Below, piece by piece: positions 1-64,000 of a stretch of 64,000 nucleotides of DNA (positions are counted from its first letter, which is position 1; each line of letters starts with the position of its first letter). The DNA is from an uncultured Alphaproteobacteria bacterium (lineage in GTDB: Bacteria; Pseudomonadota; Alphaproteobacteria; Rhodobacterales; Rhodobacteraceae), in the NCBI GenBank assembly GCA_902596605.1, contig CACJUU010000008.1, forward strand, positions 32,670 through 96,669, read 5' to 3'. A program made the translations under genes and the position numbers. Below the pieces are notes generated by a model. The model did no database searches and was not told the origin of the DNA. It was given only the letters and a program-made list of their open reading frames with translations.

Positions 1-187
1 CTTTAAGTCCGATATCTAAAAGTTTATAAGCAAATTTGTCTGACTGCTCGTCAAGCAATTTAAACGAAAGAGAAGTGCCGGAGTCAAATCTAATGAATTC
101 TTTGTCCCCATATTCAGACGCTCTGATCTTTAACAACTTCAAAATATTCCAGTTGGATTTCTCAGCAAAAACACCTCTTTCTTTCAT
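1..187 (-). CDS. AMP-binding acyl-CoA ligase, N-terminal fragment (runs off the window)
   Basis: The reverse strand reads MKERGVFAEKSNWNILKLLK and continues through 'EFIRFDSGTSLSFKLLDEQSD' to the window edge, about 62 residues. This is the usual N-terminal layout of ANL-superfamily acyl-CoA ligases, where a short helix (...NILKLLKIRASEYGDKEFIRF) precedes the first substrate-side subdomain. The ATG is preceded by ACGGAGTTTTATT, a good ribosome binding site. The catalytic P-loop and the hinge lie outside the window, so the substrate cannot be judged; carnitine/crotonobetaine-CoA ligase-like and fatty acyl-CoA ligase are both possible. It reads away from the window on the minus strand, downstream of the EamA gene, with a gap of only about 34 bases, so the two may be cotranscribed. 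Confidence 0.6.
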   Translation of the reverse strand, partial: MKERGVFAEKSNWNILKLLKIRASEYGDKEFIRFDSGTSLSFKLLDEQSDKFAYKLLDIGLK

Positions 188-221
188 AATAAAACTCCGT
201 ACCACAAAATAGCTTTAATTA

Positions 222-1094
222 TTATTTTATTAATTTGTCGGTGTTAGAATACAGTGCATTATATACTACAGCAAAGCAAATTAAAGATCCTCCCAGAATG
301 GTATTGAGTAAAACCTCTTCTCCAATAAAAATCCATACCCAAACCGGTCCCAAAAATACCTCTCCAAGCATTAATATGGTTAGTTGCGTTGCAGGAACAA
401 ATTTTGAGCCTAAAGTATATAAAACAAGGCCACCACCTACCTGGAAGACACCTAAGATGAAAATAATGAAGAAATCTTTGCTGATAAGCTGAAAACTATA
501 ATTTGAAAACAATATAATTAAGAAAGCAACAGAGGATGCGATGATCCCAGAAGCGAAAACAGATGGCAACATTTGCATATGTTTGTTTAGTCTTAGATTA
601 ATAGTAAAAAAAGAAAAGCCGATGGCTGAAATAATAGCGGATAAGTTTCCTTTCCAATCACCGCCACCAAAATCACCCCAAATCATAATAACGACGCCGG
701 TAAAAGCAATGGCAATGGACAGCAATGTTTTGGATGATATTGTTTCTTTTAGAAATATTGGTGACAAAATAGCTGTAAATATTGGGGCACAAGCAAATAA
801 TATAAGAGCATTTGCTGCTGATGTAGTTAATAAAGCGTAAATTCCTCCTATATATGCAAAAAATAGTGCAGTACCACCAGACAAGTAAGACAACCAGTTT
901 CTTAAAAGAAGAAAAAAGTTAAACCTGAAAAAAAAATGGAGCAAAAACCCAATAAAAATTGAAATAAAAATTGAACGGAAAAATAATATTTCAAACGCAT
1001 TGGCCTGCTCAATGCTCTTGATACTTAATCCTATAGTGGACCAAAGTATTCCTGCGGTAACAGCTAAAAGAATACCAAAACTCTTATCTGTCAT
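222..1094 (-). CDS. EamA/DMT-family transporter
   Basis: This 290-residue protein is almost entirely hydrophobic and can be divided into about ten membrane segments in two halves, as in EamA (DMT superfamily) carriers. The first half begins 'FGILLAVTAGILWSTIGL' and the second 'GNLSAIISAIGFSFFTIN', the repeated fold of this family; a conserved loop 'LKETIS' follows the fourth segment. Length is normal for the family (about 290-300). Such proteins sit in the inner membrane and export or import small metabolites, often amino acids or their derivatives; substrate cannot be read from sequence. The gene starts with ATG and is divergent from gdhA across 113 bases. The + strand ORFs at 235 and 541 are shadows of it. 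Confidence 0.85.
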   Translation of the reverse strand: MTDKSFGILLAVTAGILWSTIGLSIKSIEQANAFEILFFRSIFISIFIGFLLHFFFRFNFFLLLRNWLSYLSGGTALFFAYIGGIYALLTTSAANALILFACAPIFTAILSPIFLKETISSKTLLSIAIAFTGVVIMIWGDFGGGDWKGNLSAIISAIGFSFFTINLRLNKHMQMLPSVFASGIIASSVAFLIILFSNYSFQLISKDFFIIFILGVFQVGGGLVLYTLGSKFVPATQLTILMLGEVFLGPVWVWIFIGEEVLLNTILGGSLICFAVVYNALYSNTDKLIK

Positions 1095-1207
1095 AGTCTT
1101 CTAAAATTTGCAATATTCTCATTAATCTTTTCTCATATAGACAAAGAATCTCTAATAGCTTTAAGTAATAAAGTAAACATGTTAATCTTTCCGTAGGGGA
1201 AATTGAA

Positions 1208-2629
1208 ATGGCAGGAAAAGAATTTTTAGAGTCGATTGAAATCAATTTCAAGCAAGCTATAAAATTTTTAAACAGTAATAAATCAGAGAGTGTTTTAACT
1301 GACGATCTTGCAGAACAAATTATGCAAGCAAATTCAACTTATTTAGTAAGATTTGGCGTTAGATTAAGGAATAAAGTTTATACATTTCAAGGCTATAGAT
1401 CAGTACACTCCGATCACTTTGAACCTGTTAAAGGAGGCATAAGGTACGATTTAGATGTAAATCAAGAGGAAGTTGAGGCTTTAGCAGCTCTTATGACTTA
1501 TAAGTGTTCGCTTGTTGAGGTACCTTTCGGGGGATCAAAAGGTGGTCTAATCATTGACCCGAAAGAATGGAGTGCGGAAGAACTAGAAAAAATTACCCGA
1601 CGATTTACTCAAGAACTGGCTAAAAGAGATTTAATTCATCCATCACAGAATGTACCAGCACCTGATGTGGGAACTGGGGAACGAGAAATGGCCTGGATGG
1701 CAGACGAATATAGGAGATTGAACCCCACGGATTTAAATGCATGGGCCTGCGTTACTGGAAAACCTGTAAGCAAAGGAGGGATTGCTGGCAGAACTGAAGC
1801 TACTGGGCGTGGCGTGAAATACGCACTAAACGCATTCTTTGACTGTAAAATTGATTTAGAAAAAACTGGGCTCTCACCAGGGTTAAGTGGAAAGCGAGTA
1901 ATAATACAGGGTCTCGGTAATGTTGGCTATCATGCTGCACTATTTTTATCGAAAGAGGATGATGCAAAAATAACTCATGTTTTGGAACGGGATGGAGCTA
2001 TAATAAATGAACAAGGGATCGATATCCAGAAATTACGAGACCATATAATAAAAAATGGCTCAATAAAAGGCTATCCGGGGTTTACCGATAAAGGGCCAGA
2101 GCTTCTGGAAGCTGATGCCGATATTTTGATTCCTGCAGCAATGGAGTTGGTAATAACTGAAGAAAATGCTGCAAGAATTAAGGCTCCTTTAATCATCGAA
2201 GCAGCAAACGGACCAATATCGTCCAATGCTGATAAGATATTAAATAAAAATAGTAAAATTATTATTCCAGATTTATATGCAAATGCTGGAGGAGTTACAG
2301 TTAGCTACTTCGAATGGATCAAAAATTTAAGCAGAATAAGATTTGGTAGACTACAAAGACGTGCGCAAGAAAACCAACTGTCTTCTTTAATCAGTGGAAT
2401 TGAGTCTATGACTAAGGAAAAGTTTTCTGACGATTTTAAAAAAGAGATTGTTAAAGGCGATTCAGAGCTCGATTTAGTAAGATCAGGACTGGAAGATACT
2501 ATGCGAACTACATATGATGTAATAAGTGCTCGTTGGAACTCAGATACAGATATTCCTGACCTGCGCACTGCCGCTATGATGGTTTCGATAAGTAGAGTAG
2601 CTAGCACCTATTCAACGTTAGGCATTTGA
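1208..2629 (+). CDS. gdhA: Glutamate dehydrogenase
   Basis: A 473-residue Glu/Leu/Phe/Val dehydrogenase that interconverts glutamate with 2-oxoglutarate and ammonia in the cytoplasm. Visible marks are 'PVKGGIRY' at 73-80, 'EVPFGGSKGGLI' near 104-115 holding a conserved substrate-site lysine, 'PAPDVGTGEREM' and the nucleotide-binding turn 'IIQGLGNVGYHAA' near residue 235. 'GRTEATGRG' joins the two domains. The C-terminal part 'SYFEWIKNLSRIRFG' is typical of GDH rather than of leucine or phenylalanine dehydrogenase. Length fits the NAD-preferring alphaproteobacterial class of about 470-480 residues. The ATG follows AGGGGAAATTGAA, a strong ribosome binding site. It stands alone, divergent from the EamA gene and convergent with the DsbA-like gene. 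Coenzyme choice (NAD or NADP) is not certain from sequence. Confidence 0.93.
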   Translation: MAGKEFLESIEINFKQAIKFLNSNKSESVLTDDLAEQIMQANSTYLVRFGVRLRNKVYTFQGYRSVHSDHFEPVKGGIRYDLDVNQEEVEALAALMTYKCSLVEVPFGGSKGGLIIDPKEWSAEELEKITRRFTQELAKRDLIHPSQNVPAPDVGTGEREMAWMADEYRRLNPTDLNAWACVTGKPVSKGGIAGRTEATGRGVKYALNAFFDCKIDLEKTGLSPGLSGKRVIIQGLGNVGYHAALFLSKEDDAKITHVLERDGAIINEQGIDIQKLRDHIIKNGSIKGYPGFTDKGPELLEADADILIPAAMELVITEENAARIKAPLIIEAANGPISSNADKILNKNSKIIIPDLYANAGGVTVSYFEWIKNLSRIRFGRLQRRAQENQLSSLISGIESMTKEKFSDDFKKEIVKGDSELDLVRSGLEDTMRTTYDVISARWNSDTDIPDLRTAAMMVSISRVASTYSTLGI

Positions 2630-2659
2630 TAAATTATCAATGTTTATGCATCTAATCGC

Positions 2660-3424
2660 TTACATTCTACTTTCTCTGATGTCAGAAATAATTAGTTCAA
2701 GCTCCTCTAAAGGCACAAAGCCCGGAAAAAATTTATCCTCGATAATAAATAAAGGTGTGCCAGAAAAACCTATTCGTCTTGCTAGTGCATTTGACTTTGC
2801 TATATGGTTTATAACGAATTCACTCTCCATGTCTTTTTTTAAGCTGGAGACATCAATCTTTAAATTTTTTGCTATTTCAAAAATTTTAGCCTCTGTTAAG
2901 CTGCCCTCTTTCATAAGCCTCCAATGATATTCTTTGTACTTACCCTGTGCGATCGCTGCTAAAGCAGCTTTTGCGGCAATAATGCTATTATTGTTCAAAA
3001 TGGGCCACTCACGGGGTATAAACTTTATATTCTCATCAGATTTTATTAAATCTTGAAGGTCCTTTGCGGCAGTTTTGCAATAAGGACAGTTATAATCGAA
3101 GAATTCAATAATTGTTATATCTCCGTCTGGATTACCAATAACAACCGTATCTTCAGTGTCAGTTAGTTCTGAGCTATATTCTCTAATTTGCTTAGAGACA
3201 ATATCATTCCTTTTTTGTTCTTCTCTAGCTTGTAGAATTCTAGAAGCCTCTCGCAGTATTTCAGGATTTTCGAGCAATGCTTCCAGTGCTAACTTTTTTA
3301 TTGTTGCCATCTCATTTTCTGAAAAGTTGTTGTCTCTTTTATCTTGAGCAAATAAAGGTATGGTTACAAAAACATAAACTACGAATAAGATGGTGTATGA
3401 GATACATTTAAGCTTCATAAGCAT
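2660..3424 (-). CDS. DsbA-family thiol:disulfide oxidoreductase, exported
   Basis: A 254-residue secreted thioredoxin-fold protein. The N-terminus (MLMKLKCISYTILFVVYVFVTIPLFAQ) is a signal peptide. A charged helical segment rich in Glu, Arg and Lys follows ('NPEILREASRILQAREEQKR'), as in the DsbA/Com1 group. The active site is 'FFDYNCPYCKTAAKDL', with the redox pair CPYC, and the cis-proline loop is 'GFSGTPLFII'. It probably forms or shuffles disulfides in periplasmic proteins. The start overlaps the stop of the M20 peptidase gene as TAATG, so translation is likely coupled; an ATG two codons later is an equally possible start. No partner DsbB is in the window. Confidence 0.85.
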   Translation of the reverse strand: MLMKLKCISYTILFVVYVFVTIPLFAQDKRDNNFSENEMATIKKLALEALLENPEILREASRILQAREEQKRNDIVSKQIREYSSELTDTEDTVVIGNPDGDITIIEFFDYNCPYCKTAAKDLQDLIKSDENIKFIPREWPILNNNSIIAAKAALAAIAQGKYKEYHWRLMKEGSLTEAKIFEIAKNLKIDVSSLKKDMESEFVINHIAKSNALARRIGFSGTPLFIIEDKFFPGFVPLEELELIISDIRESRM

Positions 3425-4803
3425 TAGGAACTAAGGCTCCCAATCTTATGAAATAATTGTCGATATGCCTCCTGCCCTTTATAAAAGCTAGATAATCGGA
3501 AAAATTCATTAGGCGCATGCCAGTTTTCGTCATTAAGTTGAAAAGAAAATGTTGTAGTATAGACGCCTAAAAATCGGTAAAAAGCAGAAAGAATGGGAAT
3601 TGAGCCTCCAACTCTTATAATATATGGATCTTTTCCATAAATATTTTTAAGTACCTCTTTTGCCAATTTCATTGAATTCAAGTCACTGGGGATTAATAAG
3701 GGATCGCCTTCATCTTGAAGCGGTATAACCTTACCAGTGACTCCCGATGGCAGGTGTTTTTCAACATGTTTTTCAATCTTTTTAAGTATCTCTTTTGGTT
3801 TTTGATCTGCTACTAAACGACAAGTTATTTTTGCAAAGGCTTTCGAAGGTAGAACCGTTTTAGTACCTGCTCCTTGATAACCACCCGAAATACCATTTAA
3901 ATCAATAGTAGGGCGTGCGCTTACTCGCTCTAATGGTGTATAGCCAATTTCACCATCTAAACAAATGGCGCCAGTCTGTTCTACAAATTTTTTCTCATCA
4001 AAAGGAACTCTTGATATCTCCTCTTTGTCTTTAGAAGTAAGAGGAATAACTTCATCATAAAAACCTTCAACAGCGATCTCTCCGTTATCATTCTTCATGG
4101 AAGCGATCAATTGTGATAATGCCATTACAGGGTTTGCAATCGCCGCACCATATATACCCGAATGCTTGTCGGTATCTGGACCAGTTACCTCAATATCAAA
4201 ACCTAAAATACCTTTATAAGCTACTGCTAATTCACACTCATCTTCAGAAAACTGGCCACCATCAGCTGAAAAAATCATGTCACAGGTCAGTTTGTTGACA
4301 TTTTTGGAAACAAATTCAGGCATGTTTGGTGAGGCCACTTCTTCTTCCCCTTCAAAAATGAATTTGATGTTGAACGGGAAAGTCTCCGACGTTTTAAATA
4401 TTGACTCAAACACAACGATAGGTATGAACATGGAACCCTTATCATCAGAAGCTCCTCTCCCAAAAATTTTGTTATCTTTAATAATCGGTTTGAAGGGATC
4501 AATATCCCACAAGTCAAGCGGATCTACAGGTTGAACATCATAATGACCATATATAAGTACCGTAGGTTTATCACTTCCGGCATGCAACCAATCACCATAA
4601 ACTGCAGGTTGCCCACCAGTATCCATTAGCTCCACATTCTCTATGCCAGCTTTTAACATTCGCTCTTTTAACCAGGCCGCAGCTCTTTGAACGTCTTTAG
4701 AATGTTCTGGCAGAGCAGCAATCGAAGGTATAGATATAAAATCTAACAAATCATTATTAAATTTTTCTCTATTTTCTGTTAGATATTTTTGATCATTTTC
4801 CAT
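3424..4803 (-). CDS. M20-family metallopeptidase (dipeptidase)
   Basis: A 459-residue M20 peptidase with no signal peptide, probably a cytoplasmic dipeptidase. The di-zinc site can be followed: 'LIYGHYDVQPVDP' (His and Asp), 'GRGASDDKGSMF' (bridging Asp), 'FEGEEEVASPN' (catalytic and metal Glu), 'IFSADGGQF' (Asp) and a C-terminal His in 'NDENWHAPNEFF'. The middle lid or dimerisation domain starts near 'DIEVTGPDTDKHSG'. Length matches the group annotated as M20/M25/M40 dipeptidase (about 455-465), longer than ArgE or DapE. It is first in a two-gene unit with the DsbA-like gene (TAATG overlap). The substrate is unknown; the AT-rich 146 bases upstream hold no recognisable element. Confidence 0.88.
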   Translation of the reverse strand: MENDQKYLTENREKFNNDLLDFISIPSIAALPEHSKDVQRAAAWLKERMLKAGIENVELMDTGGQPAVYGDWLHAGSDKPTVLIYGHYDVQPVDPLDLWDIDPFKPIIKDNKIFGRGASDDKGSMFIPIVVFESIFKTSETFPFNIKFIFEGEEEVASPNMPEFVSKNVNKLTCDMIFSADGGQFSEDECELAVAYKGILGFDIEVTGPDTDKHSGIYGAAIANPVMALSQLIASMKNDNGEIAVEGFYDEVIPLTSKDKEEISRVPFDEKKFVEQTGAICLDGEIGYTPLERVSARPTIDLNGISGGYQGAGTKTVLPSKAFAKITCRLVADQKPKEILKKIEKHVEKHLPSGVTGKVIPLQDEGDPLLIPSDLNSMKLAKEVLKNIYGKDPYIIRVGGSIPILSAFYRFLGVYTTTFSFQLNDENWHAPNEFFRLSSFYKGQEAYRQLFHKIGSLSS

Positions 4804-4949
4804 TATTTAAGCAACCTTCTTACCATCTATCCTAGACAACTTAATATGTTATACGTTCAAATTTATTTAAAGTAACTTTTTTATTAAGTAAACGAAGTTA
4901 GTTTATCTAAACAAACATTAATAAAGCAAACCTTATACTCAATTAGTAT

Positions 4950-5822
4950 TTAATTGTAATAGAAACTAACCGAATGTTTAGCCTCAGCAAAAAATAACCA
5001 TCTTGAAAAATAAATTCCTACAAAATGAATCCCTATCACTAAAACGCTAATGCTAAAGTTACCAGGAAACATTAAAATTAATGACATTGGCAAAACAAAT
5101 GCCGCAAAGAAAGAGATATATCTTATTTTTATCGCATGTTTCCTAGCAACTTTATAAACCATCTCATTAAGCAAATAGTTTCTATTAGTATGAGCAACGT
5201 CAAAAGCTCTGATATCTTCATTTTTACTAAATCCCAAAGCGGTACCAACACTCGTTTCTTTATGTATAAAACTTTGGTCAGCAATATACCAAAACAAGAC
5301 TTGAAGAACTCCAAAAATCAATAGCAAAACTAAGCTAGCGTAATCCAATAATAGAATTGAGCCACCTGCCAAAGCTGTAAAAATAAAAAGAGCAGGCGTA
5401 AACATATTATTCCAAGATGGAACGGTTTTTAACTGTACATAAATCATGGAAGTAGTAAAAATAGTAAATAAAGATAGAAGAAATAATATAATGCCAACCT
5501 CGTTGATATATCGATTTTGTACAAAAACCCAACCAATGTTTCCCACAACAATCGATAGGCAGAAGATCGAGGAAATTGCCTCTCGACTTAGCCAGCTAGT
5601 TTGCCATTGAGACATGGATTTGATTGCATTTTTTTTGTTTGCAAGATGAAAAAAAGAGGAAATCAATCCGATAATTGAAAAAAAAAGACCAATTACAGAA
5701 AAAATCACAATATCACCTGCGCTGATCTGGCTCAAAAATTGTAGCAGTCCAACAATTGAAATCAGCCCAAAACCGAAACCAGAAAGAACAGTAAAAAGGA
5801 TTATTGATGGAGCAGGATGCAT
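4950..5822 (-). CDS. soeC: Sulfite dehydrogenase membrane anchor SoeC (DmsC/NrfD-like)
   Basis: A 290-residue integral membrane protein with about eight hydrophobic helices, in the DmsC-type anchor family. It begins 'MHPAPSIILFTVLSGFGFGL', a sequence typical of DmsC-like anchors, and carries 'RYINEVGI' and 'SRWLFFAEAKHSV' near the end. It would hold SoeAB on the inner face of the membrane and pass electrons to quinone. Its ATG overlaps the soeB stop as TAATG, so it is translationally coupled as the last gene of soeABC. Known SoeC and DmsC proteins are about 280-320 residues, so this is full length. Alone it could be a DMSO reductase anchor; the cytoplasmic partner SoeA and the nearby xsc favour sulfite oxidation. 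Confidence 0.78.
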   Translation of the reverse strand: MHPAPSIILFTVLSGFGFGLISIVGLLQFLSQISAGDIVIFSVIGLFFSIIGLISSFFHLANKKNAIKSMSQWQTSWLSREAISSIFCLSIVVGNIGWVFVQNRYINEVGIILFLLSLFTIFTTSMIYVQLKTVPSWNNMFTPALFIFTALAGGSILLLDYASLVLLLIFGVLQVLFWYIADQSFIHKETSVGTALGFSKNEDIRAFDVAHTNRNYLLNEMVYKVARKHAIKIRYISFFAAFVLPMSLILMFPGNFSISVLVIGIHFVGIYFSRWLFFAEAKHSVSFYYN

Positions 5823-6565
5823 TAGAATTTACTAAGAGCTCTATCCACCCAACCAAGTAGCCCTGTAGCATCTGTTTCCTCCTCAACAACTGACCCAACA
5901 GAGCTGACAGCATCCTTAGACTTTATTCTAGGAAGTAGATATTTATTAACCGGTTTTGTTTGCATTTCAGGCATAAGATCAACTCCACCTCTCTCTCTGA
6001 CCTTCTTTGAAACGTCTGAATTAGGGTCATTGAAATCACCAAATGCTCTTGCGCCAGTGGGACAACTCTTTACACACACGGGCACTCTGTCCTCTGGTGG
6101 AAGCTCTTCACTATAAATTCTATCAACACACAAAGTACACTTTTTCATCACACCGCTTACTAAATCTAGCTCTCGAGCTCCATAGGGACACGCCCAAGCA
6201 CAAAGCCCACAGCCCATGCAATCATCTTCATTAACAAGAACTATCCCATCTTCTTCTCTCTTGTAACTTGCTCCCGTCGGGCAAACAGTCACACAAGGTG
6301 CATCTTCACAGTGAAGGCAAGATCTTGGAAAGTAAAACGTCTCAGCTTCATTCGTGCTGCTGTTTTCTCTCTCATATGAATGAACTCGATTTAAAAAAGT
6401 ACCAACTGGATCCTTCTGATGAGAGTTGATATCACTTAACTGCTTTTCGTCTCCTGATGAATTCCACTCTTTACAACTCACTACACATCCGTGGCATCCA
6501 ACACAAGTGTCAAGATCAATTAGAAGCCCTAATTTTTTATCTTCGCATTTAGGTAATTTTGTCAA
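5822..6565 (-). CDS. soeB: Sulfite dehydrogenase iron-sulfur subunit SoeB
   Basis: A 247-residue ferredoxin-like subunit with four cysteine clusters, each fit for a [4Fe-4S] centre: 'DTCVGCHGCVVSCKEWN', 'SCLHCEDAPCVTVCPTGA', 'DDCMGCGLCAWACPYGA' and 'KKCTLCVDRI' with 'PVCVKSCPTGA'. This is the DmsB/PsrB pattern, wiring the molybdenum subunit to the membrane anchor. Its C-terminal tail ('EEETDATGLLGWVDRALSKF') is poorly conserved. The only in-frame start is TTG, 7 bases after the soeA stop, and the ribosome binding site is weak (AAGAA), which suggests coupling to soeA. It lacks a signal peptide, so the complex should face the cytoplasm. Confidence 0.85.
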   Translation of the reverse strand: MTKLPKCEDKKLGLLIDLDTCVGCHGCVVSCKEWNSSGDEKQLSDINSHQKDPVGTFLNRVHSYERENSSTNEAETFYFPRSCLHCEDAPCVTVCPTGASYKREEDGIVLVNEDDCMGCGLCAWACPYGARELDLVSGVMKKCTLCVDRIYSEELPPEDRVPVCVKSCPTGARAFGDFNDPNSDVSKKVRERGGVDLMPEMQTKPVNKYLLPRIKSKDAVSSVGSVVEEETDATGLLGWVDRALSKF

Positions 6566-6572
6566 TTCTTAC

Positions 6573-9371
6573 TCATTTCTTTTTATCTACCCCAACATTT
6601 ACAGGAGAGCTCAATACTGGAAACTGCGGGAGAGATACCTTACTGGGATTATCCACCTTCTCAATGTTAACCAATAGGTCATACCATGCAGCTTGTCCAG
6701 TAATAGGATCAGAATTACTATATCTGTAGCCGCTATCATTCTTGGGCAAAAGATCAGAAATGAGATGATTTATTATAAAACCTTCATTAGCCTCCTCCAC
6801 ATTTTCATCTAGAGCCCAAGATCCTTTTCTTTTGCCAATTGCGTTCCATGTCCATACTGTATCTTCATTCTGGCTCTTCATAAGCGCGACCGGAACAACT
6901 ATTGATGAATTTTCCGACGTCAATATTGCCCAGTCTCCATCTTTGAAATCCTTTTCTTTCCAAATACCTTTAGACACAAATAATTTGTTAGAACCATGAA
7001 TTTGTCTCAACCAAACATTCTGACTGCCCCAACTATGATACATCGCTGCGGGTCTCTGTGTAATTGCATGTATTGGATATTGTTTGACTTTTTTTGGATC
7101 ATGATTTGACCACCAAATTGGTAATGGATCCATTTTTTCGTCAATTCTATTAAACAAATGCTTCTGAGGTTTCAAATTATCTGGCAAATGCTGGTAATTT
7201 TGCAACTTTGCTAGTGGTTCTAAATATATTTGAAAGACAAAAGGCTCTTCTTTATCGTAGAAACCCATTTCAACAGCCCACTTTTGATATGCTTTATTCC
7301 ATGGTTTATAATATTGGGCTTCGTCGGGGATTTTTTCACTCCAAAAACCTCCATTCTTTATATAATTTTCAATTTGATCTAAGCTAATGTCTCCTCGGCC
7401 AACATCTGTATTAGTCTCACCTCTAAATCCTGCTAAGGGCCCAATGCCCGGGCGTCTCTGATGTTTCTGCATGTAATCAGCGTAATCCTCATATAATGGC
7501 CGCTTGTCGCTGTCTACCATTCCTGGTAGCTCCAGCATAACGCCAAGTTGCAGCAAAACATCTTGAAAACTTCTCACATCTCTATCTGGCTTAACAACTG
7601 GCCAGCGTATTGCATCACTAACTTGATCGGGCTCACCTATAGGCCGATCCAATAACGATATACAATCATATCTTTCTAAATATGTCGTATCCGGCAAAAT
7701 AAGATCAGCGTAGGCAACAGTCTCTGAGTAATAGCTATCGGAGTATATTATCCTAGGAATTCTATATGTGCCTGTTTCAGGGTCTCGTTCTGTTAATTTC
7801 TTGATTGTTTCCTCAGTATTCATAGAGGAATTCCATGCCATATTCGCCATGTAGAGAAATAAAGTATCTATTTTATAAGGATCTCCACTGTGACAGTTAG
7901 ATATTACAGTATGCATTAATCCATGTGAAGACATAGGGTTTTCCCATGTAAAACCTTTATCAATTCTTGCTGGCTTACCATCCTCAGTATAAGCTAAGTC
8001 TTCGGGTCCACTTATATACCCAAGATGAGGTCCATCTAATTCACTATCAGGACTAAATTTAAAATGTGGTCTAGGGTGCGCATCAAACGGCTTAGGATAA
8101 GGCGGTTTATACCGAAATCCACCTGGAACATCAACGCTACCAATTAAAATTTGAAGCAAGTGTATAGCTCGGCAGGTTTGGAATCCATTGGAGTGCGCTG
8201 AAATACCCCTCATCGCATGGAAACTAACCGGCCTGCCGGTGAACCCCGACCTTTTTTCCCCTCTAAAGTCTACCCAACTTTGATCAATGTATATTGACTT
8301 GTTAAACGCAGTTGTAGCTATATCATCGGCCAACCTTAATATTTGCTCTTCCTTCAATCCGCACTGCGGTGCAACTAATTTTGGAGAATATGCGTTATCC
8401 AAATATTTTTCAGTTAACAAACTAAATACAGTCTTATAGGAACCATTTTCATTTTTATAAGACTTGGTCAAAGACGGCCTCACTCCCTTATCTGAAAATC
8501 TCTTTAATTCACCGGAAAAATGATCTATTACAAGAGGGCAGCCTTCTTTATCCTTTAAAAACAATCCATTACTCTCATTAGTTGATGTAATGCTCACAAG
8601 GAATGGTGAATTTGTAAAACTTTGCAAATAATCTAAATCAATTTTTTTCTTTTTAAGCAGTGTATGCACAATCGAAAGAACCAAGAGGCCATCGGTTCCT
8701 GGGCGTATCCCTAACCATTGATCTGCAACTGAATTATAGCCAGTCCTAACTGGATTAATTGCGATAACTTTTGCACCTCTATTTTTCAACTTTCCTAACC
8801 CTCTTTTAATAGGATTACTATCATGATCTTCTGCCACACCAAAAAGAAGCATTAGCTCTGTTTTATCCCAATCAGGAGAACCAAATTCCCAAAATGAACC
8901 TCCAATAGTATAAATACCTGCAGCAGCCATATTTACAGAACAAAAACCGCCATGAGCTGCGTAGTTGGGTGTGCCAAACTTTTGTGCCCACCAACCAGTA
9001 AATGACTGAGATTGATCTCGACCAGTATAAAAGACGAGTTTTTCTGGCGATTTTTTACGAATGGGAGATAACCACTCAACCGCTATCTTAAGAGCCTCAT
9101 CCCAGGATATCTCTTCAAACTTCCCCTCTCCACGCTCACCAACCCTACGTAGTGGCTTTTTTAGCCTAGAGGCTGCTTTATGCTGAAAAATACCAGAAGC
9201 GCCTTTCGCACATAAAACACCCTTATTTACTGGATGATCTCTATTACCTTCTATATGAACTACTTCATTGTCTTTTATATGCACATCAATGCCACAGCGA
9301 CATGCACACATATAACAAGTCGTTTTAGAAACTTTTACAAGGCTTTCAGTGGCGTAAACTTCTTTATCCAT
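6573..9371 (-). CDS. soeA: Sulfite dehydrogenase molybdopterin subunit SoeA
   Basis: A 932-residue molybdopterin oxidoreductase of the DMSO-reductase superfamily. The N-terminal [4Fe-4S] site is 'CYMCACRC' (Cys19, 22, 26) with Cys54 in 'GVLCAKGASG'. A candidate Mo-ligand cysteine lies in 'HGGFCSVNMAAAG'. Pterin-binding stretches include 'VIAINPVRTGYNSVADQW' and the C-terminal 'ITQRPAAMYHSWGSQNVW'. There is no twin-arginine signal peptide, so the enzyme should stay in the cytoplasm, as SoeA does and DmsA does not. SoeABC oxidises sulfite to sulfate and feeds quinone. Its neighbours support this: soeB and soeC follow on the same strand, and xsc, which releases sulfite, lies a few kilobases away. 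A thiosulfate or polysulfide reductase-like role cannot be excluded from sequence alone. Confidence 0.82.
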   Translation of the reverse strand: MDKEVYATESLVKVSKTTCYMCACRCGIDVHIKDNEVVHIEGNRDHPVNKGVLCAKGASGIFQHKAASRLKKPLRRVGERGEGKFEEISWDEALKIAVEWLSPIRKKSPEKLVFYTGRDQSQSFTGWWAQKFGTPNYAAHGGFCSVNMAAAGIYTIGGSFWEFGSPDWDKTELMLLFGVAEDHDSNPIKRGLGKLKNRGAKVIAINPVRTGYNSVADQWLGIRPGTDGLLVLSIVHTLLKKKKIDLDYLQSFTNSPFLVSITSTNESNGLFLKDKEGCPLVIDHFSGELKRFSDKGVRPSLTKSYKNENGSYKTVFSLLTEKYLDNAYSPKLVAPQCGLKEEQILRLADDIATTAFNKSIYIDQSWVDFRGEKRSGFTGRPVSFHAMRGISAHSNGFQTCRAIHLLQILIGSVDVPGGFRYKPPYPKPFDAHPRPHFKFSPDSELDGPHLGYISGPEDLAYTEDGKPARIDKGFTWENPMSSHGLMHTVISNCHSGDPYKIDTLFLYMANMAWNSSMNTEETIKKLTERDPETGTYRIPRIIYSDSYYSETVAYADLILPDTTYLERYDCISLLDRPIGEPDQVSDAIRWPVVKPDRDVRSFQDVLLQLGVMLELPGMVDSDKRPLYEDYADYMQKHQRRPGIGPLAGFRGETNTDVGRGDISLDQIENYIKNGGFWSEKIPDEAQYYKPWNKAYQKWAVEMGFYDKEEPFVFQIYLEPLAKLQNYQHLPDNLKPQKHLFNRIDEKMDPLPIWWSNHDPKKVKQYPIHAITQRPAAMYHSWGSQNVWLRQIHGSNKLFVSKGIWKEKDFKDGDWAILTSENSSIVVPVALMKSQNEDTVWTWNAIGKRKGSWALDENVEEANEGFIINHLISDLLPKNDSGYRYSNSDPITGQAAWYDLLVNIEKVDNPSKVSLPQFPVLSSPVNVGVDKKK

Positions 9372-9385
9372 ATTTTTCTTTTAGA

Positions 9386-9613
9386 TTAATCTTTAGTATT
9401 TATTTCTATTAATTTTTGGTCTTCATCGACCATTTCGCCTTCAACTACAAAAATAGAGACAACCGAGCCAGAAACATTTGAAACAACGGGGATTTCCATT
9501 TTCATAGATTCAATAACTATCACGTCTTGACCAGATTCAACAACATCCCCAACTTTACAATTAATTTTCCAAATCGATCCTGATATTTCTGACGAAAGAA
9601 TAGCTCTTCCCAT
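9386..9613 (-). CDS. Biotinyl-domain (BCCP-like) small protein
   Basis: A 75-residue protein that is nothing but a biotin/lipoyl attachment domain. It carries 'VIVIESMKMEIPVVS', with the biotin-accepting lysine in MKM, and the second hammerhead strand 'IFVVEGEMVDEDQKLIEI'. The ORF track starts at a TTG five codons upstream; I prefer the ATG at 9613 because GAGGGG lies seven bases before it. Such stand-alone domains serve as the biotin carrier of acyl-CoA or other carboxylases, but no carboxylase subunit is in the window. It lies 14 bases before soeA on the same strand and would be the first gene of that operon. Why a biotin carrier heads a sulfite dehydrogenase operon is unclear. Confidence 0.8.
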   Translation of the reverse strand: MGRAILSSEISGSIWKINCKVGDVVESGQDVIVIESMKMEIPVVSNVSGSVVSIFVVEGEMVDEDQKLIEINTKD

Positions 9614-9714
9614 TGTGTTTCCCCTCAATAAATGAATTACAACCTAACGTAATTAAAAAATATTTAAAAGATTTAAAAAAAATATTAACATAAAAATTGT
9701 ATTGGGAGAGTCAA

Positions 9715-11013
9715 ATGCAGGCACCTTCTTTTAAAAATAAAATAAATCCTGGCAAGGCCCCAGAAAAAATCAATGTTTTTTCTGAACCGACAGAACTAGC
9801 TCTAAAAGAATGGAATAATAAAGGCTTACAATTGCCGGACGTATCTATAATTAATTCATATAGAAAAGAACAAGTCGTAACGCAATTAAAGAAGAACAGA
9901 GTCGATGCCATTTTGCTTTTTGACCCATTAAATATTAGGTACGCAACTGGCACATCAAATATGCTTTTGTGGAATACACATAACCCTTTTAGATCCTGCT
10001 TAATTTTTGATGACGGCCACTGTATTCTTTGGGATTACCAAGAAAGCACGCATTATTTAGAATCCAATTATCTGTACGTCGATGAAGTTAGAACTGGCGC
10101 ATCTATGTTTTATTTTGCAAAAGGAGATAATGTGAAGTCTGCCGCTGAAGATTTTTCTCATCAAGTGAGTCAATTCTTCGAAAAAAAAAGAAAAAACAAT
10201 AAGAAATTGGCGATAGATAAAATAATGCTCGATGGGTTTAAAAGTCTAGAAAGTAGAGACTTTAAAATCGAAAATGGAGAAAAAATAATGGAGCATGCGC
10301 GATCTATAAAATCTGCCGAAGAGATAAAAGCTATGAGATGCTCTATTTCGGCATGTGAAACCTCAATACATGTTATGGAGAAAGAAACAAAGCCAGGTAT
10401 GACTGAAAATGATATCTGGTCAATTCTTCATTCGGAAAACATTAAAAGAGGTGGAGAGTGGATTGAAACTCGATTACTCTCGTCCGGTACCAAAACAAAC
10501 CCCTGGTTTCAGGAATGTGGCTCTAGAATACTTCAGAATAATGAAATAGTGGCTTTTGATACTGATCTAGTTGGTTGTTACTCGATTTGCACTGATATTT
10601 CTAGAACATGGTGGATAGGAGACCAAGAGCCAACAAAGGAAATGAAACAAGATTATCAAATAGCATTGGAACATATCCAAAAGAATGCTGAACTTGTTGC
10701 TCCTGGTGTTCACTTTAAAGATTTAACCTTTAAAGGACATCAACTTGATGATATGTATAAAAAACAACAATACAGTTGCAGGTTTCACGGTGTTGGGCTA
10801 TGCGACGAGTTTCCTCTGATAACATATCCAGAGGACTATGAAGAGGGTGCATTTGACTATGTCCTTCAGCCAGGAATGACGTTATGTGTAGAGGCATTAA
10901 TCAGCCGTGAAAACGGCGAATTTTCAATTAAGCTTGAAGATCAATTACTTGTGACAGATAGTGGATTTGAAAATCTTACCTCTTATCCATTCGACGAAAA
11001 GTTTCTAAATTAA
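9715..11013 (+). CDS. dddP: DMSP lyase DddP (M24 metallopeptidase fold)
   Basis: A 432-residue protein that I recognise as DddP, which cleaves dimethylsulfoniopropionate to dimethyl sulfide and acrylate. It matches the DddP stretches I know from Roseovarius/Ruegeria: 'FDPLNIRYATGTSNM', 'NIKRGGEWIETRLL', 'TNPWFQECGSRI' and 'FDTDLVGCYSICTDISRTWW'. The metal and catalytic residues of DddP are in place: Asp and Asp in 'FDTDLVGCYSICTDIS', His and the catalytic Asp in 'HGVGLCDEFPL', Glu in 'LCVEALI' and Glu in 'KLEDQLL'. Peptidase relatives lack the DddP-type CDE turn after GHGVG. The ATG at 9715 is preceded by GGGAGAG; the ORF track's upstream TTG is less likely. It is divergent from the soe operon over about 100 AT-rich bases. 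Confidence 0.9.
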   Translation: MQAPSFKNKINPGKAPEKINVFSEPTELALKEWNNKGLQLPDVSIINSYRKEQVVTQLKKNRVDAILLFDPLNIRYATGTSNMLLWNTHNPFRSCLIFDDGHCILWDYQESTHYLESNYLYVDEVRTGASMFYFAKGDNVKSAAEDFSHQVSQFFEKKRKNNKKLAIDKIMLDGFKSLESRDFKIENGEKIMEHARSIKSAEEIKAMRCSISACETSIHVMEKETKPGMTENDIWSILHSENIKRGGEWIETRLLSSGTKTNPWFQECGSRILQNNEIVAFDTDLVGCYSICTDISRTWWIGDQEPTKEMKQDYQIALEHIQKNAELVAPGVHFKDLTFKGHQLDDMYKKQQYSCRFHGVGLCDEFPLITYPEDYEEGAFDYVLQPGMTLCVEALISRENGEFSIKLEDQLLVTDSGFENLTSYPFDEKFLN

Positions 11014-11019
11014 TTCTCT

Positions 11020-12105
11020 TTAAATTTTACCTTCTGTTAAAAACACAAGAGCAAACGAATCCTCATTTATCTCGAAAATTTGGTTTTCTGTGGCATATAT
11101 CAAGGCTGCAATGCCTGCACCCCCGGAAGGGCTAGTTGTAATTCCAAAATCATTTATAAATTTCAGTTTTTTCTCGACATAATCATCTTCTAAGTGCATG
11201 AAATAATTTGCTGTCTTTGAAAGCGAATAAAATGCAGACCAGGATGGCTCTTTGCAATCTAAACGCCCCATTGTTGACACTTGGCCTTCGGCAACACTTG
11301 GTTTTTCATTTTGTAAAGACACAAACAAGGTCTTTGCTTGACTAGGTTCAACAACAATTATCTGGGCATCTTGCCTTAAAAACTTTCGAAGGGATAACGC
11401 AATGGCAGCCGCAAATCCACCAACTCCTGCCTGCAAGAAAACATGTGTTATTTGATTTAAATTATGTGATAATAGTTGCCTGCGAACCTCTTCACCTATA
11501 ATCATGTAGCCTTCCATGACATCAACGCCCGACTGACAAGTTTCCCAAGTTGAGTCAGATAATAAAACATAATTATTATTACGTGCATATTTTTCGGCCT
11601 CAATCATACTTGCCTCGTAGTTATCCCCTTTAAACTTGACATCTGCCCCTATGTTTTCAAGCTGATCTGCAAAAGCTTTGGGTACGTTTTTTGAAAGAAA
11701 AACAATCGCATTTGCACCAAATAATTTAGCTCCTACTGACATTGAAATACCATGGTTCCCGGCACTTGCTGTCACAAAAGTAACACCTCTCAACGTATTT
11801 CTTAAATTTTCTAATGAAATTTCGACTTTTGCGCACAAGCGTGAATAGGCCATCTTTGCTATAGCATATGTTGCGCCTGTTGCTTTAAAGCTACCTAAGT
11901 TAAACCTGTTTCTTTCATCTTTTATAAGAACAGAGTTTAAACCTAAATTTTCTGCAAATGTCTTTTGGTCATAGAAGTCTGTCGGCATGTACTCTGGACA
12001 GAAATCTAAAAGCTTCAACAAAATATCTGTACTGTCATTCAAATCTTTTACATTAGAGGGCTTCTTTAAACCAATAGGAAAAAAAGGATTAGATATATAG
12101 TTCAC
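11020..12105 (-). CDS. PLP-dependent lyase, diaminopropionate ammonia-lyase-like
   Basis: A 361-residue fold-type II PLP enzyme. The PLP lysine is in 'RFNLGSFKATGATYAIA' and the phosphate/substrate loop in 'TASAGNHGISMSVGAKLFG'. 'THVFLQAGVGGFAAAIAL' and the ending 'VLFLTEGKI'-like strand ('FALVFLTEGKI') resemble 2,3-diaminopropionate ammonia-lyase (DpaL) more than threonine dehydratase, and the regulatory ACT domain is absent. Family members deaminate amino acids to 2-oxoacids plus ammonia. Length is slightly short of DpaL (about 400). It starts with GTG, overlapping the stop of the alpha/beta hydrolase gene (GTGA), so the two are coupled, and it is convergent with dddP with only six bases between. 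Substrate is uncertain. Confidence 0.75.
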   Translation of the reverse strand: MNYISNPFFPIGLKKPSNVKDLNDSTDILLKLLDFCPEYMPTDFYDQKTFAENLGLNSVLIKDERNRFNLGSFKATGATYAIAKMAYSRLCAKVEISLENLRNTLRGVTFVTASAGNHGISMSVGAKLFGANAIVFLSKNVPKAFADQLENIGADVKFKGDNYEASMIEAEKYARNNNYVLLSDSTWETCQSGVDVMEGYMIIGEEVRRQLLSHNLNQITHVFLQAGVGGFAAAIALSLRKFLRQDAQIIVVEPSQAKTLFVSLQNEKPSVAEGQVSTMGRLDCKEPSWSAFYSLSKTANYFMHLEDDYVEKKLKFINDFGITTSPSGGAGIAALIYATENQIFEINEDSFALVFLTEGKI

Positions 12106-12890
12106 TTATTATTCTCTAAAAACTGCAAAAATATAGAGCCCACTTCATTTGGCTGCTCAACACATGGCAGGTGTCCAGCCTTTTTTATTACTTTAAAAAT
12201 ACTACCTCTAATTAAACTCGCAGCATTTTGAACAAGATTAATCGGAGTAGACCCGTCTTCCTCCCCTACTAGCACTAAAGTAGGCATATTAATTGTTTTT
12301 GCCTGTTCAGTTAGATCACAGCGGGCAATAGCTTCACAACATCCAATATAACCAGATTTTGTTGTCCTTGTGAGCATTGATCTCCACATTTGTAATTCAT
12401 CAGCACTATATTTTAAAAAATAAGTAGAAAACCATCGCGTCAAAATATCATCTGAAATTGCTTCTATCCCTCCTTCTTTGACACGCTTTATTCTTTCGGT
12501 CCACATCTCGTTTGAACCAATTTTTGGTGCTGTATCACATAAGATTAATTTATTACAAATTTTTGGTCTTTGCTTAATCAATTCGAGGGCAATCAAGCCC
12601 CCTATTGATAGTCCTACCAGACAAATATTTTTAAGATTTAGATAATCAACTAAATTACTCACATCTTTTGCAAGGCTCTCAATAGAAATGTCGTTTTTAA
12701 AATTCGTTGACAATCCATGACCTCTTTTATCTATTCTGACAGTTCTAAAACGTTCTCCTAAAACATATAATAGTTTATCCCATACCCGAAAATCAGTTCC
12801 TAAAGAATTTAGAAAAACAATTGCAAAATCATCCTTGGGACCCCTGTCATCGAAATGAATATTTTCTAATCCTGATTTTAAACTTTGCAC
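12102..12890 (-). CDS. Alpha/beta hydrolase, 3-oxoadipate enol-lactonase-like
   Basis: A 262-residue alpha/beta hydrolase. The nucleophile elbow is 'LVGLSIGGLIAL' (Ser), the acid is in 'VLVGEEDGSTP' and the catalytic His in 'KKAGHLPCVEQP'. The oxyanion region is 'IVFLNSLGTDFRVWD'. The 'LNSLGTDFRVWD' and 'GHGLS' stretches are typical of PcaD-type 3-oxoadipate enol-lactonases of about 260 residues, but no other beta-ketoadipate gene is present, so another ester or lactone substrate is likely. It is translated just ahead of the PLP lyase (GTGA overlap), which suggests that the pair acts on one substrate or its product. Divergent from xsc across 95 bases. Confidence 0.78.
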   Translation of the reverse strand: MQSLKSGLENIHFDDRGPKDDFAIVFLNSLGTDFRVWDKLLYVLGERFRTVRIDKRGHGLSTNFKNDISIESLAKDVSNLVDYLNLKNICLVGLSIGGLIALELIKQRPKICNKLILCDTAPKIGSNEMWTERIKRVKEGGIEAISDDILTRWFSTYFLKYSADELQMWRSMLTRTTKSGYIGCCEAIARCDLTEQAKTINMPTLVLVGEEDGSTPINLVQNAASLIRGSIFKVIKKAGHLPCVEQPNEVGSIFLQFLENNK

Positions 12891-12985
12891 CTTTATTAAA
12901 TTCTCCTATAAATTAAGTACATATTAGAATATTAAATTTAAATTTTTTAATCAATTTTATATTCCTCAAGAAAAAGGATATCGAT

Positions 12986-14761
12986 ATGACTAAGATGACC
13001 ACTGAAGAAGCCTTTGTAAAAGTATTACAAAAACACGGAATCGCTCATGCATTTGGAATTATTGGCTCTGCTATGATGCCAATTTCCGATTTATTTCCTT
13101 CAGCTGGCATTCAATTTTGGGACGCTGCTCATGAAGGTAACGCTGGAATGATGGCTGATGGTTACACAAGAGCAACCGGAGAAATGTCTATGATGGTAGC
13201 TCAAAACGGACCAGGTATCACAAACTTTGTTACTCCGGTAAAGACAGCTTATTGGAACCACACCCCTCTTCTTTTGGTAACTCCTCAGGCTGCTAATAAA
13301 ACAATAGGTCAAGGAGGTTTTCAAGAAGTTGAGCAAATGGCACTATTCAAAGACATGGTGGCATATCAAGAAGAAGTAAGAGATCCTCAAAGAATAGCTG
13401 AGACGTTGAATAGAGTTATATCTAGAGCAAAAAAGGCATCTGCTCCCGCCCAAATAAATATCCCTAGGGATTTTTGGAACAAGGAAGTTGATATAGATAT
13501 TCCGGAGTTAATTGAATTTGAATTACCTGATGGAGGCGAGGACACTATAAAAACAGCTGCTAACCTGCTAATTAATGCAAATTTTCCTGTAATACTTAAT
13601 GGAGCTGGAGTGGTATTAAGCGATGCAATAAATGACACTATACAATTAGCAGAAAGGTTACACGCACCGGTATGTACCGGTTACCAACATAATGATGCTT
13701 TTCCAGGCTCACATTCGTTTCATTGTGGCCCTCTTGGATATAATGGATCGAAGGCTGCTATGGAAATAATAAAGAAAGCTGATGTTGTTTTGGCAGTTGG
13801 AACGCGTCTTAACCCTTTTTCAACTTTACCTGGTTACGGCATCGACTATTGGCCAGAGAAAGCGAAAATAATCCAAATAGACTTAAATAGTGATCGTATA
13901 GGATTAACAAAAAAAGTGTCTTTGGGTATCGTTGGTGATGCAAAGAAGGTAGTCAAGAAAATTCTCAATTTTATGCCTGAAATAGCGATTGATGATAAAG
14001 TTAAAGAACGTACTGATTATATTTCGCAAACTAAGTCAAAGTGGGCTCAAGAGCTAAGTTCTTTAGATCACGAAGAGGACGACCCAGGAACAACTTGGAA
14101 TGAGAGAGCAAGAAAGAGAGATCCCGAAAAAATGTCGCCTCGAATGGCTTGGAGAGCTATTCAATCTGCATTGCCTAAAGATGCTATTATTTCATCAGAC
14201 ATAGGGAATAATTGTGCAATAGGTAATGCATATCCTACTTTTGAAAAAGGGAGAAAGTATCTAGCTCCGGGTTTATTTGGGCCGTGCGGATATGGGTTGC
14301 CTTCAATCGTAGGTGCAAAAATTGGAGTGCCAACTGTTCCTGTAGTTGGATTTGCAGGGGATGGCGCATTCGGAATTTCGGTAAATGAAATGACTTCTAT
14401 TGGTAGGTCTGAATGGCCAGCTATAACTATGATTATCTTTAGAAATTATCAATGGGGAGCTGAAAAAAGAAACACTACGCTTTGGTTTAAAGACAATTTT
14501 GTAGGCACGGAATTAGACACCAAGGTATCTTACGCAAAAATGGCAGATGCTTGTGGCTTCATTGGAACAACTGCTAACTCTATGGAAGAATTAACATCTA
14601 TTTTAAAAAAAGCCATTAACCAACAAATGGAAAACAATAAAACTACATTCATTGAAGTGATGCTAAATCAAGAACTTGGAGAACCTTTTAGAAGGGATGC
14701 TATGAAAGCCCCTGTTCCTGTTGCAGGGATATCAAAGGGCGATATGAAAGCAGTTGGCTAG
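12986..14761 (+). CDS. xsc: Sulfoacetaldehyde acetyltransferase
   Basis: A 591-residue thiamine-diphosphate enzyme that I assign to Xsc: sulfoacetaldehyde plus phosphate gives acetyl phosphate plus sulfite. It opens 'MTKMTTEEAFVKVLQKHGIAHAFGIIGSAMMPISDLFP', characteristic of Xsc rather than acetolactate synthase. The ThDP/Mg site is 'GFAGDGAFGISVNEM' followed about 25 residues on by 'RNYQWGAEKRN'. 'VAQNGPGITNFVTPVKTAYWNHTPLL' contains the active-site region of the N-terminal domain. Length equals the usual 580-600. The ATG follows AAAGGATATCGAT. It is 17 bases from pta, the expected partner. Upstream are 95 very AT-rich bases without a clear promoter. Sulfonate source (taurine, isethionate, sulfoacetate) is not shown by genes in the window. 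Confidence 0.93.
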   Translation: MTKMTTEEAFVKVLQKHGIAHAFGIIGSAMMPISDLFPSAGIQFWDAAHEGNAGMMADGYTRATGEMSMMVAQNGPGITNFVTPVKTAYWNHTPLLLVTPQAANKTIGQGGFQEVEQMALFKDMVAYQEEVRDPQRIAETLNRVISRAKKASAPAQINIPRDFWNKEVDIDIPELIEFELPDGGEDTIKTAANLLINANFPVILNGAGVVLSDAINDTIQLAERLHAPVCTGYQHNDAFPGSHSFHCGPLGYNGSKAAMEIIKKADVVLAVGTRLNPFSTLPGYGIDYWPEKAKIIQIDLNSDRIGLTKKVSLGIVGDAKKVVKKILNFMPEIAIDDKVKERTDYISQTKSKWAQELSSLDHEEDDPGTTWNERARKRDPEKMSPRMAWRAIQSALPKDAIISSDIGNNCAIGNAYPTFEKGRKYLAPGLFGPCGYGLPSIVGAKIGVPTVPVVGFAGDGAFGISVNEMTSIGRSEWPAITMIIFRNYQWGAEKRNTTLWFKDNFVGTELDTKVSYAKMADACGFIGTTANSMEELTSILKKAINQQMENNKTTFIEVMLNQELGEPFRRDAMKAPVPVAGISKGDMKAVG

Positions 14762-14778
14762 TTAATAGGATTAGAAAA

Positions 14779-15723
14779 TTGAGCCCAAGCTCTTTCATAT
14801 TAGATCAATCAAAAGTATTTGCTCCAAAAAGCTTGCTAACAATGGCAAAAAACAGGGCAAAAGTAGCTAAAGTAGCAATCGCATTTTCTCACAGCAAGTC
14901 CGCTATATCAGGGGCAAAACAAGCTTTCGATTTAAATTTGATTGAACCAATCTTTGTAGGCCCTAAAGATCAAATTGAAAAACAGGCTAGAGGTTTAAGC
15001 TGGGATATATCTTGTTTCAGAATAATAAATGAAACTGAAGAAGAAAAAGCTGGGGATATCAGTGCCCTTTTGTGTGGGAACGGTGAAGCAGATATCCTTA
15101 TGAAGGGGGATTTGCATTCAGATACTTTCATGAGATCTGTAATTGCGAAAAAAAATAATCTAAGAACAAAAAACAAGATTGTTCACCAATTTTATATAAC
15201 TAATGACGATATGAATACAGGAATTATGGTCTCAGATGCAGCAGTAAACATCAAACCTAGTGAAAAAACTCTAAAAACAGTGATTGAAACAATGGTTAAA
15301 AGTTTGAAAACACTGGGTATAAAAACCCCAAAAATTGCATTTTTATCTGCTAGTGAGATTGTTATGGAAAATATGGAGTCAACTATAATTGCTCATAACT
15401 TGAAGGAATGGGCCACAGAAAACATTAAAGAAGCATTGTTTTCTGGCCCTCTAGCTCTTGACCTCATAATTAGTAGAGATGCTGCAATTAAAAAAGGATT
15501 GGGGAATGACCCTGTTGCGGGTCAATCGGATGGGATCGTAGTACCAGAAATTGTATCCGGTAATACTCTTTACAAGTCACTTGTATATTTTGCTGGAGGG
15601 TGCGCGGCAGGTATCGTTCTAGGAGCTAAAGTACCTGTTCTACTCACAAGTCGGGCGGATCCACCGGAAGCAAGGCTTGCGTCTATAGCACTAGCCAGTA
15701 TTTTGAGTGATAACAGGGCCTAA
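14779..15723 (+). CDS. pta: Phosphate acetyltransferase
   Basis: A 314-residue short-form phosphotransacetylase: acetyl phosphate plus CoA gives acetyl-CoA. The conserved C-terminal core is present: 'NDPVAGQSDGIVVPEIVSGN', then 'LYKSLVYFAGGCAAGIVLGAKVPVLLTSRAD'. Length agrees with the single-domain form (about 320), unlike the 700-residue E. coli type. The TTG start has AGGA eight bases upstream; an ATG at about 14842 would remove part of the first domain, so TTG is preferred. It follows xsc by 17 bases on the same strand, and the xsc-pta pair is the standard arrangement for sulfonate carbon use. No acetate kinase is nearby, which fits a catabolic role feeding acetyl-CoA. Confidence 0.9.
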   Translation: MSPSSFILDQSKVFAPKSLLTMAKNRAKVAKVAIAFSHSKSAISGAKQAFDLNLIEPIFVGPKDQIEKQARGLSWDISCFRIINETEEEKAGDISALLCGNGEADILMKGDLHSDTFMRSVIAKKNNLRTKNKIVHQFYITNDDMNTGIMVSDAAVNIKPSEKTLKTVIETMVKSLKTLGIKTPKIAFLSASEIVMENMESTIIAHNLKEWATENIKEALFSGPLALDLIISRDAAIKKGLGNDPVAGQSDGIVVPEIVSGNTLYKSLVYFAGGCAAGIVLGAKVPVLLTSRADPPEARLASIALASILSDNRA

Positions 15724-15728
15724 CATGG

Positions 15729-18584
15729 CTAAACGTAATGAATAGATAAACCAAGGTCTTTAATCTCTTTTTCAAAATGCTTTCCGGAAATCACGGACCT
15801 CTTAGGTTCGCCCGTCAAATATTTGTTTGAAACTTCGACAAGCCTTTCAACTGAACAATTAATAACTCGGCTCCTGAAAATTTTTCTTTTGGATTGGTCT
15901 ATTCCTCGTATATTTTGATTAAAATCCGCTCTTGCCTCGCCAGCGGGTGAGCCGGGTTTGTCAATCGAAGAGATAACACCTAATATTCCTTCTTCCAATT
16001 TTTCTGAGTTTATAAATTTCAATGACCATTCAATAGATTCATTGAATGCGTTAAAAGTTTCCTTGCAATTTGGGTCTCGATATGAAAAAAATCTAAAAGA
16101 ACGAGATGCCGAATCCTGCTGAGCACCTGAGCCGTAAGCTCCTCCCTTTTCCCTTATTGCAGAGTGAAGAAATCCATTTCGTAAAACAGCTCCTAAGACA
16201 GTAAGTATCGGTGCATCTGGATGATCATAACCGACGGTGGGGAATGCCTGCGCACAAAAATTTACATCCGATCCAGTAATCCACGCAATTTCCTCAGATT
16301 GCAAGTCTACACCATTTAGAACGTCTAAGGTTTCTAAACCGGTTTTGGTTGTGGTTTCCTTATCAAAATTTTGATTACTTGCGCTTATAACTACCTCTAT
16401 TTTGGAAGCAGGATTAATGAAGCTCTTTAACTTTAAGAATGACTCGAGCAACATGTCCATTTTTATTTTTCCGTTTGAGTCTCGTAGCGTTTTGAGATTA
16501 TGTATAGACGACACGCCACCGACAAATTCTGACACAGCTCCAAACTTTGAGATTTGAGCTGACGCACCATTCATCGCTAGTAAATGGCCACTCTGAGTAA
16601 TTGATTTTTCTTTTCCGGCAATTTCGAATTGTGTAAGTTCTTCCAATCTTTTTATTTCATCTAGTCGAAATCCATGTATAGTATCGTTCATTAAACTTTC
16701 AAGCTTCGAAAAGTTTTTTTTAAGGGCACTACCATGCAAACCAGCACTGAGGAGAAATTTATTACCTGAACTATCCGGAAGAACATTGAAACTTAATCCT
16801 ATTCCACCAGTACTTAGTGACTGTTCTTTCTGAACTTTCTCATAATCTTTCTCTCCTACGCCTACACTTGTCACAACATCCGAGAAAAAATTACTATATC
16901 TAAGATCATCCAAATTTGCTGACTCTAAGGAGAACACTTTTGTAGTGTAATCTATCCCATTCGTTCCAGCATGGTAAAGATATTTGATCTTATCGCCATC
17001 TTCTTGTTTGTAGCCAGTGGTATAAAATCTTTCGTTCTCAATATCATTAACCGTTACACAGGGAAGCAAACTAGGATCATCTTTTGAGTTCTGCCTTGTT
17101 TCTAATTTTGTAGTAAGATCTCGGATATTGTCTTTCTGTGAACTTGATAAGGCCCTATTTTTTTCAGAGAGTAACTTCTCAAGTTTCTCCATCTTATTTT
17201 TATCGTAATCAGTGTTTGGAATCAATTGAAAGGTGACCCTGTGTTTATTTTCAATAAAGAATTTTTCAATAAGCTTCTCTAAATGATTAGGTTCTTCCAA
17301 TCTTTTCTTCAATTTTGAAAGAGATCCTTCAAGATCAAGAACTTCTAATGGATTAGAGTCATGCAAAATCGAAGGCATTGTCCCGAGCAAAAGTTGCAAA
17401 CCATATGGCATACCACCTGATATCTCCCTTTGTGATATTTCTATTTGATGTAAGGACGCCTCTATCAAATCTTTCTCGACACCATTTAGAACTAGATCCC
17501 TGAAAACACTTAAGACTAACTCCTCAACATCTTTCTCTTTTCCTTTTTCAACTCCCTCTAAACCGGCTACGAAAGCCATTTGCTTCTGCTCCGTTTCCAT
17601 AAAAGTTATGGGAGATGGCGCTTTTCCTAAATCAGTGCTCTCAAGAGCTTTTCTAAGGGGAGAAGAAGAATTATCAAGCAAAATGTTTTCTAACAAACAA
17701 GCCTCTAAATGATCAACAGGATCTTTCGTAGAATCTAGCAACCAGGCAACCACGACATGATGATTATTTTTGTCATCAGGAAGTGGGTTGTAATATGCGT
17801 GGCTATAACGTTCGACTTCGAATGCAGGCTCCGGATTTACCCTAAGATTATCAAGTTTTGGAGTGAACTTTTTTAATACTGAGTCTTCAATTTCTTGCTG
17901 CAATTCACTTGCATCTACATTTCCATAAGAAAAAAACACAGCATTTGAAGGATGATAATACTTTTTGTGAAAGTTTTTTAGATCTGCGTAAGTCAGATCA
18001 GGAATGAAATCAGGATCTCCACCAGAGTTAAATCCGTAAGTAGTTGTAGGATAAAGTGACTTCGAAACCTCATGCCATAATTGCCTTGGAACGGAACTCA
18101 TAGCACCTTTCATCTCATTATATACAACTCCTTTAAGGGCAAGCTTTTCTTTATCGCCATCTTTAATTAATTCGAACCTATGGCCTTCTTGCATAAAGTC
18201 GAGCTCATCTATATTTGGAAAGAAGGCAGCGTCTAAATATACCGACAGAAGATTCCTGTAATCCTTATCGTTCAGCGTCGCAAACGGGTAAGCAGTTATA
18301 TCTGGATAAGTCATTGCATTCATAAAAGTGCTTAATGAGCGTCTAGTCATCATAAAAAATGGATCTCTTACTGGAAATTTTTCTGATCCACATAAGACCG
18401 TATGCTCCAAAATATGAGCTATGCCGCTGTGATCTTTAGGAATAGTCCTGAAAGCAACCGAAAAAGCCTTTTCTGTACTGTCACAATCTAAATGTAAATG
18501 GGTGCATCCAAATTTTGAATGTTTAAATACGTGAGCATTTACCCTGAGCAATGGGATTTCTTTAGTATTTTGAATTTCGAACAT
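15729..18584 (-). CDS. M16C-family zinc peptidase (PreP/presequence protease-like)
   Basis: A 951-residue inverzincin. The zinc site HILEH is at 57-61 ('SGIAHILEHTVLCGS'), with the distal glutamate in 'GVVYNEMKGAMSS'. The second half repeats the fold without the zinc site. 'YGSGAQQDSASRSFRFFSYRDP' matches the substrate-clamping Arg/Tyr region of M16 enzymes. Length and the 'EHTVLCGSEKFPVRDPF' sequence place it with PreP/Cym1 and falcilysin rather than with pitrilysin. No signal peptide is seen, so it probably degrades peptides in the cytoplasm. It is convergent with pta, five bases apart, and divergent from ald; it is unrelated to the sulfur genes by function. Confidence 0.88.
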   Translation of the reverse strand: MFEIQNTKEIPLLRVNAHVFKHSKFGCTHLHLDCDSTEKAFSVAFRTIPKDHSGIAHILEHTVLCGSEKFPVRDPFFMMTRRSLSTFMNAMTYPDITAYPFATLNDKDYRNLLSVYLDAAFFPNIDELDFMQEGHRFELIKDGDKEKLALKGVVYNEMKGAMSSVPRQLWHEVSKSLYPTTTYGFNSGGDPDFIPDLTYADLKNFHKKYYHPSNAVFFSYGNVDASELQQEIEDSVLKKFTPKLDNLRVNPEPAFEVERYSHAYYNPLPDDKNNHHVVVAWLLDSTKDPVDHLEACLLENILLDNSSSPLRKALESTDLGKAPSPITFMETEQKQMAFVAGLEGVEKGKEKDVEELVLSVFRDLVLNGVEKDLIEASLHQIEISQREISGGMPYGLQLLLGTMPSILHDSNPLEVLDLEGSLSKLKKRLEEPNHLEKLIEKFFIENKHRVTFQLIPNTDYDKNKMEKLEKLLSEKNRALSSSQKDNIRDLTTKLETRQNSKDDPSLLPCVTVNDIENERFYTTGYKQEDGDKIKYLYHAGTNGIDYTTKVFSLESANLDDLRYSNFFSDVVTSVGVGEKDYEKVQKEQSLSTGGIGLSFNVLPDSSGNKFLLSAGLHGSALKKNFSKLESLMNDTIHGFRLDEIKRLEELTQFEIAGKEKSITQSGHLLAMNGASAQISKFGAVSEFVGGVSSIHNLKTLRDSNGKIKMDMLLESFLKLKSFINPASKIEVVISASNQNFDKETTTKTGLETLDVLNGVDLQSEEIAWITGSDVNFCAQAFPTVGYDHPDAPILTVLGAVLRNGFLHSAIREKGGAYGSGAQQDSASRSFRFFSYRDPNCKETFNAFNESIEWSLKFINSEKLEEGILGVISSIDKPGSPAGEARADFNQNIRGIDQSKRKIFRSRVINCSVERLVEVSNKYLTGEPKRSVISGKHFEKEIKDLGLSIHYV

Positions 18585-18632
18585 GATTGGAAGATAATAC
18601 CTTTGAATTCGAATACAAGCTAAATAACACTT

Positions 18633-18663
18633 AAAGTATTAAAAATTATATTTTTAATACTTT
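18633..18663. promoter_or_regulatory. Perfect 13-bp inverted repeat upstream of ald
   Basis: AAAGTATTAAAAA and its exact reverse complement TTTTTAATACTTT are separated by TTATA. G-U and C-G pairs can extend the stem if transcribed toward ald. It sits in the divergent gap between the M16 peptidase and ald, so it is not at the end of any gene and cannot be a terminator for either. A TATAAT-like box lies at 18695-18700, between it and the ald start. The likely role is an operator or leader structure for ald; Lrp/AsnC-type regulators control ald in other bacteria, which is known of the family and not shown here. Confidence 0.5.
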
Positions 18664-18718
18664 GGGTAACACTCTGGATTGTGATACTCTAATATATAAT
18701 TTTTTTTGGGGGATTTTA

Positions 18719-19816
18719 ATGATAATTGGGGTGCCTAAGGAAATTAAACCAAGTGAATATAGGGTTGGTGTCACACCCTCAACTGCTTCACGATTAATCG
18801 AAGAAAATCATACTGTACTTGTTCAAAAAAACAGCGGTGAAGGCATTGGTGCTACTGATGACGATTATATAAAAGTGGGAGTAAAAGTTGTTGATGGACC
18901 TGAAGAGATTTTTAAAAACAGTAATATGATCGTGAAAGTAAAAGAACCTCAAGAATCTGAATGGAAAATGCTCAAAGAAGAACAAATTCTTTTCACTTAC
19001 CTTCATTTAGCTGCCGATCCAAAACAAGCAAAAGGCTTAATAGATGCAAGGTGCCACGCAATTGCATATGAAACAATCACTGATAACAAAGGCGCATTAC
19101 CCCTTTTAGCACCTATGAGTGAAATTGCTGGAAGATTAGCAGTTTTTGAAGGTGCTTATCATTTAAAAAAGACCTGTGGAGGACCTGGCTCTTTAATATC
19201 TGGTGTTCCAGGTGTAAAGCCTGCGAAGGTCATTATTTTAGGAGGCGGTATGGTTGGAACAAATGCAGCTCAAATGGCAATTGGAGTGGGGGCCGACGTT
19301 ACAATCTTCGATAAGTCTATAGAAAGATTAAGATACCTAAATGATATCTTCGGTAACTCAGCTAAAGTTCTTTACTCGGAACCTCTGGAGCTTAAAAGCC
19401 AACTGGTTGACGCAGATCTAGTGATAGGTGCAGTATTGATACCCGGTGCAAGCGCTCCAAAACTAATTGAAAAGTCATTTCTATCAAAAATGAAAAATAA
19501 TTCTGTTTTAGTTGATGTTGCCATTGATCAAGGTGGATGCTTTGAAACATCGAAACCAACAACGCACCAAAATCCGATCTACTATGAAGACGGTGTTTTA
19601 CATTACTGTGTGGCAAATATGCCAGGCTCTGTGCCTAAGACAGCTTCTTATGCTCTTAATAATGTTACAGCTAACTACATTTCAAAAATAGCAAGTTTGG
19701 GACTAGAGGCTTTAGAACAAGATCAAAATTTAGCGATGGGATTGAATGTCTCAAAGGGACAGATCACTCATTCTGCGGTAAAGGAAGCTTTGTTGGAAAC
19801 CGTAAGCTATAACTAA
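18719..19816 (+). CDS. ald: Alanine dehydrogenase
   Basis: A 365-residue NAD-dependent alanine dehydrogenase: alanine to pyruvate plus ammonia, reversible. The N-terminus 'MIIGVPKEIKPSEYRVGVTP' is diagnostic; a conserved catalytic His lies in 'FTYLHLAADP' and the NAD fold in 'IILGGGMVGTNAAQMAIGVG'. 'VLVDVAIDQGGCFETSKPTTH' is the conserved C-terminal stretch. The ORF track starts 19 codons earlier, but GGGGGATTTTA immediately before the ATG at 18719 and the family N-terminus fix the start. A 13-bp inverted repeat lies upstream. In taurine users this enzyme regenerates pruvate consumed by taurine:pyruvate aminotransferase; that link is inferred from proximity to xsc, because no such aminotransferase is visible. 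Confidence 0.94.
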   Translation: MIIGVPKEIKPSEYRVGVTPSTASRLIEENHTVLVQKNSGEGIGATDDDYIKVGVKVVDGPEEIFKNSNMIVKVKEPQESEWKMLKEEQILFTYLHLAADPKQAKGLIDARCHAIAYETITDNKGALPLLAPMSEIAGRLAVFEGAYHLKKTCGGPGSLISGVPGVKPAKVIILGGGMVGTNAAQMAIGVGADVTIFDKSIERLRYLNDIFGNSAKVLYSEPLELKSQLVDADLVIGAVLIPGASAPKLIEKSFLSKMKNNSVLVDVAIDQGGCFETSKPTTHQNPIYYEDGVLHYCVANMPGSVPKTASYALNNVTANYISKIASLGLEALEQDQNLAMGLNVSKGQITHSAVKEALLETVSYN

Positions 19817-19833
19817 TAAGTTGAGATTGCAAA

Positions 19834-20799
19834 ATGAATGTGGATTTAGTTAACACTAAAGTTTTACTTTTAGGGTATACAGGCTATATCGGCACAACAC
19901 TTGCGAAAGTTCTGTTAGAAAAAAAAATTCAGCTTATTTGCCCAATACGAAACAAAAAGAATCTTGAGAAAAAGAAAAATATTGTTTTTGTAGATATCTC
20001 TCAAATTGAAAGTTTTCTCGAAACATTGAGCGTAAAACCAACTACTATTATTTCCTGTATTGCTTCAAGAAAAGGAGGCATTTCGGATTCATGGAATGTG
20101 GAATACTCTCTAAATAAATTCTTTTTGGATTTATCCAAAAGGGTAGGCATAAAGAGATTTATTCTTATATCTGCAATATGTGTTCAGAAGCCTAGTCTAG
20201 AATTTCAAAAGGCGAAATTAGCGTTTGAACATCTTTTACAAAATTCAAGTCTTGAATATGAAATAATTAGACCCACAGCTTTTTTCAAAAGTCTCTCTGG
20301 ACAGATTGATAGAGTTAAAAAAGGAAAAAGCTTTTTAATTTTTGGTAATGGCCAATTAACATCTTGCAAGCCTATCTCCGCACGTGACTTAAGCAAATTC
20401 ATCATCCCGCTTGTTACCAGGAGGCAGTCTGAGAACAAAATTCATATAATAGGTGGCCCAGGCCCACCCATCTCCCCTAAACGCCAAGCTGAGTTATTAT
20501 TTGAGCTATGCAAAAAAGAAAAAAAAATTACTCACATATCTCCTAAGCTTTTCCTTGTGATCACCTATGCTCTCATCCCCTTATCAATAGTCTCAAAAAA
20601 AATACGAGATTTAAGGGAATTCCTTAAGATTGCTTATTACTACGCGACGGAGTCTATGTTATTCTGGGATGAAAAAATTGGTTCTTATAGCTCCAATAAA
20701 ACACCAGAATACGGTAATGAATCGTTAGAAGAATATTACAAAAAAATACTTAAGAACGATGTGGTTTATAAAGAATTAAAGGATCAAAAACTATTTTAG
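19834..20799 (+). CDS. bciA: Divinyl (proto)chlorophyllide 8-vinyl reductase, BciA/DVR type
   Basis: A 321-residue atypical SDR that closely follows the plant/bacterial DVR-BciA family, which reduces the 8-vinyl group of divinyl chlorophyllides with NADPH. It has the nucleotide fold 'VLLLGYTGYIGTTLAKVLL' and the family-specific stretches 'SCIASRKGGISDSWNVEY', 'ISAICVQKPSLEFQKAKLAFE', 'IIRPTAFFKSLSGQIDRVKK', 'CKPISARDLSKFI' and 'YYATESMLFWDE', all near copies of what I know of Arabidopsis DVR. Length is normal for bacterial members. It follows ald by 17 bases. No other bacteriochlorophyll gene lies in the window, so either the photosynthesis genes are elsewhere or the enzyme has another role. 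The family assignment is strong; the physiological role is inference. Confidence 0.8.
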   Translation: MNVDLVNTKVLLLGYTGYIGTTLAKVLLEKKIQLICPIRNKKNLEKKKNIVFVDISQIESFLETLSVKPTTIISCIASRKGGISDSWNVEYSLNKFFLDLSKRVGIKRFILISAICVQKPSLEFQKAKLAFEHLLQNSSLEYEIIRPTAFFKSLSGQIDRVKKGKSFLIFGNGQLTSCKPISARDLSKFIIPLVTRRQSENKIHIIGGPGPPISPKRQAELLFELCKKEKKITHISPKLFLVITYALIPLSIVSKKIRDLREFLKIAYYYATESMLFWDEKIGSYSSNKTPEYGNESLEEYYKKILKNDVVYKELKDQKLF

Positions 20800-20843
20800 A
20801 TAAAAATATTAATCATTTTGCTGGCGACTTTGACTACATTGTT

Positions 20844-22448
20844 GTGGGTGCGGGCTCTTCTGGTTCTGCAATAGCATACAGATTAGCGCAAGAAAACAAT
20901 ATGAAAGTACTATTAATTGAATATGGGGGACAAAACAGATCGGTATTTATAGATATGCCAGCGGCTCTATCCTACCCTATGAATTTGGAAAAATATAACT
21001 GGGGTTACAGAGCAGAACCAGAACCAAACTTATATGGAAGATCATTAATCTGTCCGAGAGGGAAAGGTTTAGGTGGATCATCTTCAATCAATGGAATGAT
21101 TTATGTACGAGGTCATCCTCAAGATTTCGATAATTGGAGCACTAAAGGGGCCTTAAGTTGGTCATTTGCAGATGTTCTTCCTTACTTCAAAAAAATGGAG
21201 TGTTGTGAAAGTCGACAATCAGCTTGGAGAGGAAAAAATGGCCCTATCCGTATAAAAACTGCAGAACAAAAAAACGTATTGCATAAAGTTTTTTCAGATG
21301 CAGCTATACAATGTGGTTACTCTTTTACTGAAGATTATAATGGCTATAAGCAAGAAGGCATTGGAGCTGCAGAAATGACCGTATATAAAGGCAAGAGATG
21401 GTCTACTGCCCAAGGCTATTTGAAAAATATAACAAAACAAAAAAACATTTGCATAAAGACTTCATGTTTAGTTGATAAGCTATTGTTTTTAAATAATAAA
21501 TGCAATGGAATCATTTTTAAAAGAAAATCTGAAACTTTTTCTGCGCAATGTAAAAGAGGTGTCATATTAGCCGCTGGTCCCATTGGCAATCCCTGTATTT
21601 TACAGAGATCTGGAATAGGAGATTTAAAACATATTGCGGGCATTGGTATAAAACCTTTTCTGGATTTAAAAGGTGTTGGAAATAATTTACAGGATCATCT
21701 TGAGTTATATTTTCAAGTGAAATGCACTCAACCCGTTACTCTTTTTAGAAATACTAGCTTATTTTCAAAAGCTAAAATTTTCTTACAATGGTATATGTTC
21801 AAAAAAGGGTTAGGAATATCAAATCAATTTGAAACTCTTGGCTTTCTTAAAACAGATAGACAACAAAAGTACCCTAACCTGCAGTATCACTTTTTACCTC
21901 TAGCAATAAATTATGACGGATCATCACCACACAGAGGGGATGGCTTTCAGTTCCATGTAGGAACAATGCGGTCAAAATCTAGGGGATTTGTTGCCATTAA
22001 GAATGCAGATCCACAAAACTCTCCTACTATAAAGTTTAACTATCTTAGTCACTCTGATGACCTAAAGGATTTTCGAAATGCAATTAGAATAACAAGAAAT
22101 ATTCTAAGTCAGCCTGCTTTTAAAGATTATGCGGGCGAAGAAATTCAACCGAAGGCAACGTTGAAGTCGAATAGCGAGCTGGATGAATTCATAAAGTTGA
22201 GCGTTGAGTCAGCGTTTCACCCTTGCGGCACCTGCAAAATGGGGGATCCTGCTGATAAAGAAACGGTTGTGACCCCCGAATGCAAAGTAAATGGTGTAGA
22301 AAATCTTTTTTGTGCAGATTCTTCAATTTTTCCTTCGATAACAAATGGCAACCTCAACGCCCCGAGCATTATGGTAGGCGAAAAAGCAGTAGACCATATT
22401 TTGAATAAGCCTATATTACCAAAGGAGAATTTAGTTCCTTATAACTAG
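20844..22448 (+). CDS. GMC-family oxidoreductase (choline dehydrogenase-like), start uncertain
   Basis: A flavoprotein alcohol/choline dehydrogenase-like enzyme of at least 534 residues. Visible are the FAD turn 'GAGSSGSAIAYRL', the GMC signature 'GKGLGGSSSINGMIYVRGH', the second signature 'AAGPIGNPCILQRSGIG', a catalytic His in 'SAFHPCGTCKMG' and Asn in 'NLNAPSIMVGEKA'. The track's GTG start falls inside the first FAD strand: in frame upstream the sequence reads 'NHFAGDFDYIVVGAGSSG', which belongs to the protein, but there is no ATG, GTG or TTG before the stop at 20769. ATT at 20793, ten bases after AAGGA, is a plausible start, giving about 551 residues. Substrate (choline, alcohol or other) is not determined; no BetB or BetI is adjacent. 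It lies just after bciA. Confidence 0.85.
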   Translation: MGAGSSGSAIAYRLAQENNMKVLLIEYGGQNRSVFIDMPAALSYPMNLEKYNWGYRAEPEPNLYGRSLICPRGKGLGGSSSINGMIYVRGHPQDFDNWSTKGALSWSFADVLPYFKKMECCESRQSAWRGKNGPIRIKTAEQKNVLHKVFSDAAIQCGYSFTEDYNGYKQEGIGAAEMTVYKGKRWSTAQGYLKNITKQKNICIKTSCLVDKLLFLNNKCNGIIFKRKSETFSAQCKRGVILAAGPIGNPCILQRSGIGDLKHIAGIGIKPFLDLKGVGNNLQDHLELYFQVKCTQPVTLFRNTSLFSKAKIFLQWYMFKKGLGISNQFETLGFLKTDRQQKYPNLQYHFLPLAINYDGSSPHRGDGFQFHVGTMRSKSRGFVAIKNADPQNSPTIKFNYLSHSDDLKDFRNAIRITRNILSQPAFKDYAGEEIQPKATLKSNSELDEFIKLSVESAFHPCGTCKMGDPADKETVVTPECKVNGVENLFCADSSIFPSITNGNLNAPSIMVGEKAVDHILNKPILPKENLVPYN

Positions 22449-22510
22449 ACCCTCATGTACCATAAATATCGTCATATTGCTATAATCACCCTTCCCTACA
22501 AATTTTTTGG

Positions 22511-22900
22511 TCAGAGATAATTTAAAATATGTCCATCACCATCAATATATGTAAAGTTTTTCAGTTGATTATGTGGCACCCATTTAAACTCTGAATGAAC
22601 ATTTAGACTGATTTGACCAGATAATATAATTGCATAATAATAGTGGACATAAATATTTTTATCTGTCTTATTCAAGTCAATAGTTGCTATCATATTACCA
22701 ACTTTGATATTCAGAGAAAGTTCTTCTTTAATTTCCCTTTTCATAGCAGAAGTGAAAGTCTCGTTTTCTTCGACTTTTCCCCCTGGAAACTCCCATATCC
22801 CCTGGGAATTATCTTCAAAACTTCTGTTTGCGATAAGAAATAAATCATTTTTCTTAATCACTGCTGCAACTACATCAATGCTCGCTTTATGTATAGACAT
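22511..22900 (-). CDS. Nudix hydrolase, MutT-like
   Basis: A 129-residue Nudix protein. The Nudix box is complete, 'GGKVEENETFTSAMKREIKEEL', preceded by 'GIWEFPGGKV' as in MutT. 'VAAVIKKNDLFLIANRS' forms the first strand. MutT enzymes hydrolyse 8-oxo-dGTP to protect DNA; length (129) and the box agree with this class, but many Nudix enzymes look alike, so the substrate is inferred. It starts with ATG and is followed on its 5' side by the MFS gene after only two bases, so the MFS gene and this one form a transcript on the minus strand. It is convergent with the GMC gene, about 60 bases apart. Confidence 0.82.
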   Translation of the reverse strand: MSIHKASIDVVAAVIKKNDLFLIANRSFEDNSQGIWEFPGGKVEENETFTSAMKREIKEELSLNIKVGNMIATIDLNKTDKNIYVHYYYAIILSGQISLNVHSEFKWVPHNQLKNFTYIDGDGHILNYL

Positions 22901-22902
22901 CT

Positions 22903-24081
22903 TTAAAACCTTGTTTTCATTTTAAAAATAAAGAGTAATGAAAAAAAAGGGCATGCTGACAAAGCTAACAAAAAAATAATTAAATTATTCATATTTTCGT
23001 GAAATATCCCTGATAAAAAAGGCGCACATGCCATCCCCAACGCAGTAGGAGCCCATATGTATCCTTTAACTCTCCCAATAACTTGTGGCTCAAAAAATAA
23101 ATTTGGGACATATCCACCTGTTACTGTTAGCAAGCCATGACCCATACCAAAAAGAGCCATAGCGATAATACATACATAGAAGTTGGGTGTAAGTATTATG
23201 ATTAATGATAACGGTACAATTGTGCTAGCTACTAGGCCTGTAAATCTAGCATCAAGAAATGTGGCAAACTTCATCTCTAAAAAGCGACCTACTAGCTGAA
23301 ACGGTCCATATACACTCGCTAATACTATTGCAATTGAAGGATCATTAAAATTTGAGTTAAAAAACTGAATTAATGACAGCGCAGTGGTAGAAAAAATTAA
23401 ATATTCTGTAAACCCAAAAATCATCAAAACAATAATTATGACTTTTTCTTTTTTAGACAATCTTAAGGGAACAAGATTTATAATTGGTTTTTTAGCCTCA
23501 TTTTTCTTCTCTTCCTTTTTAAAGTTTAAATTTATAAAAAAATATACCGCCATTAGAAATAAAGATAATGACAGAAGCAAAAATATTGAATCCAGCCCAA
23601 AATAGTTGCGTAAAAAACCGATAGTCAACCAACAGACCGAACTTGCGATAGCGCCATAAAATGTGATTATGGTAATGTTCTTTCGTGAGTTTTGGTCATC
23701 TAGTTGAATTGCCGTGCTAAATGCTACGTTGTAAGTCGCTGAACTGAAACTTATTCCTATCAGCAGCATTGAAAACAAAAACCCTAATAAGTCCTCAGTA
23801 AAATACAGCGAGATAAATCCTATTGATCCGACAAAGAGCCCAGTCGAAAGAACCTTCAACCCTCCAGATCTATCAATTAAATAACCAACATAACTGGAAA
23901 TAAGTACATTTATAAACAAAGACAGACTGACTATCATGGTAGTCGTCTCGAGGGACATCCCCAGTTTTTCAGCTAACTCTACTTTGATTTGCGCAAAAGA
24001 ATAAAACATCGCACCATAGGCAACGATCTGACTTATACCCAGACTATGTACTGGAACAATTCCTCCCAAGATACTTTTCAT
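22903..24081 (-). CDS. MFS transporter
   Basis: A 392-residue carrier with about twelve membrane helices in two blocks joined by a charged loop ('NLNFKKEEKKNEAKKPI'). 'GYLIDRSGGLKVLSTGLFVG' is the family loop between helices 2 and 3. It starts 'MKSILGGIVPVHSLGISQIV'. Many such carriers move organic anions or drugs; nothing in the sequence fixes the substrate. It is upstream of the mutT-like gene by two bases on the minus strand and is preceded by the GFA gene 18 bases away, so the three genes may be one transcript. Confidence is high for the family and low for a function. Confidence 0.85.
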   Translation of the reverse strand: MKSILGGIVPVHSLGISQIVAYGAMFYSFAQIKVELAEKLGMSLETTTMIVSLSLFINVLISSYVGYLIDRSGGLKVLSTGLFVGSIGFISLYFTEDLLGFLFSMLLIGISFSSATYNVAFSTAIQLDDQNSRKNITIITFYGAIASSVCWLTIGFLRNYFGLDSIFLLLSLSLFLMAVYFFINLNFKKEEKKNEAKKPIINLVPLRLSKKEKVIIIVLMIFGFTEYLIFSTTALSLIQFFNSNFNDPSIAIVLASVYGPFQLVGRFLEMKFATFLDARFTGLVASTIVPLSLIIILTPNFYVCIIAMALFGMGHGLLTVTGGYVPNLFFEPQVIGRVKGYIWAPTALGMACAPFLSGIFHENMNNLIIFLLALSACPFFSLLFIFKMKTRF

Positions 24082-24099
24082 TCCTGTAACATTTTTAGT

Positions 24100-24513
24100 T
24101 TAGTTTTTCTTAGGGGGTCTTTTATCAAAGGAAGTTATATGTTCAGGAATATGATGATAGTCTTTGATATCACAAGTAAATATTGCGAAATCAGGAGAAA
24201 AGACTTCAGGTGTATCAAGAGTACCCACCTTAACAATAAATGAGCCTGGTCTCGAGGGACTAATGCTTCCAAAACCAGTTCCACACTTATCGCAAAAAAA
24301 CCTCTTAACGGGTGTTTCTAGATCTTTTCTAGCGAAGACCGAGGGTTTTCCTTTTGTAAACTGGAAATCATCCTCTGAAAAAACCATAACAGTATTTGCA
24401 TTTCCACCGGTTATATACTGGCACTCACGACAGTGACATTGGAAACTAGCTTGCAATTCGCCTTTAATTTCATATTGAATATCACCACAATAGCATCTTC
24501 CACTAAGTTCCAT
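24100..24513 (-). CDS. GFA family (CENP-V/glutathione-dependent formaldehyde-activating-like) protein
   Basis: A 137-residue zinc-binding protein of the GFA family. The cysteines are 'GRCYCGDIQYEIKG', 'QCHCREC' and 'FFCDKCGTGFGSISPS', the usual arrangement for two zinc ions. The family name comes from Gfa, linked to glutathione-formaldehyde chemistry, but most members have no proven activity. The track begins seven codons earlier; AGAGGGAAG a few bases before the ATG at 24513 and the family start 'MELSGRCYCG' favour the shorter form. It lies at the head of the probable GFA-MFS-mutT transcript. No formaldehyde dehydrogenase is nearby. Confidence 0.8.
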   Translation of the reverse strand: MELSGRCYCGDIQYEIKGELQASFQCHCRECQYITGGNANTVMVFSEDDFQFTKGKPSVFARKDLETPVKRFFCDKCGTGFGSISPSRPGSFIVKVGTLDTPEVFSPDFAIFTCDIKDYHHIPEHITSFDKRPPKKN

Positions 24514-24552
24514 TACGTACTTCCCTCTTTGCATTATAAGAGTTTAAGTTTA

Positions 24553-25884
24553 TCACTCTATAAAGGCTCTAGCAATAGCCCCTATTGAACAGTAAAAAAC
24601 GTCTCTTTCCCAACCAGGAGAAAGAAACATGCCATTTGCTGTCGTACTCTCTGTAGGCACCCTTCCTTTTTCTTCGCCGGTAATTGTATCGAAAACGACA
24701 ATATTGTCATAGCCGGTACGAAAGTCATTTACCGCAATCTCTTTCGTGTCGCTGTACATCACCATTTGCATAGAAATTCTAGTAGGCTTTTCCCATAATT
24801 TCTTAAAACCCAGATCTTTTGAGTAATTTAAACCCGCTAGCAAGCCATTTCCTGTGTCAAACGCTATCGCGACCTTATTAATGGGATCAAATGCTGGGGG
24901 GCTAAAAATGCTTCCTCTTTGTTTATCGAAAGGCTGTACAACCTCTAATTTCTTATCATTTTGTATATCAACTCGAAATAATTTTTGTGGCGATGATGAT
25001 AACCCTTGGAAAACAGACCCTCTAGCTGGAAGGTCTTGACCAAATGGTCTTGTAGAAAATATAGTCACATTAGCTCTATTATCGCCATTATCTAAAAACC
25101 AACATCCGCCATCACTTATACAGCTATCCCAACTAAAACTCTGCTCCTCATAATTCAGTGTTCTATATTTTGGCATCCAACTCTGATCTAATGTCAAGCT
25201 TGCTTTTTCGTATTTGTATCTAAAGAAAGTGTCTCGCCCTGGAACATATACCCATTGTGTTCCCTGTGTATCAATATCCATGGCTATTCTACCCATCGAG
25301 TTTTCATTAATGGCAACTTCATCTGCAACCTGATTAAGAAACTCTGGTTCTAAAATAACAAAATTTGACTTTGCATCCCATGCATGCTCGATATTTTTCA
25401 TAACAAGGTTTCCATCTTTCATAATCAAGAAACTGTTATATGCAGAATTTTGTGGTAATTTTTTTGAGGCCACAACTTTACAACCTGGATCAAGCTTATA
25501 ACAATAATTTCCATTATTGAGATAGAGATAGCCATTTTCATGCACAACAACACCCCCACACCAAGTATGGCCTCCAGATGGCAAATTAGGTGAACGCGAG
25601 ATACATTCTAGAGAATAAGGATCTATCTTTTCTAAAAAGCCATATTTTTCAGTAGAATTAATATGGTTGTTTCCCATCAAAAAAACTTCTCCGGGATCTC
25701 TAAGAACCATCATTACATTCCATTCACCATTTGCTCTAGTTTTCTGAGATAAATATTCGCTGTTGCTAATATTCAATCCAGGTGATCTAGGTATTTTTTG
25801 TCTTCTAGGACCGCCACATTCGGCGGGCCACGGGCTATCATAGTATCCTTTTATTTTTTCATTTGAATCTAAATTTATGTGCAT
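24553..25884 (-). CDS. Uncharacterised 443-aa protein, probable beta-propeller
   Basis: I do not recognise this protein. It is 443 residues, with no signal peptide or membrane helix and with many short beta-strand-like repeats: 'GEVFLMGNNHIN', 'GGVVVHENGYLYLNNGNYCY', 'NSFLIMKDGNLVMKNIEHAW', 'TQWVYVPGRDTFFRY' and 'MVMYSDTKEIAVNDFRTGYDNIVVFD'. These look like blades of a beta-propeller (NHL, SMP-30 or quinoprotein type). The N-terminal 'PWPAECGGPRRQKIPRSPG' is proline and arginine rich. Its ATG directly follows the stop of the acyl-CoA ligase with no gap, so it is cotranscribed and probably works with it. A lactonase or binding protein is possible; no catalytic motif is obvious. Confidence 0.6.
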   Translation of the reverse strand: MHINLDSNEKIKGYYDSPWPAECGGPRRQKIPRSPGLNISNSEYLSQKTRANGEWNVMMVLRDPGEVFLMGNNHINSTEKYGFLEKIDPYSLECISRSPNLPSGGHTWCGGVVVHENGYLYLNNGNYCYKLDPGCKVVASKKLPQNSAYNSFLIMKDGNLVMKNIEHAWDAKSNFVILEPEFLNQVADEVAINENSMGRIAMDIDTQGTQWVYVPGRDTFFRYKYEKASLTLDQSWMPKYRTLNYEEQSFSWDSCISDGGCWFLDNGDNRANVTIFSTRPFGQDLPARGSVFQGLSSSPQKLFRVDIQNDKKLEVVQPFDKQRGSIFSPPAFDPINKVAIAFDTGNGLLAGLNYSKDLGFKKLWEKPTRISMQMVMYSDTKEIAVNDFRTGYDNIVVFDTITGEEKGRVPTESTTANGMFLSPGWERDVFYCSIGAIARAFIE

Positions 25885-27426
25885 TTATTTACCAAGATAT
25901 GCATATTTTTCACGCAAGACATGTTTTGTAATCTTACCTCCAGCGTTTCGTGGCAAACTATCTACAACGTGGAATGTTTTTGGTATTTTGAAACCAGCTA
26001 ATTGCGACCTCAAAGATGACCTCACCTCTATCTCTGAAAAATTATCGTTATTAACGATGACTAGAGCTAAAACAGCTTCTCCCCACTTTGGGTCAGAAAC
26101 GCCAATTACAGCACAATCGATAATGGATGGTTGCAACATCAAAGCATTTTCAACTTCTGCAGGATAAACATTTTCTCCACCCGTTATAATTAAATCTTTT
26201 ATTCGATCTCTTATAAACAGATACCCCTCCTCATCAAGATACCCGGCATCTCCTGTGTAAAACCAACCATCTTTTATTGCCTCGTTATTTGCCCTTTCTC
26301 TATTAAAATAGCCATCCATAATTTGATCGGTGCGGCATATAATCTCTCCGATAGTATTGGTAGGAACTTCATTATTATCAGCATCAACTATTTTTATCTC
26401 TGAATTGCTGAAACATTTTCCACATGATTCTAGCCTTCTGTTTGCTTTTAATTCGCTTGGGTCCAAGGACATAAACATACCAGTTGTTTCGGTCATTCCA
26501 TAGACATGAGTAAAATTTGAGTTTGGAAATATTTTTTGCGCACGCTTTAACGTATCAACAGCCATTGGTGATGCACCAAAAACAATGTTTTTAACATTTT
26601 TAAGTACTTTGCTATTTTTTTCAGCAGCTACAACTACCATCTGAATTACAGCTGGAACCATCAAGGTGGTTGCTACATTAAAATTCTCAATGATATCTAG
26701 AATCTTCTCAGGATCTATATCTACCAATAGAATATTTTTACTCCCTGATGCAAGCCCAAAGAAAAGCCACGCACTTCCCGCTATATGAAAAAGTGGCATG
26801 CAAACAAGGTTTACGGCATTTGGATCAAACGGCCCTAATTTATCCATTCCATTCGTAATTAAAGACATAATTCCTTTTTGAGAAATCAAAGCACCTTTGG
26901 GGTTGCCTGTTGTTCCCGAAGTATACATTTGAAAAAGTGGTGTGTTGGCGTCCTTATTTGAATATAATGAAACATGTAATGCACCTGAACTTTTCGACTT
27001 TAATAATTTCCCTAGCTCACTTATCTCCACAGAAAGCTGTAAGTCAGTTTTGTCAGAATTAAGTTTTTCAACTAGTTCTTTAAATTCCTCACCAAAAATA
27101 ATAAGTTTTGAACCAGAATCTTTGATTATGAATTTTACTTCTTCATAGGCAAGCCTGAAATTTATTGGAACCATCACAAGTTCCAGTAAAGACGATGCAT
27201 ACATCACCTCTATGAATTCGGATGAATTTTTTGCTAAAAAAGCAATTCGGTCTCCAGACTTAATCTCACTTTCTTTTAAAAATTCAACAAGAGACGATAC
27301 CTTTGATAATATATCGGTATTCTTATGGTCTGCATTATCTATAGATACCACAACCCTATCTGGATTTTTGTTAACATGAAAATCTAGAATATCGTGTACT
27401 TTGTTAAATTTCGTTATGCCTTCCAC
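25885..27426 (-). CDS. AMP-binding acyl-CoA ligase
   Basis: A 513-residue ANL-family ligase that adenylates a carboxylate and forms an acyl-CoA. The motifs are in order: the P-loop 'LFQMYTSGTTGNPKGA' near 185, 'THVYGMTETTG' near 300, the hinge region 'GWFYTGDAGYLDEEGY' and 'RIKDLIITGGENVYPAEVE', and the C-terminal 'PRNAGGKITKHVLR' with the catalytic lysine. Length is typical for fatty-acyl or aryl-CoA ligases. Substrate is not shown. It is the third gene of a minus-strand unit: GAF protein, 106-aa unknown, this ligase and the 443-aa protein, with gaps of 4, 29 and 0 bases. The unit suggests a dedicated catabolic or modification step. Confidence 0.9.
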   Translation of the reverse strand: MEGITKFNKVHDILDFHVNKNPDRVVVSIDNADHKNTDILSKVSSLVEFLKESEIKSGDRIAFLAKNSSEFIEVMYASSLLELVMVPINFRLAYEEVKFIIKDSGSKLIIFGEEFKELVEKLNSDKTDLQLSVEISELGKLLKSKSSGALHVSLYSNKDANTPLFQMYTSGTTGNPKGALISQKGIMSLITNGMDKLGPFDPNAVNLVCMPLFHIAGSAWLFFGLASGSKNILLVDIDPEKILDIIENFNVATTLMVPAVIQMVVVAAEKNSKVLKNVKNIVFGASPMAVDTLKRAQKIFPNSNFTHVYGMTETTGMFMSLDPSELKANRRLESCGKCFSNSEIKIVDADNNEVPTNTIGEIICRTDQIMDGYFNRERANNEAIKDGWFYTGDAGYLDEEGYLFIRDRIKDLIITGGENVYPAEVENALMLQPSIIDCAVIGVSDPKWGEAVLALVIVNNDNFSEIEVRSSLRSQLAGFKIPKTFHVVDSLPRNAGGKITKHVLREKYAYLGK

Positions 27427-27455
27427 GGTCTACCCAAGATTTATATTGAGCACAT

Positions 27456-27776
27456 TTAATTTACTGTAAGCTCGGTAGACGTAATTTCAGAGTCATAATT
27501 ATAAACAAATATTCCTGAAAAATTGGTCTCTTTGTAAACAAAGGTGTCCTTTAATTCACTGAAAAAACCTGTCGAATGCTCTTCAAACTTTTTTAAATCG
27601 CCTCCAGATTCAAACTTTAGTGATATAGAAACACTCCCACATTGACCGATAGAAATATTCAATGACCTAATATTGAAAGCTACTATTTTTTTTCCAAGAT
27701 TTTCAGAGCAAAAAGTAGCTGCAACCTTTGCTTCGCTAAGGCCAGAAAATTTTAAATTGTATACTTTTGCATACAT
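27456..27776 (-). CDS. Uncharacterised 106-aa protein
   Basis: I do not recognise this small protein. It is 106 residues, without a signal peptide, and has alternating strands and a helix ('KVYNLKFSGLSEAKVAATFCSENLGKKIVAFNIRS'). The fold would suit a ferredoxin-like alpha+beta dimer, as in EthD/DUF1330 proteins, but this is a guess from secondary structure. It is well supported as a real gene: a start ATG, four bases from the GAF gene and 29 bases ahead of the acyl-CoA ligase on the same strand. It might be a small accessory or dimer-fold enzyme of that unit. Confidence 0.55.
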   Translation of the reverse strand: MYAKVYNLKFSGLSEAKVAATFCSENLGKKIVAFNIRSLNISIGQCGSVSISLKFESGGDLKKFEEHSTGFFSELKDTFVYKETNFSGIFVYNYDSEITSTELTVN

Positions 27777-27780
27777 TGTT

Positions 27781-28602
27781 CTAGTTCAACTCCTTCATCA
27801 TTTCATCTATCATTGTGCTCGCATCGTCCCCAGTTATTTTAACTTTTTTCATCAATCTTGCCTCAAGTCGCATTTCTCTCTGCAACTCAACTCCATCTGA
27901 TGTCATTTGAACATCTCCTGAGATATCAAGCTGACATAATCCGACTGCTTCAAGAGGTTCTATACTTGAGCCGGATAATTTAAGGCCAGCTGACAACGAT
28001 ATAAAAGACTCAAAATCATCTATGGTTAATGATTCATCGATCTTTTTGAACTTCCCTACAGCTTCTAACATATTCTGAGAAGTCATTTCTTTTTGCTCTG
28101 TTTTAACATCTAAGAGATGGGCAATGCTACTTGAAATCTTTTTAACTAAATCCACTTGATTTTTATCTAGGGATTTAGGCCCCTCTCTGTTTATCATACA
28201 AAGAGTTCCTAGTGCGTAGTTATCCTTATTGATTACAGGAAATCCTGCATATCCCTGAGCTTTAGCTCTTGGATGATTTTTCCAAATCGGATCTGATGAC
28301 ACATCATGCATTAGTAGTGGCTCGGTATCTAAAAGAACATAAGAACAAACATTGTGCTCGGTCCGAAGACCTTTATCTCCTGGTTTTTTTTCTGATGGAT
28401 CTCTTCCAGTAATTGCAATCGCGCACTGCATTTCACCATCATACAGACTAAAAGTAGCATCAGAAAAACCTGTTATATCCTTAGCCAAATCACAATATAC
28501 CTGGAATAACTCAGGGTTTGGGTTATCAATCAAACCAGTTTTAACAACTGCTTTGACTCTTTGCTCTTCATTCGATGGCCTTGGTGCCAATCCTACAGAC
28601 AT
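27781..28602 (-). CDS. GAF-domain protein
   Basis: A 273-residue soluble protein with one GAF domain in its first part. The core reads 'LFQVYCDLAKDITGFSDATFSL', 'NVCSYVLLDTEPLLMHDVSSDPIW' and 'GFPVINKDNYALGTLCMIN', as in GAF domains that follow or stand next to signalling enzymes. The rest (from 'LLDVKTEQKEMTSQN') is helical and ends 'SDGVELQREMRLEARLMKKVKITGDDASTMIDEMMKEL'; no output domain (kinase, cyclase, GGDEF, HTH) is visible. It may sense a ligand and act through partners. It heads the unit with the 106-aa protein, the acyl-CoA ligase and the 443-aa protein, and is divergent from the DUF1330 gene, with TATAAT at 28690-28695 facing the latter. Confidence 0.75.
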   Translation of the reverse strand: MSVGLAPRPSNEEQRVKAVVKTGLIDNPNPELFQVYCDLAKDITGFSDATFSLYDGEMQCAIAITGRDPSEKKPGDKGLRTEHNVCSYVLLDTEPLLMHDVSSDPIWKNHPRAKAQGYAGFPVINKDNYALGTLCMINREGPKSLDKNQVDLVKKISSSIAHLLDVKTEQKEMTSQNMLEAVGKFKKIDESLTIDDFESFISLSAGLKLSGSSIEPLEAVGLCQLDISGDVQMTSDGVELQREMRLEARLMKKVKITGDDASTMIDEMMKELN

Positions 28603-28729
28603 TTTTCTCTCCCTGTTAACAGTTCAAACTCTAAACTAAAACTAATTAATTTTAACCGCTTGATGAAGTAATCATATACAACGATGTTTTATAATACTAA
28701 ATTATAACAAAAATGTGAAAGAGAAAACA

Positions 28730-29026
28730 ATGTCAAAAAAAATCTATCAGGTAGTTATCTATAAATCAATTTCTGACGAAGAAAAGCTAGCAAAATACGC
28801 TGCTTTGGCAGGTCCAGCAATTAAAGGAGCTGGAGGTAAATTTCTTGCTAGAGGAATTCCTGTTATGACAAAAGAAAGTGGTGAGAAAACGCGTACAGTT
28901 GTTTTGGAATGGGAAAGCTTAGAACACGCTGAAAGTGGCTATAATAGCGAAGGATACCAAGAAGCATTAAGAGCTTTGGACGGAGCAGCTATTCGTGAAT
29001 TTAGGTATGTCGAGGCGGCAGAGTAG
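28730..29026 (+). CDS. DUF1330-family protein
   Basis: A 98-residue ferredoxin-like-fold protein of the DUF1330 family. It shows 'YQVVIYKSISDEEKLAKYAALAGPAIKGAGGKFLARG', then 'RTVVLEWESLEHAESGYNSEGYQEALRAL', the characteristic two half-repeats. The family has no well-defined biochemical activity. The track's GTG start is five codons earlier; the ATG at 28730 gives the standard N-terminus 'MSKKIYQVVIYK'. It is alone on the plus strand, divergent from the GAF gene over 127 bases that hold TATAAT at 28690 (no good -35 match seen). Confidence 0.78.
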   Translation: MSKKIYQVVIYKSISDEEKLAKYAALAGPAIKGAGGKFLARGIPVMTKESGEKTRTVVLEWESLEHAESGYNSEGYQEALRALDGAAIREFRYVEAAE

Positions 29027-29069
29027 GTCATTTTCTTAATCTATTATATAATGCAATTGTGATACGCAA

Positions 29070-30428
29070 TTGAGAGAACATCTGCTATCCACTTTTAAGC
29101 TTTCTTTACCGTTAATAGTAGCACAAATAGCTCAGTTAGGCTTAGGGCTAACCGACGTTGCTATGATTGGTTGGTATGGGACTAGTGAACTAGCTGCCTT
29201 AACGCTAGGGCATACATGTCTTTTCTTTGTATACATAACTCTCACTGGCTTTTCACTGGCTGTAATTACAAATGTATCAAAAGCTTTTGGAAAGGAAGAT
29301 ACAGAATCACTTAGAATTAATTTCAGAATGGGTCTATGGCTAGTTTTTGCCTTTTCACTATTTGGCTTGGTTTTAGTGAGCAACACTTCAGCATTTCTTA
29401 CATTTTTAGAACAGGATGAGTATATTGTCGAAAAAGTTTCTCAATATATTCAAATAGTTCAGTGGATGATGCCATTTTTACTTCTCACATACGTAATAAA
29501 GGCATTTTTGATATCGGTGAAAAAGCAGCAAGTTGTTCTTTTTATATCTATCTTAGGTTTATTAACAAATTTTACATTTAATTATCTATTTATCTTTGGC
29601 AACTACGGATTCCCTGAGTTAGGGATAAGTGGAGTCGCGTGTTCTTCACTTTTAACCAGTATTGCTATGATGCTATCTGGGCTTTTGTACATTCATCTTT
29701 CTGATTTAAAAGAAAAGCAAATCTTTAAAGATTTTTTTGTTTTCGATGCTGAAATTTTTAAAAATCTTTTCAAACTTGGTTGGCCGATATGTTTAACAAT
29801 TATGGCGGAAAGTGGAATGTTTTCATTTGCCTCTATCTTAATGGGCTGGATTGGTGACGTAGAATTAGCGGCCCACGGTATTTCTATAACGGTATTCGCA
29901 CTTTTTTTCATGATACCTCTAGGGATCTCACAAGCCGGTACGGTCATTATTGCTAAAACAATTGGAGCCAATGAGTTAAGCAAGTTGGACCAAGCAGCTT
30001 CCTCTGTTTATTTGCTTGGCCTGGGGTGGGCAGTACTTAATACGTTCCTAATCGTATTTTTTGGTGATTTTATAATCTCACTATTTTTGAATAGTAATGA
30101 TCTAAACGTAGAGAAAGTTGCATTTTATGCAGGAATTTTTCTCTTCGTTGGCTGTTTTTTCCATTTAGCCGATAGTGGACAAATACTTTTCGCTGCACTC
30201 TTGAGAGGTTTCTCAGATACAAAGAAACCCTTCATTATTTCTTTTTTTTCTTATTGGGCTGTAGGTATCCCTGCTGCATATTATCTTTCTCAAAAGACGT
30301 CATTGGCCGGCTCAGGAGTTTATTACGGAATTGGACTAGGTTTATTAGTTTGTTCTATCCTTCTTTTTTTTAGATTTGTTAAAATTAAGAGTGAAAAAAA
30401 ATCTTCTTTGGAACGCCTTAAGATTTGA
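29070..30428 (+). CDS. MATE-family multidrug/organic cation exporter
   Basis: A 452-residue integral membrane protein with about twelve helices, of the MATE (NorM/DinF) family. It begins 'REHLLSTFKLSLPLIVAQIAQLGLGLTDVAMIGWYGTSELAAL', the classical MATE opening, and the second half repeats as 'IFKNLFKLGWPICLTIMAESGMFSFASILMGWIG'. These proteins export drugs, dyes or metabolites with sodium or proton coupling. The only in-frame start is TTG at 29070, which lies inside a CAATTG repeat (GCAATTG at 29053 and 29066); no ribosome binding site stands out, so the exact start is unsure. It follows the DUF1330 gene by 43 bases. Substrate is unknown. Confidence 0.85.
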   Translation: MREHLLSTFKLSLPLIVAQIAQLGLGLTDVAMIGWYGTSELAALTLGHTCLFFVYITLTGFSLAVITNVSKAFGKEDTESLRINFRMGLWLVFAFSLFGLVLVSNTSAFLTFLEQDEYIVEKVSQYIQIVQWMMPFLLLTYVIKAFLISVKKQQVVLFISILGLLTNFTFNYLFIFGNYGFPELGISGVACSSLLTSIAMMLSGLLYIHLSDLKEKQIFKDFFVFDAEIFKNLFKLGWPICLTIMAESGMFSFASILMGWIGDVELAAHGISITVFALFFMIPLGISQAGTVIIAKTIGANELSKLDQAASSVYLLGLGWAVLNTFLIVFFGDFIISLFLNSNDLNVEKVAFYAGIFLFVGCFFHLADSGQILFAALLRGFSDTKKPFIISFFSYWAVGIPAAYYLSQKTSLAGSGVYYGIGLGLLVCSILLFFRFVKIKSEKKSSLERLKI

Positions 30429-30522
30429 TACTTCTAAAACTTAATTATAAAAATTTATTCTAAGTGCGTGACTTTGAGAGAAAAAAGATTACTGTAACAA
30501 TAGTGCAATTAAGGGACTTAAC

Positions 30523-32358
30523 ATGGCAGAGAACGTTGTTCAATTAAATAAATCTTCTCAGCAAGACATAGACAGAAAAATCGCAGTTATTTTTGTTACT
30601 GACGTTGTTGGTTTCAGCAAATCAATGGAAGTGAATGAAGAAGAAACCTTACGTAGCTTTAGAGCTTGCCAGGAAATCCTAGATAAACTTTTTGAAGAGC
30701 ATGGTGGCAGAATTTTTAATACGGCAGGAGATTCTGTATTAGCTGAATTTCAGAGTGCTGTTTCTGCAGTGGTTTGCGCAAACGAGTTTCAAAAATTAGT
30801 AAAGGAAAGAAATAAATCAGTTTCTGAAGAATCCCAAATGAGCTTCAGAATAGGTTTGAATATGGGGGATGTGATAATTGAAGGAGATAATCTCTACGGT
30901 GAAGGTGTAAATGTAGCCGCGAGACTTGAGGCTCTCTCACAAGCCAATGGAATATGTGTATCAAAAAGTATAGTTGACTTTGTAAATAAAAAGACAGAAC
31001 TGCTATTCAATGATCTTGGGGAACAAAAGGTAAAAAACACTGAAGTTCATGCTTACGATATTGCGGACCCCGATCTACAAGTTAGAGAAAAAAATGACAA
31101 AAAACTTGCAGAGGCTGCAGCTGAAAAAATTACAAAAACAAGTAAAGCGCCATCAGTAGCAGTGCTTCCTTTCTTGAATTTAAGTAATGACTCCGAGCAA
31201 GATTTCTTTGTTGTTGGGATCACTGAGGATATCATTTCCTATCTATCTAAACTGAAGACATTTCCGATTATATCTATAAATTCAGTAATACCTTACAAAG
31301 ATACGAAAGAACCTACACAAAAAATTGCCTCTGACCTAGGTGCTAGCTATTTGGTGCAAGGAAGCATAAGAAAAGGCGGTAACAAAGTTAGAATAATGGC
31401 AAAACTAACCGATGCTGTTGAAGATACCCAAATCTGGTCACAGACCTGGGATCGATCATTAGATGATGTCTTTGAAGTTCAGGATGAAGTTTCACAAAAA
31501 TCTGCTGCGTTGATCAGCCCAGCAATTATTACTAATGAAAGAAAGAAATTATCAGATCGTGAGATGAATGCTCTCAGCAGCTGGGATGAGTATTTGCAAG
31601 CTGTGAACTCATATGCACTAATGAATGCGTCTAAGACAACTGAAGAAAAACTGCTTCACCTTCAAAAATCAATAGAACACGGAGAAAAAGCTACGGCGTT
31701 AGATCCAAATCATAGTTCTGCGTTTAATCTTCTAGCTCAAGGTTATAATTTTCTTATATTTGAGTCGTCGGCACAGGATAATAGATCAGAAAATGAAAAA
31801 AAATTTAAAGAGTATACAGAAAAAGCATTTCAGCTAGATCCTCAAAATCCAGACTCAATAATGAATATGGGGTTCATGGCGTTCTTTGATGAAGATAAGA
31901 ATAGATTTACAGATTATGTTAATAAAGCTTTAGAGGTTAATCCTCACCATTCTCGTTCTTTAATGGCTAGAGGTATGAATTTATTAGAAGAAGGCAAGGA
32001 CTTTAATGCAGCAATTGACGCCTTTACCAGAGCCGCTGAAGTTGATCCACTAGGAGAAGATTATGGAGAAACTGTTATATTTTTCTGCCATCTTGGAAAT
32101 CGTGATTGGGAAAATGCCATTCAGTCTGTAGATCGTGAGATTAGAGAAAATAATCATAGTCGATATTTTGGTTTCAAGGCAGTAGTGTTAGCTCATCAAG
32201 GGAAAGTTTCGGAAAGTAAAGAATGGCTTTTAAAATATCAAACAGAGCGTCCAGAAATCAAAAGTATTGAAGATTATAAAAATGTAGCTCCAGATTTTAA
32301 CAACGAAATAAAAAGCATTATGATTGAAGGTATGAAGATAGCAGGCTTGCCTGAGTAA
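30523..32358 (+). CDS. Class III adenylate/guanylate cyclase with TolB-like and TPR domains
   Basis: A 611-residue cytoplasmic signalling protein. An N-terminal class III cyclase domain (about 18-190) has the metal-site strand 'AVIFVTDVVGFSKSM', 'RIFNTAGDSVLAEF' and 'GLNMGDVIIEGDNLYGEGVNVAARLE'. A linker leads to a TolB/FlgO-like domain from about 205 ('SVAVLPFLNLSNDSEQDFFVVGITEDI', 'LVQGSIRKGGNKVRI'), and the C-terminal half is TPR-like helices ('GEKATALDPNHSSAFNLLAQGY', 'AFQLDPQNPDSIMNMGF'). This architecture is common in rhizobia and relatives and likely makes cAMP. The ATG is preceded by AAGGGAC. It is flanked by MATE and, on the opposite strand, by an EthD-like gene. Confidence 0.88.
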   Translation: MAENVVQLNKSSQQDIDRKIAVIFVTDVVGFSKSMEVNEEETLRSFRACQEILDKLFEEHGGRIFNTAGDSVLAEFQSAVSAVVCANEFQKLVKERNKSVSEESQMSFRIGLNMGDVIIEGDNLYGEGVNVAARLEALSQANGICVSKSIVDFVNKKTELLFNDLGEQKVKNTEVHAYDIADPDLQVREKNDKKLAEAAAEKITKTSKAPSVAVLPFLNLSNDSEQDFFVVGITEDIISYLSKLKTFPIISINSVIPYKDTKEPTQKIASDLGASYLVQGSIRKGGNKVRIMAKLTDAVEDTQIWSQTWDRSLDDVFEVQDEVSQKSAALISPAIITNERKKLSDREMNALSSWDEYLQAVNSYALMNASKTTEEKLLHLQKSIEHGEKATALDPNHSSAFNLLAQGYNFLIFESSAQDNRSENEKKFKEYTEKAFQLDPQNPDSIMNMGFMAFFDEDKNRFTDYVNKALEVNPHHSRSLMARGMNLLEEGKDFNAAIDAFTRAAEVDPLGEDYGETVIFFCHLGNRDWENAIQSVDREIRENNHSRYFGFKAVVLAHQGKVSESKEWLLKYQTERPEIKSIEDYKNVAPDFNNEIKSIMIEGMKIAGLPE

Positions 32359-32363
32359 AGCTT

Positions 32364-33005
32364 CTAATTTGCGTGTTGAACTACCACGGAATTACAAAAT
32401 TTTTCAACCGTTTTTCCAGAAACAGACGAAAAATAATTTACTGTGTCGTCTATGTACTGTTGATCGATTTTGAAGTCTAACCAAAAAGTTAAAATAGCAT
32501 CCCAAGCTGGGCTTTTATCGCCCTTATAACCTGCTATTTTTGGCAAACTTACTTTCATCCTATTTACATTTTTTTTTGAGTACTGATATGCCATATCAAC
32601 TAATTCTTTCCTGAAGTCCGTTAATTCAACATTACTAGATTTATTCATAAAAATTATAAGCTTGTAGTCTGAAACGTTACCTTCGACGGTTATTATATCC
32701 TCGGCAATGATTAACCTTACAGCACTACCATCTATAAAGACTTTTTCATCATCTTGGATATCTTTATATTCTTTAGTGGCAGCTAAAGAACGCATTGCGT
32801 TTGTGTCATCAAACCAAATTTCTGCAATACCATCGATAGTATCTTCAAAAGTCAATTTGTCATTATAGATTGGATGAGATTGAACATAGGTTCCCACAAG
32901 TGGAGATCTAGTTACAATTTCAGCATGTTCATTTTTCCAGTAATTCTGGAACTTTTCATATGTTAGACCTTGTTTTTTCTTAATAATTGTAATTGCGTTA
33001 ATCAT
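32364..33005 (-). CDS. EthD-domain protein
   Basis: A 213-residue protein made of two EthD/ABM-like halves. The first is diagnostic: 'MINAITIIKKKQGLTYEKFQNYWKNEHAEIV', with 'YVQSHPIY' following; the second half begins near 'YKLIIFMNKSSNVELTDFRKELVDM'. The fold is a ferredoxin-like dimer, here fused in one chain. EthD proteins are accessory or unproven in activity, and the family covers many small-molecule functions. The start ATG follows GTGTAGGATATTACAAAA-type sequence without a strong ribosome binding site. It is convergent with the cyclase-TPR gene (stops five bases apart). A decayed CMD gene lies immediately upstream on the same strand. Confidence 0.75.
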   Translation of the reverse strand: MINAITIIKKKQGLTYEKFQNYWKNEHAEIVTRSPLVGTYVQSHPIYNDKLTFEDTIDGIAEIWFDDTNAMRSLAATKEYKDIQDDEKVFIDGSAVRLIIAEDIITVEGNVSDYKLIIFMNKSSNVELTDFRKELVDMAYQYSKKNVNRMKVSLPKIAGYKGDKSPAWDAILTFWLDFKIDQQYIDDTVNYFSSVSGKTVEKFCNSVVVQHAN

Positions 33006-33017
33006 TTTTGTAATATC

Positions 33018-33254
33018 CTATAATGTCGCTTTCATGGTAACCCCTGACTCATTTATACTTCTATTTAAATAGTTAAAATAAAAAATAATCGGACGAGCCT
33101 TCAGTATCTATTCGTCATCCATACCTGCATATGTTAAATAATCTACATGAACTTGTTGCACATGGCATAGTCCTTCAGTCAGTTTCATTGCATACTGTAA
33201 CAAAGCAAGTTCAAATCCAGTAAAGTAATCTTGTGATTTCCTACCATATGAGAA
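33018..33254 (-). pseudogene. Decayed carboxymuconolactone-decarboxylase/peroxidase-like gene fragment
   Basis: On the minus strand the DNA reads 'SYGRKSQDYFTGFELALLQYAMKLTEGLCHVQQVH', then 'VDYLTYAGMDDE', an in-frame TAG at 33108-33110, and 'ILKARPIIFYFNYLNRSIN'. This follows the C-terminal half of peroxidase-related CMD proteins (helix with alanine-rich 'LLxYAxKLT', then 'xxAGxxDEx...xxxYFNxxNR'). The upstream frame is closed by another TAG at 33255, and no N-terminal CxxC part is present. So this is a truncated, stop-containing remnant. Its neighbour at 33406 is an intact CMD family member on the other strand. The remaining 33255-33405 holds TTGACA at 33281 but no convincing -10. Confidence 0.6.
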
Positions 33255-33405
33255 CTAAACATTTAACTTTCCCTTTATCCTTGACAAAAAATTTAGCATT
33301 TTTCCAATTAAAGTGCCAATAACTTAAATTTTTAAATTAATGAACTGTTGAATAAAATTTCAGAAAATTTAATCTTTAAGTATAGAAAATAAAGAAGGAT
33401 AGGAT

Positions 33406-33741
33406 ATGGACTGGAAAAAATTAACCACCGATACCAAACAATCGTTTTCTAAATTCAAAAAGGCAACCCCAGTTACGTTTGAAGGTTTTGAAGTTATGGG
33501 TAAAGATGCAAAGAAGGATGGACACTTGAGTACGAAAACCAAGGAATTCATTGCGCTTGGTATCTCAGTTGCTGTGAGGTGTGAGAGTTGTATCGGACTA
33601 CACGTCGAACATTTAGTTCATTTAGGGGCAACAAGAGAGGAATTAGTTGAAGCTTTAAGCATGAGCTCATATATGGGTGGCGGGCCTTCTTTAACTTATA
33701 GCGCAAAGGCATTGGAGGCCTTTGACCAATTATCAAATTAG
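33406..33741 (+). CDS. Carboxymuconolactone decarboxylase family protein (AhpD-like)
   Basis: A 111-residue CMD-family protein. The redox pair is 'VRCESCIGLHVEHLVHLGATREELVEAL', with CESC and the nearby histidine as in AhpD-type enzymes. It continues 'MSSYMGGGPSLTYSAKALEAF'. Members use the cysteine pair to reduce peroxides or alkyl radicals; the name CMD covers mostly unproven functions. The ATG follows AGAAGGATAGGAT, a strong ribosome binding site. It is alone on the plus strand, with a pseudogene of the same family upstream on the other strand. The 174 bases after it contain only a short ORF with no homology that I can see. Confidence 0.85.
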   Translation: MDWKKLTTDTKQSFSKFKKATPVTFEGFEVMGKDAKKDGHLSTKTKEFIALGISVAVRCESCIGLHVEHLVHLGATREELVEALSMSSYMGGGPSLTYSAKALEAFDQLSN

Positions 33742-33915
33742 GAATTGTGAAGAGTAACTCTTAGATATAAGAAATGGATTTAGAGAAGGTCGATTGTTTA
33801 CCATGCCAATCGATGACATACTATGATGGAAGGTGGAGAATTGATCCTCAATGGCTTTGAGCGCACAAAAAGTCTCTTGGAAAAATATAAAACTTTAAAG
33901 CCGTTTATAGCGTTA

Positions 33916-35226
33916 TTAGCCTAAAACGGACATGCTGCTTTCTTCATTAATTATGCGGTTACGTGAATAAAAGCCCAGATCAATTTCTCTATCAATATAA
34001 TTTAATTGAAGTTTGATAGGATCCTTATCATGATCATGCCCATCTTCGCACTTCACTATCAATTCAGCCATAATTTTTCCAGCCATCGGAGCATTCTTAT
34101 ATTGATTTCCACTCGAGCCAACCGCCATATAAAATCCTGGCAAAGAGGATTTATCGTAAATGGGGATCCAATCATCAGATACGTCATATAAAGCCACCAC
34201 ACCCTTTGAATTTGATGGTATTGGCAAATCTGGGTACCTCTGTGCCTGTCTTAAAACTTGGGTTCTCCATTGCTCAGAAAAGCTTTCGTCCCATATATCA
34301 GGATCTACGAACAACCTTTCATCACATTCCGGGTCTTCACTACCGATAAGCACATTGTTTCCAATTTCAGGTCGGCTATAACACCCTATATCGCTATCAG
34401 AAATTACAAAACCTTCTTTCTCATAATTAAATCCAAGTGGAGAAGGCACATGACAAACCTCGACCTTTAAAGCTTTTGTTTTTATATTCATATCATTTTC
34501 TACGCCTGCCATTTGGTTGACCTTCATAGAGTGTGGCCCAGCAACATTCACAACAATTTTTGCGTTAATTTTCTCACCATTTTCTAAAACAACGCCACTG
34601 ACTCTCCCCTTTTCCTGAATTATCTCTTTAACGCTTGATTTAAATAGAAATTTTGCTCCTTTCTTTGAAGCTGCCATTTGTAGATTTTGCGCAGAAAGCT
34701 GAGGATCATTTATATAACCTGCTGTGGGAAAGAAAACAGATCCCCTTAAATCATCTCCGGTTTTTGACCCAAAGCTTTTATCGCTTGTTGACTTTACAGG
34801 TCCATATTTATTGGTATCAACAATTCTTAATTTTTCTTTGATTTTTTTTGGATCCCATAGCTCATGGGGTATATTCAGTTCTTCAGCTCTTTTAATTACT
34901 TTATCGAGATAGTTATTTTGCTCAGTTTGGTAAATCATACACCCACACTCAATAAACGTAGCCAGATTATCGTGTTCTGATGCCTCTAAATATGCCATCC
35001 AATCTTTCCAAAAGTGATAGCTCTCATAAGCAAGAGCGCAGCCATCAAACGTCGAGTAATGTACTCTAATAATTGCACAGGATGCCGAAGTAGAGCCATA
35101 ACCTGAAACGTGATTTCTATCTATGTTTAGAGTCTTCAAACCTTGTTTAGATAACTCAAAGGCAACGGCGTTGCCGATAACACCAGCCCCAATAATGATA
35201 GCATCAAAATTTTGTTCGTTACCCAT
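33916..35226 (-). CDS. FAD-dependent oxidoreductase (DAO family)
   Basis: A 436-residue flavoprotein of the D-amino-acid oxidase/sarcosine-dehydrogenase-like fold. The FAD turn is 'FDAIIIGAGVIGNAVAFELSK', followed by 'GYGSTSASCAIIRVHYS', the region that often binds FAD covalently or closely. 'VVNVAGPHSMKVNQMAG' and 'YMAVGSSGNQYKNAPMAGKIMAEL' are the conserved C-terminal FAD stretches. It likely oxidises an N-methyl or amino acid substrate in the cytoplasm. It is last in a minus-strand run with the OYE-type enzyme (39 bases away) and the SDR (48 bases further). The start ATG has GAAAGGAAGCAG upstream. The exact substrate is not visible. Confidence 0.85.
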   Translation of the reverse strand: MGNEQNFDAIIIGAGVIGNAVAFELSKQGLKTLNIDRNHVSGYGSTSASCAIIRVHYSTFDGCALAYESYHFWKDWMAYLEASEHDNLATFIECGCMIYQTEQNNYLDKVIKRAEELNIPHELWDPKKIKEKLRIVDTNKYGPVKSTSDKSFGSKTGDDLRGSVFFPTAGYINDPQLSAQNLQMAASKKGAKFLFKSSVKEIIQEKGRVSGVVLENGEKINAKIVVNVAGPHSMKVNQMAGVENDMNIKTKALKVEVCHVPSPLGFNYEKEGFVISDSDIGCYSRPEIGNNVLIGSEDPECDERLFVDPDIWDESFSEQWRTQVLRQAQRYPDLPIPSNSKGVVALYDVSDDWIPIYDKSSLPGFYMAVGSSGNQYKNAPMAGKIMAELIVKCEDGHDHDKDPIKLQLNYIDREIDLGFYSRNRIINEESSMSVLG

Positions 35227-35265
35227 CTGCTTCCTTTCATAATTGTAAAAATTATACTTTAAAAA

Positions 35266-37299
35266 CTAAATAACTGCTGCTAATTCCGAAGCTTGCTTAA
35301 TTGCCACCTTTGCATCTAATTCTTTAGCCTCATAAGCACCCCCGACCAGGTGCATGCGAAATTCAGTATTATTTGCCAAGTTAAAAAATGAACGGTCTGG
35401 CTCCTGTCCAGCACAAACAATAATGTTATCACATTCAATAAACTGATCCTGACCATTAATAGAGATGTAAATACCATTTTTTGCAATCTTTTTATAGGTA
35501 ACTCCCTTAAGCATCTTTATTTCTTTTTTCCTCAAACTTAACCTGTGAGTCCATCCAGTAGTTTTACCTAGTGCAATCCCTAATGGCGTTACTTTTCTTT
35601 GCAATAAATAAATTTCACGCTCAGATTTACTTGCTTTAGCCATTACACCCGTTACACCTCCTCTCGGATGATTGGTAAAATCTATACCCCATTGCTCAGC
35701 AAAGTCGCCTATATTGGTAGAGGGGTTCTTTTTACCATGAGATAAGAGTTCAGCCATATCAAACCCAATACCCCCAGCTCCAATCAGGACTACCTTTTTC
35801 CCAATTTTATCTATGTTTCTTATTGCATCTATATACGAAATTACTATCTCTTCATCAGAACCAGGAATATCAAGAGACCTTGGATATACTCCCGTCGATA
35901 CAATGACCTCATCATAATTTTTATCCATTAAATCAATAGGTTGAACTTTTTTATTTAAGTATAATTTAACACCATTTTTTTTAAGCATGGTGGAAAAATA
36001 GCGGATTGTTTCATAAAACTCCTCTTTACCGGGTATTTGTTTGGCCAAATTAAACTGACCCCCTATCTGATCACTTGCCTCAAATAATTCAACATGATGC
36101 CCTCTTGAAGCTGCAATTTCAGAAAAAGCGAGTCCTGCTGGGCCAGCACCAATGACGGCAATAGTTTTTTTATTGGTAGTTGGTAAATAGTTCAGGTTGG
36201 TTTCATTACATGCTCTCGGATTCACTAGACATGATATTTCTTTTTTATCAAAGGCATGATCTAAGCAAGCTTGGTTACAAGCTATACATGTGTTTATTTC
36301 GTCTTCCCTGCCCTCTTTAATTTTTTCAAAAATTTTACCATCTGCAAGAAATGGTCTTGCCATCGAAACTAAGTCTGCATCACCATTCGCCAAAACTGTC
36401 TCTGCGACATCCGGCATATTTATTCTGTTTGATGTAATTACCGGAACATTAATAACACTTTTTAAGCGTTTAGTCACTGAAGTAAAAGCTGCTCTTGGAA
36501 CCATAGTTGCAATGGTTGGAATAGGGCTTTCATGCCATGAAAAATGAGTAGACACTATCGAAACACCTGAATTTTCTAAGGCCTGCCCTAAAGTACAGAT
36601 CTCTTCCCATGACATTCCTCCCTCAAGCATATCCATTGCTGGTATTCTGAATATAATCAGAAAATCTTCACCAACAGATTTACGAATTCCTTCCACAATT
36701 TCTGTTGCAATTCTTATTTTATTAGGGAAACATCCTCCATATTCGTCTGTTCTCAGATTTGTTTTGTTAACGAAAAAAGTGGAAATAAAATATCCAGCTG
36801 AACCAATGATTTCCACTCCATCATAATTAGCTTTTTTACATAATTCTGCACACTTGATAAAATCACCAATTTGCTTTCTGAGCACCTCTAGTGACATTTC
36901 GTTAGGAACAAGACGACCAATTCTAGATCGAACTGGACTAGCGGCAACTAATTCCTTACTAATTGCCAACGGACCCGAATGTAAAATCTGCATACAAATT
37001 TTTGTATCTACATTCGCATTGTGCACCGCATCTGTTACAAGCTTATGTCTTGCAACTTGACTTTGTTGGTTAAAAATAGCTCCGTCAAGAGCACCTTCTT
37101 CATTGGGGGAAATACCTCCTGTTATTATAAGACCAACGCCTGTGGATGCCCTTTCAGCAAAATATTCTCCCATTCTAGAAAAGTCGTCTTGTCCTCCCTC
37201 TTCTAAGCCTGTGTGCATAGATCCCATTATAATTCTATTTTTTATAATATGGTTGCCGACTATCAGTGGTTCAAAAATATGCCTATATTTATTTTTCAT
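35266..37299 (-). CDS. NADH:flavin oxidoreductase, 2,4-dienoyl-CoA reductase/TMADH type
   Basis: A 677-residue flavin/iron-sulfur oxidoreductase. The N-terminal 360 residues form an OYE-type TIM barrel that binds FMN ('MGSMHTGLEEGG', 'LVSMARPFLADG'). A [4Fe-4S] site follows, 'CIACNQACLDHAFDKKEISC', then FAD and NAD(P) domains with 'IAVIGAGPAGLAFSEIAASRG' and 'VVLIGAGGIGFDMAELLS'. The order and size match FadH (2,4-dienoyl-CoA reductase, 672 residues) and trimethylamine dehydrogenase. Barrel residues for the two activities differ, and I cannot choose with confidence. The neighbours (DAO flavoprotein and SDR) suggest an N-methyl or enoate substrate. It sits in the middle of the operon, with ATG at the start. 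Confidence 0.88.
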   Translation of the reverse strand: MKNKYRHIFEPLIVGNHIIKNRIIMGSMHTGLEEGGQDDFSRMGEYFAERASTGVGLIITGGISPNEEGALDGAIFNQQSQVARHKLVTDAVHNANVDTKICMQILHSGPLAISKELVAASPVRSRIGRLVPNEMSLEVLRKQIGDFIKCAELCKKANYDGVEIIGSAGYFISTFFVNKTNLRTDEYGGCFPNKIRIATEIVEGIRKSVGEDFLIIFRIPAMDMLEGGMSWEEICTLGQALENSGVSIVSTHFSWHESPIPTIATMVPRAAFTSVTKRLKSVINVPVITSNRINMPDVAETVLANGDADLVSMARPFLADGKIFEKIKEGREDEINTCIACNQACLDHAFDKKEISCLVNPRACNETNLNYLPTTNKKTIAVIGAGPAGLAFSEIAASRGHHVELFEASDQIGGQFNLAKQIPGKEEFYETIRYFSTMLKKNGVKLYLNKKVQPIDLMDKNYDEVIVSTGVYPRSLDIPGSDEEIVISYIDAIRNIDKIGKKVVLIGAGGIGFDMAELLSHGKKNPSTNIGDFAEQWGIDFTNHPRGGVTGVMAKASKSEREIYLLQRKVTPLGIALGKTTGWTHRLSLRKKEIKMLKGVTYKKIAKNGIYISINGQDQFIECDNIIVCAGQEPDRSFFNLANNTEFRMHLVGGAYEAKELDAKVAIKQASELAAVI

Positions 37300-37347
37300 T
37301 TTATTTCCTACTTTCTTAAAAATTCTTTACTCCAAGACGACAACCAA

Positions 37348-38073
37348 TCAACTAGCAGACCATCCTCCATCGATAATATGCTCTTGCCCCGTAACAAATT
37401 TACTTTCATCAGATGCCAAATAAACTGCTAGATCAGCAATTTCATCTGCCAATCCAAGTCTTCCCATGGGTTGCCTATTAACAAAGTCATTCATAGCCTT
37501 ATCATAATCACCAGTCGCTTCCAGCCTTTCATGCAATGATGGGGTATCAACAGTACCTGGGCATATGCAATTACATCTAATTCCCTCTTTAACAAAATCT
37601 ACCGCTACAGACTTGGTTAAACCGATTACTGCAGCTTTTGACAAACCATAAATACAACGATTTGGTGCGCCAATTACAGATGAAACCACGGAACCAATAT
37701 TAATTATACTTCCACCACCTTTATTCTGCATAAAAGGGATAGCAGCTTTTATAGTGCGATACATAGACTTGATATTTAAATCAATTGCGTCATCAAACTC
37801 CTCTTCTTTAGATATAAGTATTGTACCTGAATGAACTATACCTGCACAATTTATCAATATGTCTGGCTCAAAATCTTTTATCGCTTTATGGATAACTTCA
37901 GCATCTCTGACATCTATACAAAGAGACTTGGAGACTTTTAATTGCGTTAAATTATCATCGTTTATGTCAACGGCGAGAACCTCGGAACCAAATTGGAAGA
38001 ATTTCTCGGCAATAGCTTTACCAATTCCCTGACCGGCGGCAGTTACGAAAGCTTTTTTGTTTTTGAGTCGCAT
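37348..38073 (-). CDS. SDR-family dehydrogenase, DHRS6/BDH2-like
   Basis: A 241-residue classical SDR. The cofactor turn is 'VTAAGQGIGKAIAEKF', with 'VLAVDINDDNL' after it, so NAD is favoured. The active site is 'SVVSSVIGAPNRCIYGLSKAAVIG' (Ser, Tyr, Lys). The stretches 'NRCIYGLSKAAVIGLTKSVAVDFVKEGIRCNC' and 'CPGTVDTPSL' are near copies of human DHRS6 (type 2 3-hydroxybutyrate dehydrogenase), so a 3-hydroxy acid or related sugar-acid substrate is plausible. It is the first gene of the SDR-OYE-DAO unit on the minus strand. Upstream, 67 bases separate it from the divergent small membrane protein gene. Substrate in this host is unproven. Confidence 0.85.
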   Translation of the reverse strand: MRLKNKKAFVTAAGQGIGKAIAEKFFQFGSEVLAVDINDDNLTQLKVSKSLCIDVRDAEVIHKAIKDFEPDILINCAGIVHSGTILISKEEEFDDAIDLNIKSMYRTIKAAIPFMQNKGGGSIINIGSVVSSVIGAPNRCIYGLSKAAVIGLTKSVAVDFVKEGIRCNCICPGTVDTPSLHERLEATGDYDKAMNDFVNRQPMGRLGLADEIADLAVYLASDESKFVTGQEHIIDGGWSAS

Positions 38074-38140
38074 TACTCTAGAAGATTGTTAATTTATATT
38101 AAGTAATTAAAATAAAAATTTTTTTGAACGAGGTCAATAA

Positions 38141-38296
38141 TTGGAACTTTTTTTTCTAGGCATAATTGGCTTTTTACTTCTTTTTGGCTTCAGACCCATA
38201 TTAAAAATACTTAAACTTTTTATGCTTGGATCGAGCTTAATTTGGTTAGTTATAATAGGTAGTATTGCTTTTGGTATAATGATATATATGGTCTAG
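38141..38296 (+). CDS. Small two-helix membrane protein (51 aa), not in ORF track
   Basis: A 51-residue ORF with TTG start at 38141, preceded by GAGG seven bases upstream, a good ribosome binding site. The protein is 'MELFFLGIIGFLLLFGFRP', a lysine-containing turn ('ILKILKLF'), then 'GSSLIWLVIIGSIAFGIMIY': two hydrophobic helices with a positive loop. Its stop TAG shares a base with the GTG start of the next gene (TAGTG), the pattern of translational coupling. It is below the length cut-off of the track. I do not recognise the family. A real gene is supported by the ribosome binding site, the coding-like hydrophobic pattern and the coupling. Confidence 0.5.
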   Translation: MELFFLGIIGFLLLFGFRPILKILKLFMLGSSLIWLVIIGSIAFGIMIYMV

Positions 38297-39387
38297 TGAA
38301 TGAGCTTCAAATGGTAGATATATTAGTAGTTGGTGGTGGAATTGCTGGTCTCTCAGTTGCAGGTAGACTAAGTAAATCAGCGAAGGTAACTTTGCTAGAA
38401 GCCGAAGGAAATCTTGGGTACCACTCATCAAGTAGATCCGCTGCTGCATTTATCGAAGACTACGGAAACGACGTCATACGGGAATTTAATAGTGCAAGCA
38501 AAAGCTTTCTTTCTAAGGATGGTGTAGATGTTCTGTCCCCAAGGGGCAGCCTAATTTTAGGAAAAAAAGACGAAAAAAATGCATTTAAAGAGCAATGTTC
38601 AAGTTTTGCCCACAATGAAATATCTGTCAGCGATGCGCTTAGCCTAATTGAAATAATCAATAATAGATCGGTAAAATATGCTGGATATAAAGAGGACATT
38701 TACGATATTGATACAGATAAATTATTACAACATTTTACAAAAGATATAAAAGCCAACGGGTCAGAAATTTATACCGACTCCAAAGTAATTGCTGCTGAGT
38801 TTAAAGAAGGGAAGTGGCACATTACAACAGATAAAAAAACATTTATTTGTGATGTCATTGTAAATGCCGCAGGAGCATGGGTAGATGAATTAGCATTGAA
38901 ATGTGGCATCGAACCTTTGGGCTTTTTACCTCTTAAAAGATCTATGGCTAGAGTACCTGCTCCTGATGATAGTGGTAATCATAAAAGTTGGCCAATGGCT
39001 TTTGGACTAAATGAAGCTTTTTACGCGAAACCTGATGCAGGAGAAATGATTGTCTCCCCATCGGAAGAAACTAAGTCTTTTCCTCATGACGCGTTTGCAA
39101 ATGATGAGGACTTAGCAAAAGGCATTTTCAACTTTGAGGAAGTTGTAAGCTATTCTGTTAAAAGAATTACGTCAAGCTGGGCGGGCCTTCGAACTTTTGC
39201 ACCTGATCGCACCCTTGTTATTGGTTTTGATAGCATTGTTCCCAGTTTTTTTTGGCTTGCAGGTCAAGGAGGATATGGCTTTCAAACGTCAGCGGCAGCA
39301 AGCAAAATGGCTAGTGAGATTATCCTTGGGGAAAAATCAAGCTTTGGACAGTTGCAAAAGAGAGTCTCTCCAAATAGATTTAAGTAG
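38296..39387 (+). CDS. FAD-dependent amino-acid oxidase/dehydrogenase (DAO family)
   Basis: A 363-residue DAO-family flavoprotein. The FAD turn is 'DILVVGGGIAGLSVAGRLS', then 'LGYHSSSRSAAAFIEDYG', and the C-terminal part has 'SSWAGLRTFAPDRTLVIGFD' and 'FFWLAGQGGYGFQTSAAASKMASEI'. The length (about 360) and the pattern resemble glycine oxidase/D-amino acid dehydrogenase-like proteins that oxidise small amines or amino acids. The GTG start at 38296 overlaps the stop of the small membrane protein gene; an ATG five codons later is possible. It is divergent from the SDR-OYE-DAO unit, so both clusters may serve one route. Substrate is not visible. Confidence 0.85.
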   Translation: MNELQMVDILVVGGGIAGLSVAGRLSKSAKVTLLEAEGNLGYHSSSRSAAAFIEDYGNDVIREFNSASKSFLSKDGVDVLSPRGSLILGKKDEKNAFKEQCSSFAHNEISVSDALSLIEIINNRSVKYAGYKEDIYDIDTDKLLQHFTKDIKANGSEIYTDSKVIAAEFKEGKWHITTDKKTFICDVIVNAAGAWVDELALKCGIEPLGFLPLKRSMARVPAPDDSGNHKSWPMAFGLNEAFYAKPDAGEMIVSPSEETKSFPHDAFANDEDLAKGIFNFEEVVSYSVKRITSSWAGLRTFAPDRTLVIGFDSIVPSFFWLAGQGGYGFQTSAAASKMASEIILGEKSSFGQLQKRVSPNRFK

Positions 39388-39400
39388 CACTTGAGCGTTA

Positions 39401-40225
39401 TTACTGCTCCTGGATTGATACTTCGTATATAAAATTCCAAAACTTTCCAGTTACAAAAATTCGGCCTTCAACTTTATCATAAGCTATCCCATTCAATACA
39501 TCTTCAGCTGCAGTTCTTTCACTTACTGATGAAAAATCAATCCATCTGACTAGTTCACCGGTAGCGCTATCAATACATGCTACTAAGTCAGATTTCCATA
39601 TATTCGCCCAAATCTCATTTCCAACAAACTCCAACTCATTAAGATTGTTCACAGGTAATCCATTATAGGTAATCGCTATTGACCTTATGACCCGAAAGGT
39701 ACTCGGATCACGAAATTTTAAAATGTTACTACCATCACTCATTACTAAATATTTGTTGTTACTAGTAAGCCCCCAACCCTCTCCATTATACGACAAAATT
39801 TTTATTATCTCGAAAGTAGTTTTATCGTATACGAACATAACTCCCGATTTCCAAGTTAGTTGGTAAAGCCTACCATTGAATAAAGTAAGTCCTTCAGCAA
39901 AAAACTTATCCTCCAATGATATTTTTTTTATCAATTTTTCAGAGTGCATATTATATTTTCTAAGACTTGAATTTCCATATAGACCGGTACTTTCATAAAA
40001 TATTCCTTTGTCTACAATAAAACCCTGAGTAAAAGCCTTACTATCATGGGGAATTTTTCTTATGATCTCAGGTATAACTGTTTCCTGAGCATAAGAATGA
40101 AAAACGTTAAGGAAAAAAACAAAAAAATACAGTATATAGACACGACTTTTTATTATCGATAAAAGTCTTGTAAAGAAGAAAAGAGCAGACAAAAACTTGC
40201 ATGTTGAGGTCATGTCCTTTAACAA
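39401..40225 (-). CDS. Glutaminyl-peptide cyclotransferase, exported
   Basis: A 274-residue glutamine cyclotransferase of the bacterial/plant beta-propeller type, which makes N-terminal pyroglutamate. It has a hydrophobic export signal near residues 27-46 ('VYILYFFVFFLNVFHSYAQ') so that the mature protein starts near 'ETVIPEIIRKIPHD'. The conserved propeller stretches 'KAFTQGFIVDKGIFYESTGLYGNS', 'EGLTLFNGRLYQLTWKSG', 'YNGEGWGLTSNNKYLVMSDGS' and 'NLNELEFVGNEIWANIW' are those of PF05096. It acts in the periplasm on secreted proteins or peptides. It is divergent from the aminotransferase gene (two starts a few bases apart if the track's ATG is used). The N-terminal extension before the signal is unusual and a later start is possible. 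Confidence 0.87.
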   Translation of the reverse strand: MLKDMTSTCKFLSALFFFTRLLSIIKSRVYILYFFVFFLNVFHSYAQETVIPEIIRKIPHDSKAFTQGFIVDKGIFYESTGLYGNSSLRKYNMHSEKLIKKISLEDKFFAEGLTLFNGRLYQLTWKSGVMFVYDKTTFEIIKILSYNGEGWGLTSNNKYLVMSDGSNILKFRDPSTFRVIRSIAITYNGLPVNNLNELEFVGNEIWANIWKSDLVACIDSATGELVRWIDFSSVSERTAAEDVLNGIAYDKVEGRIFVTGKFWNFIYEVSIQEQ

Positions 40226-40261
40226 ATAATGTATTTTTTCGTTAAAAGGAATTTAAATATC

Positions 40262-41446
40262 GTGCAATTCGCATCAATAACAAAAAGAGTAGCAAAATTA
40301 GGCTCTGAAAAATGGAAGCCCCATTTGAAAGCAAAGAAGATGGCTGAAATTGATAGTGATGTAATTTTGTTGACCATAGGCCAGCCTGATATTTCAGTTT
40401 CAGACGAACTTGCCAACATTACGATCAAGGCCATTAAAGAAGGTAGAACAGGTTATTCCAACGGAAGAGGAGAACAAAACTTAGTTTCCAGCCTCGTAAA
40501 TAAGTATAATAACGAATGTGGGCTTAATATAACCGAAAATAATGTCTTGTGTTTCCCTGGCACTCAAACCTCACTTTTTGTATCGATTATGGGCCTAGTT
40601 AATGAAGGCGATGAGGTTCTTTTAGGAGATCCGCTATACGCTACCTATGAAGGCGTTGTAGCCGCTGCAGGCGGAACGATAAAAAGAATTGAACTAAAAA
40701 AAGAAAATAGTTTTCGAATGAACCCTAGTGACTTAGCCAACTCTATAACAAGCAAAAGCAAAGTTCTTCTTTTGAATAATCCACATAATCCATCTGGTGC
40801 ATTATTGACTAGAAAAGAAATAGAAGAAATTGTTAAAGTTTGTCTCCAAAACGATTTGTGGATAATCTCAGACGAAGTGTATGCATCCCTAATTTATGAT
40901 GTTGATAACAAAACGGAATTTTACTCACCACTAAATGTTCTAGACGCATTGCATCGTACTATTGTTGTCTCAAGTATATCGAAATCACATGCAGCGCCAG
41001 GGTTTAGAAGTGGGTGGCTGGTTGGGCCCAAAGACTTTTGCGATGCGGTTTTGCCTCTCTCTGAAACAATGCTATTTGGCAATCAACCATTCATAGCAGA
41101 TATGACAGCGTATGCACTGAAAAATGATTTTCATACTGCAAAAAAAATGAGGGATTCATATTATCATAGGGCCATAAATATTTATGAAGCTCTAAAAAAA
41201 ACAAATAGAGTGGAGCCAATAATGCCGCAGTCAGGAATGTTCCTACTTGCCGATATATCTAAAACAGGACTAAGTAGCGACGCTTTTGTTAAACAACTAC
41301 TAGAGGAAGAAAAATTAGCACTCATGCCAGGCGCATCATTTGGAGAAAATGCTCACCAGTTAGTACGCATAAGTTTAACGGTGCCTGATAAGATGATAAA
41401 CTTGTCTTGCGAAAGGCTAAAACGTTTTATAGACCGAATAATTTAG
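40262..41446 (+). CDS. Class I/II PLP aminotransferase
   Basis: A fold-type I aminotransferase of about 394 residues. The PLP lysine is in 'VVSSISKSHAAPGFRSGW', and 'LLNNPHNPSGALL' and 'WIISDEVYASLIYD' are the conserved cofactor stretches. The N-terminal 'ILLTIGQPDISVSDELANI' is typical of aspartate/AruH-like enzymes. The track starts at an ATG 11 codons earlier, only four bases from the divergent gene; the GTG at 40262 gives the family N-terminus 'QFASITKRVAKLGSEKW' and has AAGGA upstream. The amino donor is not known; arginine-pyruvate and aspartate-type enzymes look alike. Convergent with the CGS-like gene, 20 bases apart. Confidence 0.85.
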   Translation: MQFASITKRVAKLGSEKWKPHLKAKKMAEIDSDVILLTIGQPDISVSDELANITIKAIKEGRTGYSNGRGEQNLVSSLVNKYNNECGLNITENNVLCFPGTQTSLFVSIMGLVNEGDEVLLGDPLYATYEGVVAAAGGTIKRIELKKENSFRMNPSDLANSITSKSKVLLLNNPHNPSGALLTRKEIEEIVKVCLQNDLWIISDEVYASLIYDVDNKTEFYSPLNVLDALHRTIVVSSISKSHAAPGFRSGWLVGPKDFCDAVLPLSETMLFGNQPFIADMTAYALKNDFHTAKKMRDSYYHRAINIYEALKKTNRVEPIMPQSGMFLLADISKTGLSSDAFVKQLLEEEKLALMPGASFGENAHQLVRISLTVPDKMINLSCERLKRFIDRII

Positions 41447-41466
41447 ACTTTTTCTGGAGGTAGAAG

Positions 41467-42639
41467 CTATATTGCTTTTAACGCTCTTTCAATAGAAACT
41501 ACTAATTCATCTGGATCTTCAAGACCAACAGATACTCTGAAAAAGCCTTCGGATATACCAAGCTCTTTACGGGCACTTAGATTTAAGTATCTATGTGAAC
41601 TACTTCCGGGATGCGATATTGTAGTTCCAATATCTCCTAATGTGGGAGCAAATGCTATACCCTCTATATTTTCAATAAACTTATTTGCATCTTCCCTATT
41701 ATCACCGATTTCAAAACTTACCATATTGCAGCCATTTCCCTTTAAGAGTTGCTTTGCAAGTGATATATCAGGGTGCTCTGACATGGTGGGGTAAAGCACT
41801 TTTTTAACCTTGCCATTTTTCTTCAAGGCTTTGGCAAGGATTTCTGCATTTTTTTGAGCTTTTTCAAATCTTAATTCAAATGTAGCAAGACCTCTTTCAG
41901 CCAGCCAACAATCAAAAGGACTTGGAGTTGCACCAATTGAAACAGAAAAGTTGTAAATCGCCTCCATCTTGTTTTGATCTTTTGATGAAACATACCCTAA
42001 TGTGGTATCGGAGTGACCAGATAACAATTTAGTAATAGAATGAATAACAAAATCGGCGCCATACTCAAAAGGCTTCATGCATGCAGGTGTTGTAAATGTA
42101 TTATCAACAGCCAATAAAATATTGTTTCTTTTACATAAATTTGCGATACCCTCTACATCGGCAATCCTAAGTGTTGGGTTAGACACACACTCAATTAGGA
42201 TCATTTTTGTATTTTTTCTAATCTCACTTTTAACTGAGTCAATATTTGTTGGATCAGCAAACGACGTTTGAATTCCAAATCTAGGCAAATCTTCACGCAT
42301 CAGTCTCAATGTACGACCATATAATTGGCTGCCCCCTAAAACATGGTCTCCCAAAGACAAGGTACCCATAATAAGAGACGAAATGGCTGCCATTCCTGAA
42401 CTTACAACTAAACCGGTGGAACTCCCTTCAAGGTTATCAATCAAACGAGCTAAGATTTCTGCATTAGGATGCCCTTCTCTTGCGTACGTATAACCTTTTT
42501 GCTTGCCTTCATATTGTTCATCGAGTGCATTGGGAGATTGGGAAGCATAAACAACCGATGGCATAATAGGGGTTGCAACCTGCTCTGATATAGAATTTGG
42601 CACCCCGTTTGGCCTTATTATAGTGCGTTTCATTTTCAT
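41467..42639 (-). CDS. Cys/Met metabolism PLP enzyme (cystathionine gamma-synthase/methionine gamma-lyase family)
   Basis: A 390-residue fold-type I PLP enzyme. The PLP lysine is in 'VIHSITKLLSGHSDTTLG' and the active-site tyrosine region in 'KGYTYAREGHPNAEILARLI'. 'GLVVSSGMAAISSLIMGTLSLGDHVL' and 'SLISHPASSSHR'-type ending ('TTISHPGSSSHRYLNLSARKELGIS') fit the family. The family includes cystathionine gamma-synthase, O-acetylhomoserine sulfhydrylase and methionine gamma-lyase; the last releases methanethiol, which would suit an organosulfur user, but the residues that separate them cannot be judged here. The start is ATG. It is nine bases from the PNKP-like phosphatase gene upstream on the same strand and convergent with the aminotransferase. 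Confidence 0.85.
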   Translation of the reverse strand: MKMKRTIIRPNGVPNSISEQVATPIMPSVVYASQSPNALDEQYEGKQKGYTYAREGHPNAEILARLIDNLEGSSTGLVVSSGMAAISSLIMGTLSLGDHVLGGSQLYGRTLRLMREDLPRFGIQTSFADPTNIDSVKSEIRKNTKMILIECVSNPTLRIADVEGIANLCKRNNILLAVDNTFTTPACMKPFEYGADFVIHSITKLLSGHSDTTLGYVSSKDQNKMEAIYNFSVSIGATPSPFDCWLAERGLATFELRFEKAQKNAEILAKALKKNGKVKKVLYPTMSEHPDISLAKQLLKGNGCNMVSFEIGDNREDANKFIENIEGIAFAPTLGDIGTTISHPGSSSHRYLNLSARKELGISEGFFRVSVGLEDPDELVVSIERALKAI

Positions 42640-42648
42640 TCTAAATTA

Positions 42649-43107
42649 TTAAGCTCCTGTAACCCTTAAGCATTTTAAACCCATCTCCTTCCACATTTCA
42701 ACAACCGTAATTTTATCTTCAAATACCAATACTGGATTAAATCCATCAAAAATCATTCTTTTATAAAGATCCCTTTTTACCATAAAATCTTTTCTGAAAT
42801 CACCTTGTGGTCTCATATATAAGCAACTATCTATATCAATATTTTTATTACCTTTTAATATTTTATTAATCTGTTCAATTGTTTTTTCTCTATAGTCCTC
42901 AACCCTACCAGTACAAAAAATTATTTGGTTTGTGTCATCTTTAAGCAAAGACTTCAACAAAGCACAAACTTCTTCGATCGGTCGATCTTTATCCATATTG
43001 CTATAAAAGTTTTTCCAGTCTTTGGGGTCCTGCAAAACAAACTTTACTCTATGCGAGATATCTAAAATAGTTCCATCAATATCAAAAATTATATCTATGG
43101 TTTTTAT
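42649..43107 (-). CDS. HAD phosphatase, polynucleotide 3'-phosphatase (PNKP)-like
   Basis: A HAD-fold protein of about 152 residues resembling the phosphatase domain of T4 polynucleotide kinase. HAD motif I is 'IIFDIDGTILDISHRV', motif II 'FCTGRVEDYRE', and the C-terminal 'MRPQGDFRKDFMVKRDLYKRM' and 'FEDKITVVEMWKEMG' match the T4 PseT region. The track's start (TTG at 43035) falls after motif I, so it is wrong. In frame upstream the DNA is TAA, then TACTGGATAAAAACC ATAGATATAATT; no ATG, GTG or TTG exists. ATA at 43107 or another non-standard codon, or read-through of the nth TAA, must supply the start. It removes 3'-phosphates by family knowledge. It follows nth in the same frame. Confidence 0.72.
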   Translation of the reverse strand: MKTIDIIFDIDGTILDISHRVKFVLQDPKDWKNFYSNMDKDRPIEEVCALLKSLLKDDTNQIIFCTGRVEDYREKTIEQINKILKGNKNIDIDSCLYMRPQGDFRKDFMVKRDLYKRMIFDGFNPVLVFEDKITVVEMWKEMGLKCLRVTGA

Positions 43108-43113
43108 CCAGTA

Positions 43114-43767
43114 TTATGGTTTCTTTGCCTTAAAAGGTTTTTTTCTTCGGGGAAAGCATGTCTTGCATATCTCGCATACAGTTCCATCACAACCCCTTGC
43201 TGTGCAGTGAGACCTGCCATAAAAAATTATCTGTAGGTGTAATTTGTTCCACCTTTCTTCAGGGAAAAGCTTTTTTAAATCTTTTTCAGTTTGCGTTACG
43301 TTTTTTCCATTGGTTAAGCCCCAACGCTGTGCGAGTCTATGAATATGTGTATCAACTGGAAAAGCTGGGTACCCAAATCCCTGAGACATTACTACACTTG
43401 CAGTTTTATGTCCCACGCCAGGCAGTCGCTCGAGATCTTCAAAGTTTGAGGGAACCAGACCCTGATGTTTTTCAATAATCATGATAGACAATTTAGAGAT
43501 ATTTGCAGATTTTTGTGGTGCAAGACCACATGGCCTTATGATTTCATAAATTTTTTCTGTTTGTAATTTACTCATAGCCAACGGATTGTCTGCAAGCGAG
43601 AAAAGGTGTGGGGTAACCTGATTAACCCTCTCATCAGTACACTGTGCACTAAGCAAAACGGCAATAAGTAGTTCAAATTTACTCTTATGATTCAGAGGCA
43701 CTGGTGTCTCGGGATAAATTTCATCCAACCGGTCCACCACATAGGCTGCTCTATCAATCTTTTTCAA
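43114..43767 (-). CDS. nth: Endonuclease III (HhH-GPD DNA glycosylase/AP lyase)
   Basis: A 217-residue Nth. The helix-hairpin-helix and catalytic lysine are in 'ERLPGVGHKTASVVMSQGFG', and the catalytic Asp in 'FPVDTHIHRLAQRWGL'. It removes oxidised pyrimidines and nicks abasic sites. The C-terminal iron-sulfur cysteines are 'CTARGCDGTVCEICKTC': spacing C-x4-C-x4-C-x2-C-x2-C, where the E. coli form is C-x6-C-x2-C-x5-C, so the ligand set is rearranged or extended. The rest of the length (211 in E. coli) agrees. It is followed without gap by the PNKP-like phosphatase in the same frame, separated by a single TAA, which makes biochemical sense for base-excision repair ends. Confidence 0.93.
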   Translation of the reverse strand: MKKIDRAAYVVDRLDEIYPETPVPLNHKSKFELLIAVLLSAQCTDERVNQVTPHLFSLADNPLAMSKLQTEKIYEIIRPCGLAPQKSANISKLSIMIIEKHQGLVPSNFEDLERLPGVGHKTASVVMSQGFGYPAFPVDTHIHRLAQRWGLTNGKNVTQTEKDLKKLFPEERWNKLHLQIIFYGRSHCTARGCDGTVCEICKTCFPRRKKPFKAKKP

Positions 43768-43854
43768 GTCACTAACCTTTCAAATTAGCCAAACGTTCAA
43801 TTTTCACACATTTTCCTTTTTTGCAGCAAAGAACTATGGAATATTGGTACTGTT

Positions 43855-44511
43855 ATGAGCAAGACAGAAAAAAATGCGATGGATCTTCTTAAGGGAGCTT
43901 ACAACCTAATAACTCCAGATGACAACAAGAAATACTATGAAGGTTTTGCACCTTTCTACGACAGCGTTTTTGTAAAAGATCTAGGTTACACTTACCCTAC
44001 TGTAGTGGCAAATCTTCTAGTTGAAAAGTTTACAATAGATGGACCTATCTGTGATATCGGCTGTGGCACTGGATTAGTTGCAAATGAAATTAAAAAGAAA
44101 GCTACAAATGCTGTCATAGACGGAGTTGATATATCACAAGATATGATACAAATATCTAGAGAAAAAAACTTATATCGAAATTTGCTTGAACTTAATCTTG
44201 AAGACCCTCTTGACTCATTATTACAAGATTATTCAGCTGTAGTAAGCGCGGGGACATTTACACACGGGCACCTGGGTTCAGAAACACTGAAGCGCTTAAT
44301 TTCTCATTTTAATTCAGGCACCAAATTTGTAATTGGAATTAATTTTGACCACTACCATTCAAAAGGCTTTGAAAAACAGTTCAAAGCTCTTAACGAAAGC
44401 AATATTATTGATTGCTTTGAGCTAAATGAAGTCAAGGTCTATAATAAAGAAAATAAGAATCTTAATATAAAAAATGGTAAAGCCTGTGTTGGTTTGTTTT
44501 CCAAATCTTGA
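43855..44511 (+). CDS. Class I SAM-dependent methyltransferase
   Basis: A 218-residue Rossmann-fold methyltransferase. The SAM motif I is 'PICDIGCGTGLVANEI', followed by 'VIDGVDISQDMIQISREK' and 'YSAVVSAGTFTHGHLG'. The small size and absence of a recognition domain point to a small-molecule substrate. I do not recognise the family more closely; ubiquinone- and tellurite-type methyltransferases look alike at this level. The start follows a moderate ribosome binding site. It is divergent from nth and precedes ilvD by about 150 bases that contain TATAAT at about 44612 but no convincing promoter pair. Confidence 0.78.
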   Translation: MSKTEKNAMDLLKGAYNLITPDDNKKYYEGFAPFYDSVFVKDLGYTYPTVVANLLVEKFTIDGPICDIGCGTGLVANEIKKKATNAVIDGVDISQDMIQISREKNLYRNLLELNLEDPLDSLLQDYSAVVSAGTFTHGHLGSETLKRLISHFNSGTKFVIGINFDHYHSKGFEKQFKALNESNIIDCFELNEVKVYNKENKNLNIKNGKACVGLFSKS

Positions 44512-44661
44512 TTAAAAGCTATTTACATTAATTGATATAGTGGAAGCGTATTACTTCTGTTTGAACCATAAAATCTTTTACATACTAATTTTTGTTATCT
44601 TGTTTTAGAGTAAAGATTATAATAAATATACGTCACGAACAAAACTATGTAGGCATTAAAA

Positions 44662-46512
44662 ATGAGAAACTCAAAAACAGTATTAATTGATAAAAATCCG
44701 GGAAGAAATTCTCAAACTTTTGGAATTGCAAGAGAACTGGGAACAGATGTTGACCTAATACATGAACCCTCGGTTGGTGTTGTTGGAAACAAGGGTGACT
44801 CGCAATGCTACATAGGTGTTTCAAGCAAAGTAGAAAAAATTCACGAGATTTTAAAGAATAGAATAGGAACAGATCCAGAGAAATTATCAATGAGGTTAGT
44901 GCAACCCGAGTTTACCATAGCTACTTCAGATGGAATACGCAATGGAACTAAGGAAATGAGATATTCCTTAATTGGAAGAGAAGTAACAAATGATTCAATG
45001 TGTGAACACTTAAGCGCTTCAGGATTAGAAGGAGTTATTGCAGTAGTAGCGTGTGACAAACCACCAGTAGGAACACTCGCTGCAGTTTTAGAACATAACA
45101 GACCAGCTATTATCATGTCAGACGGATCTATACGACCAGGGAAAGACTCAAAAACTGGTGAGCCTATTGATATAATTTCCAGTTACCAAATTGCTGGCAA
45201 TCCAGATGAAGAGTTTAAAAAACGAATTGCGTTAGAAGCGTGCCCAGGATTTGGGAGTTGCGGAGGAATGTTCACCTATAATACCATGCAAACATTTATT
45301 GGTGTCGTAGGCATGCAGCCTTTGCACATGGTATCTCCTGCATCACAGGACAGCAGAAGACTTGATGAATTTCCACAACAGCTTGTTGAGTTTCTTGAAA
45401 AAATGATTGAAAAAAACATTACTCCTAGAGATATCGTAACAAGAGAGTCAATTAGAAATGCCATAATTGTTTCCATGGCTGTTGGAGGCTCAACAAATGT
45501 AATGCTACATGCTCCAGAGATCGCCAGAGCTGCAGGCTACAAAAATTTTTCTCAAGACATTATGAGTTCAGAAGAATTTAACCATTTATCAAAAAATGTT
45601 GTGCCAGTTATTGTAGACGCCAGACCTTTTGGGAAATATTCGATGGTGGATATTGACACGAAGGGAGGCGTACAAGTTATAGTTAAAAACCTTATGGAAG
45701 CAGGCTTGTTGAATGGAGATACCATGACCTGCACAGGTGAAACCCTTTCTGAACAAATTAAAAGATTGTCGCCACCTAATCCAGATAATAAGGTAATATA
45801 TAGTGTTTCATCACCCTATAAACCGACCGGTGGACTGCGTGTCTTGGGTGGGAATTTGTCTCCTGAATATAGCTCAATTTTAAAACTTGCTGGAGTAGAA
45901 GGAGGGCTTGAAAATAATGTATTTAAAGGACAGGCTAAAATATTTGATGGAGAACAAGCTTTATTAGATACCTTGGACAAAAGGCCAGAGGTTTTTGAAA
46001 ACTTTGATATGATAGTTGTCAGATATGAGGGACCAGTAGGAGGACCTGGAATGCCTGAAATGCTGGACTCAACTTCACGAATAACAACACTTTGTAGAGA
46101 AAAAAACATCGTAGTTGCACTTATGACGGATGGCCGCTTTTCGGGTGGCTCAGTTGGTTTAGTAATTGGGCATGTAGGTCCCGAAGCAGCAGTGGGAGGC
46201 CCAATCGCGCTCATTGAAGAAGGTGATCAAATAATCGTTGATCTAAATAAGAATGAAATTAATTGTGTTGAACTTGAAAACAAAAATACCTACGACGAGA
46301 GAATGAAAGATTGGCATAGAAAAGTGAATGAAAACAATGGCATCCATCCCGCTGTTGGAAATGCTGATACGCGTTTGTTGCATAAGATGAGGTATTCAGC
46401 TGTTTCTGCTGTATTTGGAGCGGGAATGCATCCGGAACGAAAGATCTTTGTTACTGATCCAAGAGAAGGAGTGAAATCTTCGTTCACTCCTCAAAATAAG
46501 TTTAGAACATAG
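44662..46512 (+). CDS. ilvD: IlvD/Edd-family dehydratase (dihydroxy-acid dehydratase)
   Basis: A 616-residue IlvD/Edd enzyme that removes water from 2,3-dihydroxy acids with an iron-sulfur cluster, in branched amino-acid synthesis. Cluster cysteines lie in 'VVACDKPPVGTLAAVLEH', 'EACPGFGSCGGMFTYNTM' and the C-terminal active-site loop is 'ALMTDGRFSGGSVGLVIGHVGPEA'. The loop 'CDKPPVG' differs from the usual CDKITPG, and 'FTYNTM' from 'YTANTM', so a sugar-acid dehydratase of the same family is a possible alternative. Length agrees with IlvD (about 610). The ATG at 44662 is preceded only by a weak ribosome binding site. It overlaps the end of the convergent thrC gene by 11 bases. Confidence 0.82.
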   Translation: MRNSKTVLIDKNPGRNSQTFGIARELGTDVDLIHEPSVGVVGNKGDSQCYIGVSSKVEKIHEILKNRIGTDPEKLSMRLVQPEFTIATSDGIRNGTKEMRYSLIGREVTNDSMCEHLSASGLEGVIAVVACDKPPVGTLAAVLEHNRPAIIMSDGSIRPGKDSKTGEPIDIISSYQIAGNPDEEFKKRIALEACPGFGSCGGMFTYNTMQTFIGVVGMQPLHMVSPASQDSRRLDEFPQQLVEFLEKMIEKNITPRDIVTRESIRNAIIVSMAVGGSTNVMLHAPEIARAAGYKNFSQDIMSSEEFNHLSKNVVPVIVDARPFGKYSMVDIDTKGGVQVIVKNLMEAGLLNGDTMTCTGETLSEQIKRLSPPNPDNKVIYSVSSPYKPTGGLRVLGGNLSPEYSSILKLAGVEGGLENNVFKGQAKIFDGEQALLDTLDKRPEVFENFDMIVVRYEGPVGGPGMPEMLDSTSRITTLCREKNIVVALMTDGRFSGGSVGLVIGHVGPEAAVGGPIALIEEGDQIIVDLNKNEINCVELENKNTYDERMKDWHRKVNENNGIHPAVGNADTRLLHKMRYSAVSAVFGAGMHPERKIFVTDPREGVKSSFTPQNKFRT

Positions 46513-47722
46513 AATAATCTACAGATTGATCTTTGTTTAATGTATTTTTTACTTCAGGTAGAGAATATTTCAAACCGGACGCGCAATTAAATAGGACAAC
46601 ACGATCATTATTTGAAACCAGCCCTTCGCTTAAAGATTTTTCAAATGCGGCGAGAGTAGCTGCTCCTTCTGGACATAATAAAGTTCCTTCGGTTTTCGAG
46701 ACGAAATCTCTTGCTTCTACAATCTCATTATCACTTACGGAAATTGCAAAGCCGTTACTTTCATTAACAGCTCTGATTATCAAAAAGTCTCCCACGGCAA
46801 CTGGCACCCGTATCCCTGCTGCTATGGTATTAGCATTTTCCCATAACTCCGCGGTCTCTTTGCCTTGCCGCCATGCATCGACAATCGGAGCACACCCGTC
46901 AGCTTGTACTGCCACCATACGAGGCAATTTTTTTCCAACCCATCCTAGCTTTTGTAGCTCTGAAAACGCTTTCCACATCCCTATTAAACCAGTTCCACCT
47001 CCAGTTGGGTAAAAAATAACATCTGGCAACTCCCAGTTTAGTTGCTCAGCTAACTCTAAACCCATTGTCTTCTTGCCTTCAATGCGATACGGCTCCTTCA
47101 AAGTTGAAACGTCAAACCACCCTACTTCATCCTTGCCCTCACGTACTATTTTTCCACAATCATTGATAAGACCATTGACTTTAAAGATTTCAGCTCCAAG
47201 TCGACTTATTTCTCTGATATTTATCTCAGGAGTGTCGTCTGGGCAGAATACCGTACATTTTATTCCAGCCTTTGCTCCGTAGGCTGCCATCGCAGCTCCG
47301 GCATTACCATTCGATGGAATTGCCAAATGACGTATGCCAAATTGTTTTGCCATTGATACAGCAACACCTAAGCCACGTGCTTTAAAAGAAGAAGTAGGTA
47401 GTAAGCCTTCGTCTTTAACCAATAAATCTTTCTTTTGATTTAGTTTTTTGGCTACATTATCAAGTGAGAGCAAAGGAGTTAAAACCTCTCCCAGTGATAT
47501 TATGTTTGATGTCTCAACCGGCAACAGAAATGAATAACGCCAAAAACCGTTTTTATCCGTTTTTTTTATGTAGTCCTTTGAAAACAATTCTTTAATTTTC
47601 TCCAGATCATATCGAACTAACAATGGTTTTCCTTTATCCGACAAACCATGAACGAGATCTTTTTCATACCGTTCACCAGAAATGGAGCATTCAAGATGTG
47701 TAACAAAAGTGTTTTTTTTCAT
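46502..47722 (-). CDS. thrC: Threonine synthase-like PLP enzyme
   Basis: A 406-residue fold-type II PLP enzyme. It has an N-terminal zinc-less head ('FVTHLECSISGERYEKD'), the PLP lysine in 'LLPTSSFKARGLGVAVSMAK', 'IPSNGNAGAAMAAYG' and 'DVIFYPTGGGTGLIGMWK', all standard for threonine synthase (O-phosphohomoserine to threonine). 'LLCPEGAATLAAFE' near the C-terminus supports this over threonine dehydratase. Length is close to the bacterial/plant class II enzymes of about 400 residues. It starts with ATG on the minus strand and its last 11 bases run against the ilvD 3' end (both stops fall within 46502-46512). The + strand ORF at 46533 is a shadow. Confidence 0.85.
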   Translation of the reverse strand: MKKNTFVTHLECSISGERYEKDLVHGLSDKGKPLLVRYDLEKIKELFSKDYIKKTDKNGFWRYSFLLPVETSNIISLGEVLTPLLSLDNVAKKLNQKKDLLVKDEGLLPTSSFKARGLGVAVSMAKQFGIRHLAIPSNGNAGAAMAAYGAKAGIKCTVFCPDDTPEINIREISRLGAEIFKVNGLINDCGKIVREGKDEVGWFDVSTLKEPYRIEGKKTMGLELAEQLNWELPDVIFYPTGGGTGLIGMWKAFSELQKLGWVGKKLPRMVAVQADGCAPIVDAWRQGKETAELWENANTIAAGIRVPVAVGDFLIIRAVNESNGFAISVSDNEIVEARDFVSKTEGTLLCPEGAATLAAFEKSLSEGLVSNNDRVVLFNCASGLKYSLPEVKNTLNKDQSVDYSMF

Positions 47723-47761
47723 ATAATTAAATAGAAAACATAAAGTGGATAGAAAAATTTT

Positions 47762-48721
47762 TTAATTTTCTTGAGCTTGAATATTATCAATTGCAGTCTT
47801 TATTTGAGTATATTCTTGCTGTGTAAGTTTTTCCTTATCTATTAAAATATTGTAACCGTTTCCAGTTAAGGTAATAATTTGGTTATTTTCTACTTTGGTA
47901 TCTCGATCGAGCTCATAATATTTTATTTTTCTTAAGTATCCTTTTACGTCTATCTCTTTTGGGTCATGAAATTTGAAGAAAGAATTCACCAAAAGATATG
48001 TCTCTTCTGATATACAAATAGAGCCCGAGTTTGCAACACTCTCAAGTCTGGAGGCAAGATTAACAGTTCCACCAACAGCTGTATAATCTAATCTTTCATT
48101 GCTCCCAAAGTTGCCAACAGTGCAATACCCTGTATTAATACCAATCCGTATTTCAAGATCATTTCTCAATGAAAAGTTTTTTCCCCAGGAACCTTTTAGT
48201 TCATCCATTTTTTCAAGCATCTCAACAGCCATTTCAACACAAAGCTTAGCATCTTCTTCTGGCCCCTTTGTTGTTGGGTCTCCAAAGAAAATCATAATAG
48301 AGTCACCAATAAACTTGTCTATAGTACCACCATATTTGAGAGCAATAATAGACATTTCGTTTAGATAAAAATTGATTAAGCTTGTGATTTCCTCAGACTC
48401 CAATTCATCTGAAATACTTGTAAAGCCTACGATATCAGAGAAAAAAAGAGTCAATTTTTTACGAGAACTTGTTACCTCTGCACTTTGCTTTCCACTGAAA
48501 ATCTGTTCATGGATCTGAGGAGATAGATACTTAGCTAATTTGCCAGAAATTCCTTCCAATTCTTCTGATTTTTTTAAAGCTTCTTCTTTTGCCTGATCAG
48601 CAATTTTCTTTTGTGCCTCAAGCTGAGTTGAAAGAGATTTTCGTAAATTAGCCTCAAGCTTTAACTTAGAAAGCTCTCGCTTTAATTGGGTCAATTCCTC
48701 TTCGGGACTCAAATCATTCAT
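47762..48721 (-). CDS. Class III nucleotide cyclase with N-terminal coiled coil
   Basis: A 319-residue soluble cyclase. Residues 1-60 form a coiled coil ('EEELTQLKRELSKLKLEANLRKSLSTQL'), then 'LAKYLSPQIHEQIFSG', a sequence often found just before bacterial cyclase domains. The catalytic domain has 'LTLFFSDIVGFTSISDEL' (metal Asp), 'DKFIGDSIMIFFGDP' and 'GINTGYCTVGNFGSNERLDYTAVGGTVNLASRLE'. All catalytic positions look intact, so it should make cAMP or cGMP. A short C-terminal extension ('LTQQEYTQIKTAIDNIQAQE') is helical. It is followed upstream on the minus strand by the 63-residue zinc-ribbon gene, eight bases away. Confidence 0.88.
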   Translation of the reverse strand: MNDLSPEEELTQLKRELSKLKLEANLRKSLSTQLEAQKKIADQAKEEALKKSEELEGISGKLAKYLSPQIHEQIFSGKQSAEVTSSRKKLTLFFSDIVGFTSISDELESEEITSLINFYLNEMSIIALKYGGTIDKFIGDSIMIFFGDPTTKGPEEDAKLCVEMAVEMLEKMDELKGSWGKNFSLRNDLEIRIGINTGYCTVGNFGSNERLDYTAVGGTVNLASRLESVANSGSICISEETYLLVNSFFKFHDPKEIDVKGYLRKIKYYELDRDTKVENNQIITLTGNGYNILIDKEKLTQQEYTQIKTAIDNIQAQEN

Positions 48722-48728
48722 CTAGAGA

Positions 48729-48920
48729 TTAACCCTTACAATCCATGTCAGCACCACAACAAGTGGGTGACTTTATCTTTCCATGGCCATTTGGACAGAC
48801 TGACACTTGTATTTTTTTTTCTTCATCACTGGTAACAAAGTCATTCTCTAGCGCAGTTTCACATTTAGCACAAAAAGCATTTACTGCCATTCCACATTTA
48901 GCACATTCATAAGTTGCCAT
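48729..48920 (-). CDS. Small zinc-ribbon protein (63 aa)
   Basis: A 63-residue protein with two or three CxxC pairs: 'YECAKCGMAVNAFCAKCETAL', then 'VCPNGHGKIKSPTCCGADMDC'. It is likely a rubredoxin-like or zinc-ribbon fold. No function is known to me. It precedes the coiled-coil cyclase by seven bases on the same strand and is its probable operon partner, so it may sense metal or redox state, or bind the cyclase; that is inference. The ATG is preceded by GGGTATTAAAATT, a modest ribosome binding site. Confidence 0.65.
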   Translation of the reverse strand: MATYECAKCGMAVNAFCAKCETALENDFVTSDEEKKIQVSVCPNGHGKIKSPTCCGADMDCKG

Positions 48921-49083
48921 AATTTTAATACCCTATAAAGCTAACACTATAATAACTTTAGTTCTTTTGGCTTTTCAAAGTCAAGGTCTCAGAAATGTCG
49001 TCATGTCGAAGTTTATTTAATTTCATGCAAGTTGTTATTACGATATCATAATCAAGCTAATGATAACTAATAAGGCTTACCAA

Positions 49084-49473
49084 ATGACGATTACCTTCCT
49101 TGATCCATCCAACGCACCAAAACCTGCTGCTAATTACTCAAATGTCGCTATTATACCGGCAGAAAAAAAATTGTTATCAATATCTGGACAAATTGGAAAC
49201 GATATGGAGGGTAATGTTGCAGAAGGTCTAGAGGATCAATATCGATTAGCATTACAAAACATAAATTTGATTGTTGAATCACAAGGTGGCACGAAAGAAG
49301 ATATAGCAAAAATCACTGTTTTCATGACCGATGAACCTGACTGGGTAAAGATTAAGTCTGCTGCCAATGAATTTTTAGCTTCGCCAAGACCCTCAATGTC
49401 ATTTATTTATGTAAAAGGACTTTTCAGAGCAGATATAAAAGTAGAGATTGAAGCCTTGGCTGCCGTTGACTAG
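49084..49473 (+). CDS. RidA-family enamine/imine deaminase
   Basis: A 129-residue RidA/YjgF-family protein. It reads 'NYSNVAIIPAEKKLLSISGQIGNDMEGN', 'EDQYRLALQNINLIVESQGGTKEDIAKITVFM' and ends 'RADIKVEIEALAAV', the family pattern with a conserved late Arg. RidA hydrolyses reactive enamines made by PLP enzymes. The track's ATG at 49060 lacks a ribosome binding site, while AAGGCTTACCAA precedes the ATG at 49084. It is 14 bases from the imine-reductase-like gene downstream, which makes chemical sense. Its 'KGLFRADIKVEIE' keeps the residues near the ligand. It is divergent from the cyclase/zinc-ribbon pair. Confidence 0.82.
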   Translation: MTITFLDPSNAPKPAANYSNVAIIPAEKKLLSISGQIGNDMEGNVAEGLEDQYRLALQNINLIVESQGGTKEDIAKITVFMTDEPDWVKIKSAANEFLASPRPSMSFIYVKGLFRADIKVEIEALAAVD

Positions 49474-49487
49474 AAAGGATTATTCAA

Positions 49488-50498
49488 ATGAGTAATATAG
49501 AGATAGAGGCACTTACTGTTGAACAGATATATGATTTAGCATTTAATGTGTTGAGTAAATTTGGTTGTAATAAAAAAAATGCAAACGCTATAGCAACAAC
49601 TGTTGCAACAGCGGAAAGAGATGGGTCATTGTCACACGGCCTCTTCAGAATTCCTGGCTACGTGGCATCCTTGAAATCAGGCAAAGTAAATGGAGAGGCA
49701 GAGCCAAAAATAACCTCTAGCCTGCCATCTGTTATAACCGTTGATGGAAATTTAGGTTATGCCCCATATTCGCTTGAAAAAAGCTTACCAGTACTGTCGG
49801 AAGCGGCTCTAAAGCATGGCATAGCTGTAATGCGCCTTATAAATAGTTTTCATTTTGCAGCTCTTTGGCCAGAGACTGAGTACTTGGCTGAACAAGGGTT
49901 GTCGGGTATTGCTTGTACAGTTTACAAGCCTTCTGTTGCACCAGCTGGCGCAACAGAACCATTTTTTGGAACAAACCCCATTTCCTTTGCTTGGCCAAGA
50001 AAGAATTCAACCCCTTTAGTTTTTGATATGGCTACTTCAACACTTGCAATGGGCGATGTTCAAATCGCAGCTAGAGACGGACACTCTGTTCCTCATGGAA
50101 CAGGTCTTGGACCTGATGGAACTCCATCTGATGATCCAAAAGAAATATTAAAGGGAGTGTTATTACCTTTTGGAGGATATAAAGGGTCAGCTATATCTAT
50201 GATGATCGAACTATTTTCTGCAGGATTAACAGGAGACAATTTTTCTTTTGAAGCAGCAAAAACTGATAATAATGATGGCGGCCCTGCAAAGGGAGGAGAA
50301 CTAGTCCTGGCTATTAACCCTGAGCTTATAGCTGGACCAGACTGGGATAGTCATAGCGAAGGATTCTTCAAGGAAATTAAACAGTTGAAAGGAATACGGC
50401 TTCCTGGTGAGAGACGACATCAAAATAGACTGGATAACAGCCCTAGAAAGATAAATAAGGAGCTCTTAGAAAAAATTAAAGGACTATCGAAGAGCTAA
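49488..50498 (+). CDS. Ldh/malate dehydrogenase-family oxidoreductase (imine reductase DpkA-like)
   Basis: A 336-residue NAD(P)-dependent enzyme of the type 2 malate/L-lactate dehydrogenase family. 'DGSLSHGLFRIPGYVASLKSGKVNG' contains the catalytic His-bearing SHG. 'FFGTNPISFAWPRK' and 'PLVFDMATSTLAMGDVQIAARDG' are conserved in the family, as is 'LLPFGGYKGSAISMMIELFSAGL'. The 'SHGLFRIPGYV' region and size fit DpkA/LhpD-type delta1-piperideine/pyrroline-2-carboxylate reductases. Sulfolactate, ureidoglycolate and lactate dehydrogenases belong to the same family, so the substrate is inferred. It follows the RidA gene by 14 bases, and imine chemistry links them. It is convergent with the GlnT gene. 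Confidence 0.78.
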   Translation: MSNIEIEALTVEQIYDLAFNVLSKFGCNKKNANAIATTVATAERDGSLSHGLFRIPGYVASLKSGKVNGEAEPKITSSLPSVITVDGNLGYAPYSLEKSLPVLSEAALKHGIAVMRLINSFHFAALWPETEYLAEQGLSGIACTVYKPSVAPAGATEPFFGTNPISFAWPRKNSTPLVFDMATSTLAMGDVQIAARDGHSVPHGTGLGPDGTPSDDPKEILKGVLLPFGGYKGSAISMMIELFSAGLTGDNFSFEAAKTDNNDGGPAKGGELVLAINPELIAGPDWDSHSEGFFKEIKQLKGIRLPGERRHQNRLDNSPRKINKELLEKIKGLSKS

Positions 50499-50514
50499 AA
50501 AGCCGTACAGAACT

Positions 50515-51816
50515 CTAAATATCCAAAGTATTTCTTTTTTCCCATTCTGAAAAATGTGCAGTGTAAGAATGCCATTCCTCCATTTTGAGCTTAATAAATG
50601 AATCAGAAAAGAGTTTTCCTAGTCCCTCTTTAAAGCTTTTATCCTTATCAAAGGCACGCAACGCATCAAGTAGGTTTAATGGCAACTTTTCAGCCTTGGC
50701 AATTGCTTTTGCATCTTCATACATATTTGTATTTGATCTTTCCCCTGGATCTAATTTTTTATCGACCCCATTTAAGCCTGCAGTAATGATGGCTGCCTGC
50801 AATAAATAGGGATTAGTAGCACCGTCTGGAAGCCTGAGTTCGAATCTTCCCGCATCGGGTACTCTTACCATGTGAGTTCTATTGTTTTCTGTCCAAGTAA
50901 TAGTATTTGGAGCCCAACTTGCTCCACTTAAAGTCCTTGGAGCGTTGATTCTTTTATAGGAATTTACAGTTGGGTTGGTGATCGCAGCCATAGCCTTGGC
51001 ATGACTAATAATGCCTCCAAGAAAGTTCAGACCCTCTTTTGACAAACCAATATCTGACTTTTTACTAGCAAAAACATTTTTCTTACCCTTTAAATCCCAA
51101 ACTGATATATGAGCGTGACAACCATTACCTGTTAAACTTTCAATTGGTTTAGGCATAAAAGTCGCTCTAAGACCATGCTTCTCAGCAACGGATTTAACCA
51201 TGAACTTGAAGAAAGAATGTTTATCTGCAGTTCGTAAAGCATCATCAAATTCAAAATTCATTTCAAATTGACCGTTGGCATCTTCATGATCATTTTGATA
51301 CGGACCCCAACCCAATACGCCGAGATAATCACAAATTTCGGCTATCACATCGTATCGGCGCATCAGAGCCTGTTGATCATAACAAGGTTTTTCAGCATTA
51401 TCGTATGGGTCAGAAATAGCTGATCCATCAGGCGTTAAGAGAAAAAACTCAGCCTCTACGCCGGTCTTCACCCTCATGTTACTCTTTTTTGCTCTATCAA
51501 TAGCTTTGTTAAGAACATTTCTTGGTGCCTGCTCGACCAATTTGCCCTCCATCATGCAGTTACTTGCAAGCCAAGCGACATCCTTTTTCCAAGGGAGTTT
51601 TATAACGCTCTGAGGGTCGGGCACTGCCAGCATATCTGGGTACGCTGGGGTCATATCTAGCCAACTAGCAAAGCCCGCAAAACCGGCTCCATCTCTTTGC
51701 ATATCAGATATGGCTGATGCAGGAACAAGCTTGGCTCTCTGCACCCCAAAGAGATCAGTATATGTAACCATAAAGTATTTTATTTTTTCTTTTTTTGCGT
51801 AATTCTTCAAATCCAT
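50515..51816 (-). CDS. glnT: Type III glutamine synthetase GlnT (or gamma-glutamylmethylamide synthetase-like)
   Basis: A 433-residue member of the glutamine synthetase family. Its N-terminus 'KIKYFMVTYTDLFGVQRAKLVPASAI' and 'EICDYLGVLGWGPYQNDHEDANGQFEMNFEFDDALRTADK' are nearly those of Rhizobium GlnT. The catalytic regions 'VEAEFFLLTPDG', 'NGQFEMNF' and 'GNGCHAHISVWD' are intact. GlnT ligates ammonia, or methylamine in the GmaS subgroup, to glutamate; the two cannot be told apart safely by eye. None of the methylamine genes (mgsABC, mgdABCD) is adjacent. It ends a minus-strand run with a methyltransferase, a CMD protein and a GST. Length is normal (about 435). Confidence 0.85.
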   Translation of the reverse strand: MDLKNYAKKEKIKYFMVTYTDLFGVQRAKLVPASAISDMQRDGAGFAGFASWLDMTPAYPDMLAVPDPQSVIKLPWKKDVAWLASNCMMEGKLVEQAPRNVLNKAIDRAKKSNMRVKTGVEAEFFLLTPDGSAISDPYDNAEKPCYDQQALMRRYDVIAEICDYLGVLGWGPYQNDHEDANGQFEMNFEFDDALRTADKHSFFKFMVKSVAEKHGLRATFMPKPIESLTGNGCHAHISVWDLKGKKNVFASKKSDIGLSKEGLNFLGGIISHAKAMAAITNPTVNSYKRINAPRTLSGASWAPNTITWTENNRTHMVRVPDAGRFELRLPDGATNPYLLQAAIITAGLNGVDKKLDPGERSNTNMYEDAKAIAKAEKLPLNLLDALRAFDKDKSFKEGLGKLFSDSFIKLKMEEWHSYTAHFSEWEKRNTLDI

Positions 51817-51849
51817 TATTTATCTCCATTCACTTCTTGAGGTAAGAAC

Positions 51850-52686
51850 CTAATTTTTCTTACAAATTAACCTTATACCGCCAATAATATTTTCAGTAAA
51901 ACCCTCTGCAACGGTTTTATAAAAGTCCTCAATTGTAGAATACCCCTCAACACCGTGAATTTTTTCGTGATTATTTCTATTTATTTGAAGCAACCTCAAA
52001 CGTTCTTTTGTAAAACTTTCCCAGTCTGATGACATATCCTTATGCTCAACAATTTCGAAACCTACGTTAGCACAGGTATCTAAATAATCAGAATATTTTT
52101 CCAACGAATTTGCAAAGAGTTTCTTTTCTAACATTTCTTTATGAGAGCTCTCAAACTCGCTCCCAAAAGTAAGGTCTTCAATAAATAGCATCCCCTTTTT
52201 ATTCAACAAGTTAAAAAGTTTTTCAGTATATTTTTTCCTGTAAGGAATATGGTATAAGGCTAACCAAGAAACAATTTTATCAAAGCATGTATCTTTTTGG
52301 GAATAATTTAGAAAATCTTCGTTTATATGCGTAACGAATCTTTCAAGGCCAGTTTTAAGTGTTAATTCCTTCCCGACCTCTGAATAATCTTGCTGTAGTT
52401 CTAATGCGGAAACATTTGCTCTTGTTTTATAAGCAATGTATCGAGATGGGCCTCCCCAGCCAGCTCCTACCTCCAAGACATTATCATTTTCCTGAATATT
52501 AATAGTCTCTATAGCCTCTTGAACACTTAGCGTGCCATGATAGTGCAATTGGTCAAATTGATTGACGTCCTCTAGACTAAGCTTATCGTCCTCCTCATAA
52601 CCGAGCGCTTTCAAATCTTTGAATATTCTGTAAGCATCAGAATAAAGTTTCATTTCTTTTATGTTATTCATATTAAATAACAGCAC
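51850..52686 (-). CDS. SAM-dependent methyltransferase, coclaurine/phosphoethanolamine-type
   Basis: A methyltransferase of about 270 residues. 'DQLHYHGTLSVQEAIETI' precedes motif I 'NVLEVGAGWGGPSRYIAYKT', then 'NVSALELQQDYSEVG', 'DKIVSWLALYHIPYRKK' and 'FIEDLTFG'. The GAGWGGPSRY motif resembles methyltransferases that act on small amines or sterol-like acceptors. The exact substrate is unknown to me; a DMSP-synthesis enzyme is not supported by length or motif. The GTG start in the track is followed by an ATG five codons later, and neither has a strong ribosome binding site. It lies seven bases after the CMD gene and 33 bases before glnT. Confidence 0.75.
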   Translation of the reverse strand: MLLFNMNNIKEMKLYSDAYRIFKDLKALGYEEDDKLSLEDVNQFDQLHYHGTLSVQEAIETINIQENDNVLEVGAGWGGPSRYIAYKTRANVSALELQQDYSEVGKELTLKTGLERFVTHINEDFLNYSQKDTCFDKIVSWLALYHIPYRKKYTEKLFNLLNKKGMLFIEDLTFGSEFESSHKEMLEKKLFANSLEKYSDYLDTCANVGFEIVEHKDMSSDWESFTKERLRLLQINRNNHEKIHGVEGYSTIEDFYKTVAEGFTENIIGGIRLICKKN

Positions 52687-52693
52687 TATTTCT

Positions 52694-53083
52694 TTAAATT
52701 AAATTCTCTTCTTCTAAAACCTTTCTTGCTACCCTAAAGCATTCCACAGCTTGTGGCACACCGCAATAAATACCAATAACGTGTATAATTGCCCGCAATT
52801 CATTTTTAGAAACTCCATTTTTAATTGCTCCTTTGAAATGTGTTTCCCACTCTGTCATTTTTCCAAGAGCACCAATCATCGAAAGATTCATCATTGATCG
52901 TGTTTTTGCGTCAATTACTTCATCGCCCCAACCAAAACCCCAACACCAGGCTGTCATTGCTTCTTGAAAAGGTCGAGAGAATTCGTCTGCTTCTTCCAGG
53001 TTTTTCTTTACATAATCCTCTCCAACCGTCGATACTCTCTGCTCTATACCCTTTTCAAATAGGTCCTCAGTAAAAATAGACAT
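52694..53083 (-). CDS. Carboxymuconolactone decarboxylase-family protein
   Basis: A 129-residue CMD-family protein of the PcaC type. It reads 'FSRPFQEAMTAWCWGFGWGDEVIDAKTRSMMNLSMIGAL' and 'HFKGAIKNGVSKNELRAIIHVIGIYCGVPQAVECFRVARKVL', as in gamma-carboxymuconolactone decarboxylase. The redox CxxC pair of AhpD is absent, which fits the decarboxylase branch. Start is firm: AAAAGGAGAATATTTATG. No protocatechuate genes are close, although a PcaD-like hydrolase lies at 12102. It follows the GST gene after 51 bases and precedes the methyltransferase; it may belong to one transcript with them. Confidence 0.83.
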   Translation of the reverse strand: MSIFTEDLFEKGIEQRVSTVGEDYVKKNLEEADEFSRPFQEAMTAWCWGFGWGDEVIDAKTRSMMNLSMIGALGKMTEWETHFKGAIKNGVSKNELRAIIHVIGIYCGVPQAVECFRVARKVLEEENLI

Positions 53084-53134
53084 AAATATTCTCCTTTTTA
53101 TATAATTTTTGTGGCACTTCTTGCTAACTGAAAT

Positions 53135-53743
53135 TTATAGCTTATGAGATGATAACACTTTCTTTACCGCATCATCTTCTTTCATGTGAGAAATAAATTT
53201 ACCTAAATTATCTTTATCATTAAGTAAATTATCTATACTAGGGTCCCATCTCGTTACCATATACAAATAATAATCCACTGCTGATTTGTTTTCCCCTAAT
53301 AAATAAGGATTAAGTTTCATATTTATATAATTGTAAGCGGTTTCACGGTCTTGGGCGGCTAGCTTTCCAACATCCTCTGCAACATCTTTAGGTGCATAAC
53401 GATGCGAGTAAAACTGTCTATGATATCCTGCATATATTGACGTCGCTATCATTGCTAAATACTGCCATAAAAGGTTACGCTGAGACGAGGAGCTGTGAGG
53501 AGCCAATTGAGGAAACTTTTCTATCAAATGGGTCACAATTGCTACTGTTTCAAATATGGTTTGCCCGTCTGGACAGACTAAAACTGGAATTTTTGAAAAA
53601 GGACTTATACTCTTAAATTCATCTTGCTGTGCCTCTTCGATAGATATATTTTTAAATTCATACTCAACATTTGCAGCAGTTAACAAAAACTCTGCGATCA
53701 ATGATCCTGCCCTCGGGCGCCCTATTACTACGTATTTTTTCAT
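53135..53743 (-). CDS. Glutathione S-transferase-like protein
   Basis: A 202-residue GST-family protein. The N-terminal thioredoxin-like domain has 'VVIGRPRAGSLIAEFLLTAANVEYEFKNI' and the glutathione-site turn 'SKIPVLVCPDGQTIFETVAIVTHLIEKF' (cis-Pro and ESxAI-type loop as ETVAI). The helical C-terminal domain follows. No catalytic Cys is obvious at the start ('RPRAGSL' holds Arg and Ser). Family members conjugate or isomerise electrophiles, or bind ligands. It starts with ATG after AAAGGAATATTAT and heads the run with CMD, methyltransferase and GlnT. It is divergent from the SAF oxidoreductase. Confidence 0.78.
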   Translation of the reverse strand: MKKYVVIGRPRAGSLIAEFLLTAANVEYEFKNISIEEAQQDEFKSISPFSKIPVLVCPDGQTIFETVAIVTHLIEKFPQLAPHSSSSQRNLLWQYLAMIATSIYAGYHRQFYSHRYAPKDVAEDVGKLAAQDRETAYNYINMKLNPYLLGENKSAVDYYLYMVTRWDPSIDNLLNDKDNLGKFISHMKEDDAVKKVLSSHKL

Positions 53744-53827
53744 ATAATATTCCTTTCAGGTTGGTATTAATTTAAAGTATATAAAGCAATTAAATATTAG
53801 AGTATAAAATCAGAAGATTATTAACAG

Positions 53828-55126
53828 ATGTTTTTATATAATGAAGTTCAAAAAAGAGAAGCTAATCAAGAACGGGTAAGGGTTGGACTGATTGGCGCCG
53901 GTAAATTTGGATCCATGTTTTTATCTCAAGCACCATTCACCATTGGTTTAGAAGTTAGGTCAATTGTCGATATCAGCGTAGAAAATGCTAAAAAAAATTG
54001 CAGAGATGTAGGCTGGACTGAAGAACAGATAGAGTCAGTATTATTTTTTGATAATTTGAAAAAGATGATCTCTCAGACCAAAATAGATGTATTGGTAGAA
54101 GCTACCGGAGATCCTGTAGAGGGAACGAAACATGCACTTATTGCTATAGAGCAAGGGTTGGATATTGTTATGGTAAATGTTGAGGCTGATGTGTTGAGCG
54201 GACCATATTTAGCAAAAGAAGCGGAGAAGGCTGGTGTTGTTTATTCTATGGCTTATGGCGATCAACCTGCTCTTACTACGGAACTCGTTGAATGGGCACG
54301 TGCTTCTGGGTTTAACGTGGTCGCAGCAGGCAAAGGAACAAAATATCTACCTGAATATCATTATAGTACACCCGATACTGTTTGGGATTACTATGGGTTA
54401 AATAGAGAAGAGGCTTTATCTGCCGGAATGAATAGTAGAATGTTTAATTCTTTTTTGGATGGAACAAAATCAGCTTTGGAAATGGCTGCAATAAGCAACG
54501 CTACGTTATTAAAACCTCCTCCAAATGGTCTACAATTTCCCCCAGCTGGAATGGATCATCTCTCTCATGTTTTAAGACCTCAAGTTGATGGAGGTATTTT
54601 AGAGTCCCCTGGCACAGTTGAAGTCGTATCTTCTTTAGAAAGAGACGGAAGACCAGTTTTTAAAGACCTCAGGTGGGGCGTTTATGTAGTGCTTGAAGCA
54701 GCAAATGAATATGCAGCAAAATGTTTTACCCAATACGGTATGAATACAGATGATACTGGGCGATATTCCTCAATGTACAAGCCATTTCATCTCATAGGCA
54801 TGGAATTGAACACATCAGTTTTTTCCGCTGCTATTTTAAAGAAAGCTACAGGATGCACGAAAGAATTTTCTGGAGATGTAATTGCAACTGCAAAACAAAA
54901 CCTAAAAAAAGGGCAGTTATTGGATGGTGAAGGAGGTTTTACTGTTTGGGGAAAACTTTACCAAGCAGGTTTTGCAAAAAAAATAAATGGGTTACCAATA
55001 GGTCTCGCCAATAATGTTAAATTAAAGAATGACATTGAAAAAGATGCACCAGTATGTTGGTCGGATGTCGACCTTGATGTCAACTGTCCAGTAGTAAAGA
55101 TAAGAGAAAAAATAAAATTAAGCTGA
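53828..55126 (+). CDS. NAD(P)-dependent oxidoreductase with SAF domain
   Basis: A 432-residue protein with an N-terminal homoserine-dehydrogenase-like Rossmann domain and a C-terminal SAF-like part. The nucleotide turn is 'VRVGLIGAGKFGSMFLSQAP', and 'DVLVEATGDPVEGTKHALIAIEQGLDIVMVNVEADVL' follows. 'SMAYGDQPALTTELVEWARASGFNVVAAGKGTKY' and the C-terminal 'ATAKQNLKKGQLLDGEGGFTVWGKL' mark the SAF half. Related proteins act in sugar or sugar-acid catabolism (as oxidoreductases or isomerases on apiose-type sugars); I cannot name the substrate. It is followed by an SDR, a second SDR and an MFS carrier on the same strand, which suggests a catabolic unit. Confidence 0.8.
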   Translation: MFLYNEVQKREANQERVRVGLIGAGKFGSMFLSQAPFTIGLEVRSIVDISVENAKKNCRDVGWTEEQIESVLFFDNLKKMISQTKIDVLVEATGDPVEGTKHALIAIEQGLDIVMVNVEADVLSGPYLAKEAEKAGVVYSMAYGDQPALTTELVEWARASGFNVVAAGKGTKYLPEYHYSTPDTVWDYYGLNREEALSAGMNSRMFNSFLDGTKSALEMAAISNATLLKPPPNGLQFPPAGMDHLSHVLRPQVDGGILESPGTVEVVSSLERDGRPVFKDLRWGVYVVLEAANEYAAKCFTQYGMNTDDTGRYSSMYKPFHLIGMELNTSVFSAAILKKATGCTKEFSGDVIATAKQNLKKGQLLDGEGGFTVWGKLYQAGFAKKINGLPIGLANNVKLKNDIEKDAPVCWSDVDLDVNCPVVKIREKIKLS

Positions 55127-55146
55127 AATAATGATTACCCAAGCGC

Positions 55147-55169
55147 TAATTAATCAGTATCATTAATTA
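55147..55169. promoter_or_regulatory. Inverted repeat TAATTAAT-N7-ATTAATTA ahead of the first SDR
   Basis: Two perfect 8-bp arms with a seven-base spacer (CAGTATC) lie between the SAF oxidoreductase stop (55126) and the SDR start (55195). Both genes read left to right, so this may be an operator or a weak promoter feature, not a terminator: there is no T-tract after it. The spacing of about one helical turn between arm centres suits a dimeric regulator. No regulator gene is beside it. Its role is a guess. Confidence 0.35.
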
Positions 55170-55194
55170 AATTGCAATTACTTTGGGGGCTTTT

Positions 55195-55887
55195 ATGGCA
55201 GGGTCGGTATTGATTGTGGGTGTTGGTTTGGGCCTAAGCGCTTCATTAGCGCGACTGTTTTATTCTGAAAAGAAAACTATTTGTTTAGCATCAAGAAATA
55301 CAGAAAAATTAGCATCGCTTAAAGAGGAAACAAATGCTCATGTTTATACCTGTGATGCTTCTGACCCAATTGATGTAGAGGAGTTATTCAAGAAAACTGA
55401 CGAGGTAATAGGAACTCCGGAAATTGTAATCTACAACCCTTCGGCTCGGGTTAGAGGGTCTATTGTAGACTTGGACCCTCATGAAACTAAAAAAGCTATT
55501 GAAACAACGTGCTACGGAGGCTTTCTAGTTGCACAGCAAGCTGCAAAAAGAATGTTAAAAAAAGGAGAAGGAAATATCTTCTTAACCAGTGCATCAGCAG
55601 CAGTTAAGGGCTTCCCCCTTTCTTCAGTGTTTGCAATGGGAAAGTTTGGATTGAGAGGCCTAGCACAATCTTTAGCAAGAGAATTGCATCCTCAAAATAT
55701 ACACATAGGCCATTTCGTTATTGATGGGGGCATCAGTGCAGCCCATCGTGAAGAGAGACAAGAAGACGGCTCATACAAATTTCTAGATCCTGACGAAATT
55801 GCAAAGAGCTATTTGCATTTTTATCAACAACATAAAAGCTCCTGGTCTTGGGAAATTGAGTTGCGACCTTGGGTTGAAAAATTTTAG
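55195..55887 (+). CDS. SDR-family oxidoreductase
   Basis: A 230-residue SDR. The cofactor turn is 'SVLIVGVGLGLSASLARLF', an unusual VGVGLGLS in place of TGxxxGxG, which places it with the divergent group that often works on acyl or keto substrates. 'LTSASAAVKGFPLSSVFAMGKFGLRGL' holds Ser and Lys, but the tyrosine of the YxxxK pattern is replaced by a phenylalanine-methionine stretch ('SVFAMGKFG'). So catalysis may be altered or lost. The track starts four codons earlier at TTG; the ATG at 55195 with GGGGG upstream is better. It precedes the second SDR by 22 bases. Confidence 0.78.
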   Translation: MAGSVLIVGVGLGLSASLARLFYSEKKTICLASRNTEKLASLKEETNAHVYTCDASDPIDVEELFKKTDEVIGTPEIVIYNPSARVRGSIVDLDPHETKKAIETTCYGGFLVAQQAAKRMLKKGEGNIFLTSASAAVKGFPLSSVFAMGKFGLRGLAQSLARELHPQNIHIGHFVIDGGISAAHREERQEDGSYKFLDPDEIAKSYLHFYQQHKSSWSWEIELRPWVEKF

Positions 55888-55909
55888 TTGAAAGTAAAAA
55901 ATAAAAGAA

Positions 55910-56695
55910 GTGGCAGAGAATTTTAAAAAGAAAATATGCCTAATTACTGGGGCTCGCACGGGGATTGGTTTATCAATTGGTATAACGCTAGCCAAAAATG
56001 GTTATAGAGTGATATTTTCGGGTCGGAAGTTAAATGATTGTAAAGACACCGTAAATCAGCTTGTGACAGACGGCTTTCAAGCAGTTGAATCTCCAATAAA
56101 TTTATCAAACCTTTCTTCTTTGAAAGAGCAAGCGGAGATGGCCTTATCAATTTGGGGAACTGTTGATATTTTAATCAATAATGGTGCGGTAATTGAACCT
56201 ATTACTTCGTTAGAAAAGATAGAATTACAAGACTTTGAGAAAGCCGTTAGGGTGAATTATTTAGCTCCGTCTATATTAATATCATATTGTTGGAACAACC
56301 TTCAAAAAAATAAAGGAAAAGTAATAAATGTGCTATCAGGCGCATCAATAAACGCAATAGAGGGTTGGACAGCCTATTGCTCAACAAAAGCGGCACTTCA
56401 TATGATTAATCAGCAAACACATCTTGAAGGTAACCAGTATGGTATCTCATCAATTGGACTAAGCCCTGGGATGGTTGACACCGATATGCAAGGTAAAATT
56501 AGAGCTAGTGGGATAAATAAAGTCTCAAAAGTAAGAAAAGAAGACCTTATAAACTCAAAAAAAACAGGCTTATTTGCTTTATGGTGTGCTTCAAGTAACG
56601 CCAATGAATTTTCGGGGAAAATGATATCAGAGAATGATCAGATTGTTAGCGCTAAATACGAGGCTTGGATAAGTGCGCAGAATCTTAAGTTGTAA
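55910..56695 (+). CDS. SDR-family oxidoreductase
   Basis: A 261-residue classical SDR. The cofactor site is 'ICLITGARTGIGLSIGITLAKNG' with 'VIFSGRKLNDCK' after it, suggesting NADP. 'LINNGAVIEP' and the active site 'VLSGASINAIEGWTAYCSTKAALHMI' (Ser, Tyr, Lys) are intact. The track's start is GTG with a weak ribosome binding site (AAAGAA). It resembles 3-oxoacyl reductase-like enzymes of catabolic units. It follows the unusual SDR by 22 bases and precedes the MFS carrier by about 110, which includes a small hairpin (TGCCTA-TCAT-TAGGCA at 56734-56749) without a T-tract. Confidence 0.85.
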   Translation: MAENFKKKICLITGARTGIGLSIGITLAKNGYRVIFSGRKLNDCKDTVNQLVTDGFQAVESPINLSNLSSLKEQAEMALSIWGTVDILINNGAVIEPITSLEKIELQDFEKAVRVNYLAPSILISYCWNNLQKNKGKVINVLSGASINAIEGWTAYCSTKAALHMINQQTHLEGNQYGISSIGLSPGMVDTDMQGKIRASGINKVSKVRKEDLINSKKTGLFALWCASSNANEFSGKMISENDQIVSAKYEAWISAQNLKL

Positions 56696-56806
56696 CTTTT
56701 ACATTAAGCAGTTAAAATTTGAACACGGTACCTTGCCTATCATTAGGCATAGAGTGTCTTGAGCCTTTTTAAATTGTGCAGAAAAGACTGTTTTAAAGGA
56801 TAGAAA

Positions 56807-58021
56807 TTGAGCAGCGAAAATGGTGTAGCTAAAGATCCCCTTTATGGATGGGTAATGGTCATTTCTGTCTTTACTCTAACCGCTCTTTCATTTGGCACAA
56901 TGGGTTCGATATCTGTTTTCTTAAAGCCATTATCAAATGAATTTGGGTGGACACGCGCGAATACAGCTTTTGGCTACACTGTTGCGTCTTTAGGATCTGC
57001 TTTTTTTGGCATAATTTGGGGTTATATTGCCGATAAATATGGAACAAGGCTTTTCGGCTTTTTTGCTACCTTCTTTATGGTCTCTTGCTTATTTCTATTG
57101 GGCAAGCAGAGTAGTATTCTCCATTTTTATACATTATATTTTTGTTTTGGTGCTTTTGGGAATGCTGTTGTTGGCTCTCCTCTTTATGCCAATGTGGGCT
57201 TTTGGTTCAAGAAAAATCCTGGCTTAGCAATTGGAATAACTGCGGCGGGTGGGGCAGCTGGCCAAGGGTTAATTCCTTTATTATCAACATATCTAATTAA
57301 GGCTTACGGATGGCAAGATGCGTATATGTATCTGTCCTACATATATCTTTTGATAATGGCTCCTTTTTCTTTCCTGATCAAGGAGTCGCCATGGCGAGAA
57401 AGAGCTCGTATTGCCATAAAAGATGACTTCAGGGATTTTCCACTTAGTGAAAAAGAAGTTATTACTTGGATTTCGTGTGCTGTGATTTTTTGCTGTATAT
57501 GCATGTCGGTACCTATCGTTCATTTAATACCCTTACTTACGGACGCTTCATTCTCAGAGGACTTTGCCGCGAGCGTTTTCCTTGTTCTAATGGTCTTTGG
57601 AATTGTTGGACGTATAATTAGTGGAAAACTTGGAGATATTATTGGTGCCCTACCTACATATATTCTAATGTCTATCGGCCAAACAATCACGGTTCTTGGC
57701 TTCCCATACATAGATTTAAAAGTTGGTTTATTTATTCTTGCCGGGGCTTTTGGTTTTACATATTCCGGTGTAATGTCAGCAATATTAGTCTGTGCAAGAA
57801 TGATGGTTTCAGCAAAGTTAGCTGGCAGAGCAATGGCCCTAGGTTCTTTTTTTGGTTGGGTAGGTATGGGCTTAGGTGGGTATTTTGGAGGGCTACTTTT
57901 TGATATAAAAGGCGACTATACTTGGTCATTCCAGTTTGCATCGCTTATGGGGTCTGTTAATCTTTTAATTCTCTGGCAATTTCACTTACGAATAAAGGCT
58001 AAGCAAGTAGTGATCGCTTGA
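56807..58021 (+). CDS. MFS transporter, OFA/MCT-like
   Basis: A 404-residue carrier with about twelve helices. 'GWVMVISVFTLTALSFGTMGSISVFLKPLSNEFGW' is the classic opening of OFA/monocarboxylate-type MFS proteins, and 'GYIADKYGTRLFGF' and 'GKLGDIIGALPTYILMSIG' are the two family loops. It probably takes up an organic acid. The TTG start is preceded by AAAGGATAGAAA. It follows two SDR genes and the SAF oxidoreductase, whose substrate or a related acid it may import. It is convergent with the M24 peptidase gene, the two stops three bases apart. Substrate is inferred only from neighbours. Confidence 0.85.
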   Translation: MSSENGVAKDPLYGWVMVISVFTLTALSFGTMGSISVFLKPLSNEFGWTRANTAFGYTVASLGSAFFGIIWGYIADKYGTRLFGFFATFFMVSCLFLLGKQSSILHFYTLYFCFGAFGNAVVGSPLYANVGFWFKKNPGLAIGITAAGGAAGQGLIPLLSTYLIKAYGWQDAYMYLSYIYLLIMAPFSFLIKESPWRERARIAIKDDFRDFPLSEKEVITWISCAVIFCCICMSVPIVHLIPLLTDASFSEDFAASVFLVLMVFGIVGRIISGKLGDIIGALPTYILMSIGQTITVLGFPYIDLKVGLFILAGAFGFTYSGVMSAILVCARMMVSAKLAGRAMALGSFFGWVGMGLGGYFGGLLFDIKGDYTWSFQFASLMGSVNLLILWQFHLRIKAKQVVIA

Positions 58022-58023
58022 AA

Positions 58024-59196
58024 CTAACTAATTAGCGGCAACTCTTTTGTTGCTCTTTTTGTTAATAGAACTGGTCCATCCTTTGAAACAAAAATATTTT
58101 CTTCATGCACTATAAATTTTCCAGGTTTATACTCAATCGACGGCTCGATAGCGATAACCATATTTTCCTGAATAATAGAGTTATCAAAAGATGAGATTGA
58201 TGGTGGCTCGGTTAATTGTAGCCCAACTCCATGACCATACCTACCTTCACCTTTAACCATAAAACCAAAGTCTTCAATTTTTTTGTTTATTTTTTTCCAT
58301 ACATCTTGTGTCTTCACACCTGGTACTAAATTTTTAATGCCTTCCTCTGTTGCATACCATAAAATTTCATTTGTTCTTTTGAGTTCGTCGGATACTGTTC
58401 CAATTGTAAAGTTTCTGTCAAAATCACAAAAATAACCATCATATGTTGTACCTGTATCTATAAAAAGGAAGTTTCCTGAAGAAATTAATTTATGTGTTGG
58501 ATTTCCTATAATCTGAGAGACACCTCCTTTCCCCGACACAACCGGCAAATAGGGAATATTATCCGCTCCCCTCTTGAGAATTTCTCTCTTCACTTTAATT
58601 GATGCACTCCGCTCGCTGTCGTTCACGGATATAATTGTGGGTAATATTTCAAACACTTCACTAACGATTTGCGCTACTTTTTCTATTTTTTTTATTTCAT
58701 TAAAAGACTTAACCGTTCGAAGTGCCCAGATCAAAGAGGTTCCATCAACAATATTAAACTTAAAGTTATCTTGGAGAAGACCAAAATCTAATACCGGCAT
58801 TCTGATACTCATCTCTTTTCCTAATTCCGAACCAATTGCTCCAAAACGACTTGGAAGAGACTCTAAGAGAGATTTTAAGGGAGAAATGTCATCTCCGTTG
58901 AAATTGGGAGATGCCCATGTATGAATATCTTTGACAAACGTTTTTTTGAAAATATTTTCACCTATTTCAGGGATTATAGCTATAGGAGCTCCAGAAAGTG
59001 GTAAGACTAGAAACCATGGTCTGGTAGGACTCTCCCAGAAGTTCGTATCAATACCAGTAAAATATCTCAGGTTTGCTGGAATGGTAATTAATAGAGCGTC
59101 GAGTTTATTTTGGTATAAAAGTCCTTGAGCTCTTTGAAGACGAATTTCAAATTCCTCATTTGAAAAACCATACTCTAGTGTTTTGGCATTTCTCAT
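58024..59196 (-). CDS. M24-family aminopeptidase P/creatinase-like enzyme
   Basis: A 390-residue pita-bread metalloenzyme. The five metal ligands are visible: 'LFIDTGTTYDGYFCDFDRNF' (two Asp), 'GYGHGVGLQL'-type 'RYGHGVGLQLTEPP' (His), 'MVIAIEPSIEY' (Glu) and 'FIVHEENIFVS' (Glu). An N-terminal creatinase-like domain ('RLQRAQGLLYQNKLDALLITIPANLRYFTG') precedes. It may cleave Xaa-Pro peptides or hydrolyse a creatine- or ectoine-like compound. Unlike the DddP at 9715 it keeps the standard M24 layout after GHGVG. It follows the DAO gene on the minus strand by 54 bases and is convergent with the MFS gene. Confidence 0.87.
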   Translation of the reverse strand: MRNAKTLEYGFSNEEFEIRLQRAQGLLYQNKLDALLITIPANLRYFTGIDTNFWESPTRPWFLVLPLSGAPIAIIPEIGENIFKKTFVKDIHTWASPNFNGDDISPLKSLLESLPSRFGAIGSELGKEMSIRMPVLDFGLLQDNFKFNIVDGTSLIWALRTVKSFNEIKKIEKVAQIVSEVFEILPTIISVNDSERSASIKVKREILKRGADNIPYLPVVSGKGGVSQIIGNPTHKLISSGNFLFIDTGTTYDGYFCDFDRNFTIGTVSDELKRTNEILWYATEEGIKNLVPGVKTQDVWKKINKKIEDFGFMVKGEGRYGHGVGLQLTEPPSISSFDNSIIQENMVIAIEPSIEYKPGKFIVHEENIFVSKDGPVLLTKRATKELPLIS

Positions 59197-59250
59197 TCCC
59201 TAAGTTTAGATAAAAAATTATTCAATTGTCGATTAACTTTTACTTTTTAA

Positions 59251-60549
59251 TTAAGCGACGTCAAAATAATCTTTCATCTGCAGATATTTATACTTCATCT
59301 CAGCGATATAGGGACCAATTAAACCACCGTTCCATTTTCTTCTAAATCTATTAAAAACTTCATACTTATTATTTTTTCCAAGGATAAAATCGGCAAGAAC
59401 CATAGCAGACCCCGGAGCTGTATTCATTCCATGTCCTCCAAACCCCATGATGGTGAATACATTTTTTTCTTCATTTCCAATCTTAGTAGAGCCAACATAT
59501 GGCATGTAATGACTTGCATAGGCCATATTTCCATACCAAACATAATCCATTTCGACATTTCTTAACTCAGGAAAAAAATAGTTTATTTCTTTTGAAATTG
59601 CTCTTTTTAAATTTGAATAAGTAAATTTACCGACCGCTGATATACCCCTTCCCCATGAGAGCCTATTTCCAGGCAGAACGCGGTAGTAATTTCCAGCCCT
59701 TCGGTTATCACTAAATCCTACCGGCTTCTTCAGCACGGATTGCAGTTCATTCCCTATTGGCTTCGTTACACCTATAAAGGTTTTTATGGGTAACCAGTAA
59801 CTTTTTAGATCCTTTATTTCTTTTCCACCATAGCCACCTGTAGCAAATACTATCTTTTCAGATTGAATATTTACCATTTTATTCTCATTGAAAACACTAG
59901 AATTTATCTTCGCACCATCCATTTGGTAGCTGACAAACTTACAATTTTCAAAAATAGATGCTCCCAAGTTACTACAATCCTTGGCAAGCGCATGCATAAA
60001 GTTTAAAGGGTGAAATTGAAAGGAATCCTGCCTAAAAACGCCACAAGTATATTTATCAGAACACACATACTTATTAAGATTTTCCTTATTAAGGAACTCC
60101 TCATTTTGATGAAATAATTTATTCTGAGCGATTACGTGTTTTTTTACTTTTTCAACATTATTTGTGAGAAAACATTTTAGAACACCCGATTGAAGATTGG
60201 TGTGTTCATATCCCTCTGAAAGACACTTTTTTTTCATCCATTTTACACCAGAAGCTGCAATCTTTTCCAATGTGACCACCTCTTCTTTTGATAAGTACTT
60301 TAATAACACATCATAGTCCTGTGCCCAACCGGAGAGGCAAAAGCCACCATTTCGTCCGGACGCTCCACTACCAATATGGTTTTCTTCGATTAATACTGCA
60401 TCAACGTTATTTTTCTTTAGTTTATATAGTAGACTGAGACCAGCAAGACCTCCCCCTACTATCAGAACAGCACATTTATGGTTATTTGTAAGATGCTCGT
60501 TCGGTCCAAACCTATTAATTAAGGTGTCATCATACCAAGTATTATTCAT
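59251..60549 (-). CDS. FAD-dependent oxidoreductase, PuuB-like (DAO family)
   Basis: A 432-residue DAO-family flavoprotein. The FAD turn is 'AVLIVGGGLAGLSLLYKLKK', then 'GSGASGRNGGFCLSGWAQDYD', the loop typical of gamma-glutamylputrescine oxidase (PuuB) and related enzymes. 'KIVFATGGYGGKEI' and 'VFTIMGFGGHGMNTAPGSAMVLAD' are the C-terminal FAD stretches. It oxidises a primary or N-substituted amine in the cytoplasm. It precedes the M24 enzyme on the same strand by 54 bases, and the redox cyclase lies just beyond. The start is ATG with a weak ribosome binding site. Substrate is inferred from the family. Confidence 0.85.
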   Translation of the reverse strand: MNNTWYDDTLINRFGPNEHLTNNHKCAVLIVGGGLAGLSLLYKLKKNNVDAVLIEENHIGSGASGRNGGFCLSGWAQDYDVLLKYLSKEEVVTLEKIAASGVKWMKKKCLSEGYEHTNLQSGVLKCFLTNNVEKVKKHVIAQNKLFHQNEEFLNKENLNKYVCSDKYTCGVFRQDSFQFHPLNFMHALAKDCSNLGASIFENCKFVSYQMDGAKINSSVFNENKMVNIQSEKIVFATGGYGGKEIKDLKSYWLPIKTFIGVTKPIGNELQSVLKKPVGFSDNRRAGNYYRVLPGNRLSWGRGISAVGKFTYSNLKRAISKEINYFFPELRNVEMDYVWYGNMAYASHYMPYVGSTKIGNEEKNVFTIMGFGGHGMNTAPGSAMVLADFILGKNNKYEVFNRFRRKWNGGLIGPYIAEMKYKYLQMKDYFDVA

Positions 60550-60579
60550 ATAATGATATTATATAGTTATATCAAAAAT

Positions 60580-62313
60580 TTAAACAGGAATATCGGCAGC
60601 CTTTTCAAAGGTGAAAACTTCAAGCACCTCTTTTCTGCCACGAATGTCAACAGTTTTAGGTTTCATCTTTTTGGTATCTATATTTGCCTTATCAGCCACG
60701 TATTTTGATACAACTAACTCGCACTTATAAGTCTTTGTCAATTCTTCTAACCTTGCCGCGATATTAACATTATCTCCTACTGCGGTCTCTGTAACAGTTT
60801 TGCCATATCCCATCATTCCAACGATCATACTTCCAGCATGAATCCCCATGCCAAACCTCATATCTTCAGAGAAATCAGTTTTCATCTCAGAATTCAAAGT
60901 TTTCATACTTTTAGAAATCGCATTAGCTGACACAAGCGCATTTTTGGAATTTACATTAGAGTCAGAACTAACATCAAAGATTGCCATAATGCCATCTCCG
61001 ATGAATTTATCAAGGCGACCACCATTTTTTTCAATTATCTCGCCACAGACCGCGTAATATTTATTCAGAATATATACTACGTCATATGGTAGCTTCTTCT
61101 CAGATAACTTTGTGAAATCTCTTAGATCAACAAAGAGAACAACAGTTTCTTGTTCTTTACCAGTAAGCGCTCGGGCACTTCTTACAGTTTCAAGCGTGTT
61201 TTCTGGGTTTAATAGTGGCTGTACTGAAATATTACTTGTCGGCCTCAATTGACAGGCTAGTCTAACGTTATCGTCAAGCCCCACCCGCTCAATCGCTTTA
61301 ATTTCGTGTGAACTTGGGGAAGTTAATGTTCCTTCATTAGCAGTAACCTTTACACGACACGTAGTACATCGACCACGACCACCACATACCGATTGATGAG
61401 GAATTTTACCCTTGCGACTAGCCTCTAAAACGGACGTCCCTTTTGGAATTGAAACGGTTTCTCCTCCAGGATAAGAAACAATAATTCTCCCAAAAAATCG
61501 TGCTCTTATTGCGTTAAAAAAACAGACTAAAATAACAAAAAGGACAAATATTGGATAGTATTTCATGACAATCGGCTCGATTTGCAAGAGCACAGGAAAT
61601 GCTTCTTGAGGTACAAATTTGAAAATAATCGACCCAAGATAGTTTGGAATAGGCATATCCAATTCAAAAGATTGTATTTGGGCAATAAAACTCATATTTC
61701 TTAAACCTGAAAGCCACCCAAGCACTGCGCCAATTGGAACCACCCAATAGATAAAGCGAAATAGAGAAGGAAATCTTAAATAAAAACCAAACCTATTATG
61801 ATGAACGGCCTGTTGCTTCAAATAGGCATCGAGGCCAATAACCCCGTGAACCCAAATGAATATAGTCATCAAAGAAAATAGAATTGCGCCGATTATAATT
61901 TCACTTGGAGTATCTGTATTCATTACCGCGAAAAGTAAAGAGTAACTTTCTTCTCCTCCAAAAATTTTTGTTATCGCAAAACTCGCCGCAATGTGTTGTA
62001 GTAAAAACAAAAGAGCTAAAACGGGAAAAATGATTTGGATCCAGTCTTTCGCTTTCATCTTGAAAGACTTTCGCGTCAAGATTGATGAAAATCCTAAAAC
62101 CATGTGGGCAACAAAAGACCCATATAGAAGAACAAGACCCACAGGGTTTTGCCAAACCGGGTGAAAGTAACTGCTTCTAACGGCATCAGCTAAATCTATT
62201 GAGAAGATGTTTATCGAATGGTTAAGCAAATGCATGATAACATAAGCAAATAAAATCGAACCACTAATAATTCTTATCTTTCTAATTATTGTACTAAAAT
62301 CTTCTCTAACCAC
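60580..62313 (-). CDS. Membrane-anchored redox nucleotide cyclase (SdhC-like/2Fe-2S ferredoxin/cyclase)
   Basis: A 577-residue three-part protein. Residues 1-270 carry about six membrane helices with histidines in 'YVIMHLLNHSINIF', 'GSFVAHMVLGFSS', 'LLQHIAASFAI' and 'WVHGVIGLDAYL', as in quinone-reactive cytochrome b anchors. A plant-type ferredoxin follows with 'SVCGGRGRCTTCRVKV' and 'VRLACQLRPTSN' (four Cys for a [2Fe-2S] cluster). Then comes a class III cyclase: 'VVLFVDLRDFTKLSEK', 'DKFIGDGIMAIFD' and 'TAVGDNVNIAARLEEL'. The same layout is known from Sinorhizobium meliloti CyaC, a redox-regulated adenylate cyclase. It could report the quinone or redox state as cAMP. The GTG start is preceded by TTAAGGAGCAAAACCG, so the gene is well expressed. 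Confidence 0.88.
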   Translation of the reverse strand: MVREDFSTIIRKIRIISGSILFAYVIMHLLNHSINIFSIDLADAVRSSYFHPVWQNPVGLVLLYGSFVAHMVLGFSSILTRKSFKMKAKDWIQIIFPVLALLFLLQHIAASFAITKIFGGEESYSLLFAVMNTDTPSEIIIGAILFSLMTIFIWVHGVIGLDAYLKQQAVHHNRFGFYLRFPSLFRFIYWVVPIGAVLGWLSGLRNMSFIAQIQSFELDMPIPNYLGSIIFKFVPQEAFPVLLQIEPIVMKYYPIFVLFVILVCFFNAIRARFFGRIIVSYPGGETVSIPKGTSVLEASRKGKIPHQSVCGGRGRCTTCRVKVTANEGTLTSPSSHEIKAIERVGLDDNVRLACQLRPTSNISVQPLLNPENTLETVRSARALTGKEQETVVLFVDLRDFTKLSEKKLPYDVVYILNKYYAVCGEIIEKNGGRLDKFIGDGIMAIFDVSSDSNVNSKNALVSANAISKSMKTLNSEMKTDFSEDMRFGMGIHAGSMIVGMMGYGKTVTETAVGDNVNIAARLEELTKTYKCELVVSKYVADKANIDTKKMKPKTVDIRGRKEVLEVFTFEKAADIPV

Positions 62314-62441
62314 CGGTTTTGCTCCTTAAGAGTTTATAAATTGAACTAAATATAGCCATATTTCCCATCAAATGACAAAGTTTTTGTTCACCAATCGTCA
62401 TTTCGTTATATTCTACACGCAAACCTGAGCGGAGTATAGCC

Positions 62442-63668
62442 TTGAACAAAAAAAGTAATTTAAATCCTCCCAATACCGGACCTCTAACGGGTGTGAAGGT
62501 TCTAGATATGTCTAGGATACTTGCTGGTCCCACTTGCACCCAATTATTAGGAGACTACGGAGCAGACATAATCAAAGTAGAAAAACCAGGAAATGGTGAC
62601 GACACAAGAAATTGGGGTCCTCCTTTTATGAAAAATGATAGAGGGCAGGACTCTAATGAAAGTGGCTACTTTTTGGCATCAAACCGCAATAAAAGATCGC
62701 TTAGCCTTGATATATCTAAAGATGAAAATGTAGAAATTATAAAAACTCTGCTAAAAGACTGTGATGTGTTTATAGAAAATTTCAAAGTGGGTAGCCTTAA
62801 GAAATATGGCTTAGACTATCAATCGCTCTCAAAAGATTTTCCAAAACTTATTTATTGCTCGATTACGGGCTACGGGCAAAATGGCCCTAATTCCCACAAA
62901 GCAGGATATGATTTGATTGCGCAAGGTTATGGAGGATTAATGAGCATAACGGGAGGCCCTAATGAAGAGCCCGTTAAGGTTGGCGTTGCAGTTGCAGATC
63001 TTTTGTGTGGACTTTATGCGTGTACTGCTATTCTTGCTGCCATTAATCATAGAACGAACTCGGGGCTAGGGCAAAATATTGATATAGCTTTAGTAGATGC
63101 TCAAATAGCTTCTCTTGTAAATATGGGCACCAATTATCTCCTTTCAAAAGAAGATCCAGATCGTGTTGGCAACGAGCATGCTAATATCGTGCCTTATCAA
63201 GTCTTTGAAGTCTATGATGGGCATCTTAATGTAGCCATAGGAAATGACCAACAATTCAAGAAATTTTGTGAAATTATCAACCGATCAGATTTAAGTGAAA
63301 ACCAGAAATATGCTACAAATATTATGCGTGTCTCTAACAGGTCTCAGTTGATCCCAATCTTAAAACGGGAACTAAAAAAGTATAAGAAAGACTATTTAGT
63401 TGGTATGATGGAAAAGATGAAGGTCCCTGGAGGTCCCATAAATAAATTATCGGAGGTTTTTGCTTCAAATCAGGTATCTGCACGTAAGATGAAAATTCAA
63501 ATGGAGAATAAAAATTCTTGTAAAGGATTTGTTGAATTAATTGGGAACCCTGTGAAATTTAGCGAAACTCCTGTAAGCTACAGGCACCCTCCACCATCTT
63601 GCGGAGAACACTCTGACGAAATATTGAATGAAATTATGTCCAAAAAGGATAATAATGAAATCAAATGA
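62442..63668 (+). CDS. Class III CoA-transferase (CaiB/BaiF family)
   Basis: A 408-residue CoA-transferase. The N-terminal stretch is 'PLTGVKVLDMSRILAGPTCTQLLGDYGADIIKVEKPGNGDDTR', diagnostic of the family, and the catalytic Asp is in 'NSHKAGYDLIAQGYGGLMSITG'. 'VADLLCGLYACTAILAAI' follows. It moves CoA between carboxylates, forming an intermediate on the Asp. It is about half the length of the DMSP CoA-transferase/lyase DddD, so that role is excluded. The start is TTG, and its end overlaps the next gene as ATGA (63665-63668), which suggests one transcript with the saccharopine dehydrogenase-like gene. Substrate is unknown. Confidence 0.86.
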   Translation: MNKKSNLNPPNTGPLTGVKVLDMSRILAGPTCTQLLGDYGADIIKVEKPGNGDDTRNWGPPFMKNDRGQDSNESGYFLASNRNKRSLSLDISKDENVEIIKTLLKDCDVFIENFKVGSLKKYGLDYQSLSKDFPKLIYCSITGYGQNGPNSHKAGYDLIAQGYGGLMSITGGPNEEPVKVGVAVADLLCGLYACTAILAAINHRTNSGLGQNIDIALVDAQIASLVNMGTNYLLSKEDPDRVGNEHANIVPYQVFEVYDGHLNVAIGNDQQFKKFCEIINRSDLSENQKYATNIMRVSNRSQLIPILKRELKKYKKDYLVGMMEKMKVPGGPINKLSEVFASNQVSARKMKIQMENKNSCKGFVELIGNPVKFSETPVSYRHPPPSCGEHSDEILNEIMSKKDNNEIK

Positions 63669-64000
63669 AACATTTATGGCTAAGAGCAGAACATCGTGAA
63701 AACGAAAAAAGGGTTGGTCTAACTCCTCAAGGGGCCACTCAATTAATTAAGAAAGGTATAAAAGTATCTGTTGAGGCGAGCGATACGAGGATCATTTCAA
63801 CAAAAGACTATAAAGATGCCGGATGTGAAATTGTTTCTGCAGGCTCTTGGGAAAATGCACCAGAAGATGTAATTATATTTGGGCTTAAGGAACTACCAAA
63901 TAATGATACTCCGTTGAAACATTCGCACATAATGTTTGGACATGCTTTCAAGGGCCAAGTATCTGGGGAAAAATTACTTAAAAAATTTAAAAGCGGTGGT
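63665..64000 (+). CDS. Saccharopine/alanine dehydrogenase family, N-terminal part (runs off the window)
   Basis: The frame reads 'MKHLWLRAEHRENEKRVGLTPQG', then 'ATQLIKKGIKVSVEASDTRIISTKDYKDAGC' and 'VIIFGLKELPNNDTPLKHSHIMFGHAFKGQ' to the window end. This is the N-terminal domain of NAD-linked saccharopine dehydrogenase (lysine-forming, Lys1-like), where 'RxExRxxExRvxLTPxxxxxL' and 'HIMFGHAFKGQ' are characteristic. The alanine dehydrogenase family starts in the same way but without the 'GHAFKGQ' part. Its ATG overlaps the CoA-transferase stop. At least 112 codons are present. If it is Lys1-like it acts in lysine synthesis or breakdown; the missing part must decide. Confidence 0.65.
   Translation, partial: MKHLWLRAEHRENEKRVGLTPQGATQLIKKGIKVSVEASDTRIISTKDYKDAGCEIVSAGSWENAPEDVIIFGLKELPNNDTPLKHSHIMFGHAFKGQVSGEKLLKKFKSGG

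Follow-up and report, generated by a model that had tools for sequence, protein, structure and literature searches.

The window, meaning the whole stretch of 64,000 nucleotides analysed here, carries at 19834-20799 on the forward strand an intact and uninterrupted open reading frame that starts with ATG and ends with TAG. The gene, bciA, directly follows ald, as the original prediction had stated, and is itself followed by a gene for an oxidoreductase of the GMC type. The features of the locus are the following.

18662-19816, forward strand: ald, alanine dehydrogenase, with a probable start at ATG 18719; 17 bases 5′ of bciA and conserved as its neighbour within the genus only.
19834-20799, forward strand: bciA, predicted NADPH-dependent 8-vinyl (divinyl chlorophyllide a) reductase of 321 aa, assigned by homology, tree, invariant residues, dN/dS and AlphaFold model.
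19873-19893, forward strand: GxxGxxG nucleotide-binding motif of BciA (G14-Y-T-G17-Y-I-G20), its glycines invariant in the alignment.
20170-20229, forward strand: BciA signature block SAICVQKP...FQKAKLAFE, residues 113-132, located by pairwise comparison and alignment.
20844-22448, forward strand: choline-dehydrogenase-like GMC oxidoreductase 3′ of bciA, called from a GTG, with a likely start at an ATT near 20793.

The agreement with the DVR/BciA family claimed for the full length of the protein holds under direct comparison. Over 98 % of its length the window protein is 40-42 % identical to the BciA of Rhodobacter and Chlorobiaceae, the two bacterial groups whose BciA enzymes have been proven, with E values between 1e-84 and 1e-91 against the proteins of Rhodobacter sp. 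CZR27, Rhodobacter viridis and Pelodictyon, compared with 24-27 % identity to the nearest non-BciA SDR paralogues. A tblastn search of plasmid records matched two entries of Agrobacterium as well as Rhodobacter sp. CZR27, the latter at E 1e-60 and covering 98 % of the query. A genome-wide scan found at least 537 relatives, the best 80 of which include Rhodobacterales, Erythrobacter, Luminiphilus, Burkholderiales, Chlorobiaceae and Gemmatimonas. The general models for the protein, NAD_binding_10 and Epimerase, are those of an NAD(P)H-binding atypical SDR. Because no BciA-specific Pfam or NCBIfam model was matched (NAD_binding_10 only), the assignment to BciA rests on direct comparison together with the tree. 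The reference proteins can themselves be anchored: BciA of R. sphaeroides and C. tepidum are 53 % identical (PMC3931815), and CZR27 and Pelodictyon BciA show the same value, which supports both as orthologues of the characterised enzymes.

Residues that are invariant among 37 diverse BciA proteins are all kept by the window protein. They comprise G14, G17 and G20, which form the GxxGxxG NAD(P)H-binding motif required for BciA (PMC3931815), together with R39, SAIC-Q-P (113-120), F124-Q-x-A-K128, KPIS (179-182) and YxxESML (270-276). If the positions are equivalent, F124-x3-K128 would stand in place of the YxxxK of classical SDRs. Tryptic peptides of A. marina BciA (PMC4836224) lend weak support, with GxxGxxG, SCxASR and RPTAFFK matching the query and the others not. 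The AlphaFold model (mean pLDDT 92) has the NAD(P)-binding fold of an extended or atypical SDR. Its Foldseek matches, namely NDUFA9-type subunits of complex I, epimerases and SimC7, express likeness at the level of the fold only. The ketoreductase SimC7 is also the best PDB profile match, and that search returned no solved BciA structure.

We placed the protein in a maximum-likelihood tree of 70 rows made up of BciA relatives and SDR paralogues. It groups with 64 other BciA rows in a 65-row clade with support 100/99, which a branch of length 1.97 separates from the outgroup, away from the SDR paralogues, so that the phylogeny proposed as a check puts it with BciA. Within this clade it belongs to a subclade of 17 rows (support 97/89) made up of BciA from marine picoplankton of the alpha-, beta- and gammaproteobacteria, which is sister to, and not nested inside, a 47-row clade with the Rhodobacter and Chlorobi proteins. 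Biased letter composition and some weak supports make the deep placement of the query within BciA unsure. The 17-row clade brings together loci from different classes, among them L073 and L109 (beta), L041, L040 and L049 (gamma) and marine alphaproteobacterial loci, hinting at either horizontal transfer or a composition artefact.

The genes for the remainder of the pathway are present in the same genome. The assembly comprises 1.97 Mb in 48 contigs and is 84 % complete; the window lies on contig C8, and the photosynthesis genes that were found lie on contig C1. Between positions 80000 and 140000 of C1 the order is acsF, puh, lhaA, bchM, L, H, B, N, F, ppaA, ppsR, bchG, bchP, idi, dxs, pufM, pufL, bchZ, Y, X, C, crtF, E, D, C, tspO, crtB, I, A, bchI, D, O, which reads as a complete photosynthesis gene cluster (crt/bch/puf/puh) of the Rhodobacterales type. 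All ten proteins tested (pufL, pufM, bchX, bchY, bchZ, bchC, bchL, bchF, bchP and acsF) score above curated NCBIfam cut-offs, and the remaining names in the cluster come from reading the sequence and the gene order. Among plasmid records, the closest proteins to PufM are those of Sulfitobacter and other members of the Roseobacter group, at 72 %. The original prediction had proposed a search of the genome for bchXYZ, bchG, pufLM and crt, and had offered as its first alternative a phototroph whose bch/puf cluster lies elsewhere; the cluster on C1 provides every one of these genes and bears that alternative out. With bch and puf genes in the genome and the protein grouped with BciA, neither of the two refuting outcomes named in the original prediction came about. 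Judged by its gene content, the host is predicted to be able to make bacteriochlorophyll and to photosynthesise. The assembly contains a single BciA copy and no match to either BciB (FrhB/FdhB domain, PF04432) or BchJ.

The location of bciA apart from this cluster is normal for the gene. The original prediction rightly places it outside any pigment operon, but this does not make the locus special: a recognisable photosynthesis gene occurs near bciA in only 6 of 74 loci from other lineages (flanks of up to 5 kb per side), a lower bound given that the queries came from the genome of the window at E 1e-15 and that some flanks end at contig ends. Thus bciA is usually unlinked to the photosynthesis cluster. 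The order ald-bciA-GMC was found in all loci read from the genus, which consists of marine single-cell genomes, and in none of the loci from other lineages.

Gene content across the class associates bciA closely with the reaction centre. In 385 genomes drawn evenly across the class, BciA is present in 13 and pufLM in 26, with 12 carrying both (hypergeometric P 6.5e-15). Within the genus, pufLM accompanies BciA in 12 of 16 genomes; the other four have a full bchX in two cases, a bchX fragment in one and only a BchL-like match in one. This near-exclusive co-occurrence speaks against the second alternative originally put forward, in which the gene was once a bciA, was relocated next to ald and today acts on a different substrate. 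Such a change of function could draw on the non-pigment surroundings of the gene, which keep one order throughout the genus, on an identity of only about 40 % to characterised lineages, and on the one class member (G272) that keeps bciA without pufLM or bchX. Against these points, the BciA-invariant residues are retained, the unlinked location is the norm for the gene, and, in a genome whose bch pathway is complete and which has no BciB, the window protein is the sole BciA-type 8-vinyl reductase. The G272 case is itself open to explanation by recent cluster loss or a missing contig. We therefore regard a relocated enzyme with a new substrate as very improbable and retain the reading of the gene as a working BciA.

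Two genomes depart individually from the joint presence of bciA and the photosynthesis genes. G272, which is 98 % complete, holds an intact bciA (G272:C4:158886-159887; L114:8887-9888) and gives no matches to pufLM, BchX or BchL. Around bciA, G272 is collinear with its phototrophic congener G171 (L115), which suggests that G272 either lost the photosynthesis cluster recently or is affected by an assembly gap or missing contig. In G416 (C1:4891548-4894871), bciA lies in two pieces about 2.3 kb apart with one stop codon each, and pufLM is still present. G416 is apparently a phototroph with a disrupted bciA, which would depend on another 8-vinyl reductase.

Six genomes of the genus (G002, G004, G006, G010, G013 and G018) contain neither bciA nor a true alanine dehydrogenase, and four of the six carry pufLM. 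A loss specific to bciA was considered for them and rejected: since true ald is missing as well, what is unassembled or, as a variable block, absent is the segment as a whole, and not bciA alone.

These six assemblies are one ground for suspecting that bciA is a dispensable, decaying relic and that COR (BchXYZ) carries out all 8-vinyl reduction. COR is indeed encoded in the genome, and an R. sphaeroides delta-bciA mutant still makes 8-ethyl bacteriochlorophyll (PMC4214422). The gene does not, however, behave as a decaying one: no full-length copy seen in the genus has an interrupted frame, and dN/dS between the window gene and its near relatives is 0.10-0.14, so bciA is under strong purifying selection. 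The six genomes without it are 64-77 % complete, and true ald is missing from them too. We give decay very little credence and keep to a functional bciA.

The start of the downstream GMC oxidoreductase gene is unusual. In all 19 genus loci read (window 20785-20860) there is no ATG or GTG ahead of the Rossmann motif, and the frame is open backwards into the end of bciA. Every one of the 19 carries an ATT about 9 bases behind an AAGGA, overlapping the stop codon of bciA (ATTTTAG); in the two most divergent lineages a TTG stands beside it. The pattern suggests that the conserved ATT is the likeliest GMC start, a rare initiation codon with translational coupling to bciA. Conservation of the ATT alone is no proof of this, because the triplet is also constrained by the Leu-Phe-stop codons of bciA. 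A wider proposal, that bciA of the genus is coupled in translation to the GMC oxidoreductase through this non-canonical ATT and that bacteriochlorophyll maturation is thereby co-expressed with alanine and choline/alcohol oxidation and not with the light-regulated cluster, is speculative and in our view rather unlikely. Operators of the PpsR type (TGTN12ACA) are absent upstream of ald, and the whole window has 13 against 14.3 expected by chance.

Taken together, we hold with high confidence that the gene, which lies apart from the photosynthesis cluster, encodes a functional BciA and that its host, a marine alphaproteobacterium with anoxygenic phototrophy, uses it for C8-vinyl reduction towards bacteriochlorophyll a. 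The chemistry of BciA and its use of NADPH have been described (PMC4214422, PMC3931815); the R. sphaeroides enzyme prefers chlorophyllide over protochlorophyllide, and COR can substitute for it (PMC4214422, PMC4432870). Substrate, cofactor, redundancy with COR and the aerobic lifestyle of the host are all read across from characterised relatives. By this analogy, NADPH would be bound by the N-terminal Rossmann domain and would pass its hydride to the C8-vinyl group of the substrate, divinyl chlorophyllide a or alternatively protochlorophyllide a, yielding the 8-ethyl product en route to bacteriochlorophyll a. COR, also encoded, probably makes this step partly redundant, so that BciA would be helpful and not strictly essential. 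An aerobic lifestyle is suggested by the presence of the AcsF oxidative cyclase.

The finding is ordinary, a known enzyme family in its usual unlinked location. Its practical value is that an isolated bciA on a contig can be used as a marker of phototrophs, as 12 of the 13 bciA-bearing genomes across the class carry pufLM. It also brings in a little-characterised BciA clade of marine picoplankton; the rest is routine annotation.

The closest known counterparts are the BciA proteins of Rhodobacter (R. sphaeroides rsp_3070 type; CZR27, L028; R. viridis, L102), which are homologous to the window protein over the full length and have its motif blocks but differ in being 40-42 % identical to it and in lying on another major branch of the tree. 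In Rhodobacter sp. CZR27 bciA is likewise apart from the photosynthesis genes, with sox and ben genes as its neighbours on a replicon of 860 kb. Chlorobiaceae BciA (C. tepidum type; Pelodictyon luteolum, L067) is 41 % identical over the full length and belongs to a different phylum. BciB, the F420-dehydrogenase-like protein of most cyanobacteria, catalyses the same reaction (PMC4836224) but is unrelated to BciA, and the window protein, an SDR of the NAD_binding_10 kind, is not of the BciB type. COR, which can perform the 8-vinyl step in Rhodobacter (PMC4432870), is a nitrogenase-like complex whose genes lie in the C1 cluster of this genome.
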